64,000 nucleotides of DNA from Bacteroidales bacterium WCE2008 (GTDB lineage Bacteria; Bacteroidota; Bacteroidia; Bacteroidales; UBA932), in contig FUZM01000003.1 of the NCBI GenBank assembly GCA_900167925.1, positions 372,001-436,000 of the forward strand, written 5' to 3'. The position numbers and the translations under genes were made by a program. Shown here one piece after another: positions 1 through 64,000 of the stretch. Below the pieces are notes generated by a model. The model was not told the DNA's origin and made no database searches. It worked only from the letters and a program-made list of their open reading frames with translations. Numbering within the stretch: the first letter of the stretch is position 1; every line of letters starts with the position of its first letter.

Positions 1-1593
1 ATAAATTGTGCCAACCCGACCGCTGACATGGAGCCATGCTGCCAGTGCGAGTCCTGCGTATCCTTCCAGGAGGGGCGCTCGTACTGCATCCATGAACTCG
101 ACGCCGCCTCCAACAACAGCGTCGATGACATCAAAGCCCTGATCGACCAGGTCAACATTCCTCCGCAGATAGGCCGCTACAGCGTCTATATCGTCGATGA
201 GGTCCATATGCTCTCGCAGTCCGCCTTCAACGCCTTCCTCAAGACCCTCGAGGAGCCGCCGGCACACGCGATCTTCATCCTCGCCACTACCGAGAAGCAT
301 AAGATTCTCCCGACCATTCTCTCGCGCTGCCAGACCTACGATTTCAACCGCATCAGCATCCCGGACATCGTCCAGAACCTGAAAGGGATCGCCGGCAAGG
401 AGAACATAAAGATTGACGACGAGTCTCTCCATGTAATCGCGATGAAGGCCGACGGAGCCATGCGCGACGCCCTGACCATCTTCGACCAGACGGTCGCATT
501 CTGCGGCACTGACGTCAGATACGAGGACGTCATCCGGAACCTCAACGTACTCGACTACGACCATTGCTTCAAGCTGGTGGACAGTTTCCTTGCCGGAGAC
601 TATGCAGCCGCCCTTCTGAAGTTCAACGAGATACTCTCGAAAGGCTTCAACGCCCTGCACTTCGTAAGCTCTCTTAGTTCGCATCTGCGCGACCTGATAG
701 TTGCCCGCAGCGGAGGTCTGGATTCTCTTCTGGAGCTTCCGGAATCCCTGAAGGAAAGATATAGGGAACAGGCTGCCCGTTCTCCGATGCAGTTCCTGTA
801 TGATGCGCTTTCGATAACGACAGCTTGCGAGACCGGCTATAAGGCCAGCGTCAATCCGCGCCTGCATATAGAATTCGCCCTGATGAAGCTCAGCTTCCTC
901 TGCGGCGTAGGAGAAGTCTCCCTGAGGCCTGCGGCCGCCCCTGCCAGACCGGCAGCAGCCCCGGCGAAGCCTGCCGAAGCTGCCGAGAAAGCCATAAAGC
1001 CGGAACCGGTCAAAGCGGAAGAACCGTCTGCAAAACCGGCGGAAGAACCGAAACCTGCAGAGAAACCGAAACCTGCAAAAGAGGAGAAGCCTTCAGAAGA
1101 GCCTAAGCCGACCAGACGCAGAAGCGTAAAGGTACCGGCAGCCGGCCTCTCGATAAATGCAATCAAGGAAGCGGAGCAGAATGGCAAGCTTTCTGCTGAC
1201 GAAGACAACAAGGAAATCGACAGGATGCCTGAAGAGGAAGCCCTGCTTACCGCCTTCAAGGGTCTTGCAAAAGATTATGGCGACAGGCCGAGACTGGCCA
1301 CGATGATTGAGAACGCCGAGACGGAAGTTTCGGAAGACAACGGCACCAGAGTGCTGAGTTTCTTTGTCCAGAATGTCGCCCAGCAGGACTGGATCAAAGA
1401 CAAGATGCTTACCGACCTCGAGAACAAGCTGAGGCTGAAACTCAACTCGTCCAGACTCCGCATGGAAGTGCTTGTAACCCCTGACAAGGAGGTCAAGCAT
1501 ATCAATTACACCCCACAGGAACAGGCCCGCGAACTTATGGCCGGCAATCCCGAGATCACGAATCTCGTCAAGGACATGGGGCTAGACGTATAA
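1..1593 (+). CDS. dnaX: DNA polymerase III subunit gamma/tau (5' truncated)
   Basis: Clamp-loader ATPase subunit that helps load the sliding clamp and organise the replisome. The frame is open from base 1, so the N-terminus with the Walker A loop lies outside the window; 530 residues are visible. The visible part starts in the zinc-binding module (cysteines in INCANPTAD and EPCCQCESC), followed by the Walker B-like DEVHML, the sensor region LEEPPAHAIFILATTE and the SRC arginine-finger motif, then the clamp-loader domain III. After about residue 310 comes a low-complexity Ala/Pro/Glu/Lys linker and a C-terminal tau-like domain. The gene ends 16 bp before lptB on the same strand, so cotranscription is plausible. 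Identification is firm; only the start is missing. Confidence 0.96.
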   Translation: MNCANPTADMEPCCQCESCVSFQEGRSYCIHELDAASNNSVDDIKALIDQVNIPPQIGRYSVYIVDEVHMLSQSAFNAFLKTLEEPPAHAIFILATTEKHKILPTILSRCQTYDFNRISIPDIVQNLKGIAGKENIKIDDESLHVIAMKADGAMRDALTIFDQTVAFCGTDVRYEDVIRNLNVLDYDHCFKLVDSFLAGDYAAALLKFNEILSKGFNALHFVSSLSSHLRDLIVARSGGLDSLLELPESLKERYREQAARSPMQFLYDALSITTACETGYKASVNPRLHIEFALMKLSFLCGVGEVSLRPAAAPARPAAAPAKPAEAAEKAIKPEPVKAEEPSAKPAEEPKPAEKPKPAKEEKPSEEPKPTRRRSVKVPAAGLSINAIKEAEQNGKLSADEDNKEIDRMPEEEALLTAFKGLAKDYGDRPRLATMIENAETEVSEDNGTRVLSFFVQNVAQQDWIKDKMLTDLENKLRLKLNSSRLRMEVLVTPDKEVKHINYTPQEQARELMAGNPEITNLVKDMGLDV

Positions 1594-1609
1594 TGAAAAG
1601 TAAGAGCGT

Positions 1610-2398
1610 ATGAAACTGCATTGTGAAAATCTCGTAAAGAAATATGGAGTCAGGACAGTCGTAAAAGGCGTGTCCATGGAAGTGGAACAGGGTGAGATCG
1701 TGGGATTCCTCGGTCCTAACGGAGCCGGCAAGACCACGAGTTTCTATATGATCACCGGACAGGTCGTCCCTAATGAGGGCCGCATCTTCCTGGACGATGA
1801 AGATATCACAAGCCTTCCGATGTTCCAGCGTTCCGTCAAAGGAATCGGCTACCTTCCGCAGGAGGCCTCGGTCTTCAGGAAGATGTCGGTCGAGGACAAT
1901 ATCATGTCCGTCATGGAAATGCAGCCTGAGATATCCCGTGAAGAGAGAAAAGCGCGTCTGGAGAGCCTGATCGACGAGTTCAACCTCTCGAAGGTACGCA
2001 AGAGCCTCGGCATCCAGCTTTCCGGAGGCGAGAGACGCCGTTGCGAAATCGCCCGCGCCCTTGCAGTGGATCCTAAGTTCATACTGCTTGACGAGCCGTT
2101 CGCAGGAGTCGACCCTATCGCCGTGGAGGATATCCAGTATATCATCGCCAAGCTCAAATACAAGAATATCGGAGTCATCATTACCGACCACAACGTCGGC
2201 GAGACTCTCGCCATCACCGACCGTGCCTACCTTCTCTACGAAGGTACGATCCTGCAGCAGGGAACCCCAGAGTCCCTTGCCGCCGACGAAGACGTGCGCA
2301 CGAAATACCTCGGATCAGGCTTCGTACTGAAGAGATCCGTATCTGTGGAGCGTGCCCAGAAAGAGCACGCCGAAAAGATGGCTAAATCCGGAGATTAA
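1610..2398 (+). CDS. lptB: LPS export ABC transporter ATP-binding protein LptB
   Basis: Cytoplasmic ATPase of the Lpt machine that extracts lipopolysaccharide from the inner membrane. The 262-aa protein has Walker [10 protein letters not shown], signature LSGGERRR, Walker [14 protein letters not shown] and the H-loop in ITDHNV, in the order and spacing of LptB. It is about 20 residues longer than E. coli LptB because of a Lys/Glu-rich C-terminal tail. It follows dnaX by 16 bp and its stop codon overlaps the stop of the convergent murA gene. No other lpt gene is in the window, which is usual for Bacteroidota where lptB is often detached. A generic branched-chain amino acid ABC ATPase is less likely given the overall match. 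Confidence 0.93.
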
Positions 2399-3708
2399 TC
2401 TTCAACCCTGGAAATATGGGCGCCGAGGGCATTGAGACGTTTGTCGATGTCCTCGTATCCCCTGTCTATCTGTTCGATATTGCCGATGCGGCTGGTACCC
2501 TTCGCGGACATGGCAGCGATCAGCAGGGCTATACCGGCCCTGATATCAGGCGATGACATGTTTCCGGCCCTCAGCTGGAAATTATGGTCATGACCGATGA
2601 CGACGGCCCTGTGCGGGTCGCAGAGTATGATCTGCGCTCCCATGTCTATAAGACGGTCGACGAAGAAGAGCCTGCTCTCGAACATCTTCTGGTGGATCAG
2701 GACGCTGCCTTTGCACTGGGTGGCGACCACCAGCATGACGCTGAGCAGGTCAGGAGTCAGTCCCGGCCATGGAGCGTCGGCGATTGTCATGATCGATCCG
2801 TCAAGGAAGGAATCGATGACATAGCTTTCCTGCTCCGGGACGAAGATATCGTCGCCCCTCTGCTCGAGTTTCACTCCGAGACGGCGGAACTGCTCCGGAA
2901 TGATACCGAGATTGTCGTAGGAGACGTTCTTTATGGTGATCGAGCTGCGTGTCAGCGCAGCCATGCCGATGAACGAGCCGACCTCGATCATATCCGGAAG
3001 GACGGTGTGGGTCGTACCGGACAGACGGGTTACTCCATGGACTGTAAGCAGGTTCGAGCCTATGCCCTCGATCTTGGCGCCCATTCTGACGAGCATCTTG
3101 GAGAGCTGCTGAAGATACGGTTCGCAGGCGGCGTTGTAGATTGTGGTCGCGCCTTTGGCGAGAGTCGCTGCCATCAGTATGTTGGCAGTACCGGTCACGG
3201 ATGCCTCATCCAGAAGCATGTACTTTCCTGTAAGTCCGTCCTTGGCCTCGAGCAGATATGCCTTGAGCTCTTTCTCATATTCGAGGGTAGCGCCGAGATT
3301 CATCATTCCGACGAGATGGGTATCCACCCTGCGGCGGCCTATCTTGTCGCCTCCCGGTTTAGGGAAATAAACCTTGCCGAAACGGGCCAGAAGCGGACCT
3401 GCGACCATGATCGAGCCTCTGAGCTTGCTACATCTCTGGACAAAGTCCTTGCTGCTGACATAATCCTTGTCGATGTTGTCTGCCTGGAAGGTATAGGACC
3501 CCTTGGAGTTTCTCGTGACTTTGACTCCCATAGAGCGGAAAAGCTCGATGAGATTCATTATGTCGAGGATTTCCGGGATATTGTCTATAGTGACAGGTTC
3601 ATCGGTAAGGAGTACGGCGTTCAGCACCTGCAATGCCTCATTCTTTGCTCCCTGCGGGGTGATTTCTCCGGAAAGACGGTGTCCTCCTTCTATTACAAAC
3701 TGGCTCAT
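2395..3708 (-). CDS. murA: UDP-N-acetylglucosamine 1-carboxyvinyltransferase
   Basis: First committed step of peptidoglycan synthesis: transfers enolpyruvate from PEP to UDP-GlcNAc in the cytoplasm. The 437-aa length and EPSP-synthase fold motifs fit; the N-terminal QGAKNEAL contains the conserved Lys-Asn pair (K22/N23). The loop that normally carries the catalytic, fosfomycin-targeted cysteine reads [12 protein letters not shown], so Asp121 (codon 3346-3348) replaces Cys115 of the E. coli enzyme. From known Cys-to-Asp MurA variants this predicts insensitivity to fosfomycin while activity is kept. It is the last gene of the minus-strand run dnaG-metG-murB-murA, 11 bp after murB, and converges on lptB. 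Confidence 0.96.
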
Positions 3709-3719
3709 GGTCTAGTGTT

Positions 3720-4778
3720 TTAAATATGTTCAACTTCAGGTCTCAGCATAATGCCGAACTTCTCCTGCACGGAAGCCACTATCCTGGACTCGAGTGCAAG
3801 GATTTCTTCCGGAGTGGCCTTTCCTGTCGCATTGATTATGACAAGAGGCTGATTCTTGTACACTCCGGCATTTCCCTCGACATAGCCCTTCCATCCGCAT
3901 TTCTCTATAAGCCATGCGGCAGGAATCTTTATAAGTCCGTCGTCACCCGGGAAATGAGGAACAGGACCCAGATTATCCTTTTCGGCTACCTTGGCGACCT
4001 TCGCATACTGTTCCGGCAGCACGAACGGATTGCGGAAGAAACTGCCCGCGCTTCCGGTCTCTTCCGGAGCTGGGAGTTTATTCCTGCGGATATCAATTAT
4101 CACTTCCCTGACCTGGGCCGGAGTCAGCTTCTGCTGCTCGACGACTTCGCTTCCGTAGCGCTGGACGAGGGCTTCGCGGACATGGCCATAGTCCAGTTCA
4201 GGAGAATATTTCTTAGTAAGGCGTACATTGACCGCAGTCACGATGTAGCGTCCTTTGAGGTCATTCTTGAATCTTGATTCGCGGTAGCCGTAGCCGCAGT
4301 CGGCAGCGCTTACGGTAACCATGCGGTTGTCATGTATATCCAGACACTCGACAGACTCGATTATATCCCCCACTTCCTTGCCGTATGCTCCGATATTCTG
4401 GACGGCGGCTGCCCCGGCTTCTCCGGGGATCAGGGAGAGATTCTCGGCGCCCCAGTAGCCTTTCGAGGCGGCCCAGTCGCAGAATTCGTCCCAGATTACT
4501 CCGGAACCGACCCTTACATGGACATCATTTCCGTCCTCCACAGGCTCGATGAACCTGATGCGGGAGTGGAGTATGGTCCCGGGGAAGTCTCCGGTAAAGA
4601 GCAGGTTGCTGCCCCCTCCGATATGATAGAGAGGGAGCGGCAGTTCGCTCGAGAAGCGGGCGTCCGAAAGCAGGCCGGAAAGTTCCTCCGCAGAGTCATA
4701 TTCCAGCAGGCACGCGGCTTTCACCTTCATCCTGAAGGTGTTCATCCCGCTGAGGTCTGTATTATACTTGAGATTCAT
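3720..4778 (-). CDS. murB: UDP-N-acetylenolpyruvoylglucosamine reductase
   Basis: FAD/NADPH enzyme that reduces the MurA product to UDP-N-acetylmuramate. The 352-aa protein has the FAD-binding segment around LYHIGGGSNLLF and NLSLIPGEAGAAAVQNIGAYG, the catalytic serine in GSAGSFFRNP, and the terminal glutamate in LRPEVEHI. Length and the E. coli-like insertion (AADCGYGYRESRFK) place it in the type I family. It sits directly after metG with no gap and 11 bp before murA, so two consecutive steps of cell-wall precursor synthesis are cotranscribed with a tRNA synthetase and primase. Confidence 0.96.
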   Translation of the reverse strand: MNLKYNTDLSGMNTFRMKVKAACLLEYDSAEELSGLLSDARFSSELPLPLYHIGGGSNLLFTGDFPGTILHSRIRFIEPVEDGNDVHVRVGSGVIWDEFCDWAASKGYWGAENLSLIPGEAGAAAVQNIGAYGKEVGDIIESVECLDIHDNRMVTVSAADCGYGYRESRFKNDLKGRYIVTAVNVRLTKKYSPELDYGHVREALVQRYGSEVVEQQKLTPAQVREVIIDIRRNKLPAPEETGSAGSFFRNPFVLPEQYAKVAKVAEKDNLGPVPHFPGDDGLIKIPAAWLIEKCGWKGYVEGNAGVYKNQPLVIINATGKATPEEILALESRIVASVQEKFGIMLRPEVEHI

Positions 4779-6971
4779 CTAGCTTATCTGTGCACCGTTG
4801 GCGAGGGTCTCGGCCGGGGTGATGAAACGCATCTTGCCGTCACCCTGCTTTGCCATAAGGATCATTCCCTTGGATTCGATGCCGCGGATCATTCTCGGGG
4901 CCAGGTTGGCCAGGATGCAGATCTGCTTGCCGACCATGTCCTCAGGGCTGTAGTATTCGGCAATTCCGGATACGATAGTCCTCTGGTCAATGCCGGTGTC
5001 GATGGTCAGCTTGAGAAGCTTGTCGGTCTTAGGGACACGCTCCGCAGCAAGTACGGTCGCAGTCCTTATGTCCATGCGGCCGAAATCGTCGAATGTGACT
5101 TCGTCCTTCTGCGGCTCTACATGCTTGGCAGCCTCTGCTGCAGCCTTTGCAGCTTCTGCGGCCTCGCGCTCTGCCTTGATGGACTTGAGCCTCTCGACCT
5201 GGGCGTCGACTACGCTGTCCTCGATCTTGGAGAACAGAAGTTCGGCTTCGCCGAGTTCATGACCGGAAGCAAGAAGCTCTGCGTTTCCGAGCATGTTCCA
5301 GGAGAGTACAGGAAGGCCCTCGGATACAGGAGATTCGCCCTGTGCGACGGTGTGGAGGGCTGCGTTCTCGCCGTCACGGTAGAAGTTGACGGTTGGCTCG
5401 CCCTCGCCCTTGCGGTGGTCGAATCCGGCATCGATGCCCACGCGGAGCATCTTGCGGAGCTTGCCGCATGAGAACGGCAGGAACGGCTCGAATGCGATAG
5501 CGAGGTCGGCGCATATCTGAAGGCAGGTATAGAGTATCGAAGCGGCGCGGTCCATGTCGGTCTTGGCGACTTTCCATGGCTCCGAGTCGGAGATATATTT
5601 GTTTCCGATGCGGGCGATGTTCATTGCCTCTTTCTGGGCCTCGCGGAAGTGGAAGGTGTCGAGGTAACGCTCCATGGCCTCTTTGCATGGGATTATCGAA
5701 TCGAGGGTTTCCTTGTCGACAGCCTCAGGCTTGAGGTTGGCAGGGACTTTTCCTCCGAAGTATTTCTGAGTGAGGACCACGGCTCGGTTGACGAAGTTGC
5801 CGAAGATCGCTACCAGCTCGGAGTTGTTGCGGGCCTGGAAGTCTTTCCAGGTGAAGTCGTTGTCCTTAGTCTCAGGGGCGTTTGCGCAGAGGACGTAACG
5901 GAGTACGTCTTCCTGGCCCGGGAACTGCTCGAGGTACTCGTTGCACCATACAGCCCAGTTGCGGGAGGTAGATATCTTGTCGCCTTCGAGGTTCAGGAAC
6001 TCGTTGGCCGGGACGTTGTCCGGAAGTATGTAGGAACCGTATGCCTTGAGCATTGAAGGGAAGACGATGCAGTGGAACACGATGTTGTCCTTTCCGATGA
6101 AGTGCACCATCCTGGTCTCAGGGTCTTTCCACCATTTCTCCCAGCTCTGAGGAAGGAGTTCCTGGGTATTGGACATGTATCCGATAGGAGCGTCGAACCA
6201 GACGTAGAGCACCTTTCCTTCTGCGCCGTCGATAGGGAGCGGAACTCCCCAGTCGAGGTCACGGCTGACGGCACGTGGCTGGAGGCCTCCGTCGAGCCAG
6301 CTCTTGCACTGTCCATAGACATTGCTCTTCCACTCTTTGTGCTGCTCGAGGATCCATTCGCGGAGCCATGGCTCGTACTTGTCCAGAGGCAGATACCAAT
6401 GCTTCGTCTTTTTCTTGACAGGAGCGCTTCCGCTGAGGGCTGACTTAGGATCTATAAGCTCTTCAGGGCTGAGGGTGCTTCCGCACTTCTCGCACTGGTC
6501 TCCGTATGCATTAGGATTGCCGCACTTAGGGCAGGTTCCGGTAATGTAACGGTCAGCGAGGAAGGTCTTGGCCTCTGTATCATAATACTGCTCGCTTTCG
6601 CGGGTGATGAACTTGTCGTCATCGTAGAGTTTGCGGAAGAATTCTGCCGCGTTATGCTCGTGGACCTTGGAACTTGTCCTCGAGTAGATATCGAAGTTGA
6701 TACCCAGTCCGGTGAACGAGTCCTTGATTGTCTTGTGGTAACGGTCCACAATATCCTGAGGGGTCACCCCTTCTTTCTTTGCCTTGATGGTGATCGGCAC
6801 TCCATGCTCGTCGGATCCGCAGACATAGAGGACGTCCTCGCCCTTGAGCCTGAGGTAACGGACATAGATGTCTCCCGGCACATATACGCCTGCGAGATGT
6901 CCGATGTGGACAGGGCCGTTGGCGTATGGCAACGCGCAGGTCACCAGTGTTCTTTTGTACTTCTTTTCCAT
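4779..6971 (-). CDS. metG: Methionyl-tRNA synthetase
   Basis: Charges tRNA-Met for initiation and elongation. The 730-aa protein has a Rossmann catalytic domain with HIGH (in [10 protein letters not shown]), a knuckle insertion with zinc cysteines [18 protein letters not shown] near residues 150-170, the KMSKS-equivalent loop written GDKISTSRN, an anticodon-binding helical domain, an Ala/Glu-rich linker near residue 610 and a C-terminal EMAP/Trbp111-type tRNA-binding domain ([15 protein letters not shown]). The C-terminal domain typically makes the enzyme a dimer. Followed immediately by murB and preceded by dnaG (10 bp). Confidence 0.97.
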
Positions 6972-6981
6972 ATAGTATTCT

Positions 6982-8982
6982 TTATCTTACTCTACCCAAA
7001 TGTTTTTCTATCTTGTTTCTCACGGTAATGTACTCCTGCATCTCTTTCAGCAGATTCCTCTGCTCCTCCGGAGAAGCGTCCTTGAGCTCTTTCTCTATCT
7101 CGCGGAGCCTTACCTGGATACGCTTTGCCTGATATACCTGAATCGACCGCGGAACGTACATCACAAGTTTCGTCGACGTCGCCGTCATCGCGCTGGCGAA
7201 ATTCCGCACGGTCAGCTGGTAGCGTTCTTCGGTCATCTGGCCTGTCAGTTCCGCGACCATCCTGTCCTCGCCGTCCATCATGGCCTTTATGATCTCGTCC
7301 TGGCCCATCTCTTCATGAGCGTCGTACAGGGCGAAGTAGGCATCATAGGTACGGCGGTATGCGCTGTTCTTGAACACGAAATGGTCGGTCTCGAGCAGCG
7401 AGCGTATGAAATCGGCGACATTGCATGTCCCTTCGGGATCATAGAACTCGGAGTCTGTCTCGAATTCCAGAGGATCGAGGCCATATTTCAGTATGAACCA
7501 GAGGAGTTCCTCTTCTGCCGGCGCGAGGACCTTGTTTTCGAGGACCATGCCGCCTGCGACTGTCGGTTTCTCCGGCTCGGCTGCAGGGCTGTATGCGGCG
7601 GCAGGGGTCTCCTGCTCCTGGACTTCCTCTCCGTTTCTTCTCATGCGATCGCGCTCAGCAGCCCTCCTGTCGTCTTCGATCATCTTTTCGCGGGTATTCT
7701 TGACCCTTTCGAAGATTATCTGGGAGTCAATGTTGAACTTCTCGGCGCTCGTCTGGGCATAGACCGTCCTTTTGACCGGATCCGGTATGAGGGCGATAGT
7801 GTCGGCGATGTCGTTGATGAGTTCGGCTTTGCGGAGCGGATCGTCGCCCGCTTCTCCGAGGAGAAGGTCGGTCTTGAAGGCGATGAAGTCCTGCTCATGG
7901 TTCTCTATGAAGTCCTGCACTTCCTGCAGGCTGTGTTTCCTTGAGTATGAATCCGGATCGTCGCCGTCAGGGAGAAGGACGATCTTGACATTGAGCCCTT
8001 CCTTGAGTACGAGTCCGATGCCTCTTATCGCAGCATGGATGCCGGCAGAGTCGCCGTCGTACATAATGGTGACGTTCTCGGTAAATTTCTTTATCAGCCG
8101 GATCTGAGGCACTGTCAGCGAGGTTCCGCTGGAAGCGACAACGTTGGTGATTCCGAGCTGGTGCATGCTGAGCACGTCGAGATAGCCTTCGACGAGGTAG
8201 CACTTCTGGCTTCTGGAGATTTCGTTCTTGGCGAAGTAGATTCCGTAGAGCGAGCGGCTCTTGTCGTAGATTTCAGTCTCCGGAGAGTTGACGTATTTGG
8301 CTATCGTCTTGTCGGTACGCAGTGTCCTGCCGCCGAAGGCGATTACTCTGCCGCTGACTGAATGGACAGGGAACATCACTCTGTCGTAGAAGCGGTCGGA
8401 GAGTTTTCCGTCGTCGTGCTTGACGCAAAGACCCGTGTCCACCAGATATTCCTCCTTGTAACCGGCCGACTTTGCATAGTCGAGCAGGGCGTGGCGGCTT
8501 CTCGGGGCCCATCCGAGGCCATATTTCTTTATGGTCTCTTCTTCGAGGCCGCGGCTCTTGAAGTAGGCCAGTCCGATCGTCCTGCCTTCTTCGGTGGAGA
8601 GGCTGTCTGCGAAGAATTTTCCGGCGGCTTCGGATACCAGGAGGAGGCTTTCGCTCCTCTGCCTGGCCGCTATGTCTTCTGCGGATTCTTCTTTTTCCTT
8701 TACCTCGATCCCGTATTTGCGGGCGAGGTATCTGAGGGCTTCGACATAGGAAAGGTTTTCATGTTCCATTATGAAGCCTACCGCGGTGCCTGACTTGCCG
8801 CAGCCGAAGCATTTATATATGCCCTTTGAAGGGGAAACGTAGAATGACGGAGTCTTTTCATTGTGGAAGGGACAGCAAGCGACATAGTTGGCTCCGCGCC
8901 TCTTGAGAGTCACGAAGTCCCCTACCACGTCGACGATCTGGGCAGCGTCCAGAATCTGGTTTACTGTCTCCTGAGGAATCAT
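6982..8982 (-). CDS. dnaG: DNA primase
   Basis: Synthesises RNA primers at the replication fork. The 666-aa protein has an N-terminal CHC2 zinc finger ([11 protein letters not shown] and CFGCGKSG), the RNA-polymerase core, and a Toprim domain with YLVEGYLDV and MYDGDSAG that binds catalytic metal. A Pro/Ala/Glu-rich linker around residues 450-475 separates a C-terminal helicase-binding-type domain. The start codon overlaps the stop of the upstream DUF4834 gene by one base (TGATG), indicating translational coupling. Confidence 0.97.
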
Positions 8983-9221
8983 CAGTCTTCTACTTTTTCA
9001 TAATCGACGTCCTTGACGTCTCCAAGGTTCTTACGTCCTTTAGGCTGCTTCGGGGCCTGCCTTTCCGGCTGCTCCTGAGCATATTGTCCGGTCTGTCCAT
9101 AAGGGTTTTTCCCACGCCCGGTAAGGAAGTACCACAACCTCGCGAGAAAGCTGAAACCTGTCACTATAAGCAACAGAATGACAAACAGGACAAAAAACAA
9201 TATGAATGATATAAAACCCAT
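8982..9221 (-). CDS. DUF4834-type small membrane protein
   Basis: 79-aa protein with one N-terminal transmembrane helix (about residues 4-28, FILFFVLFVILLLIVTGFSF), then a short aromatic stretch, a Gln/Pro/Lys-rich linker and a C-terminal KDVDYEKVED. The pattern fits the small DUF4834 family of Bacteroidota; function is unknown. It is the first gene of the run continuing into dnaG, metG, murB and murA and overlaps dnaG by one base. A TAAATTTG box lies 24-31 bp upstream of the start. Confidence 0.75.
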   Translation of the reverse strand: MGFISFILFFVLFVILLLIVTGFSFLARLWYFLTGRGKNPYGQTGQYAQEQPERQAPKQPKGRKNLGDVKDVDYEKVED

Positions 9222-9244
9222 TTTTCTAAAAATATCTTAACCTG

Positions 9245-9252
9245 CAAATTTA
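9245..9252 (-). promoter_or_regulatory. Bacteroidota -7 promoter box for the DUF4834-dnaG-metG-murB-murA run
   Basis: Reading the minus strand there is an exact TAAATTTG (consensus TAnnTTTG), which would start transcription roughly 15-20 bases before the ATG at 9221. I do not see a well-placed TTTG -33 element, so support rests on the -7 box and position. Confidence 0.45.
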
Positions 9253-9304
9253 GCAAATAATATGCAAACTTCCGAACTCTGCCACTATGTCATACTTCCG
9301 TACA

Positions 9305-9336
9305 CATAAAAAGCCCGGCGGGTAACCGTCGGGCTT
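9305..9336 (-). terminator. Intrinsic terminator after the DUF3127 gene
   Basis: An 11-bp stem (AAGCCCGGCGG, loop GTAA, CCGTCGGGCTT, one G-T pair) at 9311-9336, followed on the minus strand by a run of T. It lies 20 bp past the stop of the DUF3127 gene and separates the FKBP-DUF3127 unit from the next minus-strand run. Confidence 0.85.
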
Positions 9337-9356
9337 CTATGTCTGAAGTGATTTTG

Positions 9357-9794
9357 CTAGAACGGGAGATCGTCGCCTTCGGACTCGCCTGGCATGTCGT
9401 CGATCGTCGGAGCCGGAGCCGAAGGGGCAAAACCGACAGGCACATCATAGCCTGAAGCCGACTGGGACGGAGCGGCGGACGGACGGGAAGGAGCTGCGGC
9501 AGGGGCCTGGGCTCCGACAGGAGCGATCCTCCACGCGCGCAGATCATTGTACCAGCGCCCATTGTACTCACGGCTGCTGACAGTAAAGGAAATGCGGACC
9601 TGATCCCCGACCTGGAACTTCTCCAGATCCTTCACCTTATCCTCTCCCCACACCATAAAGCAGGCACTCGTCGGGAAATTACCATCCTGGTACTCCACGA
9701 TAAACTCCTGCTTGGCCCACGGTCCCCTTGCAGACGAACCGCTCTGGACACCAAGCTTACTGGCAATCCTGCCCTCAATCTCTAGGCCAGCCAT
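9357..9794 (-). CDS. DUF3127 OB-fold protein, SSB-like
   Basis: 145-aa protein whose first ~95 residues match the DUF3127 pattern: an N-terminal LEIEGRIASKLG, central WAKQEFIVEYQDGNFPTSACF and the hallmark SREYNGRWYNDLRAWRI. This is an OB-fold type domain. Residues 95-135 form a Pro/Ala/Ser-rich flexible linker and the protein ends in the acidic GESEGDDLPF. Canonical single-stranded DNA-binding proteins also have OB fold, disordered linker and a DDLPF-like tip that recruits repair proteins, so an ssDNA-binding or SSB-partner role is a reasonable inference, but the domain itself is not classical Ssb. Its ATG overlaps the stop of the FKBP gene (TAATG). Confidence 0.78.
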   Translation of the reverse strand: MAGLEIEGRIASKLGVQSGSSARGPWAKQEFIVEYQDGNFPTSACFMVWGEDKVKDLEKFQVGDQVRISFTVSSREYNGRWYNDLRAWRIAPVGAQAPAAAPSRPSAAPSQSASGYDVPVGFAPSAPAPTIDDMPGESEGDDLPF

Positions 9795-10549
9795 TACTTC
9801 TCCTCCTCTTTCTCAACGTAAGGCTTTACCTCAGCGAGAGTAACCTCGAAAGTAAGCGGAGTATTAGGCTCGATACCACGGGTACCGTTCTCGCCATAAG
9901 CAAGCTCTGAAGGGATTACGAGCTGGATCTTACCGCCCTCGCCGATAAGCTGGAGGCCTTCTGTCCAACCTTTGATAACCCTGTCAAGCTGCATTCTTAC
10001 CGGCTTGGCGCCTTCCGGAGTCTGGTCGAACACTGTTCCGTCAGGAAGAGTACCCTTGTAGTTTACGAAAACGGTGTCCTTAGGACCCGGCTTGACATCA
10101 TTACCTGCCTCGAGAATAGTATACTGAAGACCGCTGTCGGTAGACTGCACACCATTCTTCTTGAGATTGTCGGCAAGGAACTTAGCCTCATTCTCCTTGT
10201 TGAGAGCCATGGTATACTCACGTCTCTTTGCGAGGAAGTTGTTGAATACTCTCTCCATCTCGTTAGGATCGATCTTGAACTGCTCTACGAAAGCAGAGTC
10301 ACGCTGGTCGCCCTTAGCCTTGATGAAATCGACCATGCCTCTCTTGATCTCGGCATAGTTGAGATCCTCACCAAAATTGTATCCCTTGACGAAGCTTCCG
10401 AAGTTGACACCCATAAGGTAGCTTACGGAATCGATTTCTGCCTTCTTAGGAAGAAGAGCCTTAGTCTCAGAAGAGCCGCCGTTGTTCTGGCCGCATGCTG
10501 CTACCATCACAAGGACAGCTGAAGCAGCTAAAAATGTTCTTAATTTCAT
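9794..10549 (-). CDS. FKBP-type peptidyl-prolyl cis-trans isomerase lipoprotein
   Basis: 251-aa predicted lipoprotein: N-terminal signal with lipobox VAAC (Cys19), then a helical dimerisation-type FkpA/Mip N-domain (about residues 35-140) and a C-terminal FKBP domain (about 145-245) with VNYKGTLPDGTVFDQT, VIKGWTEGL and IPSELAYGENG. The family accelerates proline isomerisation and assists folding of secreted proteins in the periplasm or at the outer membrane. It is followed by the DUF3127 gene with a one-base overlap; no functional link between them is obvious. Confidence 0.9.
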   Translation of the reverse strand: MKLRTFLAASAVLVMVAACGQNNGGSSETKALLPKKAEIDSVSYLMGVNFGSFVKGYNFGEDLNYAEIKRGMVDFIKAKGDQRDSAFVEQFKIDPNEMERVFNNFLAKRREYTMALNKENEAKFLADNLKKNGVQSTDSGLQYTILEAGNDVKPGPKDTVFVNYKGTLPDGTVFDQTPEGAKPVRMQLDRVIKGWTEGLQLIGEGGKIQLVIPSELAYGENGTRGIEPNTPLTFEVTLAEVKPYVEKEEEK

Positions 10550-10765
10550 ATCTAAAATACTTTAAATTATTCCAGTCATTTTCCGAAACCGGAAATCATA
10601 CAAATTTGGCAAAAAAATTCCAATTATCATAAATCATGGCGTTAAAAATCTTTTTCCTTTAGCGAAAGGGGCAGTTTATCAATAAAATTCATTGTTTTTT
10701 AAAAAATTGTGCTTAATTTTAAATGGTTGTTTGACACAACCCCTAACGATACGGGATACGAAACT

Positions 10766-12976
10766 ATGGATATTGACAGTTCGGTATTACGCTCCAGATT
10801 GAAGGAATTTTTCGGCTACGATAACTTCAAATCCGATCAGGAGCAGATTATCCGGCATCTTGTTGCCGGAAACAGCGCCTTTGTGCTGATGCCGACTGGA
10901 GGCGGCAAATCTCTCTGTTACCAGTTGCCGGCCCTGGTGATGCCGGGCACGGCTATAGTCATTTCCCCGCTTATTGCACTGATGAAGAACCAGGTCGATG
11001 CAATCCGCGGCTTCGTATCCGGAAACGAAGGCATCGCGCACTTCCTGAACTCATCGCTCAACAAGGCCCAGATAGCGGAAGTCCGCAGCGACCTCGAATC
11101 CGGCATCACGAAACTTCTGTATGTCGCCCCGGAATCCCTCACCAAAGAAGAGAATATCGCAATGCTGAAGGAGATAAAGATCTCCTTCTACGCCGTCGAC
11201 GAAGCGCACTGTATCTCCGAATGGGGTCATGATTTCAGACCTGAATACAGAAGGATCAGAGCCATCGTGGACGAGATCGGCAAAGCCCCGATAATCGCCC
11301 TGACAGCCACCGCCACCCCGAAAGTCCAGAGCGACATCCTGAAGAATCTGGGCATGCCTGACGCGAAAGTCTTCAAGTCCTCCTTCAATCGCCCGAATCT
11401 CTACTACGAAGTACGTGACAAGGTCGAGCCGGAGAAGGAAATAATCAGATACATAAAGCAGAACCCGGGAAAGTCCGGAATAATCTACTGCCTCAGCAGG
11501 AAGAAAGTCGAGGAACTCGCCCAGCTGCTGACGATCAACGGCATCAAGGCCCTCCCGTACCATGCCGGACTCGACGCCAAGACAAGAGCCGACAACCAGG
11601 ACGCCTTCCTGATGGAAGAAGTCGATGTGATCGTCGCCACGATCGCCTTCGGAATGGGCATAGACAAGCCTGATGTCAGGTTCGTCATCCATTACGACAT
11701 CCCGAAGAGCATAGAAGGCTACTACCAGGAGACCGGACGTGCAGGGCGAGACGGCAAGGAAGGCCGGTGCATCGCCTACTACAGTTACAAGGACATCCAG
11801 AAACTGGAGAAATTCATGCAGGGCAAACCGATATCCGAGCAGGAAATCGGCAAGCAGCTGCTTATGGAGACGGTAGCTTACGCCGAATCCGGAGAGTGCC
11901 GCAGAAAGCTGCTGCTCAACTACTTCGGCGAGGACTACCCGCAGGACAACTGCGGAACATGCGACAACTGCGTCAATCCGAAACCGAGATTCGACGGAAG
12001 GACCTGCATCGCCCTTGTGATCGACCTTATCCAGGCCCTGCCGGAGCACTTCAAGATGGAGCATCTGGCCAACATTCTCTCGGGAGTCGAGACGGCCATA
12101 ATCAAGTCTTACCAGCACGACAAGCTGGAGTTCTTCGGCGCGGGCAAAGACCATGACGTCAAGTTCTGGTGCATGGTCATCCATCAGGGACTGATCCGGC
12201 ATCTGTTCGAGAAAGAGATTGAAAGCTACGGACTTATATATGTAACCGAAGCCGGAGAGAAATTCCGGAAAGACCCTTATGAGATTCTGCTCTGCGAAGA
12301 CAGGCAGTTCTCCGAAGGCGTCGATGACGAAGACGATGACGACGCTGCAGCTACCGCGGCAATGAAAGGCGGCGGAGGAGGCGGCGACCCTGTCCTGCTG
12401 TCCATGCTGAAAGACCTCAGGAAACAGACTGCCAAGAGGCTCCATCTGCAGCCGTGGGTGATTTTCGGAGACCCGTCCCTCGATGACATGTGCATAATGT
12501 ATCCGACCAACCTCGAAGAGTTGAAGAACTGCCAGGGCGTCGGAGAAGGAAAGGCCAAGAAGTTCGGCCAGGAGTTCGTGGACCTGATCAGCCGGTATGT
12601 AGAGGAGAACGAAATAATGAGACCGGACGATTTCGTGGTCAAGTCGATGGCGACGAAGTCCCAGGACAAGGTCTATATAATCCAGTGCATCGACAGGCAG
12701 ATGGCCCTCGAAGATATCGCCGATGCCAAAGGAATGAGCATGGACGACCTGATGAGCGAGATCGAGAATATAGTCGAGTTCGGAACGAAGCTCAATCTGG
12801 ATTACTACATCAATGATAATCTGGACCAGGAGGTGATCGACGAGATCTACGATTATTTCAGGAATGAGGCCCAGTCAGACTCCGTCGAAGATGCCATCAA
12901 CGACCTGAGCCCGGATTATGAAGAACTTGAAATCCGTCTTGTCAGAGTGAAATTCCTGTCGGAAGTGGCGAACTAA
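10766..12976 (+). CDS. recQ: ATP-dependent DNA helicase RecQ
   Basis: 3'-5' DNA helicase acting in recombination and fork repair. From ATG at 10766 it is 736 aa; an upstream in-frame GTG (10709) exists but would add a non-conserved leader. Visible parts: Walker A PTGGGKSLCY, DEAH box AVDEAHCISEWGHDFRPEY, helicase motif VI QETGRAGRDG, RQC zinc cysteines (GEC, NCGTCDNC), winged helix, an acidic/Gly insert (EDDDD then GGGGGG) near residues 530-550, an HRDC domain, and an extra C-terminal helical region. RecQ proteins of this phylum are usually longer than E. coli RecQ, as here. The 3' end overlaps the convergent miaA stop by 4 bp. Confidence 0.95.
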   Translation: MDIDSSVLRSRLKEFFGYDNFKSDQEQIIRHLVAGNSAFVLMPTGGGKSLCYQLPALVMPGTAIVISPLIALMKNQVDAIRGFVSGNEGIAHFLNSSLNKAQIAEVRSDLESGITKLLYVAPESLTKEENIAMLKEIKISFYAVDEAHCISEWGHDFRPEYRRIRAIVDEIGKAPIIALTATATPKVQSDILKNLGMPDAKVFKSSFNRPNLYYEVRDKVEPEKEIIRYIKQNPGKSGIIYCLSRKKVEELAQLLTINGIKALPYHAGLDAKTRADNQDAFLMEEVDVIVATIAFGMGIDKPDVRFVIHYDIPKSIEGYYQETGRAGRDGKEGRCIAYYSYKDIQKLEKFMQGKPISEQEIGKQLLMETVAYAESGECRRKLLLNYFGEDYPQDNCGTCDNCVNPKPRFDGRTCIALVIDLIQALPEHFKMEHLANILSGVETAIIKSYQHDKLEFFGAGKDHDVKFWCMVIHQGLIRHLFEKEIESYGLIYVTEAGEKFRKDPYEILLCEDRQFSEGVDDEDDDDAAATAAMKGGGGGGDPVLLSMLKDLRKQTAKRLHLQPWVIFGDPSLDDMCIMYPTNLEELKNCQGVGEGKAKKFGQEFVDLISRYVEENEIMRPDDFVVKSMATKSQDKVYIIQCIDRQMALEDIADAKGMSMDDLMSEIENIVEFGTKLNLDYYINDNLDQEVIDEIYDYFRNEAQSDSVEDAINDLSPDYEELEIRLVRVKFLSEVAN

Positions 12977-13833
12977 AGTTCTATCCAGCGTATATCCTTA
13001 TCCCTTTTCCACCACGTCATCTGACGTTTGGCGTAGTGCCTTGTGTTGGTCTTGATATCGGCCACAGCCTGCTCCAGGCTGCATTTCCCGTCGAGATAGC
13101 TGAATATCTCCGAATAACCCACGGTCCTCAGCGCCGTAGTGTCGCGGTACTCCGCCAGAGAACGGACTTCATCGACAAGGCCGTCTTCCATCATCTTGTC
13201 GACCCGCTGGTTTATACGGTCATAAAGTACGTCCCGAGGCCTGCAGAGACCTATTTTCTCAATCTCGAAGCTTCTCTTCTTCGGGGCGGCCAGCTTGAAA
13301 GACGAGAACGGCCTGCCGGAGAGGAGGCAGACCTCGACGGCCCTCAGCACACGCTGCGGATTGGCTATGTCTATGGATTCATATGCGACCGGATCGAGCC
13401 TCTTAAGGTCCATGCGCAGGGAATCGACTCCCTCTTCGCGGACCCGCCTGGTGAGTTCCTGCCGGAGATCGTCATCTGCCGGCGGCATGTCATCCAGACC
13501 GTTGCAGACAGCATCGACATAGAACATCGAGCCTCCGGCCATGACCAGAGTCTCATGTCCTTCGGCGAAGAGTTTCTCTATCAGGTCGATGGCCTCCAGC
13601 TCATACATCCCGGCGGTGTACATCTTGGCGACCGTATGGTCCTGGATAAAATAATGCTTCACAGCGGCAAGCTGCGAAGCATCCGGGACTGCCGTCCCTA
13701 TGGTCATTTCCTTATATATCTGTCTTGAGTCGCACGAGATTACGGGAGAACCGACTCTCAGCGCAAGGTCAATGCTCCATCCTGTCTTTCCGACCGCTGT
13801 CGGTCCGACGACGATTATGAGCTTACGGCCCAC
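12973..13833 (-). CDS. miaA: tRNA dimethylallyltransferase
   Basis: Adds an isopentenyl group to A37 of tRNAs reading codons that start with U. The 286-aa protein has the P-loop GPTAVGKT, SCDSRQIYKEM, the GGSMFY substrate motif, and the C-terminal TRHYAKRQMTWW tRNA-binding segment. Slightly short of the ~300-316 aa typical length but complete. It lies 8 bp downstream of the PRiA4_ORF3-type gene on the same strand and converges with recQ. Confidence 0.95.
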   Translation of the reverse strand: MGRKLIIVVGPTAVGKTGWSIDLALRVGSPVISCDSRQIYKEMTIGTAVPDASQLAAVKHYFIQDHTVAKMYTAGMYELEAIDLIEKLFAEGHETLVMAGGSMFYVDAVCNGLDDMPPADDDLRQELTRRVREEGVDSLRMDLKRLDPVAYESIDIANPQRVLRAVEVCLLSGRPFSSFKLAAPKKRSFEIEKIGLCRPRDVLYDRINQRVDKMMEDGLVDEVRSLAEYRDTTALRTVGYSEIFSYLDGKCSLEQAVADIKTNTRHYAKRQMTWWKRDKDIRWIEL

Positions 13834-13841
13834 CTCAGAAA

Positions 13842-14432
13842 CTATTCGTTCTCGTCGTAGATCTCCTTTCCGTCCTCGTCTTCTCCATCCTCATCCTCAT
13901 CGTCGAGATCTTCGTCGTCATCGAAGTCCTCGTCATCGAGGTCGTCATCGAGATCGATATTTCCTTTGTCCTTGCCCCAGCCGGAAGAAACATGGATATG
14001 CTTCTGGTCGTCAGGAAGGTCTTCGTAGGCCACATAGCCATTCTCGAAGTCGATAGGGTTAGGTCCCTTGGTCTCTACGAGTCTAGGGTATTCTACGCCC
14101 TCGACCTCTTCGGACTCGCCTTCGAAAGTGACGATAACGCTCTTTCTGTTGGTCACGTCATAGAAATAGATGAACGAAGCAACGCCTTTCTCGACGGTGT
14201 CGGCGAGACTTACCTCGTCCACGGCACCTGCGCCGAGGTTGAAGAGGCCATATCTGGCCACAAGTCCGCCTGCATTGTCAAGCGCCTTGAACTGGATAAG
14301 CTGATCGTGCGCGAAGTCCAGGTCGTCGCGGAGACGGAGATGGAAATCATACAAAGTCATTGAAGATTTCAGCTCGTAAACACGGGCGAAACCTTTAAGT
14401 CCGGCGAGTGATACTCTATACCTATATACCAT
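13842..14432 (-). CDS. PRiA4_ORF3-like (IS1096 TnpR-type) protein with acidic tail
   Basis: 196 aa from ATG 14432; a 10-residue upstream extension (ATG 14462) is possible. The N-terminal ~150 residues (MVYRYRVSL, TLYDFHLRLRDDLDF, VASFIYFYDVTNRKSVIVTFEG) resemble the plasmid pRiA4b ORF-3 family, annotated in many genomes as IS1096 passenger TnpR-like. The last ~45 residues are almost only Asp/Glu. Homologues occur as stand-alone chromosomal genes in Bacteroidota, and no transposase or inverted repeats are visible here, so this is probably not part of a mobile element. Function unknown. Confidence 0.7.
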   Translation of the reverse strand: MVYRYRVSLAGLKGFARVYELKSSMTLYDFHLRLRDDLDFAHDQLIQFKALDNAGGLVARYGLFNLGAGAVDEVSLADTVEKGVASFIYFYDVTNRKSVIVTFEGESEEVEGVEYPRLVETKGPNPIDFENGYVAYEDLPDDQKHIHVSSGWGKDKGNIDLDDDLDDEDFDDDEDLDDEDEDGEDEDGKEIYDENE

Positions 14433-14485
14433 ACGTTCCAAGTTTTCTGTTTTACACCCCAAAGTTACAAAATATTTCGTTCCGG

Positions 14486-14516
14486 TTGCAAAATATTGCG
14501 AATTTCCCTACATTTG
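14486..14516 (+). promoter_or_regulatory. Bacteroidota-type promoter for the IMPACT-pyrB unit
   Basis: TTG at 14486-14488 and TACATTTG at 14509-14516, separated by 20 bases, fits the -33 TTTG / -7 TAnnTTTG pattern. Transcription would start about 25 bases before the ATG at 14543. Confidence 0.6.
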
Positions 14517-14542
14517 GAGGATATTTTACGACGCTGAGGTTT

Positions 14543-15166
14543 ATGACCCCGAATGAGACAATTATTAAAGATGCATATAAAAGCATCTCAGCCCGTTCAG
14601 AAGGGCTGTTCAAGGATAACGGCAGCCGTTTTATCGCACTCGCCTATCCGGTTGAGACTGTCTCGGAGATAAAAGAAATCGTTGACGGACTGAAAAAAGA
14701 GTACCATGATGCAAGGCATCATTGCTACGCATACCGTCTCGGTCACGAGGGGAAAATATTCAGGGCGAACGACGACGGTGAACCCTCAGGCTCGGCGGGA
14801 AGACCTATTCTTGGACAGATAGACTCTGTCGGACTCAGCGACATACTCGTCGTGGTAGTCAGATATTTCGGAGGGATCAAGCTTGGAATCCCCGGCCTGA
14901 TAAGGGCATATAAGACTTCTACCTCCGATGCACTTGAAAAAGCGGAAATAATAGATAAGATAGCCGGAACAAACTATTCACTGGAGTTCGGATATATGGA
15001 TATGAATGCTGTGATGAAAGTACTCAAGGATATGGGCTTGCCGCAGACGGGACAGTCCTTCGGAGAGACCTGCAGTCTTCAGACCAGAGTCCGGTTGTCC
15101 GCAGATACCGATTTTCACGAAAGACTTGAAAAAGTCTGCAAGATAAACGCACTTAATTCAGAATAG
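14543..15166 (+). CDS. IMPACT/YigZ family protein
   Basis: 207 aa from ATG 14543 (preceded by TGAGGT); a longer reading from 14408 runs through the promoter and is not credible. It carries the UPF0029/Impact N-domain signature: [36 protein letters not shown] and [13 protein letters not shown], followed by the YigZ C-terminal domain. The bacterial family is widespread; its biochemical role is not settled (eukaryotic IMPACT regulates translation through GCN1/GCN2). It ends 2 bp before pyrB, so the two are cotranscribed. Confidence 0.9.
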
Positions 15167-15168
15167 AA

Positions 15169-16074
15169 ATGTCAAAGAATCTGATTTCAATTCAGGATTT
15201 TTCTAAAGAAGAGATTCTTCACGTACTCGACGTCGCAAAAGAGTTCGAGAAGAACAGAAGCCAGGATTTCCTCTCGGGCAAGGTCGTCGCCTGTCTCTTT
15301 TTCGAGCCGTCGACAAGGACCCGACTCTCCTTCGAAGCGGCAATCAACCGTCTGGGCGCAAGAGTAATCGGCTTCCCTGACGCCAGAAACACCAGCCAGA
15401 GCAAAGGAGAAACTCTTGAAGACACAATCAGAATAGTCTCGAACTACGCAGACATGATCGTAATGAGGCACCCGATGGAAGGGGCCGCCGCAGTGGCCGC
15501 AAGCGTCTCGCCGGTTCCGATCGTCAACGCCGGAGACGGAGCCAACCAGCATCCGACCCAGACTCTCCTCGACATGTACACCATACTCCAGACCCAGGGA
15601 AGACTCGACGGACTGGACATCAACATGGTGGGAGACCTCAAATACGGCAGGACCGTGCATTCTCTGACTCAGGCGATGTCGCATTTCAACCCGCATTTCA
15701 CATTTACGGCTCCTGACGAGCTCCGCATGCCTAAGAAGTATCTGGAGAAGCTCTCGGAGCAGAATATAGACTACGTAGAAACCGAATCTCTCGAGGAGCA
15801 CCTTAACGACTGCGACATACTCTACATGACCAGAGTCCAGCAGGAGAGGTTCCCTTCCAAGGAGGACTACGACAAAGTAAAGGATGTTTACGAGCTTACG
15901 GCCTCCATGCTCGGAGGCGTCCGCAAGAACATGAAGATACTGCACCCGCTGCCAAGGATCACCGAAATCGCAACCGATGTCGATGATACTCCGTATGCAT
16001 ACTACTTCCAGCAGGCCCAGAACGGAATGTTCGTGAGGATGGCCGTAATCTCCTATCTTTTGGGATACCGTTAA
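15169..16074 (+). CDS. pyrB: Aspartate carbamoyltransferase catalytic subunit
   Basis: Condenses carbamoyl phosphate and aspartate in pyrimidine synthesis. The 301-aa protein has the carbamoyl-phosphate loop [13 protein letters not shown], the catalytic QSKGET-type loop, [15 protein letters not shown], and HPLPR near the C-terminus. No regulatory subunit gene (pyrI) follows; the next gene is serC after 37 bp. pyrI may be elsewhere or absent. Confidence 0.96.
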
Positions 16075-16111
16075 TGTTTATTAAAAGAAAATCAATTTAC
16101 ACATCAATATA

Positions 16112-17185
16112 ATGGGAAAGGTTCATGTTTTCAACGCCGGGCCATGCATTCTGCCCGAGCAGGTTATTGACAACACAATCAAAGCGCTTAAGGATTTCAA
16201 GGAAACCGGAATGTCCGTCCTTTCAATATCCCACCGCGCCAAAGAGTGGGAAGAGACGATGAACGAGTGCCGCGCACTCTGGAAGGAGCTTCTCCATATT
16301 CCTGATACCCACGAGGTAGTATTCCTCGGCGGCGGAGCAAGCCTCCAGTTCCTTTATGTGGCTATGAACTTCCTCGAGAAGAAAGCCGCATATCTCGATA
16401 CCGGTGTATGGGCACACAAGGCTCTCCAGCAGGCCCAGGGCATCGGAGAGGCATACGCCATCGCTTGCTCGAAAGACAAGAACTACACCTACATCCCTAA
16501 GGGCTTCGAAATCCCTAAGGACATCGACTATCTGCATATCACCACCAACAATACGATCTACGGCACCGAGATCAGGGAGGACATCGACTGCCCTGTTCCG
16601 CTCATCGCCGACATGTCATCTGACATCATGACAAGACCTGTGGACGTCAGCAAGTACTCCCTCATCTATGGTGGCGCGCAGAAGAACGTGGGCCCTGCCG
16701 GAGTCATCTTCGCAATCATCCGCAAGGACGCCCTCGGAAAGGTAAGCCGCTTCATCCCTACCATGCTTGACTACCGCACCCATATCGACAAGGAGTCAAT
16801 GTTCAACACTCCTCCGGTATTCGCTATCTACGTAATGACCGAGACCCTCAAGTGGCTCAAGGGCATCGGCGGAGTCGAGGCTATCCAGAAGATCAACCAG
16901 AAGAAGGCAGCCCTTCTCTACGACGAGATCGACCGTAACTCCATGTTCGTCGGCACAGCCGTCAAGGAAGACCGCTCGCTCATGAACGTCTGCTTCGTGA
17001 TGGCCCCTGGCAAGGAAGACCTCCAGGACGAGTTCATGGCTTTCGCCAAGGCTCACGGCATGATCGGCATCAAGGGCCACCGCAGCGTAGGCGGCTTCCG
17101 CGCCTCCCTCTATAACGCCTGCACAATCGAGGACGTACAGGCTCTCGTAGATTGCATGAAAGAATTCGAACAGCTCCATAAATAA
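16112..17185 (+). CDS. serC: Phosphoserine aminotransferase
   Basis: PLP enzyme that converts 3-phosphohydroxypyruvate to phosphoserine, and also serves the vitamin B6 route in many bacteria. The 357-aa protein begins [13 protein letters not shown], has the phosphate-cup motif GGGASLQF and the PLP lysine in [12 protein letters not shown], and ends in [16 protein letters not shown]. It is followed by serA (6 bp) and a DUF1015 gene (4 bp), a compact serine synthesis unit. Confidence 0.97.
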
Positions 17186-17191
17186 TTTGAA

Positions 17192-18112
17192 ATGAAAGTA
17201 CTGGTTGCAACACAGAAACCTTTCTCAGCAGCAGCTGTAAAAGGCATAAAAGAAATAATCGAGGCCGCCGGCTATGAGTTCAGCGCTCTCGAGAAGTATC
17301 CTGAGCAGGCAGACCTCGTAAAGGCAGTTGCCGATGTAGATGCTCTCATCATCCGCTCTGACAAAGTCACTGCAGAAGTACTCGAGGCAGCAAAGAACCT
17401 CAAGATCGTGGTTCGCGCCGGAGCTGGCTTTGACAACGTGGACCTCGCCGCAGCGACCGCCCACAATGTCGTTGTCATGAATACTCCTGGCCAGAATGCG
17501 AATGCCGTCGCTGAACTCGCCATCGCAATGATGATCTACATGAGCAGGACCCAGTTCACTCCGGCCACAGGCTGCGAGATCATGGGCAAGAAACTCGGAG
17601 TGCAGGCCTTCGGAAACGTCGGCCGTCTCGTAGGCAAGAAAGCCGAGGCTCTCGGTATGGAGGTTATGGCCATCGACCCTTTCATCCCTGCCGACAAGAT
17701 CCGCGAGCTCGGAGCTGAACCTGCAGACAGCCTGGAGCATCTCTACGGCTCATGCGACTTCGTTTCGATCCATATCCCTGCCACCCCTGAGACCATCGGC
17801 TCGATCAACTATGACCTCATCACCAAGATGCCTAAGGGCGCATGTCTCGTGAACACCGCCCGCAAGGAAGTTATCGATGAGGCCGGACTGCTCAAGGCTC
17901 TCGAGGACCGTCAGGACCTGAAATACGTCACCGACGTCGCTCCGGACAATTATGAGACTCTCCGCGAGAAATTCGGACTGAGAGTTTTCGCCACCCCTAA
18001 GAAGATGGGAGCGCAGACCGCCGAGGCCAACCTCAACGCCGGCCTTGCAGCTGCACGCCAGATCGTTGATTTCTTCAAGACAGGCAACACCCGCTTCCAG
18101 GTAAACAAGTAA
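17192..18112 (+). CDS. serA: D-3-phosphoglycerate dehydrogenase, short form
   Basis: First enzyme of serine synthesis. The 306-aa protein is the short class without ACT or ASB regulatory domains. D-isomer 2-hydroxyacid dehydrogenase features: RAGAGFDNVD, the nucleotide loop AFGNVGR (first glycine of GxGxxG is Ala), and catalytic Arg224 in NTARKEVID. The region that normally supplies the catalytic histidine (HxGAST in classical SerA) reads TPKKMGAQT, so Lys270/Lys271 stand where His is expected. Position between serC and the DUF1015 gene supports the assignment. Direct feedback inhibition by serine through an ACT domain is not expected. Confidence 0.9.
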   Translation: MKVLVATQKPFSAAAVKGIKEIIEAAGYEFSALEKYPEQADLVKAVADVDALIIRSDKVTAEVLEAAKNLKIVVRAGAGFDNVDLAAATAHNVVVMNTPGQNANAVAELAIAMMIYMSRTQFTPATGCEIMGKKLGVQAFGNVGRLVGKKAEALGMEVMAIDPFIPADKIRELGAEPADSLEHLYGSCDFVSIHIPATPETIGSINYDLITKMPKGACLVNTARKEVIDEAGLLKALEDRQDLKYVTDVAPDNYETLREKFGLRVFATPKKMGAQTAEANLNAGLAAARQIVDFFKTGNTRFQVNK

Positions 18113-18116
18113 TATC

Positions 18117-19361
18117 ATGGTAAGAGTAAAACCGTTCGCGGCTATCCGCCCTCCGAAATCCATCGTGACCGAAGTCGCAGCACCGCCTTATGACGTGCTG
18201 AACTCCGCCGAGGCCAAGGCTATGGCAGGAGAGAAATCCCTCCTCCATATCACAAAGCCGGAGATCGATTTCGAGCCTATCGCCGGGGAACATGAGCAGA
18301 GGACATACGACAAGGCAGTCGCCAACTTCAAGGAATGGAAGAAGAAAGGCTGGCTTGTCCAGGACAGCAAGCCTTGCTACTACGTATATTCCCAGACCAT
18401 GGGCAAGCGCACGCAGTACGGTCTCGTGCTCTGCGCCCATACCGACGACTACGCCGAGGGCAAGATCAAGAAGCACGAGCTTACCCGCAAGGACAAGGAA
18501 GACGACAGGATGATCCATGTGCGCATCCAGAACGCCAACATAGAGCCGGTGTTCTTTGCGTACAAGGACAACGCCGAACTCAACTCCATCGTATCTTCGG
18601 TCATCACAGCGGCTCCTGAATACAGTTTCATCGACGAGAACGACTTCGGCCATTCGTTCTGGCCTGTCACCGATGACGCCGTGATCGCCCGCATCACCGA
18701 GATCTTTACCAATGACGTGGATGCATTCTACGTGGCCGACGGCCACCACAGGACTGCAGCCGCAGCCCGCGTGGGAGCCGAGAAGAAGGCGCAGAATCCT
18801 GCCCATACAGGAGAAGAGGAATACAACTGGTTCATGGCCGTATGCTTCCCTGAGAGCCATCTCAAGATCATCGACTACAACCGCGTGGTGAAAGACCTCA
18901 ACGGAATGAGCGAGGAACAGCTTCTCAAAGCTCTCGAAGCTGACTTCGAGGTCAGGCTCGAAAGCGAGAAGGAGCCTTATGCCCCGTCCGGCCTGCACAA
19001 CTTCAGCATGTATCTCGGAAAGAAATGGTACAGCCTCCAGGCCAAGCCGGGACGCTACGACGACAATGATCCTATCGGAGTCCTCGACGTGACCATACTC
19101 TCCAACCTCGTGCTTGACAAGCTTCTCGGAATCAAGGACCTCCGTACCGACAAGAGAATTGACTTCGTCGGAGGCATCCGCGGTCTCGGAGAGCTCAGCC
19201 GCAGGGTTGACAGCGGCGAGATGAAGGTCGCTTTCGCCCTTTATCCGGTATCGATGGAGCAGCTGATCAACATTGCCGACACCGGCAATATCATGCCTCC
19301 GAAGACTACCTGGTTCGAGCCGAAGCTCCGCTCAGGTCTTGCCATCCATTCACTGGATTAA
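18117..19361 (+). CDS. DUF1015 family protein
   Basis: 414-aa protein matching DUF1015 from its start (VRVKPFAAIRP, VAAPPYDVLN) through YVYSQTMG and the conserved YVADGHHRTAAAA segment, which resembles the nucleotide-binding loop of ParB/sulfiredoxin-like kinases. It is 4 bp after serA, and this serC-serA-DUF1015 order is common in Bacteroidota, which suggests a role in serine or phosphoserine metabolism; a kinase-like activity is inference only. A strong terminator follows. Confidence 0.82.
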   Translation: MVRVKPFAAIRPPKSIVTEVAAPPYDVLNSAEAKAMAGEKSLLHITKPEIDFEPIAGEHEQRTYDKAVANFKEWKKKGWLVQDSKPCYYVYSQTMGKRTQYGLVLCAHTDDYAEGKIKKHELTRKDKEDDRMIHVRIQNANIEPVFFAYKDNAELNSIVSSVITAAPEYSFIDENDFGHSFWPVTDDAVIARITEIFTNDVDAFYVADGHHRTAAAARVGAEKKAQNPAHTGEEEYNWFMAVCFPESHLKIIDYNRVVKDLNGMSEEQLLKALEADFEVRLESEKEPYAPSGLHNFSMYLGKKWYSLQAKPGRYDDNDPIGVLDVTILSNLVLDKLLGIKDLRTDKRIDFVGGIRGLGELSRRVDSGEMKVAFALYPVSMEQLINIADTGNIMPPKTTWFEPKLRSGLAIHSLD

Positions 19362-19386
19362 AAAACGTATTCAACATATCCCCACT

Positions 19387-19428
19387 CAGCCTGCACGGAT
19401 TCTTTTTCCTTGCAGGCTGTTTTATTTT
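19387..19428 (+). terminator. Intrinsic terminator after the serC-serA-DUF1015 unit
   Basis: Perfect 9-bp stem CAGCCTGCA / TGCAGGCTG with a 15-base loop, then TTTTATTTT. It lies 25 bp beyond the DUF1015 stop codon. Confidence 0.88.
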
Positions 19429-19440
19429 CGGAATTATCCT

Positions 19441-19448
19441 TATCTTTG
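19441..19448 (+). promoter_or_regulatory. -7 promoter box before the DUF6377 regulator gene
   Basis: Exact TATCTTTG (TAnnTTTG). It sits only 4 bp before the first candidate ATG (19453); if functional, transcription would begin at or just after that codon and the ATG at 19468 would be the real start. Confidence 0.4.
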
Positions 19449-19452
19449 GGAC

Positions 19453-21087
19453 ATGACTAAGACATCTATGAAAGTTCGGATTATTCTGGCGGCACTGCTC
19501 ATACTTTGCTCATGCTCAACGTATAAAGACAACGACAGACGCTTCACAAGCCTCGACAGGCATATGGAGATGTCGGGGACATACGAAGCCCGCAAAGTCA
19601 GCCAGATCGAGTCCCTCAAGAGGCTTGCGCATAACCGTTCCGGCCGCATGGACTATAACATCCTCATGGAGATTGCCGACGAGTATTACTCATACAGTTT
19701 CGACTCGGCTTCGACTTATCTGCATAAGGCAATAGATGTCGCCCGCGAAGACAGGGATAAGGACGGAATCGCCGAAGCGACCATCAATCTCGGCCTCCTC
19801 TACTCTACCTCGGGGCATTTCCTGGAAGCATACAGCGTACTGTTCGACCAGATCGACTCCTCGACACTTGGGTCGGATGCCCTTCTCGCGGATTACTACT
19901 ATGCTCTCTACAGATTCGGCAACGAGCTGAGGGGGAACTCCGGCATGGCCGAATACCCTGACTCGACCGACAAAGACAGATACGGAAGGAGGCTGCAGAG
20001 TCTGACAGCCCCGGACGATCTCAGGAACATCGAAATCATGCTTGACGGACTTCTGGAGGACAGAGCTCTCTATCGGGCGGACAGTCTCTGCTCCGCCGTG
20101 ATCGCGCAGCTTCCGGACGGGTCCCATGATTTCGCAAAATTCGCATATACCGAGGCCCGGATCAAGGAAATGAGCGGTGACCGGCCGTCGGAGATGGAAT
20201 GGCTGATCAAATCGGCCGAAGCCGACATGATCAATTCCGTCAAGGATTATGCGTCGCTGACCGTCATCGCGCAGAGACTGATGCCGGAGAACATCAACAG
20301 GTCGTTCGGATATCTCAACAGGTCGTTCTCTGATGCCACATTCTATAATGCCAAGCTCAGGCCGTGGCAGATATCGCAGTTCTTCATGCAGATCCAGTCT
20401 TCTTATGAACGCGCCCAGGCCAAGAGCAGAAGGCTGCTGTTCGCAACCGGTATCGCATTCTTTATCCTGGCCCTGACATTGTTCGTCCTTGTATGGTTCC
20501 TGATAAAGAGATCGCGCAACCTGACGAGGACAAGAAACGAACTGGCCTCCATGAACAGCCGTATTTCGGAAAACAACAGGGAGCTCAAGGAACTCAACAG
20601 GCAGATTTCCGAATCCAACTCCGTCAAGGAGGAATATATAGGACTCTTCCTGACGATGATGTCCGAGAATATCGACAAGAAGAAGTCGTTTACCAACAAT
20701 GTCCGCAAGATGATAAAGCAGGGCAAGGCAGACGAGCTGCTCCGCCAGCTCAACGTCTCCTACGATGTCGACGACGACCTGGAATCATTCTACAATACCT
20801 TCGATACCACCTTCCTTTCCCTGTACCCGGACTTTGTCGAGGCCTTCAATTCCCTGCTTGAAGAGGAGGCGCGGGTATATCCTAAGAAGGGCGAACTGCT
20901 CAATACCGAGTTGCGTATATTCGCCCTGATAAGACTTGGCATCGATGACTCCAACAAGATAGCTTCTCTGCTGCATTATTCGGTCAGCACTATCTACAAC
21001 TACAAGGTACGCATAAAGAAAGGCGCCCTTGGAGACAAGGAGAAATTTGAGGAAAAAGTACGCAAAATCGGCTCGATACAAGCCTGA
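19453..21087 (+). CDS. DUF6377-type membrane-anchored TPR/HTH regulator of the glycan locus
   Basis: 544 aa from ATG 19453; ATG 19468 is a good alternative because the signal sequence KVRIILAALLILCSC begins there and the promoter box is very close. Order: lipoprotein-type signal, helical TPR-like region (about 40-320), one transmembrane helix (about 328-352), a coiled coil, and a C-terminal winged-helix/LuxR-like part (LRIFALIRLGIDDSNKIASLL, then YSVSTIYNYKVRIKK, about 484-524). This layout is that of DUF6377 proteins found next to SusC/SusD genes, where they are thought to sense the glycan in the periplasm and act on the adjacent locus. It lies 222 bp upstream of susC. Confidence 0.82.
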   Translation: MTKTSMKVRIILAALLILCSCSTYKDNDRRFTSLDRHMEMSGTYEARKVSQIESLKRLAHNRSGRMDYNILMEIADEYYSYSFDSASTYLHKAIDVAREDRDKDGIAEATINLGLLYSTSGHFLEAYSVLFDQIDSSTLGSDALLADYYYALYRFGNELRGNSGMAEYPDSTDKDRYGRRLQSLTAPDDLRNIEIMLDGLLEDRALYRADSLCSAVIAQLPDGSHDFAKFAYTEARIKEMSGDRPSEMEWLIKSAEADMINSVKDYASLTVIAQRLMPENINRSFGYLNRSFSDATFYNAKLRPWQISQFFMQIQSSYERAQAKSRRLLFATGIAFFILALTLFVLVWFLIKRSRNLTRTRNELASMNSRISENNRELKELNRQISESNSVKEEYIGLFLTMMSENIDKKKSFTNNVRKMIKQGKADELLRQLNVSYDVDDDLESFYNTFDTTFLSLYPDFVEAFNSLLEEEARVYPKKGELLNTELRIFALIRLGIDDSNKIASLLHYSVSTIYNYKVRIKKGALGDKEKFEEKVRKIGSIQA

Positions 21088-21200
21088 AAACCCTTTTAAT
21101 TCTACTACTTTTTTCGCATTCTCCTTAATTGTTACAATGCTGTAATACAACAACTTGACTTAAACAGAACCTTATTTTTCACTACTTTTTCAATACTCGA

Positions 21201-21232
21201 TTTAAAACGTTTCAGAATTTCACATAATTTTG
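21201..21232 (+). promoter_or_regulatory. Promoter region of the beta-glucan locus susC
   Basis: Exact -7 box TAATTTTG at 21225-21232 with only a weak TTT-type -33 match near 21201. Predicted 5' leader is about 70 bases to the ATG at 21310, typical of susC genes. The 21088-21200 stretch is AT-rich and shows no clear hairpin. Confidence 0.5.
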
Positions 21233-21309
21233 GACCGTGGAATTGTCAGTTACGGCATTGACACACATTTTTAATAACTCACGCAAAAAACTAAAATTTA
21301 CAAAAGCGT

Positions 21310-24300
21310 ATGAAAAAATTCTTTACTCTGATTCTCCTTACAGGAATGAGTATGGTTGCGCTTGCCCAGAACGTTTCCGTCAAAGGAAAAGTTCTCGACA
21401 GCGGCAACGATCCTATTATCGGAGCTTTTGTAGTCCAGCAGGGTACCTCCAACGGTACTACGACCGGAGCTGCGGGAGACTTCAGTCTCAATGCACCTCA
21501 GGGCTCGGTACTCGAGATCTCCTGCATAGGCTACAAGTCACAGTCCGTCATTGTCGTTGACGGTTCACCCCTCACAATCATTCTCGCTGACGACAGCGAG
21601 CTTCTGGACGAGACGATCGTAATCGGATACGGAGTCCAGAAAAAGAGCGTAGTGACTGCATCTATCTCAAAGGTGGATGGAGACCAGCTCAACACAGTCA
21701 AGGCTTCGACAATCAATGATGCCCTCAAAGGCAAGGTTTCCGGAGTCCAGATCACCCAGGCTTCCGGCCAGCCGGGCTCAGGTTCCCAGATCAAGATCCG
21801 CGGTATCGGAACAGTCAATAATTCCGAGCCTCTCTTCATCGTTGACGGAATGCCTGTAGACGGCGGTATCGACTACCTCAATCCTACCGATATCAAATCA
21901 GTGGAAATCCTCAAGGATGCCGCTTCCGCAGCAATCTACGGTGCCCGTGCAGCCAACGGCGTAGTGCTCGTCACTACCAGGACCGGCGAAAAGGGCAAAG
22001 CCACCATTACATATAACGGAAGCTACGGATGGCAGAATCCATGGAGGAAGAAAGAAGTCCTCAACGCACAGGAATACATGACCATCATGAACGAGGCCCG
22101 CGCCAATGACGGCAACGCTCCTCTCTACGCTCTCGCAGAGGTTGCAGCCGCAGGCAAGGGTACCGACTGGCAGGACGAGACCTTCAACTACAACGCCCCT
22201 GTCCAGCAGCACCAGCTCAGCGTAAGCGGCGGTTCCGAGAAGGTCACCTACTTCCTTTCCCTCGGCTACTATAAGCAGGACGGCATCATCGGCGGCAACT
22301 ACGGCAAATCCAACTACGACCGCCTTTCTCTCCGCTCCAACAACTCCTATGTCCCATACGAGAACAAGGACAGGAACTATCTCAACAAACTTACTCTCAC
22401 TGCCAACATCGCCTACTCTAGAATCACTTCCAGGGGCATCGAGACCAACTCCGAGTTCGGTTCGGTACTTGGCAGCGCAGTAGCATTCAACCCGGCCATC
22501 CCGGTATTCGCAGACGAAGCTGAAGCAGCCGCAATCCTCGCTGCACATCCTACTGCAGTCGTATCAAAGGACGGACGCGTTTATTCTCTCCCTCCTAGCG
22601 GATATCAGGAGCTTACCAACCCTGTGGCTTTCCTCGCCACCGATGAGAACAACATCGGCAACTCCGACAAATTCGTGACCTCATTCAGCGCAGAGCTCGA
22701 TATTCTCCCGGGCCTCAAGTTCAAGAGCAGCTACGGAACCGACCTGAGTTTCTGGGGTAACGACGGATACGCATTCCCTTATTACAGGAGCTCGATGCGC
22801 TACCTCAACCAGAGCAACGTAAGCAGTTCCATGAACCGCGGCCTCAGATGGCAGACCGAGAACTTCTTCTCATATAACAAGCAGTTCGGAAAGCACAACA
22901 TCTCAGCCGTAATCGGCCAGTCAGCAATGAGCTACCAGTTCCGCTATATCTCAGGAACCGACCAGCAGCTTCTCGAGACCAATCCGGACAAGGCCAACAT
23001 CGACTCTTCAATCGCTCCTGAGACTCTGTCCACCCTCGGTGGCGGCACAGGCGGATATGACTTCGTAAGACTCGCTTCCTACTTCGGACGTTTCGATTAC
23101 AACTACGACGAGCGTTACATGTTACAGCTCACCCTCAGAAGGGACGGATCCTCACACTTCGGTCCCGGTCACAAATGGGCCACCTTCCCTGCCGTTTCTG
23201 TCGGCTGGAACGTGACTAACGAGCAGTTCATGAAGAACCTCGGCCTCGAATGGCTCAACCAGCTCAAGATCCGCGGATCATGGGGTAAGAACGGTAACGA
23301 GAACATCGGTAACTTCCGTTACACCTCCCTTATGGACGGCGGCCAGAACTACTACTTCGGCGTACAGCCATGGAACGTCGGCGACGACAGCCTCAACGGC
23401 AACATGCAGTATGGCTCATCCCCTGCTGCCCTTGCAAACCCTACCATCAGATGGGAGGAAAGCGAGCAGGTCGACCTCGGTCTCGACGCCAGGATGCTCA
23501 ACGACAGACTCAGCTTCGGTTTCGACTACTATAAGAAGAAGACTAACGGCATGCTCATGGATATGCCTATCCCTTCATACGTCGGCCAGAGCGCTCCGAT
23601 GTCCAATCTCGGAGACATGGAGAACTGGGGTCTCGAATTCGAGATCGGCTGGCAGCAGCAGGTCGGCGACTTCCACTACAGCGTCAACGCCAATGCATCC
23701 TTCCTCCGCAACAAGCTCATCAATCTCGGCAACGAATCCGGCGAGGCTGTCTACCAGAGCAACGGAGCATCCGGAGTGGGCGACTACGTAAAGGGACAGA
23801 ACGGCGAAGTATGGCCATTCTTCTACGGATACAAGACTGACGGTATCTTCCAGAACTGGGACGAGGTCAACAGCTATGTCGACAAAGACGGCAACCTCCG
23901 TCAGCCTCAGGCTCAGCCGGGCGACGTACGCTTCGCCGATGTCAACGGCGACGGTTACGTCAACGACCAGGACCGCACAAAGATCGGAAAAGGCCAGCCT
24001 GACTGGACATACGGTCTTACTCTCGCAGCTGAATGGAAAGGCTTCGACGCCACCGTCTTCTTCCAGGGCTCACAGGGTAACGACATCTTCGACTACTCTA
24101 TGCGCGGCGACATCCCTGCGATGAACCGTCCGGCATGGATTCTCGACCGCTGGATCGGCGAAGGCACATCCACCAGGATCCCTCGCGTCACCAACAGCAA
24201 CCCTAACCAGAACTGGAGATCATCAGACCTCTACGTCAAGGATGGTTCATACCTCCGTCTCAAGACAGCCCAGATCGGATATACAATCCCTGCCAAGCTC

Positions 24301-24483
24301 GTCGCCAAGACAGGTCTGTCAAACATCAGAGTTTATGTAGCAGGCGAGAACCTCCTCACCTTCACCAAATACGACGGTTTCGATCCTGAAATGGCTTCAG
24401 CCGGATATACCACCCTCGGCGTCGACCGCGGCATCTATCCTCAGTCAAGGACAATCACTGTCGGAGCATCTATCACTTTCTAA
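21310..24483 (+). CDS. SusC/RagA family TonB-dependent outer membrane transporter
   Basis: Outer membrane import channel for oligosaccharides, working with the SusD lid. The 1057-aa protein has a signal peptide ending near ALAQN, a carboxypeptidase-D regulatory-like domain (about 22-100), the TonB-box-like DETIVIGYG, a plug domain (ISKVDGDQLNTVKASTINDA to LVTTRTGE) and a C-terminal beta barrel ending in ITVGASITF. No N-terminal STN anti-sigma domain, so regulation is probably by the upstream DUF6377 protein rather than ECF sigma. First gene of SusC-SusD-SGBP-GH16-GH3; substrate inferred from the enzymes to be a beta-1,3- or mixed-linkage glucan. Confidence 0.95.
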   Translation: MKKFFTLILLTGMSMVALAQNVSVKGKVLDSGNDPIIGAFVVQQGTSNGTTTGAAGDFSLNAPQGSVLEISCIGYKSQSVIVVDGSPLTIILADDSELLDETIVIGYGVQKKSVVTASISKVDGDQLNTVKASTINDALKGKVSGVQITQASGQPGSGSQIKIRGIGTVNNSEPLFIVDGMPVDGGIDYLNPTDIKSVEILKDAASAAIYGARAANGVVLVTTRTGEKGKATITYNGSYGWQNPWRKKEVLNAQEYMTIMNEARANDGNAPLYALAEVAAAGKGTDWQDETFNYNAPVQQHQLSVSGGSEKVTYFLSLGYYKQDGIIGGNYGKSNYDRLSLRSNNSYVPYENKDRNYLNKLTLTANIAYSRITSRGIETNSEFGSVLGSAVAFNPAIPVFADEAEAAAILAAHPTAVVSKDGRVYSLPPSGYQELTNPVAFLATDENNIGNSDKFVTSFSAELDILPGLKFKSSYGTDLSFWGNDGYAFPYYRSSMRYLNQSNVSSSMNRGLRWQTENFFSYNKQFGKHNISAVIGQSAMSYQFRYISGTDQQLLETNPDKANIDSSIAPETLSTLGGGTGGYDFVRLASYFGRFDYNYDERYMLQLTLRRDGSSHFGPGHKWATFPAVSVGWNVTNEQFMKNLGLEWLNQLKIRGSWGKNGNENIGNFRYTSLMDGGQNYYFGVQPWNVGDDSLNGNMQYGSSPAALANPTIRWEESEQVDLGLDARMLNDRLSFGFDYYKKKTNGMLMDMPIPSYVGQSAPMSNLGDMENWGLEFEIGWQQQVGDFHYSVNANASFLRNKLINLGNESGEAVYQSNGASGVGDYVKGQNGEVWPFFYGYKTDGIFQNWDEVNSYVDKDGNLRQPQAQPGDVRFADVNGDGYVNDQDRTKIGKGQPDWTYGLTLAAEWKGFDATVFFQGSQGNDIFDYSMRGDIPAMNRPAWILDRWIGEGTSTRIPRVTNSNPNQNWRSSDLYVKDGSYLRLKTAQIGYTIPAKLVAKTGLSNIRVYVAGENLLTFTKYDGFDPEMASAGYTTLGVDRGIYPQSRTITVGASITF

Positions 24484-24503
24484 TCATTTAAAGTTTGAAA
24501 ATC

Positions 24504-26036
24504 ATGAAATTATATAAGCTTTTCACACTTGTGGCCGTTGCAGGGTTGACAGTCTCTTGCGGAGACGACTTCCTTACGACCCATTCGACCCAGCAGGGAG
24601 AGGCCGGTGGTGCTGCGACAGAGGGAGCAATCCTCTCTTACCTTGCCTCATCATACCAGCCGCTACTTCTGGACAGCTACGCAAACTATAATTACAATGC
24701 TGTATTCCTCCTCGCCGACATGCGTTCCGACGACCTCTACAAAGGTGGCGGAGACGCTTCCGACCAGGGCTGGATGTATCAGCTTTCCCAGTTCAACATC
24801 GACGCCGCTTCCAGCCCGTCAGGTCTCTGGAGTATCTACTTTGCCGGTATAGCAAGAGCCAACAATACCCTTATCGCCTGCGAGAATGCAGTAGGTTTCG
24901 ACTCGGATGTAGCCAAGGCCCATCTCGCCCAGTATAAGGCAGAAGCTCTCTTCCTCCGCGCATACTACACTCACCTTCTCTGGAAATACTACGGAAACAT
25001 TCCATACTTCACGGAACCGCTTCCTGAGCCATACATGGCCAAGCAGCTTTCTTTCGACGAAGTCTATGAGAAAATAATGGAAGACATCGATGCAGCGGAG
25101 ACACTCGACGCTCTCGAGATGAACACCAACGGAGGCAACAATCAGGCTCGCGTAAGCAAAGCCGCCCTCCTTATGCTCAAGGCGCGCGTTGTCATGTACA
25201 AGAAAGATTCTTCCAAATATGCCGAGGTCGCAGCCGACATGGCTGAAATCATCAACAGCCACGCATTCGGTCTGATGTCCGATTTCGACTCGATCTGGGG
25301 CAACGAGGGCGAATTCTGCAAAGAATCGATCTTCGAGAGCAACCAGCTTCCTACCGGAAAGGGATGGGGCAACGCCTGGGGCGGTTACGGAACCAACCTT
25401 CCTGCCTTCATCTCTCCTAACGAGCTGAATGACCCTGACGGTGTCTACAAAGGCGGCTGGGGCTTCGGTCCGGTACGAGTAGAGGCGTGGGAAATGTACG
25501 AAGACGGCGACGTACGCCGCGAAGGCTCGATTAACGACTGGAGAAACAAGGGTTCATACGGAGCACGTTTCCAGAACACTGGTCTCTTCCAGAAGAAATA
25601 TGCAGCCCGCATAGGATACAACGACCTTCCTGGCGACCAGGACCTCAACTACGCCAACAACCTTCGAATCTTCCGCTACGCCGAGACCCTTCTCAACTAT
25701 GCAGAACTTGTCGCAGCCGGCACGGCCGAGCAGGGAGGAGTTTCCGCCCAGACATGCCTTGACGAGATCCGCACCCGTGCCGGTGTCGGTTCCATCGCCC
25801 TTTCGACAGCCAACGTCAAACTTGAAAGACGTAAGGAATTCCTCGGAGAGGGTATGCGTTTCTGGGATCTTATCCGCTGGGGAGAGGCCGAGGCTGCTCT
25901 TACAGAGAACGATCCTGCCAACAACACTACCCGTACATTCAAGGCCGGAAAAGACGAATTCGTTCCTATCCCTCAGTCTGAGATGAGCAGGACAGCCGGT
26001 ACCGACTATGCTCTCACCCAGAACAACGGTTATTAA
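24504..26036 (+). CDS. RagB/SusD family nutrient uptake lipoprotein
   Basis: Surface glycan-binding lid that closes the SusC channel. 510 aa from ATG 24504; an in-frame TTG nine bases upstream is ignored. Lipobox LTVSC (Cys19), TPR-rich helical fold with FLRAYYTHLLWKYYGNIPYFTEP and the C-terminal SusD block LERRKEFLGEGMRFWDLIRWG followed by EFVPIPQSEM. 20 bp after susC. Confidence 0.95.
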   Translation: MKLYKLFTLVAVAGLTVSCGDDFLTTHSTQQGEAGGAATEGAILSYLASSYQPLLLDSYANYNYNAVFLLADMRSDDLYKGGGDASDQGWMYQLSQFNIDAASSPSGLWSIYFAGIARANNTLIACENAVGFDSDVAKAHLAQYKAEALFLRAYYTHLLWKYYGNIPYFTEPLPEPYMAKQLSFDEVYEKIMEDIDAAETLDALEMNTNGGNNQARVSKAALLMLKARVVMYKKDSSKYAEVAADMAEIINSHAFGLMSDFDSIWGNEGEFCKESIFESNQLPTGKGWGNAWGGYGTNLPAFISPNELNDPDGVYKGGWGFGPVRVEAWEMYEDGDVRREGSINDWRNKGSYGARFQNTGLFQKKYAARIGYNDLPGDQDLNYANNLRIFRYAETLLNYAELVAAGTAEQGGVSAQTCLDEIRTRAGVGSIALSTANVKLERRKEFLGEGMRFWDLIRWGEAEAALTENDPANNTTRTFKAGKDEFVPIPQSEMSRTAGTDYALTQNNGY

Positions 26037-26061
26037 CAGACACCTCCAAAAGAATTACAAC

Positions 26062-27522
26062 ATGGACAATATCATAATAAAAGGTCTTTCCATCCTGGCC
26101 GCCGGCGCACTGCTTTTCGCATGCTCACCGATGGACAAGGATGACCATCAGCTCGGCCAGATGGCGACCGAAGAGGGACTCAGCTTTACCCAGGCCTCTT
26201 CAGCCGAGTCTGCCAACATAATTACCTTCACCAACACTTCCGACGTGAAGGGCGTAGCTCTCTGGGATCTCGGAAACGGATCATCTGCCAAAGGCGACGT
26301 GGTTACAGGACAGTACCCTTTCAAGGGCGACTATACAGTGACCATGACGCTCTACACAGCAGGCGGAGCAGTCTCCACCAGTTCTGTAATAACTGTAGCC
26401 AATGACGACTACAGTCTGCTCGACACCCCTGGATTCAACGCCCTCACCGGAGGCGCAGACAATCTTGAAGGCAAGACATGGGTATTCGCACGCTATACCG
26501 TCGGCCATTTCGGAGTCGGTCCCGCCGATGATGCTCCGGGCAGCGGTCCTTCATGGTGGGCCTGCCCTGTCAACGGCAAGGACGGAAGCTCGCTCTACTC
26601 CCAGAAATTCACCTTCATCCAGAAGGGAACTATCATGAAGTGGGAGAACGACGGACGCATCTATACCAACGAGAACGGTATGAACATGCTTGGGATCTCC
26701 GGTACCCTGAACCCGGTAGTCGGTGACTATGATGTACCTTACGTTCCGGCAGAATCCTATACGTTCACGCTCGACGAGGCTTCGATGGCCCTTACCCTCA
26801 GCGACGGAGCATTCTTCGGCCATTATGCCGGCACCAGCGAATACAAGATCCTCAACCTCAACGAGCATGAGCTCTCGATCTACTGCAAGAGTGAAGCTGA
26901 ACCTTCCAACGCCTGGTATTATATCTTCATCCCGGAGGAGGATCTCAAAGAGCCGGAACCGGAAACGGAGCCTGAGGCAGAGCTTACTGCCGTTTCCCTT
27001 TCCGAAGATTTCGAGGGCGATCTTTCCTTCGCTTTCACAGCCCAGGACATGGGTGCCCGTACAGGTGTCTATTCCAATCCTGCTCCTGTAGCAGCCAACT
27101 CTTCCGCCAAGGTTTACGCATACGAGAAGTCAGAGGCTTTCTACTCTAACCTTTCTTATGTGTTCGAGGGCAAGAAGATGGATCTCACCGAAAACAACAA
27201 GGTCCGCGTCAAGGTATTCATCCCTTCTTACAACGACTGGACGACCGAAGCCGGCGTTGCAGGGGACTGGATTACCAACGCAAACCTGCTTCCTCAGCTT
27301 GCCGTCAAGCTTCAGGACAACAGTCTCGGCGGTGATGCATGGACTACGCAGACTGAAATCGTGAAAGCAGACCTTGCTCTGGATCAGTGGATTGAACTGG
27401 AGTTTGACTTCAGCGGCGTTGCTGACCGTACCGACTATGACAAGATTGTAGTCCAGTTCGGTGCCGAAGGACATGCTGCACCTGGCCTGTTCTTCTTCGA
27501 TGATTTTACTTTCGGTAAATAA
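26062..27522 (+). CDS. PKD-domain surface glycan-binding lipoprotein (SGBP-like)
   Basis: 486 aa from ATG 26062 (an earlier in-frame ATG at 26008 overlaps the susD end and gives no signal peptide). Lipobox LLFAC gives a surface lipoprotein. Residues ~35-115 form a PKD-like domain (ITFTNTSDVKGVALWDLGNG). A middle beta domain (~130-300) is followed by an acidic Pro/Glu linker (EPEPETEPEAE) and a C-terminal jelly-roll-like domain (~320-486) ending in FFFDDFTFGK. PKD plus carbohydrate-binding modules in this position are typical of second glycan-binding proteins of laminarin and beta-glucan loci. No catalytic motif is seen. Confidence 0.8.
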   Translation: MDNIIIKGLSILAAGALLFACSPMDKDDHQLGQMATEEGLSFTQASSAESANIITFTNTSDVKGVALWDLGNGSSAKGDVVTGQYPFKGDYTVTMTLYTAGGAVSTSSVITVANDDYSLLDTPGFNALTGGADNLEGKTWVFARYTVGHFGVGPADDAPGSGPSWWACPVNGKDGSSLYSQKFTFIQKGTIMKWENDGRIYTNENGMNMLGISGTLNPVVGDYDVPYVPAESYTFTLDEASMALTLSDGAFFGHYAGTSEYKILNLNEHELSIYCKSEAEPSNAWYYIFIPEEDLKEPEPETEPEAELTAVSLSEDFEGDLSFAFTAQDMGARTGVYSNPAPVAANSSAKVYAYEKSEAFYSNLSYVFEGKKMDLTENNKVRVKVFIPSYNDWTTEAGVAGDWITNANLLPQLAVKLQDNSLGGDAWTTQTEIVKADLALDQWIELEFDFSGVADRTDYDKIVVQFGAEGHAAPGLFFFDDFTFGK

Positions 27523-27572
27523 TACCATTTTTCATATAAGTATAAATATTTAAGTTTATATTTAGTTTATTG

Positions 27573-27664
27573 TTAATGATGATGAGCCGGGTACCAGCTG
27601 TCAGGCTGGGAAGGATAGCACCGAAGGTGCGTAGCTTTTCGACTGATACCCGGCTCATCATTAA
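27573..27664 (+). repeat. Structured repeat element, copy 1 (two-hairpin core inside a long stem)
   Basis: Outer stem: 5' arm 27573-27593 pairs with 27647-27664 (TACCCGGCTCATCATTAA), 18 pairs with one 3-base slip in the ATG-repeat part. Inside are hairpin A CCAGC-TGTCAG-GCTGG (27594-27609), linker GAAGGATA, hairpin B GCACC-GAA-GGTGC (27618-27630) and GTAG. The same core occurs at 60197-60236 with compensatory changes. It fills the gap between the PKD lipoprotein and GH16 genes, ending 10 bp before the GH16 start, and would form the GH16 mRNA leader. Could be a REP/MITE-like repeat or a structured mRNA element. Confidence 0.8.
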
Positions 27665-27674
27665 AAAAGTAGAA

Positions 27675-29042
27675 ATGAAGAGAATTCTTGCGACTATAAC
27701 CTGCCTCCTGATGCTTACGGCATGCAACGGCTCGGAAAACACCCCGGACAAAAGGGAAGAAACCGTGCCCGAAATCACGCTAAGCGCAGAAACAGTGACG
27801 ATACCTGAAAAAGGCGGAACAGAAAGAGTAAAAGTTAAGGTAAACACGGCCTGGTCGATAAAGACAGACCAGTCCTGGCTGACCCTATCCGCAAAAGAAC
27901 TTTACAAAGGCGAAAGCATACTGAACCTCTCCGCCGGCGAAAACCTTACGGGAACAACCCGCGAGGCCACAGTCAGCTTCACCTCCGGAAAGGAAAAGAA
28001 GGAACTGCAGGTTATCCAGCCATGCCTCGTACCGGAACTGACCCTTTCTTCCACCAAATTGGAACTCAGCGGAGAAGCCGGCAGCGCTTCAGTGACCACT
28101 GAAGCCAATACGACCTGGACGGCAGAGACGGACGGAGCTTTCTGGCTCAAGATTTCCGCAAAAGCGATCAGATCCGGCAGCCAGGAGTTTACTGTAACGG
28201 TCCTCAAAAACTACTCGGAAGAGCCGAGGACGGCAAAGGTGACATTCACATCAGGCAGCAGTAAAGTCGAGCTGGAGGTAATCCAGGCCAAGGGCGAACC
28301 GTTCGCGGACGGTGCATTCGTACCTGAAGGCTACCAGCTGGCATGGCACGACGAATTCGATGGTGAAAAAGTCGACCCGGACAACTGGAGGTTCGAAGAC
28401 TGGGCCCCGGGAAGAGTAAACCATGAGCTCCAGAGATATGTCGCAGGAGGAGAACGCGACGGAAAGAAGACTGCCTTCATAGAAGACGGTGCGCTGAACA
28501 TACGCGCGATGAAACACAACGGAGAAGTGATTTCCGCAAGAATGAACAGCAAGGCCGCATGGAAATACGGTTATATGGAAGCCAGGATCTGGCTCCCGAA
28601 AGGTCTGGGCACATGGCCGGCATTCTGGATGATGCCGACAGACCAGAGTCTCGGATGGCCGAAATGCGGCGAGATCGATATCCTGGAAGAGGTCGGCGCA
28701 AATCCGGAATATACTTCCTCATCGATCCATACAGAAAGCTACAACCATGTCAAGAATACCCAGAAGACCCACGAGCAGCTTACCGAAGGCGCAGAAAATG
28801 AATACCATATCTATTCATGCAGATGGACGGCCGAAGCTCTGGAGTTCTATGTTGACGGGAAGCTGCACCTGACCTTCAGGAACGACGGCGCCGGCAACGT
28901 ATCGACATGGCCGTTCGACAAAGAATTTTTCATTATCCTGAACCTGGCTTGGGGCGGAGACTGGGGTGGCTACAAAGGGATAGACGAGAGCGCACTTCCG
29001 ACCACCATGAAAATCGACTACGTCAGGGTATATCAGAAATAA
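27675..29042 (+). CDS. GH16 endo-beta-glucanase lipoprotein with two BACON-like domains
   Basis: 455 aa from ATG 27675, the first start that gives a signal peptide (lipobox LTAC, Cys17); a longer reading from 27570 runs through the hairpin element. Two BACON-like modules lie at about 32-115 and 119-205. The GH16 domain (~215-455) has the catalytic motif GEIDILEE: nucleophile Glu333, Asp335, acid/base Glu338, and the upstream WPAFWMM. The motif fits laminarinase/lichenase-type enzymes that cut beta-1,3 or mixed beta-1,3/1,4 glucan at the cell surface. Exact linkage cannot be read from sequence. Followed by GH3 with 11 bp. Confidence 0.92.
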   Translation: MKRILATITCLLMLTACNGSENTPDKREETVPEITLSAETVTIPEKGGTERVKVKVNTAWSIKTDQSWLTLSAKELYKGESILNLSAGENLTGTTREATVSFTSGKEKKELQVIQPCLVPELTLSSTKLELSGEAGSASVTTEANTTWTAETDGAFWLKISAKAIRSGSQEFTVTVLKNYSEEPRTAKVTFTSGSSKVELEVIQAKGEPFADGAFVPEGYQLAWHDEFDGEKVDPDNWRFEDWAPGRVNHELQRYVAGGERDGKKTAFIEDGALNIRAMKHNGEVISARMNSKAAWKYGYMEARIWLPKGLGTWPAFWMMPTDQSLGWPKCGEIDILEEVGANPEYTSSSIHTESYNHVKNTQKTHEQLTEGAENEYHIYSCRWTAEALEFYVDGKLHLTFRNDGAGNVSTWPFDKEFFIILNLAWGGDWGGYKGIDESALPTTMKIDYVRVYQK

Positions 29043-29053
29043 AACATATAGAG

Positions 29054-31306
29054 ATGAGACATAACATAAACCTGCTGTTGCCTTTCGTGGCGATAGCGAT
29101 AACAATATCCTGTTCCGGGCCTTCCGCCTCGACAGTCGGATCGACTCCGGAAATCGAAAAGCGCATAGATAAGCTACTGTCGCAGATGACTCTCCAGGAG
29201 AAGATCGGCCAGATGAACCAGATCTCAGCCGGAGGCTCGGTCGAGCCTTTCGCCGATGCCGTACGCAACGGCCAGGTCGGATCCATACTCAACGAGACCG
29301 ATCCGGGCAGGGTCAACGAACTCCAGCGCATCGCGGTCGAAGAATCCCGCCTCGGAATCCCGATTCTGATCGCCAGAGACGTGATCCATGGATTCAATAC
29401 AGTCTTCCCTATTCCTCTGGGCATCGCGGCGACCTTCGATCCGCAGCTCGCTGAGGAAGGGGCCCGCGTCGCCGCCATCGAGGCCACTTCGGTCGGAGTC
29501 AGATGGACATTCTCCCCGATGCTCGACATCGCCCGCGACCCAAGATGGGGCCGCATCGCCGAAGGTTCCGGCGAGGATCCATATCTCGACGCGCGCATGG
29601 GAGAAGCGCTGGTCAGAGGCTATCAGGGCGAACCGGGAGATTCCACGTCAATGGCCGCCTGCATCAAGCATTTCGTCGGCTACGGCGCGGCGGAAGGCGG
29701 ACGCGACTACAACAGCACCTATCTTACCGAACGTCAGCTCCGCAACGTATATCTTCCTCCGTTCGAGGCCGGAGTCAAAGCCGGTGCTATGACTCTGATG
29801 ACATCATTCAACGACAATGACGGCGTCCCTTCGACCGGTAACCGTTTCATCGTCAACGACATCCTTCGGGACGAATGGGGCTATGACGGACTCGTGGTCA
29901 CGGACTGGAATTCGATGGGAGAGATGATGGTCCATGGATTCGCGGCCGACCATAAGAATTCTGCCGCGCTGGCCATCGGCGCCGGCGTTGACATGGACAT
30001 GATGACCTACGGATTCATCGCCAACCTGGAGACTCTGGTCAAGGAGGGAAAGGTCAGCGAGAAGCAGGTCGATGCCGCCGTGCGCAACATTCTGAGAGTG
30101 AAATTTCTGCTCGGACTGTTCGAGAATCCATATGTCGATCCCGCCAGGGCCGGGAAAGTCCTCTATAGCGAGGAGAACCTCGATGCCGCCAGACGGACGG
30201 CCGAGGAGGCTGCGATTCTGCTGAAGAACGATGGCGTGCTGCCGCTCGACGCTTCCCGCATCAGGACGATCCTGGTGACAGGCCCTATGGCCGATGCCCC
30301 TCATGACCAGCTGGGCACATGGGCCTTCGACGGCGACAAGACTCATACCGTCACTCCGCTCGCGGCTCTCAGGGAGAGATTCGGAGGGAAGGCCAGGATC
30401 GTATATGTTCCCGGCCTGGAATACAGCCGTCAGGAGAAAGACAGTTTCGCCGATGTCGTCGGCGCCGCCCGCAATGCGGATGTCGTGCTGGCGTTCCTGG
30501 GAGAAGAGGCCATCCTTTCCGGAGAGGCCCATTCTCTGGCAGACCTTGACCTGAAGGGCTCGCAGAGCGCTCTTCTCGCCGCGCTGAAGAGTTCCGGCAA
30601 GCCGATAGTTGCCACGATCATGGCCGGAAGGCCTCTTACGATCGAGAAGGATCTCGCCAATTGCGATGCCATGCTTTATGAGTTCCATCCCGGAAACATG
30701 GGCGGTCCCGCAACCGTCAATCTTCTTTTCGGAGATGCCGTGCCGAGCGGAAAGACTCCGGTCACATTCCTGCGTACCGTAGGACAGGCGCCGATGTACT
30801 ATAGCCATAACAATACCGGACGTCCGTATAACGGAGAGCTTCTGCTGGACCAGATTCCTCTGGAGGCCGGCCAAACTTCTCTTGGCAATACTTCATATTA
30901 TCTGGACTATGGTCCGGCTCCGCTGTTTCCGTTCGGATATGGACTGAGCTATACTACATTCTCATATTCCGGAATATCTCTTGACAAGAAGGTATATTCG
31001 GCCGAAGATACTGTCCGCGCCACGTTTACCCTTTCCAATACCGGGAAATATAACGGCGTCGAGGTCGCCCAGCTTTATGTCAGAGATCTGGTCGGGTCTG
31101 TAACCCGTCCGGTCAAGGAGCTGAAATATTTCGAGAGAATCGCTCTGGAGGCGGGAGAGAGCAGGGAAATCACCTTCGAACTTCCGGTCAGGGAGCTTGC
31201 CTTCTGGAATATGGATATGGAAAAAGTAGTGGAGCCCGGGGCGTTCCAGCTATGGATTGCCGGGGACAGCGCATCAGGCGAAGCAGTCGAGTTTTCAGTC
31301 GAGTAA
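29054..31306 (+). CDS. GH3 beta-glucosidase
   Basis: 750 aa from ATG 29054. N-terminal SPII signal (TISC, Cys20), GH3 barrel with KHFVGYG and the nucleophile Asp284 in LVVTDWNSMGE, the alpha/beta sandwich domain, and a C-terminal fibronectin-III-like domain (FGYGLSYTTFSYSG onward). Close in architecture to BglX. It should release glucose from the oligosaccharides made by the GH16 enzyme in the periplasm or at the surface. It is the last enzyme before the sugar transporter. Confidence 0.95.
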   Translation: MRHNINLLLPFVAIAITISCSGPSASTVGSTPEIEKRIDKLLSQMTLQEKIGQMNQISAGGSVEPFADAVRNGQVGSILNETDPGRVNELQRIAVEESRLGIPILIARDVIHGFNTVFPIPLGIAATFDPQLAEEGARVAAIEATSVGVRWTFSPMLDIARDPRWGRIAEGSGEDPYLDARMGEALVRGYQGEPGDSTSMAACIKHFVGYGAAEGGRDYNSTYLTERQLRNVYLPPFEAGVKAGAMTLMTSFNDNDGVPSTGNRFIVNDILRDEWGYDGLVVTDWNSMGEMMVHGFAADHKNSAALAIGAGVDMDMMTYGFIANLETLVKEGKVSEKQVDAAVRNILRVKFLLGLFENPYVDPARAGKVLYSEENLDAARRTAEEAAILLKNDGVLPLDASRIRTILVTGPMADAPHDQLGTWAFDGDKTHTVTPLAALRERFGGKARIVYVPGLEYSRQEKDSFADVVGAARNADVVLAFLGEEAILSGEAHSLADLDLKGSQSALLAALKSSGKPIVATIMAGRPLTIEKDLANCDAMLYEFHPGNMGGPATVNLLFGDAVPSGKTPVTFLRTVGQAPMYYSHNNTGRPYNGELLLDQIPLEAGQTSLGNTSYYLDYGPAPLFPFGYGLSYTTFSYSGISLDKKVYSAEDTVRATFTLSNTGKYNGVEVAQLYVRDLVGSVTRPVKELKYFERIALEAGESREITFELPVRELAFWNMDMEKVVEPGAFQLWIAGDSASGEAVEFSVE

Positions 31307-31345
31307 AAATTTACCGTATAATAGTGGCTTTCCATTTATTTTTCT

Positions 31346-31353
31346 TAAATTTG
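31346..31353 (+). promoter_or_regulatory. -7 box for the MFS-ROK pair
   Basis: Exact TAAATTTG, 60 bp before the MFS start codon. The -33 region is not convincing. A short hairpin (CGCAG/CTGCG) lies in the predicted leader near 31360-31376. Confidence 0.45.
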
Positions 31354-31412
31354 TGACTCCGCAGGGTAAATCTGCGTAGATACTGAAACTAATTACTAAT
31401 ACAGATAGACAA

Positions 31413-32693
31413 ATGGCAAAGAAAAACGGTAACATTATCGCAATCGTTACTATGATCTTCCTCTTCGGAATGATCTCCTTCGTAACTAATCTCGCAGCTC
31501 CAATCGGCAACATCTGGAAGATGCAGCCGCAGATTGCTGGATCCAACGCCCTCGGAATGATGGGTAACATGATGAACTTCCTCGCATACCTCTTCATGGG
31601 TGTCCCTGCAGGAAAGATGCTTACCAAATACGGCTACAAAAAGACAGCGCTTATCGCTATCGCCGTCGGTTTCATCGGAGTCTTCATCCAGTTCCTTTCC
31701 GGTGTCGTAGCTTCCTTCCCTGCCAACTTTGCTTGCTATCTTCTCGGCGCATTCATTTCCGGATTCTCGGTATGTATGCTCAACACCGTAGTAAACCCTA
31801 TGCTTACTCTTATCGGTGGTGAGAAGCACGGCAACCAGTATGTCCAGATCGGAGGTACTTTCAACTCTCTCATGGGTACCCTCACCCCTATGCTCGTCGG
31901 TGCTCTTATCGGAACCCTTACTGCCCAGACAGTGATCAAGGATGTCAATCCGGTTCTGTACATCGCCATGGGTGTGTTCCTTGCAGCCTTCATCGCCCTC
32001 TCCTTCATTCCTATCGAGGATCCTGAGGAGGTCGCTGATGCAGCCAATGCCGAGAGTCCTTGGAATTACAAGCATTTCATCTATGGCGTAATCGCCATCT
32101 TCGTATACGTGGGTGTCGAGGTCGGCATCCCTGGAACCCTCAACTTCTACCTTGCAGATCCTGAGAATCCTGCCCAGATGGGTGCCAACGCCGCTACTGT
32201 CGCAGGTTTCGTTGCAGGTACCTACTGGTTCCTGATGCTTATCGGCCGTTTCCTTTCCAGCCTTATCAGCGGCAAGGTTTCTGCCAAGGCCCAGATCACC
32301 GCTGTTTCTGCAGTAGCTCTCTGCCTCGTAATCGGCGCCATGGTAGTTTCTCCTGAGGTAAGGGCTTCAATGCCTGCATTCACAGGTTCAAACTTCGAGA
32401 TGGTGAACGTTCCGCTCTCAGCCCTTCTTCTGGTACTTTGCGGTCTCTGTACTTCAGTCATGTGGGGAGCAATCTTCGCACTTTCTGTCGACGGTCTCGG
32501 CTCTGCGACCAACAAGGCTTCCGGCCTGTTCATGATGATGGTTGTCGGCGGTGGTATCATTCCGCTCCTGCAGAACTTCATAGCTGACCACAGCACCTAT
32601 ATGTTCAGCTATATCCTTCCTGCCATCGGACTTGCATATATCCTCTTCTTCGGTCTTATCGGCTCAAAGCCGGCCAAGAGAGTTAAAGCATAA
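31413..32693 (+). CDS. MFS sugar transporter (glucose/galactose type)
   Basis: 426-aa polytopic inner membrane protein with about 12 hydrophobic segments, beginning IIAIVTMIFLFGMISFVTN, and resembling GluP/FucP-type sugar:H+ symporters of Bacteroidota, including the AGKMLTKYGYKK loop after helix 2. Placed between GH3 and a ROK sugar kinase, it most likely imports glucose (or a short glucan) released by the locus. The precise sugar is inference. Confidence 0.85.
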   Translation: MAKKNGNIIAIVTMIFLFGMISFVTNLAAPIGNIWKMQPQIAGSNALGMMGNMMNFLAYLFMGVPAGKMLTKYGYKKTALIAIAVGFIGVFIQFLSGVVASFPANFACYLLGAFISGFSVCMLNTVVNPMLTLIGGEKHGNQYVQIGGTFNSLMGTLTPMLVGALIGTLTAQTVIKDVNPVLYIAMGVFLAAFIALSFIPIEDPEEVADAANAESPWNYKHFIYGVIAIFVYVGVEVGIPGTLNFYLADPENPAQMGANAATVAGFVAGTYWFLMLIGRFLSSLISGKVSAKAQITAVSAVALCLVIGAMVVSPEVRASMPAFTGSNFEMVNVPLSALLLVLCGLCTSVMWGAIFALSVDGLGSATNKASGLFMMMVVGGGIIPLLQNFIADHSTYMFSYILPAIGLAYILFFGLIGSKPAKRVKA

Positions 32694-32719
32694 ACTACAC
32701 AAAAAACTCTATTATCATT

Positions 32720-33679
32720 ATGGCACAAGAACTTGTAATCGGAATTGATGTCGGCGGACAGACCACCAAATGCGGCGTCATTGATGCCCGTGGTACAGTG
32801 CTGGCTCAAACCGTCATCCGTACCGACACATATACTGAAATCGAACCTTACATCGCCGAGCTCGCCGAAGCTCTCCAGCATATCATCGCTGAATCCAAGG
32901 CCGAGGGACTTATCCGCGGTATCGGCGTCGGAGCTCCTAACGGCAACTATTATACGGGAGAGATCGAGAATGCTGTCAACCTTACATGGGGTGGCACCAA
33001 GAAGATCGCTTTCTCGAAGTTGCTTTCCGACGCGATGAACGGGATTCCTGTTTCTCTTACCAATGATGCCAACGCGGCAGCAATGGGAGAGATGACATAC
33101 GGCGCCGCGAGGGGCATGAAGAATTTCATCATGATCACTCTCGGCACGGGCGTAGGTTCAGGCATTGTCATTGACGGAAAGATTGTCTATGGCCACGACG
33201 GTTTCGCCGGCGAGCTTGGACATACTTGCGCAGTCCGCAACAACGGCCGTCTCTGCAACTGCGGAAAGACCGGCTGTCTGGAGACTTACTGTTCTGCCAC
33301 TGGTGTCGCTCGTACGGCACGCGAGTGGCTTGAAATGACTGATGAGCCTTCTACGCTGCGTAGTCTTGACAAGGTTTCTTCGAAGGATGTATATGAGGCC
33401 GCGAAGGATGGCGACAAGCTTGCCCTCAAGATTTTCGAATATACCGGAAATATCCTGGGACAGAAGTTTGCCGATTTCATCGAGTTCTCTGCGCCTGAGG
33501 CAATTGTGCTTTTCGGCGGTCTCGCAAGGGCAAAGGATTTCCTCCGCGAGCCTATCGAAAGGAGCATGAACGCCAATGTGCTTCCTCTTTGGAGAAACAA
33601 AGTAAAGCTCGTGTTCTCCCAGCTCAAGGAGTCCGACGCCGCCATCCTCGGCGCCTCCGCCCTCGCCTGGGAGCTCTAA
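32720..33679 (+). CDS. ROK family sugar kinase, probable glucokinase
   Basis: 319-aa ROK protein: ATP motif GIDVGGQTTKCG, sugar-binding LTNDANAAAMGE, glycine loop TLGTGVGSGI, ExGH motif GELGH, and the ROK zinc motif CNCGKTGCLE. There is no N-terminal HTH, so it is a kinase rather than a NagC-like repressor. 26 bp after the MFS gene; together they take up and phosphorylate the monosaccharide, most likely glucose. Confidence 0.9.
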   Translation: MAQELVIGIDVGGQTTKCGVIDARGTVLAQTVIRTDTYTEIEPYIAELAEALQHIIAESKAEGLIRGIGVGAPNGNYYTGEIENAVNLTWGGTKKIAFSKLLSDAMNGIPVSLTNDANAAAMGEMTYGAARGMKNFIMITLGTGVGSGIVIDGKIVYGHDGFAGELGHTCAVRNNGRLCNCGKTGCLETYCSATGVARTAREWLEMTDEPSTLRSLDKVSSKDVYEAAKDGDKLALKIFEYTGNILGQKFADFIEFSAPEAIVLFGGLARAKDFLREPIERSMNANVLPLWRNKVKLVFSQLKESDAAILGASALAWEL

Positions 33680-33696
33680 AGCAGTCTAAATAATTG

Positions 33697-33731
33697 AAAA
33701 AGCGATACCGCATATGCAGTATCGCTTTTTT
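33697..33731 (+). terminator. Intrinsic terminator after the ROK kinase gene
   Basis: 12-bp stem AAAAAGCGATAC / GTATCGCTTTTT, 10-base loop, then T residues. A-rich 5' side makes it potentially bidirectional; it would also stop read-through from the opposite-strand small RNA. Confidence 0.9.
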
Positions 33732-33748
33732 CATATTTGTCATCTGCG

Positions 33749-33839
33749 CAAAAAGAAGGGATCAGGCTTTCCCCAAAGCCTGATCCCGTATATAAAACGA
33801 ACTTAACAAATAGACATGAAAAAATCTTTTCGAATGTCT
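33749..33839 (-). ncRNA. Candidate small RNA with own promoter and terminator
   Basis: About 91 nt on the minus strand. A promoter lies directly upstream; the RNA would start near 33839, form a 5' hairpin AGACAT/ATGTCT (33834-33839 with 33812-33817), an AU-rich single-stranded linker, and end in a 13-bp hairpin GGGATCAGGCTTT / AAAGCCTGATCCC (33787-33775 with 33770-33758) followed by TTCTTTTT. No start codon with an open frame of useful length is seen on this strand. The alternative is that the hairpin is only a distant terminator for the lipoprotein gene at 33958-34410. Confidence 0.55.
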
Positions 33840-33843
33840 GGTG

Positions 33844-33875
33844 CAAATATAATTCTTTAAATCATTTTAACAAAA
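33844..33875 (-). promoter_or_regulatory. Promoter of the candidate small RNA
   Basis: On the minus strand TTTTG (33875-33871), exactly 19 bases, then TATATTTG (33851-33844): both -33 and -7 match the Bacteroidota consensus with ideal spacing, making it one of the best promoters in the window. Confidence 0.65.
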
Positions 33876-33957
33876 CAATTTTTAATTTTTTTTGCTAAAA
33901 TTTTTCGAAATAGCAACTAAATGCGCTTTAAATGCCGATAAGTTCGTTATTAAATCG

Positions 33958-34410
33958 TTACTTCTTGGCGAGCGTCCCTGAATATTTGGTAGGGAAAGCG
34001 CCGAAGTTGAGGGAGAAGTCTATCTTTCCATCCTTGATTGTTCCTTTGAGTCCGGTAACAATATACTCGGGTTTTTCGTATCCGGCACCCATTGTAGGAA
34101 TAATGTTTTCGCCGAAGATGTTGATGGTATCACCTTCGATGGAATAAGAAGCCTTAGGTATGGTAAAATCTATGGTAATTGGCATTCTCTCGTTGAATTT
34201 AACCTCGAACATCTTGATATCCATAGTCGTTGTACCCTCGATTGGTGTAACGCTAACCTTGATATCAGAAGCGGTAAAAGGAGGCTCGACAACGGTGACG
34301 GTACCAACGTAAGAACCGTCCTCTACAGTTACTTCCTTGTTGTCATCATCTTTGCTGCATGCAGCGAACACTGTGAGGGCTATCATAAGCCCGAAAACTA
34401 ATTTCTTCAT
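33958..34410 (-). CDS. Small lipoprotein, calycin-like fold suspected
   Basis: 150 aa with a clear SPII signal (FAACS, Cys18) then an all-beta pattern: GSYVGTVTV, IKVSVTP, MDIKMFEVKF, ASYSIEGDTINIFG, GTIKDGKIDFSLNFG, and a terminal KYSGTLAKK. This resembles the lipocalin/calycin-like lipoprotein domains of Bacteroidota. It follows the TonB-dependent receptor gene by 10 bp, so it may be a surface or periplasmic partner of that receptor; ligand unknown. Confidence 0.7.
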   Translation of the reverse strand: MKKLVFGLMIALTVFAACSKDDDNKEVTVEDGSYVGTVTVVEPPFTASDIKVSVTPIEGTTTMDIKMFEVKFNERMPITIDFTIPKASYSIEGDTINIFGENIIPTMGAGYEKPEYIVTGLKGTIKDGKIDFSLNFGAFPTKYSGTLAKK

Positions 34411-34420
34411 AATTATTTAT

Positions 34421-36670
34421 TTAAAAATTTAATCTGATTCCAGCCGTATAGCTGACAGGTTTCGCCTTCTGGAAAAAGCTGTTGTCCATCGACTTGAAAT
34501 AAAAAGTATTATAATCGCGGTTTGAAAGGTTACGTCCGCGGACATATAAGTCAAACTTTCCGAAATCCAGGGTGATATCACCACCGAAAAGGACATGGAC
34601 CGGCTCGACATAAGAGTTATCTTCGTTCCACCAGATTCTGCCCGTGCAATTGGCATCGGCCGAGAAACTGATGCTATCCATGATACCTCCGCTTAAAGGA
34701 AGAGTATAGGATGCACGCATGAAAGCTGTCTGCTCCGGAGAATAAGGGATACGGTTTCCGGAATAATCATTTTTTCCGTCGGAATACTCGGTAAACCTTG
34801 CATTCACATAGCCATACGAACCATTGACACTGAAATTCTTGTATGAATAAGAGAACTCCGCTTCAGCTCCGTAACTGCGGGATTTGCCCACATTTGCCAT
34901 ACGGCGTCCAGTATTCTTTCCCGGAGGAAAGATGGTGATCTGCTGGTTATGGCAATCGATATAGAAAGCCGACGCCGATGCAGAGATACGGTGGCCGGAT
35001 TCCGAAACATGAGAATAACGCAGACCGGCTTCATAGTTGAAACATGACTCAGGCTTATAGCAAGTCGCAGACGCCTCAGGAGCCTCACCGCTGTCCACTG
35101 AATGCACTCCGATATGATTCATCATCCCTTCCATCAACTTGTTCTGCAGGATATCGGAGAAAATCTGGGTGTTGAATCCGCCAGACTTATAACCCTTCGA
35201 GACAGTTGCAAACACATTCAGACTGCCAAAATCATATAAGGCCGATAATTTAGGAAGCAGTTCAAAATAGAAATTCCTTTCCAACCCCTTATACACTGTC
35301 TCGAAAGGTTCGTAAGCCTTCATAATCGGGGAGTAGATAAAAGTCAACTCGGTCCCGGAGCAATATCTCATAAAATTACCTTCGTGATCCAGACGTAATC
35401 CTGCAGTGAAATGCCAGTTTCCGAAAGTAAAATATGACTCGTGATAGAACGCTGTGTTGTAAGTGTGTATTTTAAAATCAGTAGCTATCAAAAATTCATC
35501 CTCCAGGAAATCCAGGTAATCTGGATCCGGTATACCTTTATTCGCATTTCCCAGAATAAGAGTATTAACTCCGTCATACAGGAAATTGACAGGCGCATCC
35601 ATATAATTGTAGCGATAGAAAGCAAAGACTCCGGTCTGGCTGTCCCACCATTCGACATCCTCCTTTGGACGGAAGATAAACTCCTGAGTGACTGCTGCCT
35701 GCTTCTGCTTCTGCTGCAGAGTAAACACAGACTGCGGAGTGAAATCCTGGTCCATATTCATACGGTCGAAGAGCAGCTGGATACTGGTCATGCTTCGCAG
35801 CTGGTAGCGGTCATGCTCATAACGAAACTTCGTTCCGCCGAGGACAGAAACCCTCCGGTAACCGCTGTCGCCGTTGTAATTGACCGGAAGCAGCACTCCT
35901 CCATAAGCCGGATCGCCCTCTCCCGACTCCACCAGACGGCGGTACGCATAGCCGCCCTGCACCAGCCAAGATGCCGAAAGAGTATTGTCCATATGGAGTC
36001 GAGGATTCAGATCTTTCCCATGAGTCAGCCTCAGCGAGAAAGAATCATATTTATCTATATCGCTACCGTCGAATTCATTGACATAAAAGCCATCGCTGTG
36101 CCTGTAGGCGGCCGAGACGCCGAGACCGGCACCGTACCACGACCCTTTTGCAAGCATGGTGTTGGCGGAGCCATATTCCAGCACAGCCTTGCCTCCACTG
36201 ATGACTGAAGGGTCGAGAGTACTGATTGAAAGAACTCCGGTAAGGGAATTACGGCCGAAAAGAGTGCCCTGAGGACCTCTGAGGAGATCGGCACGACGGA
36301 TGTCCATCAGCTCGAACTCGTAGTTGTTCTTGTCAAGCACCGGGATGTCATCTATATAAAGACCGAGCACCGGATTGTCGATTCTGGAGCCGAATCCACG
36401 CATATATATAGAGGAAGTCATAGAAGTTCCGTAATCAGGAATATGAAGATTAGGAACGATAGAAGACAGAAGTTTAGGACTATTCAGCCCATGACTTTCG
36501 AAGTCTTTGTAGAGGACAGATGTCGAAGGAGAAGACAACTGTTCGAGAGGTTGTATCAGTTTTGCGGAAGAAGATACTACCGAAACAGCGAGAGTATCGA
36601 ACACTTCACTCTCAGGTTCAGCAGCAAACGCTCCGCCAAGAATTGTAATTATTATAGCAAGATAGTGCAT
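34421..36670 (-). CDS. TonB-dependent outer membrane receptor
   Basis: 749-aa FecA/CirA-size receptor, not SusC-like: signal peptide ending near GGAFA, TonB-box-like DTLAVSVVSS, a plug domain (about 35-150) with YMRGFGSRIDNPVLGLYIDD and LLRGPQGTLFGRNSLTG, then a beta barrel ending in aromatic YTAGIRLNF. Such receptors take up siderophores, haem or cobalamin; no ligand-specific motif is evident. Cotranscribed with the small lipoprotein. Upstream lies a -7 box and paired direct repeats next to an AraC regulator gene. Confidence 0.9.
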   Translation of the reverse strand: MHYLAIIITILGGAFAAEPESEVFDTLAVSVVSSSAKLIQPLEQLSSPSTSVLYKDFESHGLNSPKLLSSIVPNLHIPDYGTSMTSSIYMRGFGSRIDNPVLGLYIDDIPVLDKNNYEFELMDIRRADLLRGPQGTLFGRNSLTGVLSISTLDPSVISGGKAVLEYGSANTMLAKGSWYGAGLGVSAAYRHSDGFYVNEFDGSDIDKYDSFSLRLTHGKDLNPRLHMDNTLSASWLVQGGYAYRRLVESGEGDPAYGGVLLPVNYNGDSGYRRVSVLGGTKFRYEHDRYQLRSMTSIQLLFDRMNMDQDFTPQSVFTLQQKQKQAAVTQEFIFRPKEDVEWWDSQTGVFAFYRYNYMDAPVNFLYDGVNTLILGNANKGIPDPDYLDFLEDEFLIATDFKIHTYNTAFYHESYFTFGNWHFTAGLRLDHEGNFMRYCSGTELTFIYSPIMKAYEPFETVYKGLERNFYFELLPKLSALYDFGSLNVFATVSKGYKSGGFNTQIFSDILQNKLMEGMMNHIGVHSVDSGEAPEASATCYKPESCFNYEAGLRYSHVSESGHRISASASAFYIDCHNQQITIFPPGKNTGRRMANVGKSRSYGAEAEFSYSYKNFSVNGSYGYVNARFTEYSDGKNDYSGNRIPYSPEQTAFMRASYTLPLSGGIMDSISFSADANCTGRIWWNEDNSYVEPVHVLFGGDITLDFGKFDLYVRGRNLSNRDYNTFYFKSMDNSFFQKAKPVSYTAGIRLNF

Positions 36671-36690
36671 GGCATATTGTTTTACGCCTG

Positions 36691-36698
36691 CAAAATTA
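36691..36698 (-). promoter_or_regulatory. -7 box for the TonB receptor gene
   Basis: Minus-strand TAATTTTG, 21-28 bp before the receptor start at 36670. The nearest TTG is only 15 bases upstream of it, so the -33 element is weak, which fits a promoter needing an activator. Confidence 0.5.
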
Positions 36699-36718
36699 TG
36701 ATAATCCGTATAGCAATT

Positions 36719-36748
36719 TTAGGACAAGAACCGGGCAGATTAGGACAA
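36719..36748 (-). promoter_or_regulatory. Probable AraC operator: two TTGTCCTAA direct repeats
   Basis: TTAGGACAA occurs at 36719-36727 and again at 36740-36748 (TTGTCCTAA on the minus strand), start-to-start 21 bp, i.e. two helical turns. The proximal copy sits just upstream of the -33 region of the TonB receptor promoter. The neighbouring gene (36776-37546) encodes an AraC-type activator. Confidence 0.6.
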
Positions 36749-36775
36749 ATCAATCCTAAACGTTTCAATAGAAAT

Positions 36776-37546
36776 CTATAAGTCTTTCCGGAACTCTGAA
36801 GGAGTGACGCCCTCTATTTTCTTGAAGAAGCGGGAGAAATAAGACTGGTCCGGAAGACCCACCATGGCCGCTACATCGATGATGGCCAGCTCCTTTCGCC
36901 GGAGCAACAACTTCGCATAAGTCAGGCGCGAAATCTCTATCCATTCATTCGCACTGCGGCCGGTACTTTTGCGGACAAGACGATTGAGATAATTAGGCGT
37001 GACATTCAGTTCTTCGGCGTATCCGGCAACCCCAAGGAACTCCTTCTCCCTGTCGAAGATCCTGTCGAGGAACAAATTCACAAGCGGCTTGTCCGGCATG
37101 CGGCTCTCCGGGGTATCGGCATCGATCTGCGACAGCATTACATCCAGGCAACCCAGAACGACGGGCATATCGTCTTTCTTCCGGAGCAGTTTGTACATGA
37201 GCTCGTCGACGAAGCCCTCGTCATCGGCGCTGACAGACACCCGGAGCGGCCTCTTGGCCTGAAGACAGGTGTAGCTGCGATCCTTTAGGATTGTCTCGTC
37301 GAATCCTCCCATATAACCGATACTGTCCCGGTACCAGCTGATGCGGAACGGAACTCCCGGAGGGACGAGCACGAACTCATGGCCCCGGATCAGATAAGAA
37401 TCCGGTGCCGATTCCATGAACATTTCGCCGGAAATCAGATAGCAGAACGACCACTGGCCGAAAGTCCTTTCTCCGATAGGAGGAGAGACTTTGTAGCCCA
37501 AGGTATTCAGGGCATGGATGGCGAAGGATGCGGTAAGATTCTGCAT
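36776..37546 (-). CDS. AraC family transcriptional regulator
   Basis: 256 aa: N-terminal cupin-like sensing domain (about 1-110, GHEFVLVPPGVPFRISW) and C-terminal double-HTH DNA-binding domain (about 155-256, YAEELNVTPNYLNRLVRKSTG then DVAAMVGLPDQSYFSRFFKK). Lies 105 bp upstream of the TonB receptor gene and 2 bp after the second AraC gene. It is the obvious candidate for binding the paired repeats before the receptor gene; the signal is unknown. Confidence 0.9.
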   Translation of the reverse strand: MQNLTASFAIHALNTLGYKVSPPIGERTFGQWSFCYLISGEMFMESAPDSYLIRGHEFVLVPPGVPFRISWYRDSIGYMGGFDETILKDRSYTCLQAKRPLRVSVSADDEGFVDELMYKLLRKKDDMPVVLGCLDVMLSQIDADTPESRMPDKPLVNLFLDRIFDREKEFLGVAGYAEELNVTPNYLNRLVRKSTGRSANEWIEISRLTYAKLLLRRKELAIIDVAAMVGLPDQSYFSRFFKKIEGVTPSEFRKDL

Positions 37547-37548
37547 GG

Positions 37549-38466
37549 CTAACTGTTACGGTATTCGCTCGGAGTCAGGCCTGTATGGGCCTTGAAGAAC
37601 TTATAAAAGACGCTCTGATTCGGGAAATTGAGCTTGTATACTATCTCTTTGATGGAGATCTCGGAGTATTTCAGCATGTTCTTGGCCTCAAGGATGACAA
37701 AGGAGTCGATCCATTCCGGAGCCGAACGGCCGCTTACGTTCTTTACGAGCTTGGAGAGATACTTCGGGGTAAGACACAGTTTGTCAGCATAAAAGGCCAT
37801 GTTCCTCTGGGAAGTATGATTGTCTGTCACCAGCTGCAGGAAATGGTCGAAGACCAGCTTGGCCCTGGCGGAGATGTCAGGATTGCTCTCCCGGCGCGCC
37901 TTGGACAACTTGTCAGCCCACATTCCGCCGAGGAAGTAGCATACCGAAGAAATGAGCGATCCGATAGTTTCCTTCTTGTAAGAGGTCACTCCATTCTTGA
38001 CTATTTCTATGGCCAGAGTCATGTACTTGCTGCAAAGGGCAAGCTCATCCGGCTCAAGCCTGATGCATGAATTAGACAGGACGCTCATACTCTCATTGAA
38101 TAGCCTGGTGAAGTCCATTCTCATGCTGGACATGAAACCGCGGGAGACGGCGATCACGATGAACCTGAGATTCTTCAGGTCATCGGTCCCGACGTCCGAA
38201 ACCCTTATTATATAGCCCGGCACGCTGAACAGCAGGGAATTCTCGGTCACCTTATAGGTGCTGAGGTTTATATCCATGCTGAGATGCCCGTGCACACAGA
38301 AGATCCCTAGGAACCCGTCGAAGCGGGTAGGATACTGGAGCATTCTCAATGCCCGGTCGTAAGTGATGTCGGCAATGAAGAAATCGTCTCCGAGTTCAGC
38401 GTCATACTCTATCGGAAACAACGACTTAAAGCCTTTGATGTCAATTGTCTGCAAAGTCTCTTCCAT
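37549..38466 (-). CDS. AraC family transcriptional regulator
   Basis: 305 aa: N-terminal sensing region of about 200 residues and C-terminal HTH (ADKLCLTPKYLSKLVKNVSG and EIVYKLNFPNQSVFYKFFKAH). It resembles the adjacent regulator in its HTH half, suggesting an old duplication. It is transcribed away from the TolC/HlyD/ABC-2 operon, separated by 190 bp, so a role as local regulator of that exporter is likely. Confidence 0.88.
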   Translation of the reverse strand: MEETLQTIDIKGFKSLFPIEYDAELGDDFFIADITYDRALRMLQYPTRFDGFLGIFCVHGHLSMDINLSTYKVTENSLLFSVPGYIIRVSDVGTDDLKNLRFIVIAVSRGFMSSMRMDFTRLFNESMSVLSNSCIRLEPDELALCSKYMTLAIEIVKNGVTSYKKETIGSLISSVCYFLGGMWADKLSKARRESNPDISARAKLVFDHFLQLVTDNHTSQRNMAFYADKLCLTPKYLSKLVKNVSGRSAPEWIDSFVILEAKNMLKYSEISIKEIVYKLNFPNQSVFYKFFKAHTGLTPSEYRNS

Positions 38467-38527
38467 TTTATGTAATCAGGCTATATAGTTTACCAAGTTT
38501 ATCCTCCCTTGCCCTGCAAATAAAGTG

Positions 38528-38535
38528 CAAAAGTA
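38528..38535 (-). promoter_or_regulatory. -7 box for the AraC pair
   Basis: Minus-strand TACTTTTG, 62-69 bp before the start at 38466. No convincing -33 match. Confidence 0.4.
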
Positions 38536-38579
38536 TCAATTCTTCGCAATTTTCGACCTTTTGAACAATATTTAGCCAG

Positions 38580-38616
38580 AAAAGGCAGTTTTTAGGGCAT
38601 AAAACGGCAACTTTTT
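38580..38616. promoter_or_regulatory. Possible operator repeats in the AraC/TolC divergent region
   Basis: AAAAGGCAGTTTTT (38580-38593) and AAAACGGCAACTTTTTT (38601-38616-17) are similar sequences 21 bp apart, inside the 190-bp divergent gap. The match is imperfect and A/T-rich, so this is a weak call. Confidence 0.3.
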
Positions 38617-38656
38617 TGCAGGAAAAGACAATCCGGAAAAACAGAATAAACTAAAT

Positions 38657-40231
38657 ATGAGAAGAATCTTCATCCCCATTATCGCAGCGACATGCATTCT
38701 ACCTCTTCAGATGAATGCCCAGCAAGTACTCACGCTGGAGGAATGCCGTCAGATGGCGATAGAAAGCAACAAAGACCTCGATCAGGCAAGGACTAAGGTC
38801 GAGATGGCCGGGTACGACAGAAAGATCGCCCGTGCAAATTACTTCCCGGAAATAAGCGCCACGGGAGCGTACCTGTACAATAACAGGAACTTGTCTCTGG
38901 TCACTGACAGCCAGTCTGCCATGTTGACAAACTTGGGCACGAGCGCCCAGGGAGCCCTCGACCAGGCCGTCGGCGCAATCTCCGGCAAAGTCAACGGAGC
39001 AGTCACCCAACTCTCTACGGCCATAATGTCAGACCCGAGACTTGCTGCAGAGTACATGAACAGCCCGATGTGGCAGACGGTACTGAACATGCTTAAGGAA
39101 TCCGGCTCCGGCAGCGCCACCGCTCCGGACATCGCCACTCCTATCAACGCTATCGGCCAGGATATCGACAAATCCATGCATCTCGACATCGAGAACGTCT
39201 TCATCGGGGCCGTCACCCTCAAGCAGCCGGTATTCGTCGGAGGAAAGATAGTCCTTTCCAACCAGATCGCAAAGATGGCTGAGGAACTCGCCAGAGCCGA
39301 ATATGACATGAAATATGCCGACGTTCTCGTCGATATCGACCAGGCCTACTGGCAGATAGTATCGATAGCCAACAAAAAGAAACTCGCCGAATCATATTCC
39401 GACCTGCTGCATCAGCTGGAGAAGGACGTAGCTATTTCTGTCCAGGAAGGAGTCGCCACGAAGTCTGACGAACTCCAGATAAAGGTAAAGGCCAACGAAG
39501 CCGACATGATGCTTACCAAAGCCACCAACGGCCTCGAACTCGCAAAGATGCTTCTGTGCAAGCAGATCGGCCTGCCTCTCGACTCTCAGATAACCCTCTC
39601 CGACGAGGCCCTCGACGCGATTCCGGTCCCGGTTCCGGGAGAAGAGAAGAGCATGGAGGATATCTGGGAAGACCGCGCCGAGACCCGCAGTCTCGAACTC
39701 GCCACCAAGATCTACGACAAGAAAATCGGAATCGCGCGTGCTGACATGATGCCGCAGATCGCCCTCGTTGCCGGATACAGCGTGACCAATCCGAACGCCT
39801 TCCACGGATACGAGAACAGTTGGAACGGAGGGCTCTTCAGCGCCGGAGTCATGGTCAATGTCCCTATATTCCACGGGACTGAAGCCTACCAGCGGACCCG
39901 CAAAGCCAAGGCAGAGGCGACCCTCTACAGGGACAAGCTCGAGGATGCCAGGAACATGATCAATCTCCAGGTCGAGCAGAGCCGCCAGCATCTGGAGGAG
40001 GCCCGCGAGAGACTTCTCATGAGCGAGAACAATCTCAGCAGCGCCGAGGAGAACATGAGGATGGCCACAGTCGGCTTCGAGGCCGGGGTCATCGAGACCA
40101 ATACCGTCCTCGCGGCGCAGACCGCATGGCTCCAGGCCCATTCGGAGTACATCGATGCGGGAATCGACCTGCAGATGGCCAATGCCAATCTCCGCAAGGC
40201 TGAAGGTTACTACAATATTGATAATGAATAA
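38657..40231 (+). CDS. TolC family outer membrane efflux protein
   Basis: 524 aa with signal peptide (cleavage after MNAQ) and two OEP repeats of long helices: TLEECRQMAIESNKDL, IDQAYWQIVSIANKKKLAESY, and the C-terminal QSRQHLEEARERLLMSENN / EAGVIETNTVLAAQTAWLQ block. Forms the trimeric outer membrane tunnel for the HlyD and ABC-2 proteins encoded just downstream. A central insertion (about 95-165, Gly/Ser/Ala rich) is longer than in E. coli TolC. Confidence 0.93.
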   Translation: MRRIFIPIIAATCILPLQMNAQQVLTLEECRQMAIESNKDLDQARTKVEMAGYDRKIARANYFPEISATGAYLYNNRNLSLVTDSQSAMLTNLGTSAQGALDQAVGAISGKVNGAVTQLSTAIMSDPRLAAEYMNSPMWQTVLNMLKESGSGSATAPDIATPINAIGQDIDKSMHLDIENVFIGAVTLKQPVFVGGKIVLSNQIAKMAEELARAEYDMKYADVLVDIDQAYWQIVSIANKKKLAESYSDLLHQLEKDVAISVQEGVATKSDELQIKVKANEADMMLTKATNGLELAKMLLCKQIGLPLDSQITLSDEALDAIPVPVPGEEKSMEDIWEDRAETRSLELATKIYDKKIGIARADMMPQIALVAGYSVTNPNAFHGYENSWNGGLFSAGVMVNVPIFHGTEAYQRTRKAKAEATLYRDKLEDARNMINLQVEQSRQHLEEARERLLMSENNLSSAEENMRMATVGFEAGVIETNTVLAAQTAWLQAHSEYIDAGIDLQMANANLRKAEGYYNIDNE

Positions 40232-40244
40232 AAATACATAAACT

Positions 40245-41234
40245 ATGACAAAAGAACAGAAAACCTACAATATTACGATAGGTGTTGCGGCTTTGCTGAT
40301 CATAATCCTGATCATCTCGATAATCGGTTATTTCGTATCCAGACCGAAGCCGCTTGTAATCCAGGGCCAGGTAGAGGCCAGCGAGTACCGCGTATCCGGC
40401 AAGGTGCCGGGCAGAGTCGAGGAACTCTATGTAAAAGAGGGACAGGAAGTCCACAAGGGCGATACCGTAGTGTATATCGATTCTCCTGAGGTCCGCGCCA
40501 AACTCGCACAGGCTAAAGGCGCCGTCGCAGCTGCCCGCGCCCAGAAGACTAAGGCAGCCAACGGAGCACGCCAGGAGCAGATCACTGGCGCATACGAACT
40601 CTGGCAGCAGGCCAGGGTCCAGGAGGAGGTCATGCGCAAATCCTTCGACAGAGTGCAGAAACTCTACGACCAGAGCGTAATCTCCGCCCAGAAGTATGAC
40701 GAGACAAAAGCCAAGTATGACGCTTCGGTAGCACAGGCAAAAGCTGCAAAGAGCCAGTATGACATGGCTGTCAACGGCGCGCGTATCGAAGACAAGGAAG
40801 CAGCCGAGGCCCTTGTAGAAAGAGCCATGGGCGCACTCCAGGAAGTCGAAGGCTATCTCGGAGAGCTATATCTGACTTCTCCTGCCGACGGTATTATTTC
40901 CGCCACCTTCCCTAAGGTCGGCGAACTTGTCGGCACCGGCTCCCCTATCATGACCGTTACGGATACCCATGACATATGGTTTACTTTCAACGTACGTGAA
41001 GATTATCTCCATGGTCTGAAACAAGGAGACAAGATAACCCTTACTGTGCCTGCTCTCGACAACAAGGAAATCACCGCAATTGTCAGCTACCGCGCAGTAC
41101 GCGAGTCCTACGCAACATGGAAGGCCACCAAGGAGACGGGAATGTATGATGCCAAGACTTTCGAAGTCCGCGCCGTTCCGGAGGAATATACCGAAGGACT
41201 CTATCCTGGAATGACAGTTATTCTAAAGCAGTAG
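40245..41234 (+). CDS. HlyD/EmrA-type membrane fusion protein
   Basis: 329 aa: one N-terminal transmembrane helix (about 12-34), a lipoyl half-motif (GQVEASEYRVSGKVPGRVEE), a coiled-coil hairpin (about 85-190), second lipoyl half (TSPADGIISATFPKVGELVG) and beta-barrel domain. Bridges the inner membrane permeases to TolC. 13 bp after tolC and 4 bp before the first permease. Confidence 0.92.
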   Translation: MTKEQKTYNITIGVAALLIIILIISIIGYFVSRPKPLVIQGQVEASEYRVSGKVPGRVEELYVKEGQEVHKGDTVVYIDSPEVRAKLAQAKGAVAAARAQKTKAANGARQEQITGAYELWQQARVQEEVMRKSFDRVQKLYDQSVISAQKYDETKAKYDASVAQAKAAKSQYDMAVNGARIEDKEAAEALVERAMGALQEVEGYLGELYLTSPADGIISATFPKVGELVGTGSPIMTVTDTHDIWFTFNVREDYLHGLKQGDKITLTVPALDNKEITAIVSYRAVRESYATWKATKETGMYDAKTFEVRAVPEEYTEGLYPGMTVILKQ

Positions 41235-41238
41235 CGAA

Positions 41239-42408
41239 ATGGGAATGTGGCAACAAATATTCGCGGTTACAGGCCGTGAGCGGAGGATATGGAGGCACAG
41301 GCCGATATATCTGATCGGCTCGGCCGGGGTGATTGCATTCTGCGCCATCTTCTTCCTGACCTTCTTCCGGGACGGTCTGCCGCATGACCTGCCGATAGGG
41401 ATAGTCGACAACGACAACTCTTCCCTTTCGAGGAACTTCATCCAGCAGCTCGACGCGACACAGCTCGGAAAGACCGTACAGTTCGACGACTTCGACGACG
41501 CCCGTCTGGCGATGCAGAGCGGAAAGATAACCTCGATCTGCGTAATTCCGGAGAACATGTATGCGGACGTCAGCGCAAACCGCCGTCCGGTCTTCACATA
41601 CTATCTCAACAGCATGTACTTCGTCGGCGGCGCCCTTGCATATAAGGACATACTGACGATGATCAACCTGACCAACGGAGCCGTCCAGCGTCAGGTGCTC
41701 AGGGCGAAAGGCGTCAACGAAAGGGAGATCATGGGCCGCATACGCCCGATCGACATAGACACCCACCAGATCGGCAACGTCTATACCAACTACGGCTACT
41801 ATCTTACGAACATAATCCTGCCCGCAGTACTGGAGCTGGTCATCATAATAGTGCTGATCTACTCTCTCGGAGCAGAGATGAAATACGAAAAGTCGCCGGA
41901 GCTGATGAAGATAGCCGGCGGTTCGATAACGAACGCCTTGACAGGAAAACTCATCCTCTATACAGCCCTGTTCTCCGGTCTGGGATTCCTGATAGTGACC
42001 CTGCTGTACCACTGGATGCATTTTCCTATAGCCGGGTCGATCTGGAACATGTTCATAGCAATCTTCCTGATGGTGACAGCCAGCGAGGCGATAGCCATAT
42101 TCATAATCGGCTGCCTCCCGGTACCGAGGCTGGCGCTGAGTATCGGAGCCCTCTACAGCGTCCTGGGCTTCTCCCTCTCGGGCTTCACTCTCCCGATAGA
42201 GGCGATGCCGTCATGGATCCAGGGCTGGGCTTCAGCTTTTCCGATAAGGCATTACTACCTGTTCTATGTGCAGGAAGTGATCTTCGGGGCCGGATTCGCA
42301 GGATGGTGGCAGGAAATAGTGCACCTGCTGTTCTTTGTCCTGCTTCCTCTTCCGGTACTATGGAGGCTGAAAGGCGCATATATCAATCTTAACTTCCCTA
42401 AGAATTAG
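41239..42408 (+). CDS. ABC-2 type transporter permease
   Basis: 389 aa: N-terminal transmembrane helix (about 25-45), a large periplasmic domain (about 50-175) beginning LPIGIVDNDNSSLSRN, then five C-terminal hydrophobic helices with VLGFSLSGFTLPIEAMPSWIQ. This is the YhiI/YbhS-R class of ABC-2 permease found with HlyD proteins. Likely heterodimer with the next gene product, 1 bp downstream. No ATPase gene accompanies them. Confidence 0.88.
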   Translation: MGMWQQIFAVTGRERRIWRHRPIYLIGSAGVIAFCAIFFLTFFRDGLPHDLPIGIVDNDNSSLSRNFIQQLDATQLGKTVQFDDFDDARLAMQSGKITSICVIPENMYADVSANRRPVFTYYLNSMYFVGGALAYKDILTMINLTNGAVQRQVLRAKGVNEREIMGRIRPIDIDTHQIGNVYTNYGYYLTNIILPAVLELVIIIVLIYSLGAEMKYEKSPELMKIAGGSITNALTGKLILYTALFSGLGFLIVTLLYHWMHFPIAGSIWNMFIAIFLMVTASEAIAIFIIGCLPVPRLALSIGALYSVLGFSLSGFTLPIEAMPSWIQGWASAFPIRHYYLFYVQEVIFGAGFAGWWQEIVHLLFFVLLPLPVLWRLKGAYINLNFPKN

Positions 42409-42409
42409 A

Positions 42410-43624
42410 ATGAAAAGAGAAAATTATATAAGAACATGGCTGAAGGACTTCCGGGGCATCGGATGGTTCGAACTCAGGCAGATTTTCTCTGACTGGGGAG
42501 TAATGCTGATCTTCTTCGTGGCAGGTCTGATATATCCTCTGCTCTACAATGTGATCTACCTCAACGGAGTCCTGAATGACACCCCTATAGCCGTAGTCGA
42601 CGACGCCAACTGCGATGTCAGCCGGAGATACATCCGGGAGATGGATGCGACCAGAGAAGTCGCTGTCGAATACCGCTGCGCAAACATGGCAGAGGCAGAG
42701 AAGCTTATGCAGGAGAGGAAGGTCAAGGGAATAGTGATGTTCCCGTCAGACTTCAATGAGAAACTCGCAAGAATGGAGACGGCTACTTTGTCTGTCTATT
42801 GCGACATGAGCAGTTTCCTATACTATAAGAATGCTCTGATGGCCGCGAATCATGTCATGCTTGACGAAATCGGCCATATCCAGATAGAAAGATATGCGGC
42901 AGCCGGCTTTACCGGAGAAGAGGCGGCCCAGCTTGTGCAGGCGATTCCATACGAGGAGAACAACCCGTACAACAGCGCTTTCTCATACAGTTTCTTCCTG
43001 ATCTCGGCGATTCTGTTCCTCATAATCCAGCAGACAATGTTCTACGGAATGTCCCTGCTTGTCGGAACATTCAGAGAGCAGGGCAGAAGTTTCGCAACCC
43101 TTCCTGACAGACTGGACGGAATCGGTCTCGGGCGCGTCGTCCTGGGCCGGGGAGCCGCCTACTGGCTCGTATATATGGGCATTTCCATGTACATAGCCTT
43201 TATAGTACCGGCAATCTTCGGGCTGCCTCAAAGAGGCGAGTTCTGGGATATCGTCGTACTGCTGCTGTTCTTCGTGACGGACTGCGTCTTCTTCAGCATG
43301 ACCTGGAGCACGGTCGTGACCCGCAGGGAGACAGTCTTCGTACTGTTCCTGTTCATGTCCCCGATCTGTCTCTTCCTTACCGGAACCTCTTGGCCTACCG
43401 CTGCCTTCCCGGCATTCTGGAAGTACTTCTCATATCTCTTCCCGTCCACGTTCGGCTGTCAGGCTTTCATCAACCTCAACGCTGCCGGCGGAGATCTTAC
43501 AGCGATACGCAGCCAGATGTTCGCGATGACCATCCAGAGCGTAGCATATTATTTCCTTGCGAGTGCTGCTGTATTCCTGGAGAACAGGATACTTAAATAT
43601 AAAATAAAGACTCTGTCACAATAA
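42410..43624 (+). CDS. ABC-2 type transporter permease
   Basis: 404 aa, same layout as the preceding permease: N-terminal helix (about 30-50), periplasmic domain starting TPIAVVDDANCDVSRRY, then a C-terminal membrane bundle with LVGTFREQGR. The two permeases are paralogous. The 3' end (last 32 bp) overlaps a convergent small lipoprotein frame and the terminator hairpin. Confidence 0.88.
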   Translation: MKRENYIRTWLKDFRGIGWFELRQIFSDWGVMLIFFVAGLIYPLLYNVIYLNGVLNDTPIAVVDDANCDVSRRYIREMDATREVAVEYRCANMAEAEKLMQERKVKGIVMFPSDFNEKLARMETATLSVYCDMSSFLYYKNALMAANHVMLDEIGHIQIERYAAAGFTGEEAAQLVQAIPYEENNPYNSAFSYSFFLISAILFLIIQQTMFYGMSLLVGTFREQGRSFATLPDRLDGIGLGRVVLGRGAAYWLVYMGISMYIAFIVPAIFGLPQRGEFWDIVVLLLFFVTDCVFFSMTWSTVVTRRETVFVLFLFMSPICLFLTGTSWPTAAFPAFWKYFSYLFPSTFGCQAFINLNAAGGDLTAIRSQMFAMTIQSVAYYFLASAAVFLENRILKYKIKTLSQ

Positions 43625-43733
43625 CGACAGAGTCTTCTTCATTTGACGAGATCTCGAATCCCGGTTCATGAGAGCAGTTGCTTACCATAAAAAACAACAA
43701 AAGCACTCCCACGAAAGCCATTCTATTTTTCAT
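43593..43733 (-). CDS. 46-aa small lipoprotein, not previously listed
   Basis: Short minus-strand frame from ATG 43733 to TAA 43593. It has a textbook SPII signal: MKNRM, hydrophobic core FVGVLLLFFMV, then SNC as lipobox (Cys20), followed by a short acidic tail (HEPGFEISSNEEDSVV). An exact TATATTTG promoter box lies 34-41 bp upstream of the ATG. The C-terminal codons run through the terminator hairpin of the opposite permease gene. No family recognised; could be a processed lipopeptide or a chance frame. Confidence 0.5.
   Translation of the reverse strand: MKNRMAFVGVLLLFFMVSNCSHEPGFEISSNEEDSVVIVTESLFYI
43608..43640 (+). terminator. Intrinsic terminator of the efflux operon
   Basis: 10-bp stem AGACTCTGTC / GACAGAGTCT with an 8-base loop, followed by TCTTCATTT. 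It starts within the last codons of the second permease gene and overlaps the small lipoprotein frame on the other strand. Confidence 0.7.
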
Positions 43734-43766
43734 AGTTTGCCAGTTTAATTATTTCCTATCTGGGAA

Positions 43767-43774
43767 CAAATATA
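43767..43774 (-). promoter_or_regulatory. -7 box for the 46-aa lipoprotein
   Basis: Minus-strand TATATTTG, predicted leader about 27 bases. The nearest TTTG upstream is 26 bases away, too far for an ideal -33. Confidence 0.45.
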
Positions 43775-43845
43775 GAAAAATAGATTTGAAATTCCCGTCC
43801 CAAATCGTAAAAAAGTGACATTCGGGACGTTAAAATATTATGAGA

Positions 43846-44628
43846 CTAGCCCAAAACCACATCCAGGACCATCATCAGAGCGAAGCCGACGGCAAATCCG
43901 ACAGTGCTGATATTGGAGTGTTTACCGGTTGAAGCTTCCGGAATCAGCTCCTCTATCACGACATAAAGCATCGCTCCGGCAGCGAATGCCAGAAGGTACG
44001 GCATCATCGGGGTAACGATCGAAGCGAGAAGCAGGACAAGCAGTCCGCCGATAGGCTCGACGATACCGCTGAGGCTGCCGATTCCGAAGGAACGGAGACG
44101 TGTGTTGCCGACTGCGCGAAGAGGCATCGATATGATCGCCCCCTCGGGGATATTCTGGATAGCTATACCGAGGGAAAGGGCCAGAGCACCGGCTACAGAC
44201 ATGCCCACATCCGAGCTGAGAGCGCCGGCGATAGCGACTCCGACGGCCATTCCCTCCGGGAGATTATGGATGGTCACGGCAAGAGACAGCATCGTCGTCT
44301 TCGACAGATGGCTCTCAGGGCCTTCCTGATCACCATCGAGATGCAGGTGCGGAGTGATATAGTCTATAAGGAGCAGGAACGCGAAACCGGCAAGAAGGCC
44401 GACAGTCGCAGGGACTACCGACAGTTTTCCATCCCCCATCTCCATGGCGGGGATAAGAAGGGACCATACAGACGCGGCGACCATGACTCCGGACGCGAAG
44501 CCGAGCAGAGCTTTCTGAAGCTTTTCCGGCATCTCCTTCTTCATGAAGAACACGAAGGCAGAGCCGAGCACAGTTCCGGCAAAAGGTATGAGCAGACCTA
44601 AAGCTATGCCGCCGATCCCACCGTCCAT
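43846..44628 (-). CDS. ZIP family divalent metal transporter
   Basis: 260-aa inner membrane protein with eight hydrophobic segments and the ZIP metal-site motifs HNLPEGMAVG in helix 4 and QNIPEGAII in helix 5, plus a variable loop with HLHLDGDQEG between helices 3 and 4. Imports zinc or related divalent metals, similar to ZupT. 6 bp downstream of the second deoxynucleoside kinase gene, probably by chance of operon structure. Confidence 0.92.
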   Translation of the reverse strand: MDGGIGGIALGLLIPFAGTVLGSAFVFFMKKEMPEKLQKALLGFASGVMVAASVWSLLIPAMEMGDGKLSVVPATVGLLAGFAFLLLIDYITPHLHLDGDQEGPESHLSKTTMLSLAVTIHNLPEGMAVGVAIAGALSSDVGMSVAGALALSLGIAIQNIPEGAIISMPLRAVGNTRLRSFGIGSLSGIVEPIGGLLVLLLASIVTPMMPYLLAFAAGAMLYVVIEELIPEASTGKHSNISTVGFAVGFALMMVLDVVLG

Positions 44629-44634
44629 AGACTG

Positions 44635-45255
44635 TTATTTTTGAGGGAAAAGACCGAACATCTGTCCGTCGATCATGTCGGTAACGGTCTGGAAGTCCTC
44701 CGGACGGTTTCCGAACTTGATGCGGTCAGCATCTATGACGAGCAGATTACCCTTATAGTCCTTGATCCAGTTCTCGTATCTCTCGTTGAGACCGGTAAGA
44801 TAGTCGATACGGATGCTTTTCTCGTACTCGCGGCCCCTCTTCTGGATCTGGGACACGAGATTAGGGATAGAACTCTTGAGATAGATAAGCAGGTCTGGCG
44901 GATTGACCAGGGACATCATCAGGTCGAAGAGATCCGAATAGTTCTCGAAGTCCCTTGTGCTCATAAGGCCCATAGCATGCAGGTTCGGCGCGAATATCCT
45001 GGCGTCCTCGTAGATAGTCCTGTCCTGGATTATGACGTCGTCGCATTTGGAAATGTCGACGACATCCTTGAACCTCTTGTTGAGGAAGTAAATCTGGAGA
45101 TTGAAGCTCCACCTCTCCATATCCTCATAGAAATCAGAGAGATATGGATTGAAATCCACAGACTCGAACTTAGGCGTCCAGCCATAATGGGCCGCCAGCA
45201 TCTTGGTAAGAGTAGTCTTACCCGAACCGATGTTTCCTGCTATCGCTATATGCAT
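44635..45255 (-). CDS. Deoxynucleoside kinase (second of a tandem pair)
   Basis: 206-aa dNK-family salvage kinase: P-loop GNIGSGKTT (residues 7-15), catalytic/substrate motif QDRTIYED, the IYLKSS segment and the LID arginines in IQKRGREYE. Phosphorylates a deoxynucleoside (dA, dG or dC). About half identical by eye to its upstream neighbour; their genes overlap by 10 bp. Tandem dNK pairs in lactobacilli make heterodimers with split specificity, and a similar arrangement is possible here. Confidence 0.9.
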   Translation of the reverse strand: MHIAIAGNIGSGKTTLTKMLAAHYGWTPKFESVDFNPYLSDFYEDMERWSFNLQIYFLNKRFKDVVDISKCDDVIIQDRTIYEDARIFAPNLHAMGLMSTRDFENYSDLFDLMMSLVNPPDLLIYLKSSIPNLVSQIQKRGREYEKSIRIDYLTGLNERYENWIKDYKGNLLVIDADRIKFGNRPEDFQTVTDMIDGQMFGLFPQK

Positions 45256-45893
45256 AATCCTTGTATATTGTTTGTCTGACCAAATAAACTGAAGAGTTCC
45301 GAATCGATCCTTTCCGTAATCATCGCGAAGTCCTCAGGCCTGCTCTCGAAATCCAGCCCGTCCACATCGATCGTGAGCACATGCCCCTTATAGTCCTCAT
45401 TGATGAATTTCTCGTACTTTTCGTTCAGCCCCTGCAGATAGCTGAGGTTCATCCCCTGCTCGTACTCGCGCCCTCTCTTCTGGATCTGGGCGACAAGATG
45501 CGGGACGGAACTCTTCAGGTAGATCATCAGGTCAGGAGCCTTCACCATCGACATCATCAGGTTGAAAAGTCTCATGTAAGTCTCGAAATCCCTCTTCGAA
45601 AGATTCCCCTGTTCATAGTTGTTGGCGACGAATACATAGACGCCCTCGAAGATTGTCCTGTCCTGGATTATCACATTATCCGACTTGGCTATCTCCATGA
45701 GGTCCTGGAAACGCTGCTCGAGGAAATATATCTCAAGGTTGAACGACCATCTCTGGATATCCTTGTAGTAATCCTCCAGGTATGGGTTATATGTGACAGA
45801 CTCGTATTTCGGGGTCCATCCATAATAATCCACAAGCATTCTCGTCAGAGTGGTCTTCCCTGCACCGATATTTCCGGCAACACCAATGAACAT
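45246..45893 (-). CDS. Deoxynucleoside kinase (first of a tandem pair)
   Basis: 215 aa: P-loop GNIGAGKTT, QDRTIFEG, IYLKSSVPHL and QKRGREYEQG. Same fold and length as the following gene, with an extra C-terminal tail (GQTNNIQGLCI) encoded in the overlap with the next start codon. The Asp/Gly difference after QDRTIxE and in the specificity loop (VYVFVANNYEQG vs ARIFAPNLHAMG) suggests different base preference from the partner. Confidence 0.9.
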   Translation of the reverse strand: MFIGVAGNIGAGKTTLTRMLVDYYGWTPKYESVTYNPYLEDYYKDIQRWSFNLEIYFLEQRFQDLMEIAKSDNVIIQDRTIFEGVYVFVANNYEQGNLSKRDFETYMRLFNLMMSMVKAPDLMIYLKSSVPHLVAQIQKRGREYEQGMNLSYLQGLNEKYEKFINEDYKGHVLTIDVDGLDFESRPEDFAMITERIDSELFSLFGQTNNIQGLCI

Positions 45894-45913
45894 AGTATGT
45901 ATTTATGATTCTA

Positions 45914-45941
45914 CAAATTTAGAGGAATTTTTGTAATTTTG
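45914..45941. promoter_or_regulatory. Divergent overlapping promoters, kinase pair and MBL gene
   Basis: Minus-strand TAAATTTG (45921-45914) and plus-strand TAATTTTG (45934-45941) lie 12 bp apart in the 69-bp gap. The plus box gives a short leader before ATG 45963. The two polymerases could not bind together, so the directions may compete. Confidence 0.5.
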
Positions 45942-45962
45942 TAAAAATATGTTCCATCACTT

Positions 45963-46670
45963 ATGCTGAATATCCGAAATTTCACATTCAATCTTTTCCA
46001 GGAAGTCTGCACCCTCCTCTGGGATGACACTCTGGAAGGAGCGATCGTGGATCCGGGCTGTCTCGGAGAGGCCGAATGCAGCCGGCTGACGGACTACGTC
46101 AGGGACAACGGCATAAGAATCAAGATGATACTTCTGACCCACGGGCACTTCGACCATATATACGGAGTCCCGGCGATGGTCGCCGAATACGGGGTTCCCG
46201 TCTATATGAACCCGGCCGACAAAGTCCTGCTGGAGAACAACCATTTACTCTCAGGAGTCTTCGGGATGCCCGACGCTCCGAGAGACTTCGCCACGAAGGA
46301 CATAAAGGAAGGCGACAGGCTCAGTTTCGGCAAAACTGAGTTCGAGGTCATAGAGACGCCAGGGCATACTCCCGGCTGCGTCTGCTTCTACGACAGGGCG
46401 GACAAACTGCTTATCAGCGGAGATACTCTGTTCGCCGGCAGCATCGGCCGCACCGACAGCGCCTGGGGCGACTACGACAAGGAGATCGTAAGTATCATGG
46501 ACAAGATCATGGGACTGGACGGGGATGTCGCCGTGATTCCGGGCCACGGGCCCAAGACCGATATCGCTTACGAGCGCACGCACAATCCGTTTCTACAGCC
46601 TTTCAACGAGCCCGACGACGATCTCGACTGGGATGGCGAGGGCATCAGCATCGACGGAGATTTTCAATAA
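45963..46670 (+). CDS. MBL-fold metallo-hydrolase (glyoxalase II-like)
   Basis: 235-aa cytoplasmic protein with the complete di-metal motif set: THGHFDH, GHTPGC, SGDTLF and PGHGP. Size and order match the hydroxyacylglutathione hydrolase-like group (YcbL/GloB2). It ends in an acidic tail (EPDDDLDWDGEG). Its stop overlaps the uvrA start (TAATG). Substrate is probably a thioester but cannot be specified. Confidence 0.9.
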   Translation: MLNIRNFTFNLFQEVCTLLWDDTLEGAIVDPGCLGEAECSRLTDYVRDNGIRIKMILLTHGHFDHIYGVPAMVAEYGVPVYMNPADKVLLENNHLLSGVFGMPDAPRDFATKDIKEGDRLSFGKTEFEVIETPGHTPGCVCFYDRADKLLISGDTLFAGSIGRTDSAWGDYDKEIVSIMDKIMGLDGDVAVIPGHGPKTDIAYERTHNPFLQPFNEPDDDLDWDGEGISIDGDFQ

Positions 46671-49459
46671 TGGGTAAAGAATATATCGAAATACGAGGAG
46701 CGAAGGCCCACAACCTCAAAGGAGCGAGCCTGAGCATCCCGCGCAACGAATTTGTCGTCGTCACCGGACTCAGCGGCAGCGGCAAGTCTTCGCTTGCATT
46801 CGACACGATATACGCAGAAGGCCAGAGAAGGTACATGGATACGCTGAGCACCTATGCGAAGCATTTCATGGGCATTCTGGAGAAGCCTGAGGTCGAGGAG
46901 ATCACCGGTCTCAGCCCGATAATCGCAATCGAGCAGAAGACTACCGGCAACAACCCGCGTTCGACCGTAGGCACGATAACAGAGATATACGATTTCCTGC
47001 GACTGCTATACGCCAGGGCTTCGAGGGCCTATTCCCCTTCCACCGGGAAGGAGATGGTCCGCTATACCGACGAGCAGATCACAGACCTGATACTTACGAA
47101 CTACGGAGGCCGCAAATGTTACCTTCTCGCTCCGCTCGTCAGAGGGCGTAAAGGCCATTACAAGGAGCTCTTCGACCAGATGCGCAAGCGCGGATATACG
47201 CAGGTACGCATCGACGGCGAGCTGAAGGATCTTTCCGAGGTGACCCAGCTGGACAGGTACAAGGCCCATTTCATCGAGCTCGTGATCGACAAGCTCAAGC
47301 CGGACGCCTCGGATGCCAAGCGTATCCGCGAGTCGGTACTTACCGCCCTTACGAGAGGCAAAGGCTCCCTGGCAGTAATGGACATGGAGACCGGTGCCCT
47401 GCAGCATTATTCAAGACATCTCGTCGATCCTGACAGCGGGCTTTCGCTGCAGGAACCGGCGCCTCATTCGTTCTCGTTCAACTCTCCGGAGGGCTACTGT
47501 CCGCACTGCAAAGGCCTCGGAATGATTGTCGATGTCAATATCGATGCGATAATCCCTGACCGCAATGTTTCGATCGCCGACGGAGGTATCGTCCCTCTCG
47601 GAAAGATACGGGAAACCAGAAAATTCGATATTATACGCTCTATAGCGCGCAAATACAATTTCTCCCTTTATGATCCTATAGCCGCGATTCCGGACGAAGC
47701 CGTGTCTCTGATAGTTTTCGGTTCGGACGAGCTGTTCAGGGTCGGGGACGGCGCCCTCTCGGAGATGGTGGCCTTCCCCGGGATTGTGGATGACATAGAC
47801 GACAAGATCGTATGTCCGGTCTGCAAAGGCACGCGTCTGAATGAGCAGACCAACTGTTTCCGGATCGACGGAAAGACGATCGCGGAAGTTTCGTCGATGG
47901 AGATTAGCGCCCTGAAGGAGTGGCTGGATTCGCTGCCGGAGAAGATGACCGGCAGGGAGAACAGGATCGGACGCGACATTCTCAAGGAGCTCCGGGAAAG
48001 GGTCCGTTTCATGCTGGACGTCGGCCTGGACTATCTTTCTCTGGACAGGGCTACCGCATCCCTTTCCGGAGGTGAAAGCCAGCGCATCCGTCTGGCCACA
48101 CAGATAGGCTCCAAGCTGGTCAATGTGCTCTACATCCTCGATGAGCCGAGCATCGGCCTGCATCAGAGAGACAACCGGAAGCTGATCAATTCGCTGAAGG
48201 AGCTGCGCGACGAGGGCAACTCGATCATGGTCGTCGAACATGATGCCGAGACCATGTATGCGTCCGACTGGCTCGTAGATGTCGGTCCGGGCGCCGGAGA
48301 GGAAGGAGGCCGGATCTGCCTGAGCGCTCCGGCGGACTATCTCCTGAAGGGAAAGAAGCCTGATCCGGACACGCTGAAGCATTGTATCGTCGGCCCGTCC
48401 CTGACGCTGGAGTATCTGCGCGGGGCCTCCGAGATCGCCGTCCCTAAGCACAGGCGGCTGGGGAACGGGAATTCTCTCGGACTGCGAGGAGCGTCGGGCA
48501 ACAATCTCAAGAATATAGACATAGATTTTCCGCTGGGATGCTTCATCGGCATAAGCGGAGTCAGCGGCAGCGGCAAGTCTTCTCTCATCAACGAGACGCT
48601 GATGCCTATACTGAAGAACAAGTTCTACAATGCCAAGCTTAAGCCGCTTCCTTATACGGCTCTGCACGGCATCAGGAATATAGACAAGCTTATCGAGATC
48701 GACCAGAGTCCTATTGGACGCACTCCCCGGAGCAATCCGGCCACCTTTACTGGAGTATTCAACGATATCCGCACTCTGTTTGCGGAGACCGTCGATGCCA
48801 AGGTACGCGGTTTCGGTTCGGGAAGGTTCTCGTTCAATGTCCCGGGAGGACGGTGCGAGGCCTGCAAGGGAGCGGGCATCAAGGTCATCGAGATGAACTT
48901 CCTGCCGTCCGTACATGTTCCATGCGACGAGTGCCGCGGGCGCAGGTACAAGGACGATACTCTTGCTGTGCGTTACAAGGGAAAGAATATAAATGACGTA
49001 CTGGAGATGCCTATCAGCGAGGCCTACGAGTTCTTCAAGCCTGTGCCGAAGATTGCGCAGAAGCTTAAGGCCCTGCTTGATGTCGGGCTCGGATATGTGC
49101 ATCTGGGCCAGTCGGCCGTGACGCTTTCCGGAGGTGAAAGCCAGCGCATGAAACTTGCGGCCGAACTTTTCCGAAAGGCTACGGGAAATACGCTTTATAT
49201 TCTTGACGAGCCTACCACAGGCCTGCATTTTGAAGATATAAAAGTATTGCTCGGGGTTCTGCAGCAGCTTGTGGACCAGGGTAATACTGTAATTATAATC
49301 GAGCATAATCTGGACGTGCTCAAGTCGGTGGATTATATTTTCGATCTCGGTCCGGACGGCGGACGCAGGGGCGGATATATAGTTGCCGAGGGTACTCCGG
49401 AGCAGCTTGCCAAGAATCCGGATTCGGTTACCGGACCATATTTAAAGGAAGTACTATGA
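46670..49459 (+). CDS. uvrA: Excinuclease ABC subunit A
   Basis: Damage-recognition ATPase of nucleotide excision repair. 929 aa with two ABC modules: Walker A GLSGSGKSS (near residue 30) and GVSGSGKSS (near 630), signatures LSGGESQRIRLATQIG and LSGGESQRMKLAAEL, Walker B ILDEPSIGLHQRD and ILDEPTTGLHFED. Zinc-type cysteines appear in CPHCKGLG, CPVCKGTRL, and CEACKGAG / CDECRGRRY. Length fits the main UvrA; Bacteroidota often carry a second paralogue, so which copy this is cannot be settled. Its stop overlaps the next ATG. Confidence 0.95.
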   Translation: MGKEYIEIRGAKAHNLKGASLSIPRNEFVVVTGLSGSGKSSLAFDTIYAEGQRRYMDTLSTYAKHFMGILEKPEVEEITGLSPIIAIEQKTTGNNPRSTVGTITEIYDFLRLLYARASRAYSPSTGKEMVRYTDEQITDLILTNYGGRKCYLLAPLVRGRKGHYKELFDQMRKRGYTQVRIDGELKDLSEVTQLDRYKAHFIELVIDKLKPDASDAKRIRESVLTALTRGKGSLAVMDMETGALQHYSRHLVDPDSGLSLQEPAPHSFSFNSPEGYCPHCKGLGMIVDVNIDAIIPDRNVSIADGGIVPLGKIRETRKFDIIRSIARKYNFSLYDPIAAIPDEAVSLIVFGSDELFRVGDGALSEMVAFPGIVDDIDDKIVCPVCKGTRLNEQTNCFRIDGKTIAEVSSMEISALKEWLDSLPEKMTGRENRIGRDILKELRERVRFMLDVGLDYLSLDRATASLSGGESQRIRLATQIGSKLVNVLYILDEPSIGLHQRDNRKLINSLKELRDEGNSIMVVEHDAETMYASDWLVDVGPGAGEEGGRICLSAPADYLLKGKKPDPDTLKHCIVGPSLTLEYLRGASEIAVPKHRRLGNGNSLGLRGASGNNLKNIDIDFPLGCFIGISGVSGSGKSSLINETLMPILKNKFYNAKLKPLPYTALHGIRNIDKLIEIDQSPIGRTPRSNPATFTGVFNDIRTLFAETVDAKVRGFGSGRFSFNVPGGRCEACKGAGIKVIEMNFLPSVHVPCDECRGRRYKDDTLAVRYKGKNINDVLEMPISEAYEFFKPVPKIAQKLKALLDVGLGYVHLGQSAVTLSGGESQRMKLAAELFRKATGNTLYILDEPTTGLHFEDIKVLLGVLQQLVDQGNTVIIIEHNLDVLKSVDYIFDLGPDGGRRGGYIVAEGTPEQLAKNPDSVTGPYLKEVL

Positions 49460-51174
49460 CATCTATCAGAATCTTATGCAAGAATACGGGCAAGTACATC
49501 AGTGTGGAGGCCGGTTCCTCTCTTTACGAGATCTCCGAGCAGTTCTGCAAGGTTGTAAAGGACCCGAAGACGGGAGTCGAATACAGGGTCATTTCGGCCC
49601 TTGTGGACAACAAGCTCAAGGAGCTTGACTTTACCGTCTTCCATCCGCATGAGGTGGAGTTCCTCGGCTATAACCATGCCGACGGCCGGAGGACATATAT
49701 CCGTTCTCTGGCTTTCATGCTCCAGAACGCGGTGCGCAAGATCTATCCGGACAAGATTCTGGTGGTGGACCATTCGCTGCCGAGCGGTCTCTACTGCGAG
49801 ATTCTCTCATATGATGAGAATGATACGACAGATATCCATGCCCATTCGAAGCCTGTCGTTCCGGATCTGGAGCTGCTGAAGCAGGAGATGAAGAACCTTT
49901 CTTCAAGGGATCTCCGTTTCACCAAGAAGAAGATTCCGGCAGAGGAAGGGATTAAGATATTCGAGAACAACAAACAGTTCCATAAGGCACGTCTTGAGGA
50001 GTCGCTTGGACGATTCTTCCTCAGCGTATATTATCTTGACGGCCAGGCCGACACTTTCCATGGGCCTCTCGCATATTCTACCGGGGTGATCAAGGTGTTC
50101 AATCTGGTGCATTTCGGCAAGGGATTCTGCCTTCAGTACCCTTCTATCTCCGATCCTCAGAAGGTTATCCCTTACAAGGAGCAGTCTAAGGTTGCATCAT
50201 CTCTCGAGGAATATTCCCAGTGGTGCAAGACTATCGGCATACTCGGAGTGGGCACTCTCAACAAGGCTATCCGTAACGGCCGTGCAATCGAGCTTATCAA
50301 CATTTCAGAGGCGCGGATGGAGCGTCATTATGCCGATATCGCCGACAAGATCTTTGCCGAGAAGTCCCGGATAAGGATTGTGTTCATCGCAGGTCCTTCT
50401 TCAAGCGGCAAGACGTCTTCTTCGCTGCGTATCGCCCAGCAGTGCAAGGTACTGGGCATGAAGCCTAAAGTAATCGAGCTGGACAATTATTTCGTTTCGC
50501 GTAAGTTCACTCCGCGGGATGAGGACGGGAATCTTGATTTCGAGTGTCTGGAGGCCATGGACCTCAAGCTTCTGAACAAGCATCTGAATGCTTTGCTTGC
50601 CGGAGAGAAGGTCGAGCTCCCGCGTTTTGATTTCCTCCGTGGCGAGCCTGTTTTCGAGGGCAATTTCATGCAGCTGGAAGACAATGATATCCTTATCATG
50701 GAGGGTATCCATGCTCTTGATCCTGCGATGGTCCCTGAGGTGGACAACAACCGTATCTTCAGGGTCTACGCTTCAGCCCTGACGTCTCTGAATCTTGACG
50801 AGAACAACAATATCTCCACTTCCGACAACCGTATCCTCCGCCGCATGGTCCGGGATTACAATTACCGCGGGCATACTCCGGAGAATACTATTAACGGGTG
50901 GCAGAGCGTACGCCGTGGCGAGGAGAAGTATATCTTCCCGTTCCAGGAGAATGCCGATGCGCAGATAAACACGGCTTTGATGTACGAGCTTCCTCTTCTG
51001 AAGTACTATGCTGAGCCTCTGCTCCGCCGTATCACTCCTAACAGCCCGGCCTACACCGAGGCCGTACGCCTGCTGAAGTTCCTTGACTATATCGTCGCTC
51101 TTCAGCCTAACGAGATCGCCGCCATTCCTCCGACTTCGATAATGCGCGAATTCATTGGCGGCCAGACCCTCTAG
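49456..51174 (+). CDS. Nucleoside (uridine kinase-like) kinase with TGS/ThrRS-like N-terminus
   Basis: 572 aa: N-terminal TGS domain (about 1-65), a ThrRS second-additional-like domain (about 70-230), then a phosphoribulokinase/uridine kinase domain with P-loop GPSSSGKTSSS (near residue 315), the substrate motif VIELDNYFVSRKFTPRDEDG and LIMEGIHALDP. It should phosphorylate uridine/cytidine or a related nucleoside. The fusion of synthetase-type RNA-binding domains to a kinase is a recognised family in Bacteroidota and Firmicutes; why is unknown. Overlaps uvrA by 4 bp. Confidence 0.88.
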   Translation: MTSIRILCKNTGKYISVEAGSSLYEISEQFCKVVKDPKTGVEYRVISALVDNKLKELDFTVFHPHEVEFLGYNHADGRRTYIRSLAFMLQNAVRKIYPDKILVVDHSLPSGLYCEILSYDENDTTDIHAHSKPVVPDLELLKQEMKNLSSRDLRFTKKKIPAEEGIKIFENNKQFHKARLEESLGRFFLSVYYLDGQADTFHGPLAYSTGVIKVFNLVHFGKGFCLQYPSISDPQKVIPYKEQSKVASSLEEYSQWCKTIGILGVGTLNKAIRNGRAIELINISEARMERHYADIADKIFAEKSRIRIVFIAGPSSSGKTSSSLRIAQQCKVLGMKPKVIELDNYFVSRKFTPRDEDGNLDFECLEAMDLKLLNKHLNALLAGEKVELPRFDFLRGEPVFEGNFMQLEDNDILIMEGIHALDPAMVPEVDNNRIFRVYASALTSLNLDENNNISTSDNRILRRMVRDYNYRGHTPENTINGWQSVRRGEEKYIFPFQENADAQINTALMYELPLLKYYAEPLLRRITPNSPAYTEAVRLLKFLDYIVALQPNEIAAIPPTSIMREFIGGQTL

Positions 51175-51208
51175 GAACCCCATTTACTAAACACTAAAGC
51201 ATAAAACT

Positions 51209-51394
51209 ATGAGTACATTAATTTACCTTGCAGGCATCGTCCTGGCAATCGTCGCAGTTCTTGACATCGTCAAGAAGCCTATCAAGACAAGCGGAAAGAT
51301 AATCGCTTCAGTCATCCTTCTGCTGACCAGCTGGGTCGGTCTTATCATCTACTACCTCTACGCCAAGGACCACCTCACCGACTGGTTCAAATAA
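51209..51394 (+). CDS. PLDc_N-like small membrane protein
   Basis: 61 aa with two hydrophobic helices (about 3-20 and 32-50) and the pattern of the phospholipase D nuclease N-terminal (PLDc_N) family: VLDIVKKPIKTSGKIIASVILLL, WVGLIIYYLY. Usually a stand-alone membrane protein of unknown function. Converges with the ABC ATPase gene, 8-bp overlap. Confidence 0.7.
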   Translation: MSTLIYLAGIVLAIVAVLDIVKKPIKTSGKIIASVILLLTSWVGLIIYYLYAKDHLTDWFK

Positions 51395-52052
51395 TGTAGC
51401 CGTGCTTGATGAGGTCGGCTTTTGTCTGGATGGGGAAGGTGTAGCCGTCCTTGATCAGGTAGAGCTCGTCCGACACGGGTAGCAGTGCCTCATACATATG
51501 GTCGGAGACTATGATTCCCTTGCGCTTCTTTTCCGCGAGGATGAGATTCTGTATCTTCTCCACGTCCTTCGGGGCGATGTAGGAGAATGGCTCGTCCAGA
51601 AGGCAGAATTCGGAGGCAGACCTGAGCACAAGGTATATTTCCGCGAGCCGGGCCTCTCCTCCGGAGAGCTCATGGAAGCGCTTCCCCTGTTTATTCAGGA
51701 AACGTACGTCAAACGACACCAGACCGTCGTAGTCGACATGGTACAAGTCAAACGCTTCCTTCAGCGTCATCCTCGCCGGCATGAACAAGCCCTGGGGAAG
51801 ATACTTTACCCTTTTGCCGATACTGTTGTAGTCGGTATCCATCTCATCGTTGAACCGCACGAACAGGTTCTGGGCCTTAATCCCGCCCATTATGCACCTG
51901 AACAGACAGGACTTCCCGACCCCGTTCCTTCCGAAGAGGCCGGTAACCTTGCCGGTCTCGGAAGTTATGAACGCACTCCGGAGGACGATCTGCTGACCGA
52001 ATTCGAGATGCACGCTGTCAACCAGCATCTTATTTATCCTATCTGACGACAT
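51387..52052 (-). CDS. ABC transporter ATP-binding protein
   Basis: 221-aa ATPase: Walker A GLFGRNGVGKSCL, signature ELSGGEARLAE, Walker B FCLLDEPFSYIAP and the switch histidine in IVSDHMYE. Its start codon lies inside the 3' end of the upstream membrane-protein gene (14-bp overlap), so the two are translationally coupled and probably form one transporter. Substrate unknown. Confidence 0.88.
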   Translation of the reverse strand: MSSDRINKMLVDSVHLEFGQQIVLRSAFITSETGKVTGLFGRNGVGKSCLFRCIMGGIKAQNLFVRFNDEMDTDYNSIGKRVKYLPQGLFMPARMTLKEAFDLYHVDYDGLVSFDVRFLNKQGKRFHELSGGEARLAEIYLVLRSASEFCLLDEPFSYIAPKDVEKIQNLILAEKKRKGIIVSDHMYEALLPVSDELYLIKDGYTFPIQTKADLIKHGYII

Positions 52053-52359
52053 TACCGATGAAGCATGAAACAGAAATCAGGACAATGAAGAATAAAAACT
52101 CCGTCACGACCGGGATCAGATAGTACTCGATCTTGCTGATGCCCAGATTCAGATAGAAATAAATAGCATGCTTGTTCTGGAACGACTCGCACAGATACAG
52201 GATTACTGGTATGCATAACAGTTTCATCGTCATGCATACCGGTATCGCCACGGGATAGAAGAAGCACACTATGGCGGCAGCAATGGAAAACAATGCCGAT
52301 ATCACATAAAAATGCACTCCGTATCTTTCCGAAAGACGTATTTTCTGTATCAGAGTCAT
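52039..52359 (-). CDS. Small membrane protein coupled to the ABC ATPase
   Basis: 106 aa with three hydrophobic segments (about 14-36, 38-58, 78-102). No recognised permease family; much smaller than normal ABC permeases. It lies 12 bp after the GH97 gene and overlaps the ATPase gene, so it is likely the membrane partner, perhaps multimeric. A hypothetical Bacteroidota transporter subunit is the most that can be said. Confidence 0.6.
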   Translation of the reverse strand: MTLIQKIRLSERYGVHFYVISALFSIAAAIVCFFYPVAIPVCMTMKLLCIPVILYLCESFQNKHAIYFYLNLGISKIEYYLIPVVTEFLFFIVLISVSCFIGNVVR

Positions 52360-52371
52360 CAGGACAGCTCC

Positions 52372-54666
52372 TTATTTGCGGATTTCGCGGAGGGAGATGG
52401 CGAAGCCGCCGGAGCGGGCCATGTGGAGATTGAGCTTGGACTTGGAGGTGACAGTCTTGCGGGTGATGGTGTAAGACTGAGGATTGGTCTCGAAATCAGC
52501 ATCCGGACCATCCGCATAGATTACAGCCTCATACTTCACCTTAGGCTGGAGGAAATCCAGGGCCACCGTAATGTCACGGGCAGACTCATCCGTGATGCCG
52601 CCCACATACCATACGTCACGTGCCACGGCTCCCTCCAGGTCAGCCGAAGTGGCATCCTCTCCGAGAGCATACACAAACCTTGCGGCACCGCTGAGGGCAT
52701 CCTTCTTTCCGTCAGAAAGGGAAGCCACGCCCTCCTGGGACTTGTTAAGCGTAGAAAGCTTAGGATGACGCGCAGTCACCACATAAGCGCCCGGCTCGGC
52801 AGCAAGGTAAAGGCTCTTGTCCCAGTCCACAGCCACATCCTTTATGAACTGGAATGCGTCCATGAAAGGAGCATAATGCTCAGGAAGGTCCGCAGCCATC
52901 TGGAGAGGCGAATAGAAAGTAACGTAGAGACCCAGCTGGTTGCAGATGGTCATGCGCATACGACTGCGATCTTTCGGATTCAGCTTGCTCATGTCCATCT
53001 CGAAGATACCAGGAGTATAGTCCATAGGACCGCCCTGCAGACGCGTGAACGGCAGGATGGTAGTGTGACCAGGGTTGATATCCGAACGGAACTCCGTACC
53101 CATGGCAGACTCGTTGCCGATCATGTTAGGATAAGTCCTGCAGAGACCGGTAGGACGCACGGCCTCATGGGCGTTTACCATGATATGTTTCTCGGCGGCT
53201 TTCTTGATGCAGAGAGCATAATGGTTGATTATAGGCTGGCTGTAATGGTGCTCGCCGTAAGGGATGATATCGCCGACATAACCGCTCTTGACGGCATCAT
53301 AGCCATACTCGTTCATAAGATCATAAGCCTTGTCGATATGACGCTCATAATTGACCGTCGAAGACGAAGACTCATGGTGCATTATAAGCCTGATACCCTT
53401 GGAATGGGCATAAGCATTCAGAGCCGGAAGATCGAAATCCGGATAAGGAGTAACGAAATCGAAGACATAATCCTTCTGGTGGCCGAACCAGTCCTCCCAG
53501 CCTTCATTCCAGCCTTCGATAAGAAGAGCATCGAAATGGTTCTCGGCGGCGAAGTCGATGTAACGGCGCACATTCTCATTGTTGGCGCCATGACGGCCAT
53601 GAGGCTTGGCAGCGGAATAATCGGTCTTTCCGAGCTGGACTGACGGGAAGTCATTTGTATATGACCAGAGGCTCTTGTTGGTGATCATCTCCCACCAGAC
53701 ACCCATATACTTCACCGGATGGATCCAGGAGACATCCTCCAGGGCACAAGGCTCATTGAGATTCAGAATAAGTCTCGAAGCGAGCACCTTACGCGCATCA
53801 TCCACAACCATGACCGTCCTCCACGGACTCTGGCAAGGAGCCTGCATACGTCCTTTGACACCCTGGGCATCAGGGGTAAGCCATACACGAAGCTTCATGT
53901 TCTCGTCATCCAGTTCCAGATTGGCGGTAGGGAAATTCACGACCTCGGCCTCATGGATATTGACATACAGGCCGTCGTCTGTCTTCATCTGAAGAGAAGT
54001 CTGGACAGAAACACCAGGCACGGCAGCCTGCGAAGCATTGGCAGTACGCGCGCGATCTACAAGTTTACGTACCTCCGAAAGACGGCTCTCGGTATAATTG
54101 TACTCCTGGGTATCGTAATCTCCGGGGAGCCACCAGGCGAGATGGTCTCCGGCAAGAGCAAACTCGGTAACTTCCTCGCTGATAAGGAAATAAGTCAGAG
54201 CATTCTCGGCAGGGAATTCATACCGGAATCCCAGACCGTCGTCATAAAGACGGAAACGGACAATCATGATCCTGCCGGATTCCTGCTTCAGAGTGACTGC
54301 AAGCTCATTATAATGATTCCTTATCTCAGCCTCCTCGCCCCAGACAGGAGCCCATGTCTCGTCAAAAGAAGAAGTCTTGGAATCAGCCATGCTGAAACCG
54401 TCATACAGGCTCCATGGCCCGCCGAATCGGCCAGCATACGGCATTCTATGCATGGAAGGATCATTATTGAATACAAGAAGGAAACCCATGCGACTGTCAA
54501 GTACCACCGGACTGCCCTTATAAGAGAGATTATAGACAGGAGCTCCACGCTCGTCCAGACGGAAATCCAGTTCAAGATTACCATCCGGACTCTTCAGAGT
54601 CTCTCCAGAATAGGCAGCTACCGAAAACATGACGGCAGCGGCAAACATCATCAAAACTTTCTTCAT
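52372..54666 (-). CDS. GH97 alpha-glucosidase, SusB-like
   Basis: 764 aa with a Sec signal ending near AAYSG. GH97 layout: N-terminal beta-sandwich, central (beta/alpha)8 barrel, C-terminal sheet. Key glutamates match SusB at a constant offset of seven: Glu384 (LIEGWNEGW), Glu432 (MHHESS), Glu501 (NAHEAVRPTG, general base in SusB) and Glu525. The retaining-type nucleophile motif is absent (reads VKSGYVGD), so it should be the inverting, calcium-dependent type releasing glucose from malto-oligosaccharides in the periplasm. Last enzyme of the starch locus, 41 bp after the double-GH13 gene. Confidence 0.94.
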   Translation of the reverse strand: MKKVLMMFAAAVMFSVAAYSGETLKSPDGNLELDFRLDERGAPVYNLSYKGSPVVLDSRMGFLLVFNNDPSMHRMPYAGRFGGPWSLYDGFSMADSKTSSFDETWAPVWGEEAEIRNHYNELAVTLKQESGRIMIVRFRLYDDGLGFRYEFPAENALTYFLISEEVTEFALAGDHLAWWLPGDYDTQEYNYTESRLSEVRKLVDRARTANASQAAVPGVSVQTSLQMKTDDGLYVNIHEAEVVNFPTANLELDDENMKLRVWLTPDAQGVKGRMQAPCQSPWRTVMVVDDARKVLASRLILNLNEPCALEDVSWIHPVKYMGVWWEMITNKSLWSYTNDFPSVQLGKTDYSAAKPHGRHGANNENVRRYIDFAAENHFDALLIEGWNEGWEDWFGHQKDYVFDFVTPYPDFDLPALNAYAHSKGIRLIMHHESSSSTVNYERHIDKAYDLMNEYGYDAVKSGYVGDIIPYGEHHYSQPIINHYALCIKKAAEKHIMVNAHEAVRPTGLCRTYPNMIGNESAMGTEFRSDINPGHTTILPFTRLQGGPMDYTPGIFEMDMSKLNPKDRSRMRMTICNQLGLYVTFYSPLQMAADLPEHYAPFMDAFQFIKDVAVDWDKSLYLAAEPGAYVVTARHPKLSTLNKSQEGVASLSDGKKDALSGAARFVYALGEDATSADLEGAVARDVWYVGGITDESARDITVALDFLQPKVKYEAVIYADGPDADFETNPQSYTITRKTVTSKSKLNLHMARSGGFAISLREIRK

Positions 54667-54707
54667 ATTATTTCTAACTGTTCAAATAATTGTCCAATAT
54701 AATAAAA

Positions 54708-57700
54708 TTATCTGTCAAATTCAGCAATAAGCGCAGTCCCGGCAGGCACTGTCAGGCCAGGACCGAGAGTCACAGGCATACCTGAAACCACATCCGTGGC
54801 AGAAACCGGACCGGACACGAATTCGGCATAATGGTCCCAAGGGACAATAACATCATGGCCGGTATTGTTGACGAAGACAAATACAGCCTCCGTCTCATTG
54901 TAACGGAAATAAGCATAAGTATTGTCCCTGCCGAGGAAATGAAGAGTCTTGCCATCATGCAGCACAGACTTTTCCTTGCGCCAGTTGAAAAGCCTGGCGG
55001 TATAGTCATGCAACTCGGCAGCTACCCCCTTGCGGCCGTCAGCAGAGAAAAGATCGGTCTTGTCATCGGCCCATCCGCCCGGGAAATCGACCCTGCGGGC
55101 AGGATCGCTCTGCTCGCCATTGAATGCTTTGAACATCATCTCGTCGCCGTTGTACAGCTGCGGGATTCCGCGCATGGTAGCGAGCATGGCCAGCGCCACT
55201 TTCATCTTCGAAGGATCGCTGCCGAAGATATCCCCGAGACGGGCATGGTCATGATTTGCCAGAAAGATCATCATATGCGAGAGATCATGATATACGAAAT
55301 CATGGCTCAGACAGTCATAGACACGGGCCATTCCCTGTCCCCACCCCGGATTGTCACCGCGCTCGCACATGGCCGCTACGATAGCCTCCTGGAGAGGAAA
55401 ATCCATAATCGTAGGCAAGTTGGAATTGAAGCCGTCCTTGTTCCCGTTCCCTGCCTGCCAATAGGCCAGCTGCGAGTGAGAAGAAGTCCAGCACTCCCCT
55501 ACGATATTGAAATCAGGGTATTCCTCGAGCACGGCCGCACACCACTTGCTCATAGGAACCTTCTCATTATATGGATAAGTGTCAACTCTGAAACCGTCCA
55601 GCCCGGAATACTCGATCCACCAGATCGCCCACTGCTGGAAATACTTCAGCATAAACGGATTATCCAGATTCATGTCAGGCATCGAAGGCACGAACCAGCC
55701 GCTCTCCTGAAGATTAAGGTCATATTTCGAAGCGTTCGGGTCCATGTTGGTAGAGAAAGCCACATTAGAGCCGGTAAACTCCGGGAAGACGTGGATCCAG
55801 TCCTTGAAAGGCAGGTCATCCATCCACCAGTGCGCAGTTCCGCAATGGTTGGTGACGATATCCATGATGACCTTCAGGCCTTTTTCATGAGCCTTCGATA
55901 CCATCTCGCGATAAAGTCCGTTGCTGCCGAAACGCGGGTCGATATGGTAATAGTCGCCGCAGGCGTAGCCGTGATATGAACCCTCAGGCTCGTCGTCGAC
56001 AAGAAGCGGAGTGCTCCAGATGGCGGTCGCGCCAAGACCGGCGATATAGTCCAGATGGTCGATGATACCCTGGATGTCGCCGCCGTGACGGCCTCCGGTG
56101 AGATTGCGGTCGCCCGGTTCAGCCATGTCCTTGACAGAATCGTTGGCAGGATCGCCGTTGGCGAAGCGGTCTGGGAATACCAGATATATCATGTCCGCCG
56201 TAGTAAAACTCTTACGCTCAGCCGAACCTTCAGCTCTTGCCTCTATCCTGTAGGGATAGCTGAACTCGCGCTCGCCGTCGGAGAAGACGAGATCATAAGT
56301 TCCGGGCTCTGCCGAAGCAGAGATAGCGACGTCCACAAAAAGATAATCCTGGCTGTCGCCAGGAGTTACGGATTTGACAGAGACACCCTTTCCGCCCTCT
56401 ATACGGACATTGCAGGATGCGATTCTGTCACCCTTGACCATAAGCTGGAGAGGCATCTTCATGCCGGTCCACCAGCTGAGAGGCTCGACTCTTCCGACCG
56501 GTGACTCAGAGTTTTTCGCAAGGACCATATAGCCCCATGGAGCGAGGTCGACCGACTTCGGAGAAGCCATGCCGATGCCAGAAAAGACAGAAGTATATTC
56601 TCCTTCAAGAGAAAGGCTGACTGTCTGCTTCTGCGCCGAAAGATTGGCGATCACGACAACTTCGTTTCCACCGAGAGAACGGCTGAATGCAAGCACGTCT
56701 TCCGGGACATTGTCAAAGAAACGTATATCGCCGCCGCGGGATCCAGCCTGAAGTGCCGGATTTTCATGGCGCATCTTCACCAGAGTCTTGAAGAAGGCAG
56801 TATACTCATTCTCCGACCAGTCGGCGACAGGGTCTTTTTCGAAGAACTCGATACGACGGGTAACTCCTACTTCCTGTCCGGTATAGATAAGCGGATGGCC
56901 TTTAGGAAGGGTGAAGCAGAGCACCTCCATCACGTTGGCGGCATCGCCCATACGCTCGAACTCGCTTCCGCTCCATGAGTTCTCGTCATGGTTGGACGTA
57001 AACATGAGACGGAAACCCTCTTTACCCATCTCCCTATCATCTTCAACGACGTACTTGCGGATTGCAGAGGCCTTGGCCTTACCCTGCGCTATGTCGTTGA
57101 GAAGATGGTGCAGTTTCCATGCATAAGTAGCTTCAAATTCAGAATTGTCGCTGCTGAGCTTCGGCGTCTCGGCCTCTGCAAGCAGGTAGATTTCTGGATA
57201 ATCCCTGCGGATACCAGGAAGGATTCCGTACCAGAAATCGGCAGGAACTTCTCCGGCGGCATCGCAGCGGAAACCGTCCACGCCCTTCTCCAGCCAGAAC
57301 CTCATGCAGCTGTCCTGGGCTGCCCAGACTTCCTTGTTCCCGTAGTTGAGACTGCGGGTATCGGTCCAGTCATACTCATATATGGCATTGCCTTCGGCAT
57401 CCCTCTCGTAGAAATCTGCCGGTTTCTCCGTCATCCATATATGGTCCGGAGCAGTCTGGTTGGCGACCCAGTCGAGAATCACCTTGAATCCCATGGAATG
57501 GGCGGCATCCAAAAGCGACTGGAAATCCTCCATCGTACCGAACTCAGGATTGGTGCTGCAGTAGTCGGAGATGGCATAATACGAGCCGAGCGTACCCTTA
57601 CGGCCCTCTTCGCCGATCTTATACATAGGCATCAGCCAAAGTACGTCGACTCCGAGTTCCTTGAGTCTCGGGAGCTGCGCCTCGACGGCAGCGAACGTGC

Positions 57701-57848
57701 CCTCTTCGGAGAACTGGCGTATATTGATTTCATAGACCACAGAATTATAGGCCCATTCAGGATGGGTCGCAACGGTCTTTTCAACATTGCTCCGGCAGCC
57801 TGCCAGCGCAACGATCGCGGCAACTGCGGCGAGTAAAAGTCTTTTCAT
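54708..57848 (-). CDS. Double GH13 protein: alpha-amylase fused to SusA-like neopullulanase
   Basis: 1046 aa with lipobox LAGC (Cys18). First GH13 domain about 30-445: nucleophile Asp196 (DGFRCDAAG), acid/base Glu225 (LLAEAE), Asp288 (SNHDEN). Residues ~452-540 form a cyclomaltodextrinase N-terminal domain starting VGRVEPLSWWTGMKMPLQL, as at the start of SusA. Second GH13 about 548-1046: Asp756 (DGFRVDTYPY), Glu785 (IVGECW), Asp867 (LANHDHARL). Both active sites look intact. SusA is normally a separate gene; here an extra amylase precedes it in one chain. Start 13 bp after the upstream amylase gene. Confidence 0.93.
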   Translation of the reverse strand: MKRLLLAAVAAIVALAGCRSNVEKTVATHPEWAYNSVVYEINIRQFSEEGTFAAVEAQLPRLKELGVDVLWLMPMYKIGEEGRKGTLGSYYAISDYCSTNPEFGTMEDFQSLLDAAHSMGFKVILDWVANQTAPDHIWMTEKPADFYERDAEGNAIYEYDWTDTRSLNYGNKEVWAAQDSCMRFWLEKGVDGFRCDAAGEVPADFWYGILPGIRRDYPEIYLLAEAETPKLSSDNSEFEATYAWKLHHLLNDIAQGKAKASAIRKYVVEDDREMGKEGFRLMFTSNHDENSWSGSEFERMGDAANVMEVLCFTLPKGHPLIYTGQEVGVTRRIEFFEKDPVADWSENEYTAFFKTLVKMRHENPALQAGSRGGDIRFFDNVPEDVLAFSRSLGGNEVVVIANLSAQKQTVSLSLEGEYTSVFSGIGMASPKSVDLAPWGYMVLAKNSESPVGRVEPLSWWTGMKMPLQLMVKGDRIASCNVRIEGGKGVSVKSVTPGDSQDYLFVDVAISASAEPGTYDLVFSDGEREFSYPYRIEARAEGSAERKSFTTADMIYLVFPDRFANGDPANDSVKDMAEPGDRNLTGGRHGGDIQGIIDHLDYIAGLGATAIWSTPLLVDDEPEGSYHGYACGDYYHIDPRFGSNGLYREMVSKAHEKGLKVIMDIVTNHCGTAHWWMDDLPFKDWIHVFPEFTGSNVAFSTNMDPNASKYDLNLQESGWFVPSMPDMNLDNPFMLKYFQQWAIWWIEYSGLDGFRVDTYPYNEKVPMSKWCAAVLEEYPDFNIVGECWTSSHSQLAYWQAGNGNKDGFNSNLPTIMDFPLQEAIVAAMCERGDNPGWGQGMARVYDCLSHDFVYHDLSHMMIFLANHDHARLGDIFGSDPSKMKVALAMLATMRGIPQLYNGDEMMFKAFNGEQSDPARRVDFPGGWADDKTDLFSADGRKGVAAELHDYTARLFNWRKEKSVLHDGKTLHFLGRDNTYAYFRYNETEAVFVFVNNTGHDVIVPWDHYAEFVSGPVSATDVVSGMPVTLGPGLTVPAGTALIAEFDR

Positions 57849-57861
57849 ATATTTTCGTTAT

Positions 57862-60114
57862 CTATAGTTCAAATACAACTGAAGAGTTCGCCCCGAGTTT
57901 GAGCGAAGTTCCATCGACGTATGCAGTGCCGAGAAGGGCCACGCAATGTGCCATGCTGTCGTCCACCTCTATCGTCTTGTCGGAGTTGGCTACGTTGTGG
58001 ATGACCAGAAGCTTGGAGCTGCCGGAGGTCATGTACCATGCTGCTATCGCAGGATCGTCAATGGAAGTGACGCTCATCTGACCTTCTGCAAGAGCCGGAT
58101 AGGTATTGCGAAGTGCCGAGAAAGTCTTGTAAACGTTCAGCAGGGACTCTTCGTCGGCAAGCTGGCTCTCCACGGAAATGGAAGCGGTCAGCATGCTCTT
58201 GTCAATCTTCGATCCAAGGCGCTTAGAAGCAAGGCCGGTGTTGCTCTTGGTCCACATCATAGGGGTACGCACATACTCGTCTCCCTTGGACTTGGTACCC
58301 CAGTATCCGAGTTCCTCGCCCTGATAAATGAACGGCTTGCCGCCCGCGGTGAGTAGGAAAGCAGCAGCCTGTTTCTCCTTTGCGAGATTCTTGCCGAGAT
58401 CGCTGGCAGCCCTGTCCTCGTCATGGTTGGAGAGCTTAAGAGCAGGAACGGCATCGCTCCTGCGGGCCTTATAGGCATCATGGTACCCAATTATGTCAGC
58501 GACAAACTTTCCTGCACGCCTGTTGTTGAGCACGTCCCTGAGCCCCCACCAGAAGCTGAATTCGAAGACTGACGGAAGGCCGTCGTAGTAGCTGTAGGTT
58601 GCGGGAGCGTCACTGAAGACTTCGCCGACCATAAAGATATCCCCTTCTCCGCCGGCGGCCTTATAGGTAGCGTTGCACCTGTCATACCATTTGTCGAGGA
58701 AGGTAGGGTTCTCGGAGGATGTCTCGCTCCAGTAGATATGCTTGACGGCGTCGAGACGGAGTCCCGCCACGCCCATGTCGATCCATTTGTCAGCTGAATT
58801 CGCAAGATCGACAAATGCAGGAGAAGTCTCCGCCTCCGAAGCCTTGCCGTAATTGAAATCGGCGAACCAGTCGGTCCAGAGATGGGAATGATAGTATGTC
58901 ACTTCCTTGAAGACTATATCTGCGGCTTCGGTATTGTTGAGGGTGAAAGGCTCTCCGAAGGCGATTACATCTCCGGCCTTTCCGCCATACTTGGTACCGT
59001 TGTCCCAGGTTTCACTCGATGTCCTTATGAGGAAGCCCCAGTCAGAATCGAAATCGACGACGATATGGTATTTTCCGTCACCGTCTTCTACGAAAGCCCT
59101 ACATTTATCGTCATTGCCATAATAGATATATTTCTTCGACGAGCCCGTTTCGACTGCGGCATCTGTTTCGGTAACAGTCACTACCGGAGCGGAATCGCTC
59201 TTCCAGTCGAGGTCGAAACGGAAACGTCCCTTCGCCCCGACCTTCTCTCCACCTACCGCGAACCATTGGCCGGCATCGAATCCGTTCTTCGGGAACATCG
59301 GTAACTTCCCGGCCTGGATATCTGCGGAAGGAGTCTTGCTGAAGAGGAAGTAATCCCTGTACTGGCTCTCTTCGCTTGCGCAGGCGTCCTTGAACCATGG
59401 ATGGTCCTTTCCGGCATGGTTGAGCACATAGTCGAGATAGATGTCGATGCCCTTTGCCTTGGCCTTTGCCAGGAGGTTGCGGAAATCGTCCTCGGTGCCA
59501 TATTCCGGATTGAGGGAGAAATAGTCCAGGACATCATATCCATGATAGGACATGGCAGGATGGACAGGCGAAAGCCAGAGGGCTGTCACTCCCATCACGT
59601 CTGAAAGATAATCCAGCTTTGAGCTGATTCCGTTGAAATCACCGATGCCGTCGCCGTCGCTGTCTGCGAAGCTGTACACGAGAAGCTGATAGGTCGTCGA
59701 AGCTCTCTTGGTACCGTCGAAGGCAGCAGGAGTGGCGGTCAGAGGGACCATGTTATCGGCGCCCTGACTCACGGACACAGTGACATCAGGAGCTCCTGAG
59801 ACGGAGATGCGGATTGAACCGGTGCGTTCGTCCGAGCCCGTATTCTCGTCAGCTGTGACGGAAATGGAGCCCTTGCCTTTGCCGGAAGTCTTGTCGAGAT
59901 GGAACCAGGTGGCGGACGGGGTTGCCGTCCAGTCTCCGGTGGTGCTTACGGCGATTATTTTTGTGCCGGTGGCTTTCGGAGCAAAGGTGACGGTTGTCGG
60001 GGTTGCCGAGAGGGTGACCTTTACGTCCGGAGTCTCTTTGTTGTCGCCGCCACAGGAGCTCAACACCGCAATAGTTGCGGCCACAGCCATTATATACTTC
60101 AATATTCTTTTCAT
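57862..60114 (-). CDS. SusG-like alpha-amylase with BACON domain and CBM58-like insert
   Basis: 750 aa lipoprotein (lipobox LSSC, Cys21). BACON-like domain ~30-120 (GDWTATPSATWFHLDKTSGKG), GH13 domain from ~138 with Asp455 (GLRLDAVKH), Glu498 (MVGEVF) and Asp565 (LSNHDEDR). Residues ~262-405 form an extra beta-rich insert in domain B with aromatic residues, in the place where SusG carries its CBM58 starch-binding module. Surface enzyme that opens starch for import. BACON at the N-terminus is not part of classical SusG. Confidence 0.93.
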   Translation of the reverse strand: MKRILKYIMAVAATIAVLSSCGGDNKETPDVKVTLSATPTTVTFAPKATGTKIIAVSTTGDWTATPSATWFHLDKTSGKGKGSISVTADENTGSDERTGSIRISVSGAPDVTVSVSQGADNMVPLTATPAAFDGTKRASTTYQLLVYSFADSDGDGIGDFNGISSKLDYLSDVMGVTALWLSPVHPAMSYHGYDVLDYFSLNPEYGTEDDFRNLLAKAKAKGIDIYLDYVLNHAGKDHPWFKDACASEESQYRDYFLFSKTPSADIQAGKLPMFPKNGFDAGQWFAVGGEKVGAKGRFRFDLDWKSDSAPVVTVTETDAAVETGSSKKYIYYGNDDKCRAFVEDGDGKYHIVVDFDSDWGFLIRTSSETWDNGTKYGGKAGDVIAFGEPFTLNNTEAADIVFKEVTYYHSHLWTDWFADFNYGKASEAETSPAFVDLANSADKWIDMGVAGLRLDAVKHIYWSETSSENPTFLDKWYDRCNATYKAAGGEGDIFMVGEVFSDAPATYSYYDGLPSVFEFSFWWGLRDVLNNRRAGKFVADIIGYHDAYKARRSDAVPALKLSNHDEDRAASDLGKNLAKEKQAAAFLLTAGGKPFIYQGEELGYWGTKSKGDEYVRTPMMWTKSNTGLASKRLGSKIDKSMLTASISVESQLADEESLLNVYKTFSALRNTYPALAEGQMSVTSIDDPAIAAWYMTSGSSKLLVIHNVANSDKTIEVDDSMAHCVALLGTAYVDGTSLKLGANSSVVFEL

Positions 60115-60134
60115 ATATAGTTTTATTTGTTCCC

Positions 60135-60263
60135 GGCAAAGGTACTGACGGTCCGGAGACCGTGGCCGCCCGCGGCCATCGTGAGCGGGAGGAGCCCAGC
60201 CGTCAGGCTGGGAGGGATAGGGCCGAAGGCCCGTAGTCTGCCGGACCGTCAGTACCTTTTGCC
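60135..60263 (+). repeat. Structured repeat element, copy 2 (two-hairpin core inside a long stem)
   Basis: Outer stem: 60135-60156 pairs with 60241-60263, 22 pairs with one extra A. AGAC (60157-60160) and GTCT (60236-60239) extend it. Core as in copy 1: hairpin A CCCAGC-CGTCAG-GCTGGG (about 60195-60212), linker AGGGATA, hairpin B GGGCC-GAA-GGCCC (about 60220-60232), then GTAG. It also has an extra GC hairpin GTGGCCGC/GCGGCCA (60162-60178). Located between susE/F-like and amylase genes on the minus strand, so the shared core runs antisense to these genes, opposite to copy 1. Confidence 0.8.
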
Positions 60264-60302
60264 GTAATCAATATTACGAAGCAAAACAGAATTTTAAAAA
60301 TA

Positions 60303-60356
60303 TATAGACCACTGTCTATAGATTGGCAGACTGGAGTCCGGTCAGGGGCTCCAGTC
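60303..60356. other. Two further hairpins in the susE/F-amylase gap
   Basis: TATAGAC-cact-GTCTATA (60303-60320) and GACTGGAG / CTCCAGTC (60329-60336 with 60349-60356). The second starts 12 bp after the stop of the starch-binding gene. Neither has a T-tract in either direction, so they are not ordinary terminators; they may protect the upstream mRNA end. Confidence 0.6.
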
Positions 60357-60367
60357 CGAAAAATATG

Positions 60368-62749
60368 CTACTGAGCGTCAGCAGGGGTCTTGCCCGCTGT
60401 CATTACGTATATCTTTTCAGATGCGCTCTGGTAATAGATGTCGTACGTACCGGCAGCCACCTTGATATTGTCGCCGCCCGCAACTGCAGCGAGAGCGGTA
60501 TCCGGAGCTGCGTCGGAAGCACCTCTGTTGTCTGTCCAATCGCTGTTCTTCCTGATCTTTATCTCGTCGTCTGCTGCAAGAGTGATGCCTTTCGCAACGA
60601 AATATCCTTCAGCGTCATGGTACATCACGGCATCAGGAGTTCCACCCCAGCCGTTAATGGTGCCGACCACACCCCAGTACTCCGGAGCGACGCCTGCCGT
60701 CATCACGAACAGAGCCTTCTTCTCGGCATCCAGCCAGATGTCATAGGTGCCTGCGCCCGGCTTGAGGTTGTCGCCGCCGGAGATGGCCTCTACTACGAAG
60801 CCCACGTCGGTACGGCCGCCATAGTTGACATCCCATGAGTTGCGGTAACGGACCTTGATCTCATCGTCAGCGGTAAGGGTGACGTTCTTCCTTACGAACA
60901 TGCCGTTCTCCTCTTTCATGGCGAGGTCGGCAGAGCCGCCCCAGCTGTTGATGGTACCTACGACGCCCCAGCCTATTACCTCGACAAGGATGGTCTGATC
61001 CTCAGGGTCGTATGTAACTACATAGTCATTTTCCTCCTCGATGGCGATATTGTCACCGCCTGCGATGGCTGCGAACGGGATTCCGAGAGCATCCATGACA
61101 CCGCCGACATTCTCGGTCCAGTCATGGTTGCGACGGATCTTGAAGCCGCCTGCAGAAATCTTGGTGACAGGGCTTACCCACTTGCCGTCGGTAAGGGTCA
61201 TGTCCACGTCGCCGCTCCAGCTGTTGAAGTCTCCGATAAGAGACCATACGTTACCGTCAGATACGGTGATCTCAAGCTTGTCGAGGTCGAGGACGACTTT
61301 GTAGAAACCAGCTGAAGGGAGTTCGATGTTGTCACCGCCTGCGACTGCTGCGAACGGGGTTCCGAGAGAAACCATGGTTCCGCCATAGTTCTCGTCCCAG
61401 CCTGCATCCTTGCGCCACTTGAATGATGTAGCTTCTTTAGCAGTTACAAATGCAGTCCATACGTTGCCGGAAGCAGTGGCGAGCACGTCGTTGTCCCAGT
61501 CACCGTTGAGGCCGATGATGTTCCAGCCCTTTACTGTAGGTCCCGGAGGGGTTTCGCCGCCGCCTTCGCCAACAAGACCGCTCTTGCCTCCGAGAGACTT
61601 GACAACCTTGAAGAGCTTGGCATCCGGGTTGACGAGAAGGTCATATGTACCTGCCTCTGCGACTGCCAGATTCTTGCCTTTCTCCAAGCCCTCGATCTCT
61701 GTATCGAGTTCTGCGATATAAGGCTCGGTATCACCGACAGCGCCGATATTGACATCCCAGCTCTGATCCTTACGGAACTTAAACTGATCGTCAGGGGTAA
61801 GTTCTACACCTTCTGCGACATGCCACTCTCCGTCGGTAGTCATAGCGATATCCTTGTTCCAAACCATCTCAAAGCTTGCAATCGAGCCTATGACGCTCCA
61901 TGCGCTCTCCTGGTCAAAGCCCGGATAGGTCTGGAAGGCAGCGTAAACCGTGAAGGTCTGGTTGTCTACGTCGAGCACGAGGTCATACGAACCATCTTCT
62001 GCAACGGAGATGTTCTTTCCCTTATCTACGGCAGTGTATTCTACACCAGTCGATGCCACGAATGGATCGGACTCGTCTGTACCGCCGAAGTTCTCGTCCC
62101 AGCCTCCGTTGTTACGGAACTTGAACTGATCCGTCGTGGTAAGTTTGACGTTGCGGGCGACGTGGCGGGAACCGTCAGTGTACATGACGATGTCGCCGTT
62201 CCAGGTCAGGCCGGCGCTGGCGATATCGCCGATCACGCTCCATGTGCTGACCTCCGTGAAGTTCTCCCAAGGATTGCCCTGGGCGACAGGAATCGTCACT
62301 TCGAAGTCCTTGACAGATATTCTGCCTTCGGAATCGATATATCCGTTCTTGCCGTTGTCACCGTTGGTCTGCAGGCTAGCCCTGACTACCATGTCGAAAG
62401 ACACTTTAGCGCCTTCCTCATATCCGAGGCCCATGAGAGTCTTGCTGATGGCGGAATTCTTGACAGTGATCACGCCGTCCTTAGCGGAAGCGGTGAGGGC
62501 TTTTTCTACCGGCGCATCGTTTACTGACACGATGACAAGGAAGTGGTTGGCTGCAACTTTATCATTGAAGCCCATGTTGAACACAGCCGGAGAGAACGAA
62601 GCCGAGATGGCATCCTCTGTGGCTGAATACTCAAGAAGGACAGGGGCGTCGGCATTCACAGGATTGAATGTCGCCAGTTCTTCCCGGTCGCAGGAGATTG
62701 CGGCAATGGCTGCAAGTCCCGCAAATATGATTGATTTAATTCTCTTCAT
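60368..62749 (-). CDS. SusE/SusF-like outer membrane starch-binding lipoprotein with six modules
   Basis: 793 aa, lipobox AISC (Cys20). Residues ~30-155 are the SusE N-terminal Ig-like domain. Six tandem starch-binding modules follow, each starting with a W-x-xIG/VG motif and containing FK(W/I)R...W..N.GG: about 168-270, 283-386, 407-497, 500-591, 592-685 and 690-786. A Gly/Pro linker (GGGETPPGP) separates modules 2 and 3. SusE has two and SusF three such modules, so this is double the largest of the reference pair. 9 bp after susD; binds starch at the surface and feeds the SusCD channel. Confidence 0.9.
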   Translation of the reverse strand: MKRIKSIIFAGLAAIAAISCDREELATFNPVNADAPVLLEYSATEDAISASFSPAVFNMGFNDKVAANHFLVIVSVNDAPVEKALTASAKDGVITVKNSAISKTLMGLGYEEGAKVSFDMVVRASLQTNGDNGKNGYIDSEGRISVKDFEVTIPVAQGNPWENFTEVSTWSVIGDIASAGLTWNGDIVMYTDGSRHVARNVKLTTTDQFKFRNNGGWDENFGGTDESDPFVASTGVEYTAVDKGKNISVAEDGSYDLVLDVDNQTFTVYAAFQTYPGFDQESAWSVIGSIASFEMVWNKDIAMTTDGEWHVAEGVELTPDDQFKFRKDQSWDVNIGAVGDTEPYIAELDTEIEGLEKGKNLAVAEAGTYDLLVNPDAKLFKVVKSLGGKSGLVGEGGGETPPGPTVKGWNIIGLNGDWDNDVLATASGNVWTAFVTAKEATSFKWRKDAGWDENYGGTMVSLGTPFAAVAGGDNIELPSAGFYKVVLDLDKLEITVSDGNVWSLIGDFNSWSGDVDMTLTDGKWVSPVTKISAGGFKIRRNHDWTENVGGVMDALGIPFAAIAGGDNIAIEEENDYVVTYDPEDQTILVEVIGWGVVGTINSWGGSADLAMKEENGMFVRKNVTLTADDEIKVRYRNSWDVNYGGRTDVGFVVEAISGGDNLKPGAGTYDIWLDAEKKALFVMTAGVAPEYWGVVGTINGWGGTPDAVMYHDAEGYFVAKGITLAADDEIKIRKNSDWTDNRGASDAAPDTALAAVAGGDNIKVAAGTYDIYYQSASEKIYVMTAGKTPADAQ

Positions 62750-62758
62750 AACGATAGT

Positions 62759-64000
62759 CTATTTATTGGCGACATAACCTGCGTTCTGGCTGAGCTTGCT
62801 GTTGGAGTTGAGCTCGGAAGTCGGGATAGGCATGAGGTTGTAGTGGCTGTCTACGGAAGTACCTTCCTGGACGCCACCTTTCCATGTCCAGAGATAGTCA
62901 CCGCTGGTGAGCTTGTCGAAACGGACGAGGTCGCTTCTTCTCCATGACTCCCAGTAAAGCTCGCGTCCACGCTCGTCGAGAAGTTCGTCGAGAGAGTATG
63001 TGCACTCGCCCAGGCCAGCTCTTTCTCGTACTGCGTTCCACGCCTCCTTACCCTCGGTCTCGCTTACAGTAGAAGCGCCGCGGAGCTGAGCCTCAGCAAG
63101 CATGAGGTATGCATCGGCTGCCCTGAAAAGAGGAACGTCGGTTGACATGAAGTTGATTACTGACGGAGTTGTTCCGTCGCTGTTGACGTTGGAGAACTTG
63201 TGGGCTGACCAGCCATAGTCGAACTCGAGGACGTCGATTGCCTGAGAAGCACTCATATCTCCGCCTACGCCCCAGAAAAGTTTGCGGGCGTCGGCATCGT
63301 CGAACTTGGCGATGAACTCAGGAGTTACGAGAGTACCTCCCCAGCCGTCATCGATACCGAGAGCGGCGGCAGTGGCCTTGTCACCACCCTTGCATGAAGA
63401 CTTGATGATGAAGTTGGTTCCGCCATAGTTCTGGATGTTGGTACCATCCTGAGGTATGCAGAAGATCATCTCGTCGGTCATCTTGTCGTTGTCGGCGCCG
63501 AAGAGGTCGGTATATTTAGCATGGAGAGCCGGATAATCGTTCTTGATCTCCTTGCAGAGGGTGCCGACTACATCGTAGTAAGGCTTGGCCTCAGAAGCGG
63601 AGATTCCGAGATATACGGCAGCGTTGAGGTTCAGGTGTGCACGTACCATCTTGACGAAGTTGACGTCGAGACGACCGTAGACGTTCTGCTTGGCACCCTT
63701 GAGCTCTCCACCGGCGATAAGGTCGGCGCACTCGTCATCGATCCACTTGAAGAGATCGGCGCGGCTGATCTGGTCAGGACCGACAGCACCTACCGTGCTG
63801 GTCTCTGTAGAGAACGGAACGTTACCGAAGATATCGATAGCGTGGTAGTAGCTGAGGGCGCGGAGAGCGCGGGCTTCTGCAATCATGGTCTTCATGTTTG
63901 CGGATGAAGCGAACTCCGAAGCCTGTGCGCGGCGGATAAATTCGTTGCAAAGTCCGATCTGGTAGAATACCCTGGAGAACATTGCGGTCACGAATACGTC
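62759..64000 (-). CDS. RagB/SusD family starch-uptake lipoprotein (5' truncated)
   Basis: 413 C-terminal residues visible; the frame is open through base 64000, so signal peptide and N-terminus lie outside. SusD features: ARALRALSYYHAIDIFGNVPFSTE, the RGRELYWESWRRSDLVRF block and NLMPIPTSELNSN near the C-terminus. It precedes the six-module SusE/F-like gene and the amylases, so it belongs to a starch utilization locus; the partner susC is expected just beyond the window. Confidence 0.93.
   Translation of the reverse strand, partial: DVFVTAMFSRVFYQIGLCNEFIRRAQASEFASSANMKTMIAEARALRALSYYHAIDIFGNVPFSTETSTVGAVGPDQISRADLFKWIDDECADLIAGGELKGAKQNVYGRLDVNFVKMVRAHLNLNAAVYLGISASEAKPYYDVVGTLCKEIKNDYPALHAKYTDLFGADNDKMTDEMIFCIPQDGTNIQNYGGTNFIIKSSCKGGDKATAAALGIDDGWGGTLVTPEFIAKFDDADARKLFWGVGGDMSASQAIDVLEFDYGWSAHKFSNVNSDGTTPSVINFMSTDVPLFRAADAYLMLAEAQLRGASTVSETEGKEAWNAVRERAGLGECTYSLDELLDERGRELYWESWRRSDLVRFDKLTSGDYLWTWKGGVQEGTSVDSHYNLMPIPTSELNSNSKLSQNAGYVANK

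Follow-up and report, generated by a model that had tools for sequence, protein, structure and literature searches.

A palindromic element with a conserved pseudoknotted core and mostly locus-specific arms in Bacteroidales genomes

Palindromic elements lying in frame within housekeeping genes are best known from Rickettsia. The Rickettsia palindromic elements are described as palindromes of ~150 bp, present in many copies and often inserted in frame in unrelated genes (PMC10969869, PMC3733652). A second related system is TnpAREP subclass 2.6, or RAYT group 5, of the Bacteroidetes, whose flanking structures are reported as atypical, lacking GT[AG]G and recurring at other genomic sites (PMC6006769).

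The element described here resembles the Rickettsia elements in being a palindromic repeat of many copies that is also inserted, without loss of frame, in protein-coding genes unrelated to one another (54 of 227 copies lie in spanning ORFs, whose frame stays open for 150 nt or more on each side). However, it occurs in an unrelated lineage, has a conserved pseudoknot core with mostly locus-specific arms, and encodes no conserved peptide, the peptide changing wholly upon core inversion. With the subclass 2.6/group 5 structures it shares the Bacteroidetes host, the lack of GT[AG]G and the presence of copies elsewhere in the genome, whereas the palindromes beside the Y1 genes differ from it by eye, and only 1 of 30 stretches around such genes had R1 matches. 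In GTAG REPs, a hairpin of 20-40 bp has GT[AG]G at its 5' foot; in contrast, the GTAG of the element is located 3' of the last hairpin and varies, and the whole unit is about 90-190 bp long. As with those REPs, a Y1/HUH transposase is found in the same genomes (see below), which is a correlative observation. The element is MITE-like in its short length, terminal inverted repeats, high copy number and lack of an internal transposase but, unlike in MITEs, its core orientation is not fixed, its arms have no shared end sequence and no direct target duplication was seen at three clean empty sites, a composite in genome G095 being the exception as to arms and duplication. Overall, the closest system in behaviour is that of the Rickettsia palindromic elements, and the closest in build are the REPs and MITEs. 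No description of this family was found in searches of openly accessible papers on REP/RAYT, Rickettsia palindromic elements, MITEs and Bacteroidetes repeats.

Two copies in the window and the spread of the family

The window, i.e., the whole 64-kb stretch of DNA analysed, contains two copies (Table 1). The two-hairpin core and outer arms that the original prediction had placed here were recovered with perfect arms at both loci, and the change in its hairpin B from GCACC/GGTGC to GGGCC/GGCCC proved correct. Copy 2, whose core the prediction had placed at 60195-60236, proved longer, the core model R1 matching 60160-60219.

Table 1. Positions of the element parts in the window
Feature	Position	Strand	Basis
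Copy 1 (focal copy), 5'-truncated, without hairpin P2 and pseudoknot	27573..27664	+	sequence and comparison with full copies
Copy 1 left arm, perfect 15-bp inverted repeat	27579..27593	+	
Copy 1 hairpin P3 (hairpin A of the original prediction), CCAGC/GCTGG, loop TGTCAG	27594..27609	+	
Copy 1 hairpin P4 (hairpin B of the original prediction), GCACC GAA GGTGC	27618..27630	+	
Copy 1 right arm, complementary to left arm	27647..27661	+	
Copy 2 (full copy) left arm, perfect 19 bp	60138..60156	+	
Copy 2 full conserved core: P2, pseudoknot, P3	60160..60219	+	R1 match, 71.5 bits, E 2.7e-12
Copy 2 hairpin P4 (GGGCC GAA GGCCC) and GTAG	60220..60236	+	
Copy 2 right arm	60241..60259	+	

The arms of the two copies are two of only three perfect inverted repeats in the whole window that reach 13 bp with a spacer of no more than 120; of 30 first-order Markov simulations of the window, 2 produced a single repeat of this kind and 28 produced none. 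The third one, with a length of 13 bp (window 33758-33787, GGGATCAGGCTTT), is probably an ordinary terminator. Full copies elsewhere in the genome start with ~35 bases additional to those of copy 1, and copy 2 has these bases. The core of copy 1 is matched at a second genomic site at 98% over 44 nt (E 3.5e-15). The ORFs around copy 1 form a same-strand series: the preceding one ends at 27522, and the following one, named GH16 in the original prediction, has a signal-peptide-like start at ~27675. This position makes the proposed GH16 leader possible, but leader RNA as the main role is unsupported, as the core faces different ways with respect to one and the same gene in different species. No syntenic counterpart was found for the focal locus, the matches in 3 of the 100 other genomes being confined to a short part of the GH16 ORF. 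On its minus strand, the left arm of copy 2 includes TACCTTT(GCC), a promoter -7-like motif, facing a minus-strand ORF that starts at 60114.

At E 0.01, R1 detected at least 38 copies in this genome (G000), at least 18 in G059, at least 36 in G022 and at least 45 in G046, all lower bounds with 150 candidates scored per genome. The searches at higher ranks, run with stricter filters than these counts, found the element in 48 of 61 genomes of the genus (R1, E 0.001), in 36 of 119 genomes and 9 of 25 genera of the family (R1, E 0.0001) and in 5 of 295 genomes of the order (R1, E 0.0001), three of the five from other families. A pattern scan of named genomes matched at least 120 stretches; the 80 matches listed by title were all Bacteroidales or Bacteroidia, many of them from ruminant or other animal guts, and some titles among these were Candidatus Cryptobacteroides. 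Phages and plasmids searched by blastn with one copy as the query gave no match, nor did viral contigs searched with one exact pattern, and cargo of phages, plasmids or viruses was rejected on these grounds.

Core fold and arms

The unit consists of a ~60-nt core (hairpin P2, pseudoknot, hairpin P3 and an optional P4) within self-complementary arms. In alignment A2 of 44 cores, the GGCC/GGCC-like P2 is followed by P3, a near-constant GGGARGGAT and the optional P4, and the P2 loop (CCCNN) pairs with a downstream NNGGG to form the pseudoknot. The covariation score of this fold was 0.306 against 0.100 in shuffles, none of 500 of which reached it, and slid pairings scored 0.037 at most. In total, 95.6% of the cells pair, with both-sided changes at 9 of 19 pairs, including the pseudoknot columns 13-27 and 14-26; the P2 pair at columns 4-20 is unpaired in 27 of the 44 cores. 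One P3 position is G-U in 33 cores, A-U in 10 and G-C in 1. The complementary strand would carry a mismatch in place of this G-U, which favours the + strand as the folded one. Even the P4 stem differs between copies with a near-identical core in G011. Rfam gave no matches in the window and, at four other element loci, only matches far under the gathering scores; an Rfam match at gathering score, placing the element in a known structured RNA family, was therefore not found. A lack of further copies and of covariation had been named in advance as evidence against the prediction, and the opposite was observed: there are many genomic copies, and the core fold covaries, including the pseudoknot. 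The proposal of "a structured RNA or REP/MITE-like element" is supported in part, by the copy number and the covarying fold; a main role as leader RNA is not supported.

For the arms, the 291 profile hits were reduced to 260 without identical neighbourhoods and then to 227 with full flanks. In 212 of these 227, the two arms of one copy pair above the 99th percentile of 400 mismatched pairs (median 20.5 vs 6.0). The arms are ~15-30 bp long and mostly differ between loci, even when the cores are identical or near-identical. They are shared in recent expansions (G095, G171 and part of G162) and in a second subfamily of this genome (L100, L102-L115), and are alike in the dispersed copies L041/L101 and L040/L042. 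Since arms are common to the G095 and G171 expansions and similar in these dispersed copies, the idea that they are made anew at each insertion was rejected as a general rule.

Insertion, inversion and arm change between relatives

In comparison with the 54 of 227 copies in spanning ORFs, control windows placed 1-1.5 kb off were in spanning frames in 98/133, 100/162, 124/172 and 97/143 cases, so the copies avoid genes overall. Those inside genes occur in both orientations. Among 30 spanning ORFs scanned, 22 had a Pfam family at E 0.001, above the cut-off in 21 and below it in L234; those without one (L082, L012, L154, L249, L248, L294, L097 and L130) may be spurious. The element-bearing genes, named from Pfam domains and our own reading, are rsmE, prmC, aroB, an aroE-aroK fusion, uvrD, ribF, tilS and atpG, as well as polA, dnaX (two copies), ygiQ, trmB and genes for a SpoU methylase, a Mur ligase and an EamA transporter. 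In polA, uvrD, dnaX, trmB and ribF, the element is located between or after domains and not within one. A dnaX-like gene (L261:760-2664) carries two elements ~eight codons apart in opposite orientation.

Both flanks matched one ORF for 41 copies; many of the matched ORFs carry the same insert, and 10 copies have an element-free partner. In this latter set, all six genuine interruptions (L093, L089, L175, L014, L172 and L234) are in frame and open, and the top-scoring matches of the two flanks use this same frame. Seemingly out-of-frame or closed cases (L046, L008, L247, L026 and L068) proved to be antisense open frames over intergenic DNA and were dropped; such artefacts account for 4 of the 10 copies. 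The extra residues relative to solved relatives fall between aligned blocks in RsmE (insert 182-235, counterpart in 3kw2 176-192), AtpG (59-109, 4xd7 58-80) and RibF (131-164, 3op1 149-159). In two species, rsmE has an equal open length of 288 aa (stop to stop) with opposite core orientation and a different inserted peptide, which indicates that the DNA unit, not the peptide, is what is kept.

G022 and G046 have long aligned blocks in common with 81-97% identity, and their comparison yielded three clean empty sites (L081 vs L088; L322/L326 vs L093; L329 vs L083). The core and both arms were absent in all three, and no direct target duplication was seen by eye. Inverted duplication of the target flank as the origin of whole arms was rejected, given that these sites are without either arm. 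At two of them, those of L093 and L083, a few bases at the outer ends of the arms are nevertheless similar to the native flank. Moreover, a coreless palindrome was left at orthologous sites in uvrD (G022, L325), prmC (G022, L078) and trmB (G047, L065), the arms of the uvrD relic being equal to those of the full copy in G046.

Among 31 orthologous pairs whose flanks are at least 75% identical, 10 show an inverted core, and 15 of the 21 non-inverted pairs stem from one locus in six genomes with constant orientation. These were drawn from 57 pairs found (20 inverted), of which 52 were scored after dropping 4 in one record and 1 with weak arms; the main count omits 21 scored pairs with flanks below 75% (9 inverted; many arms unaligned). 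In one set of 11 comparisons, the core was inverted in L096:10004/L321 and L082/L327 and kept its orientation in L085/L328, L084/L330 and L085/L331; two further ones were empty, one was coreless, and L090/L324, L096:7092/L323 and L093:9207/L326 were left uncalled. L046 and L008 differ in core orientation, yet a mismatch in the arm, 9 bases away from the core, sits at the same place in both, so that the exact repeat spans only 8 bp. This argues against both an assembly flip, for which we judged 8 bp too short, and ordinary homologous recombination.

The arms change in a coupled manner at some sites: all 7 changed arm pairs were compensated in L230/L151 and 6 of 8 in L081/L088, with flanks 93-94% identical. 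Over the 31 pairs, which are non-independent, 58 changes were compensated, 112 one-sided and 13 double non-pairing. Compensation is therefore far from complete, one-sided changes outnumbering the compensated ones. A raised mutation rate of the arms is not claimed, as flanks under selection may evolve slower than free sequence. In L061 and L066, from two species, the element adjoins a perfect palindrome, CGTTCCACGTGGAACG, which we take to be parS-like; there the arms are unrelated and the core is inverted.

Candidate movers and competing explanations

Matches to Y1_Tnp (PF01797) were present in 42 of 48 element-bearing genomes against 4 of 13 element-free ones (Fisher p 1.3e-4, uncorrected for ancestry in genomes that are related and in many cases incomplete), and in 19 of 22 against 0 of 3 when only genomes at least 90% complete were counted (p 0.009). 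Six of the 48 element-bearing genomes had no Y1 match, and both matches in this genome are under Pfam's cut-off. The RAYT idea of the original prediction gains from this co-occurrence, correlative as it is, but 29 of the 30 stretches around Y1 genes had no R1 match at E 0.01, L130 being the one that did. Its reading of GTAG as a REP signature was not borne out, since across the family the last hairpin is followed by varying bases (GTA, TTA, GAA) and the element is missing from the same 29 stretches. By eye, Y1/RAYT-like genes of the genus (L127, L128, L132, L136, L139, L145 and L146) are flanked by palindromes of their own, which differ between non-orthologous genes and in several cases are repeated two-hairpin units.

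On balance, we favour the interpretation of the feature as a mobile but non-autonomous palindrome, the equivalent in Bacteroidales of REP/RPE elements, moved in trans most likely by a Y1/HUH (RAYT-like) enzyme. Y1/RAYT transposases are probably the movers; the link is correlative only. One strand would fold into a hairpin and be recognised as single-stranded DNA by the trans-acting transposase. Strand switching, or hairpin cutting and rejoining, might then keep the arms complementary while flipping the core, and in-frame copies in tolerant loops would survive selection with the encoded peptide being incidental.

A cis-acting structured RNA, riboswitch-like or leader, with an outer stem free to vary and selected for gene regulation, would account for the strong covariation, the pseudoknot and the P3 position that favours one strand. 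It would also fit a motif found at the edges. The 346 edges of 173 copies outside spanning ORFs contained TAnnTTTG 38 times reading out and 22 times reading in, compared with 12 and 11 times in 672 control windows; it is thus enriched at element edges, in a set where some copies are orthologous and so non-independent. At one locus (L017, L018, L161, L188, L192 and L221), the element is found in six genomes in a single orientation with TAnnTTTG in the arm of 5 of the 6, and this locus may have been adopted as a promoter region. However, inversion of the core relative to the same gene in related species, copies within coding sequences in both orientations, their presence or absence between relatives and the lack of an Rfam match make a regulatory RNA improbable. 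An invertible DNA switch, in which a dedicated recombinase would act on the arms to produce phase variation, we regard as slightly more improbable still. The inverted orthologous pairs, from one genome per species, would suit it, as would two contig ends of G059 at one locus (L051, L052) showing the core both ways, although one of these ends is folded back onto the sequence flanking it and could result from misassembly. The arms, however, differ at most loci and thus provide no common recombination site, and several copies are inside housekeeping genes, where inversion switches nothing obvious.

The core might instead be a passenger in the centre of ordinary DDE-transposase MITEs and move with them. 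In G095, it lies within a MITE family with the terminal repeat ATCCGCAAAATTACCCC (L277-L287, L297-L316), which comes with the core, without it (47-74 bp) or with another interior of about 386-393 bp, and has AT-rich direct repeats of 8-10 bp by eye. This composite looks like the work of another transposase, and the MITE copies without the core imply that the core can be carried by other elements. As a general explanation it is nevertheless rather unlikely: most of the copies inspected have unique arms, there was no direct duplication at the three clean empty sites, and DDE_Tnp_1, the sole DDE family compared, was not associated with the element (16 of 48 vs 5 of 13 genomes, p 0.75).

Mobility in trans, the favoured reading, leaves room for a more specific and tentative proposal to which we give a low probability, namely that the element persists through a cycle of hairpin transfer. 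The palindrome would be cut at its foot, on the folded strand, by a nuclease that is perhaps a HUH/RAYT protein; refilling would then copy arm from arm, flip the core and rewrite both arms together, comparable to the flip/flop of parvovirus terminal hairpins. If true, a single mechanism would account for cores that invert where they stand, arms that evolve in concert and copies that persist within conserved genes. The inversion of the core at the same site, together with the coupled arm change at some sites, points to a strand-switching process. For annotation, host proteins carry inserts of mobile origin, of about 30-60 residues, that differ between related species. Overall, a Bacteroidales lineage with tens of such elements per genome makes their origin, and the tolerance of in-gene insertions, testable in other bacteria.
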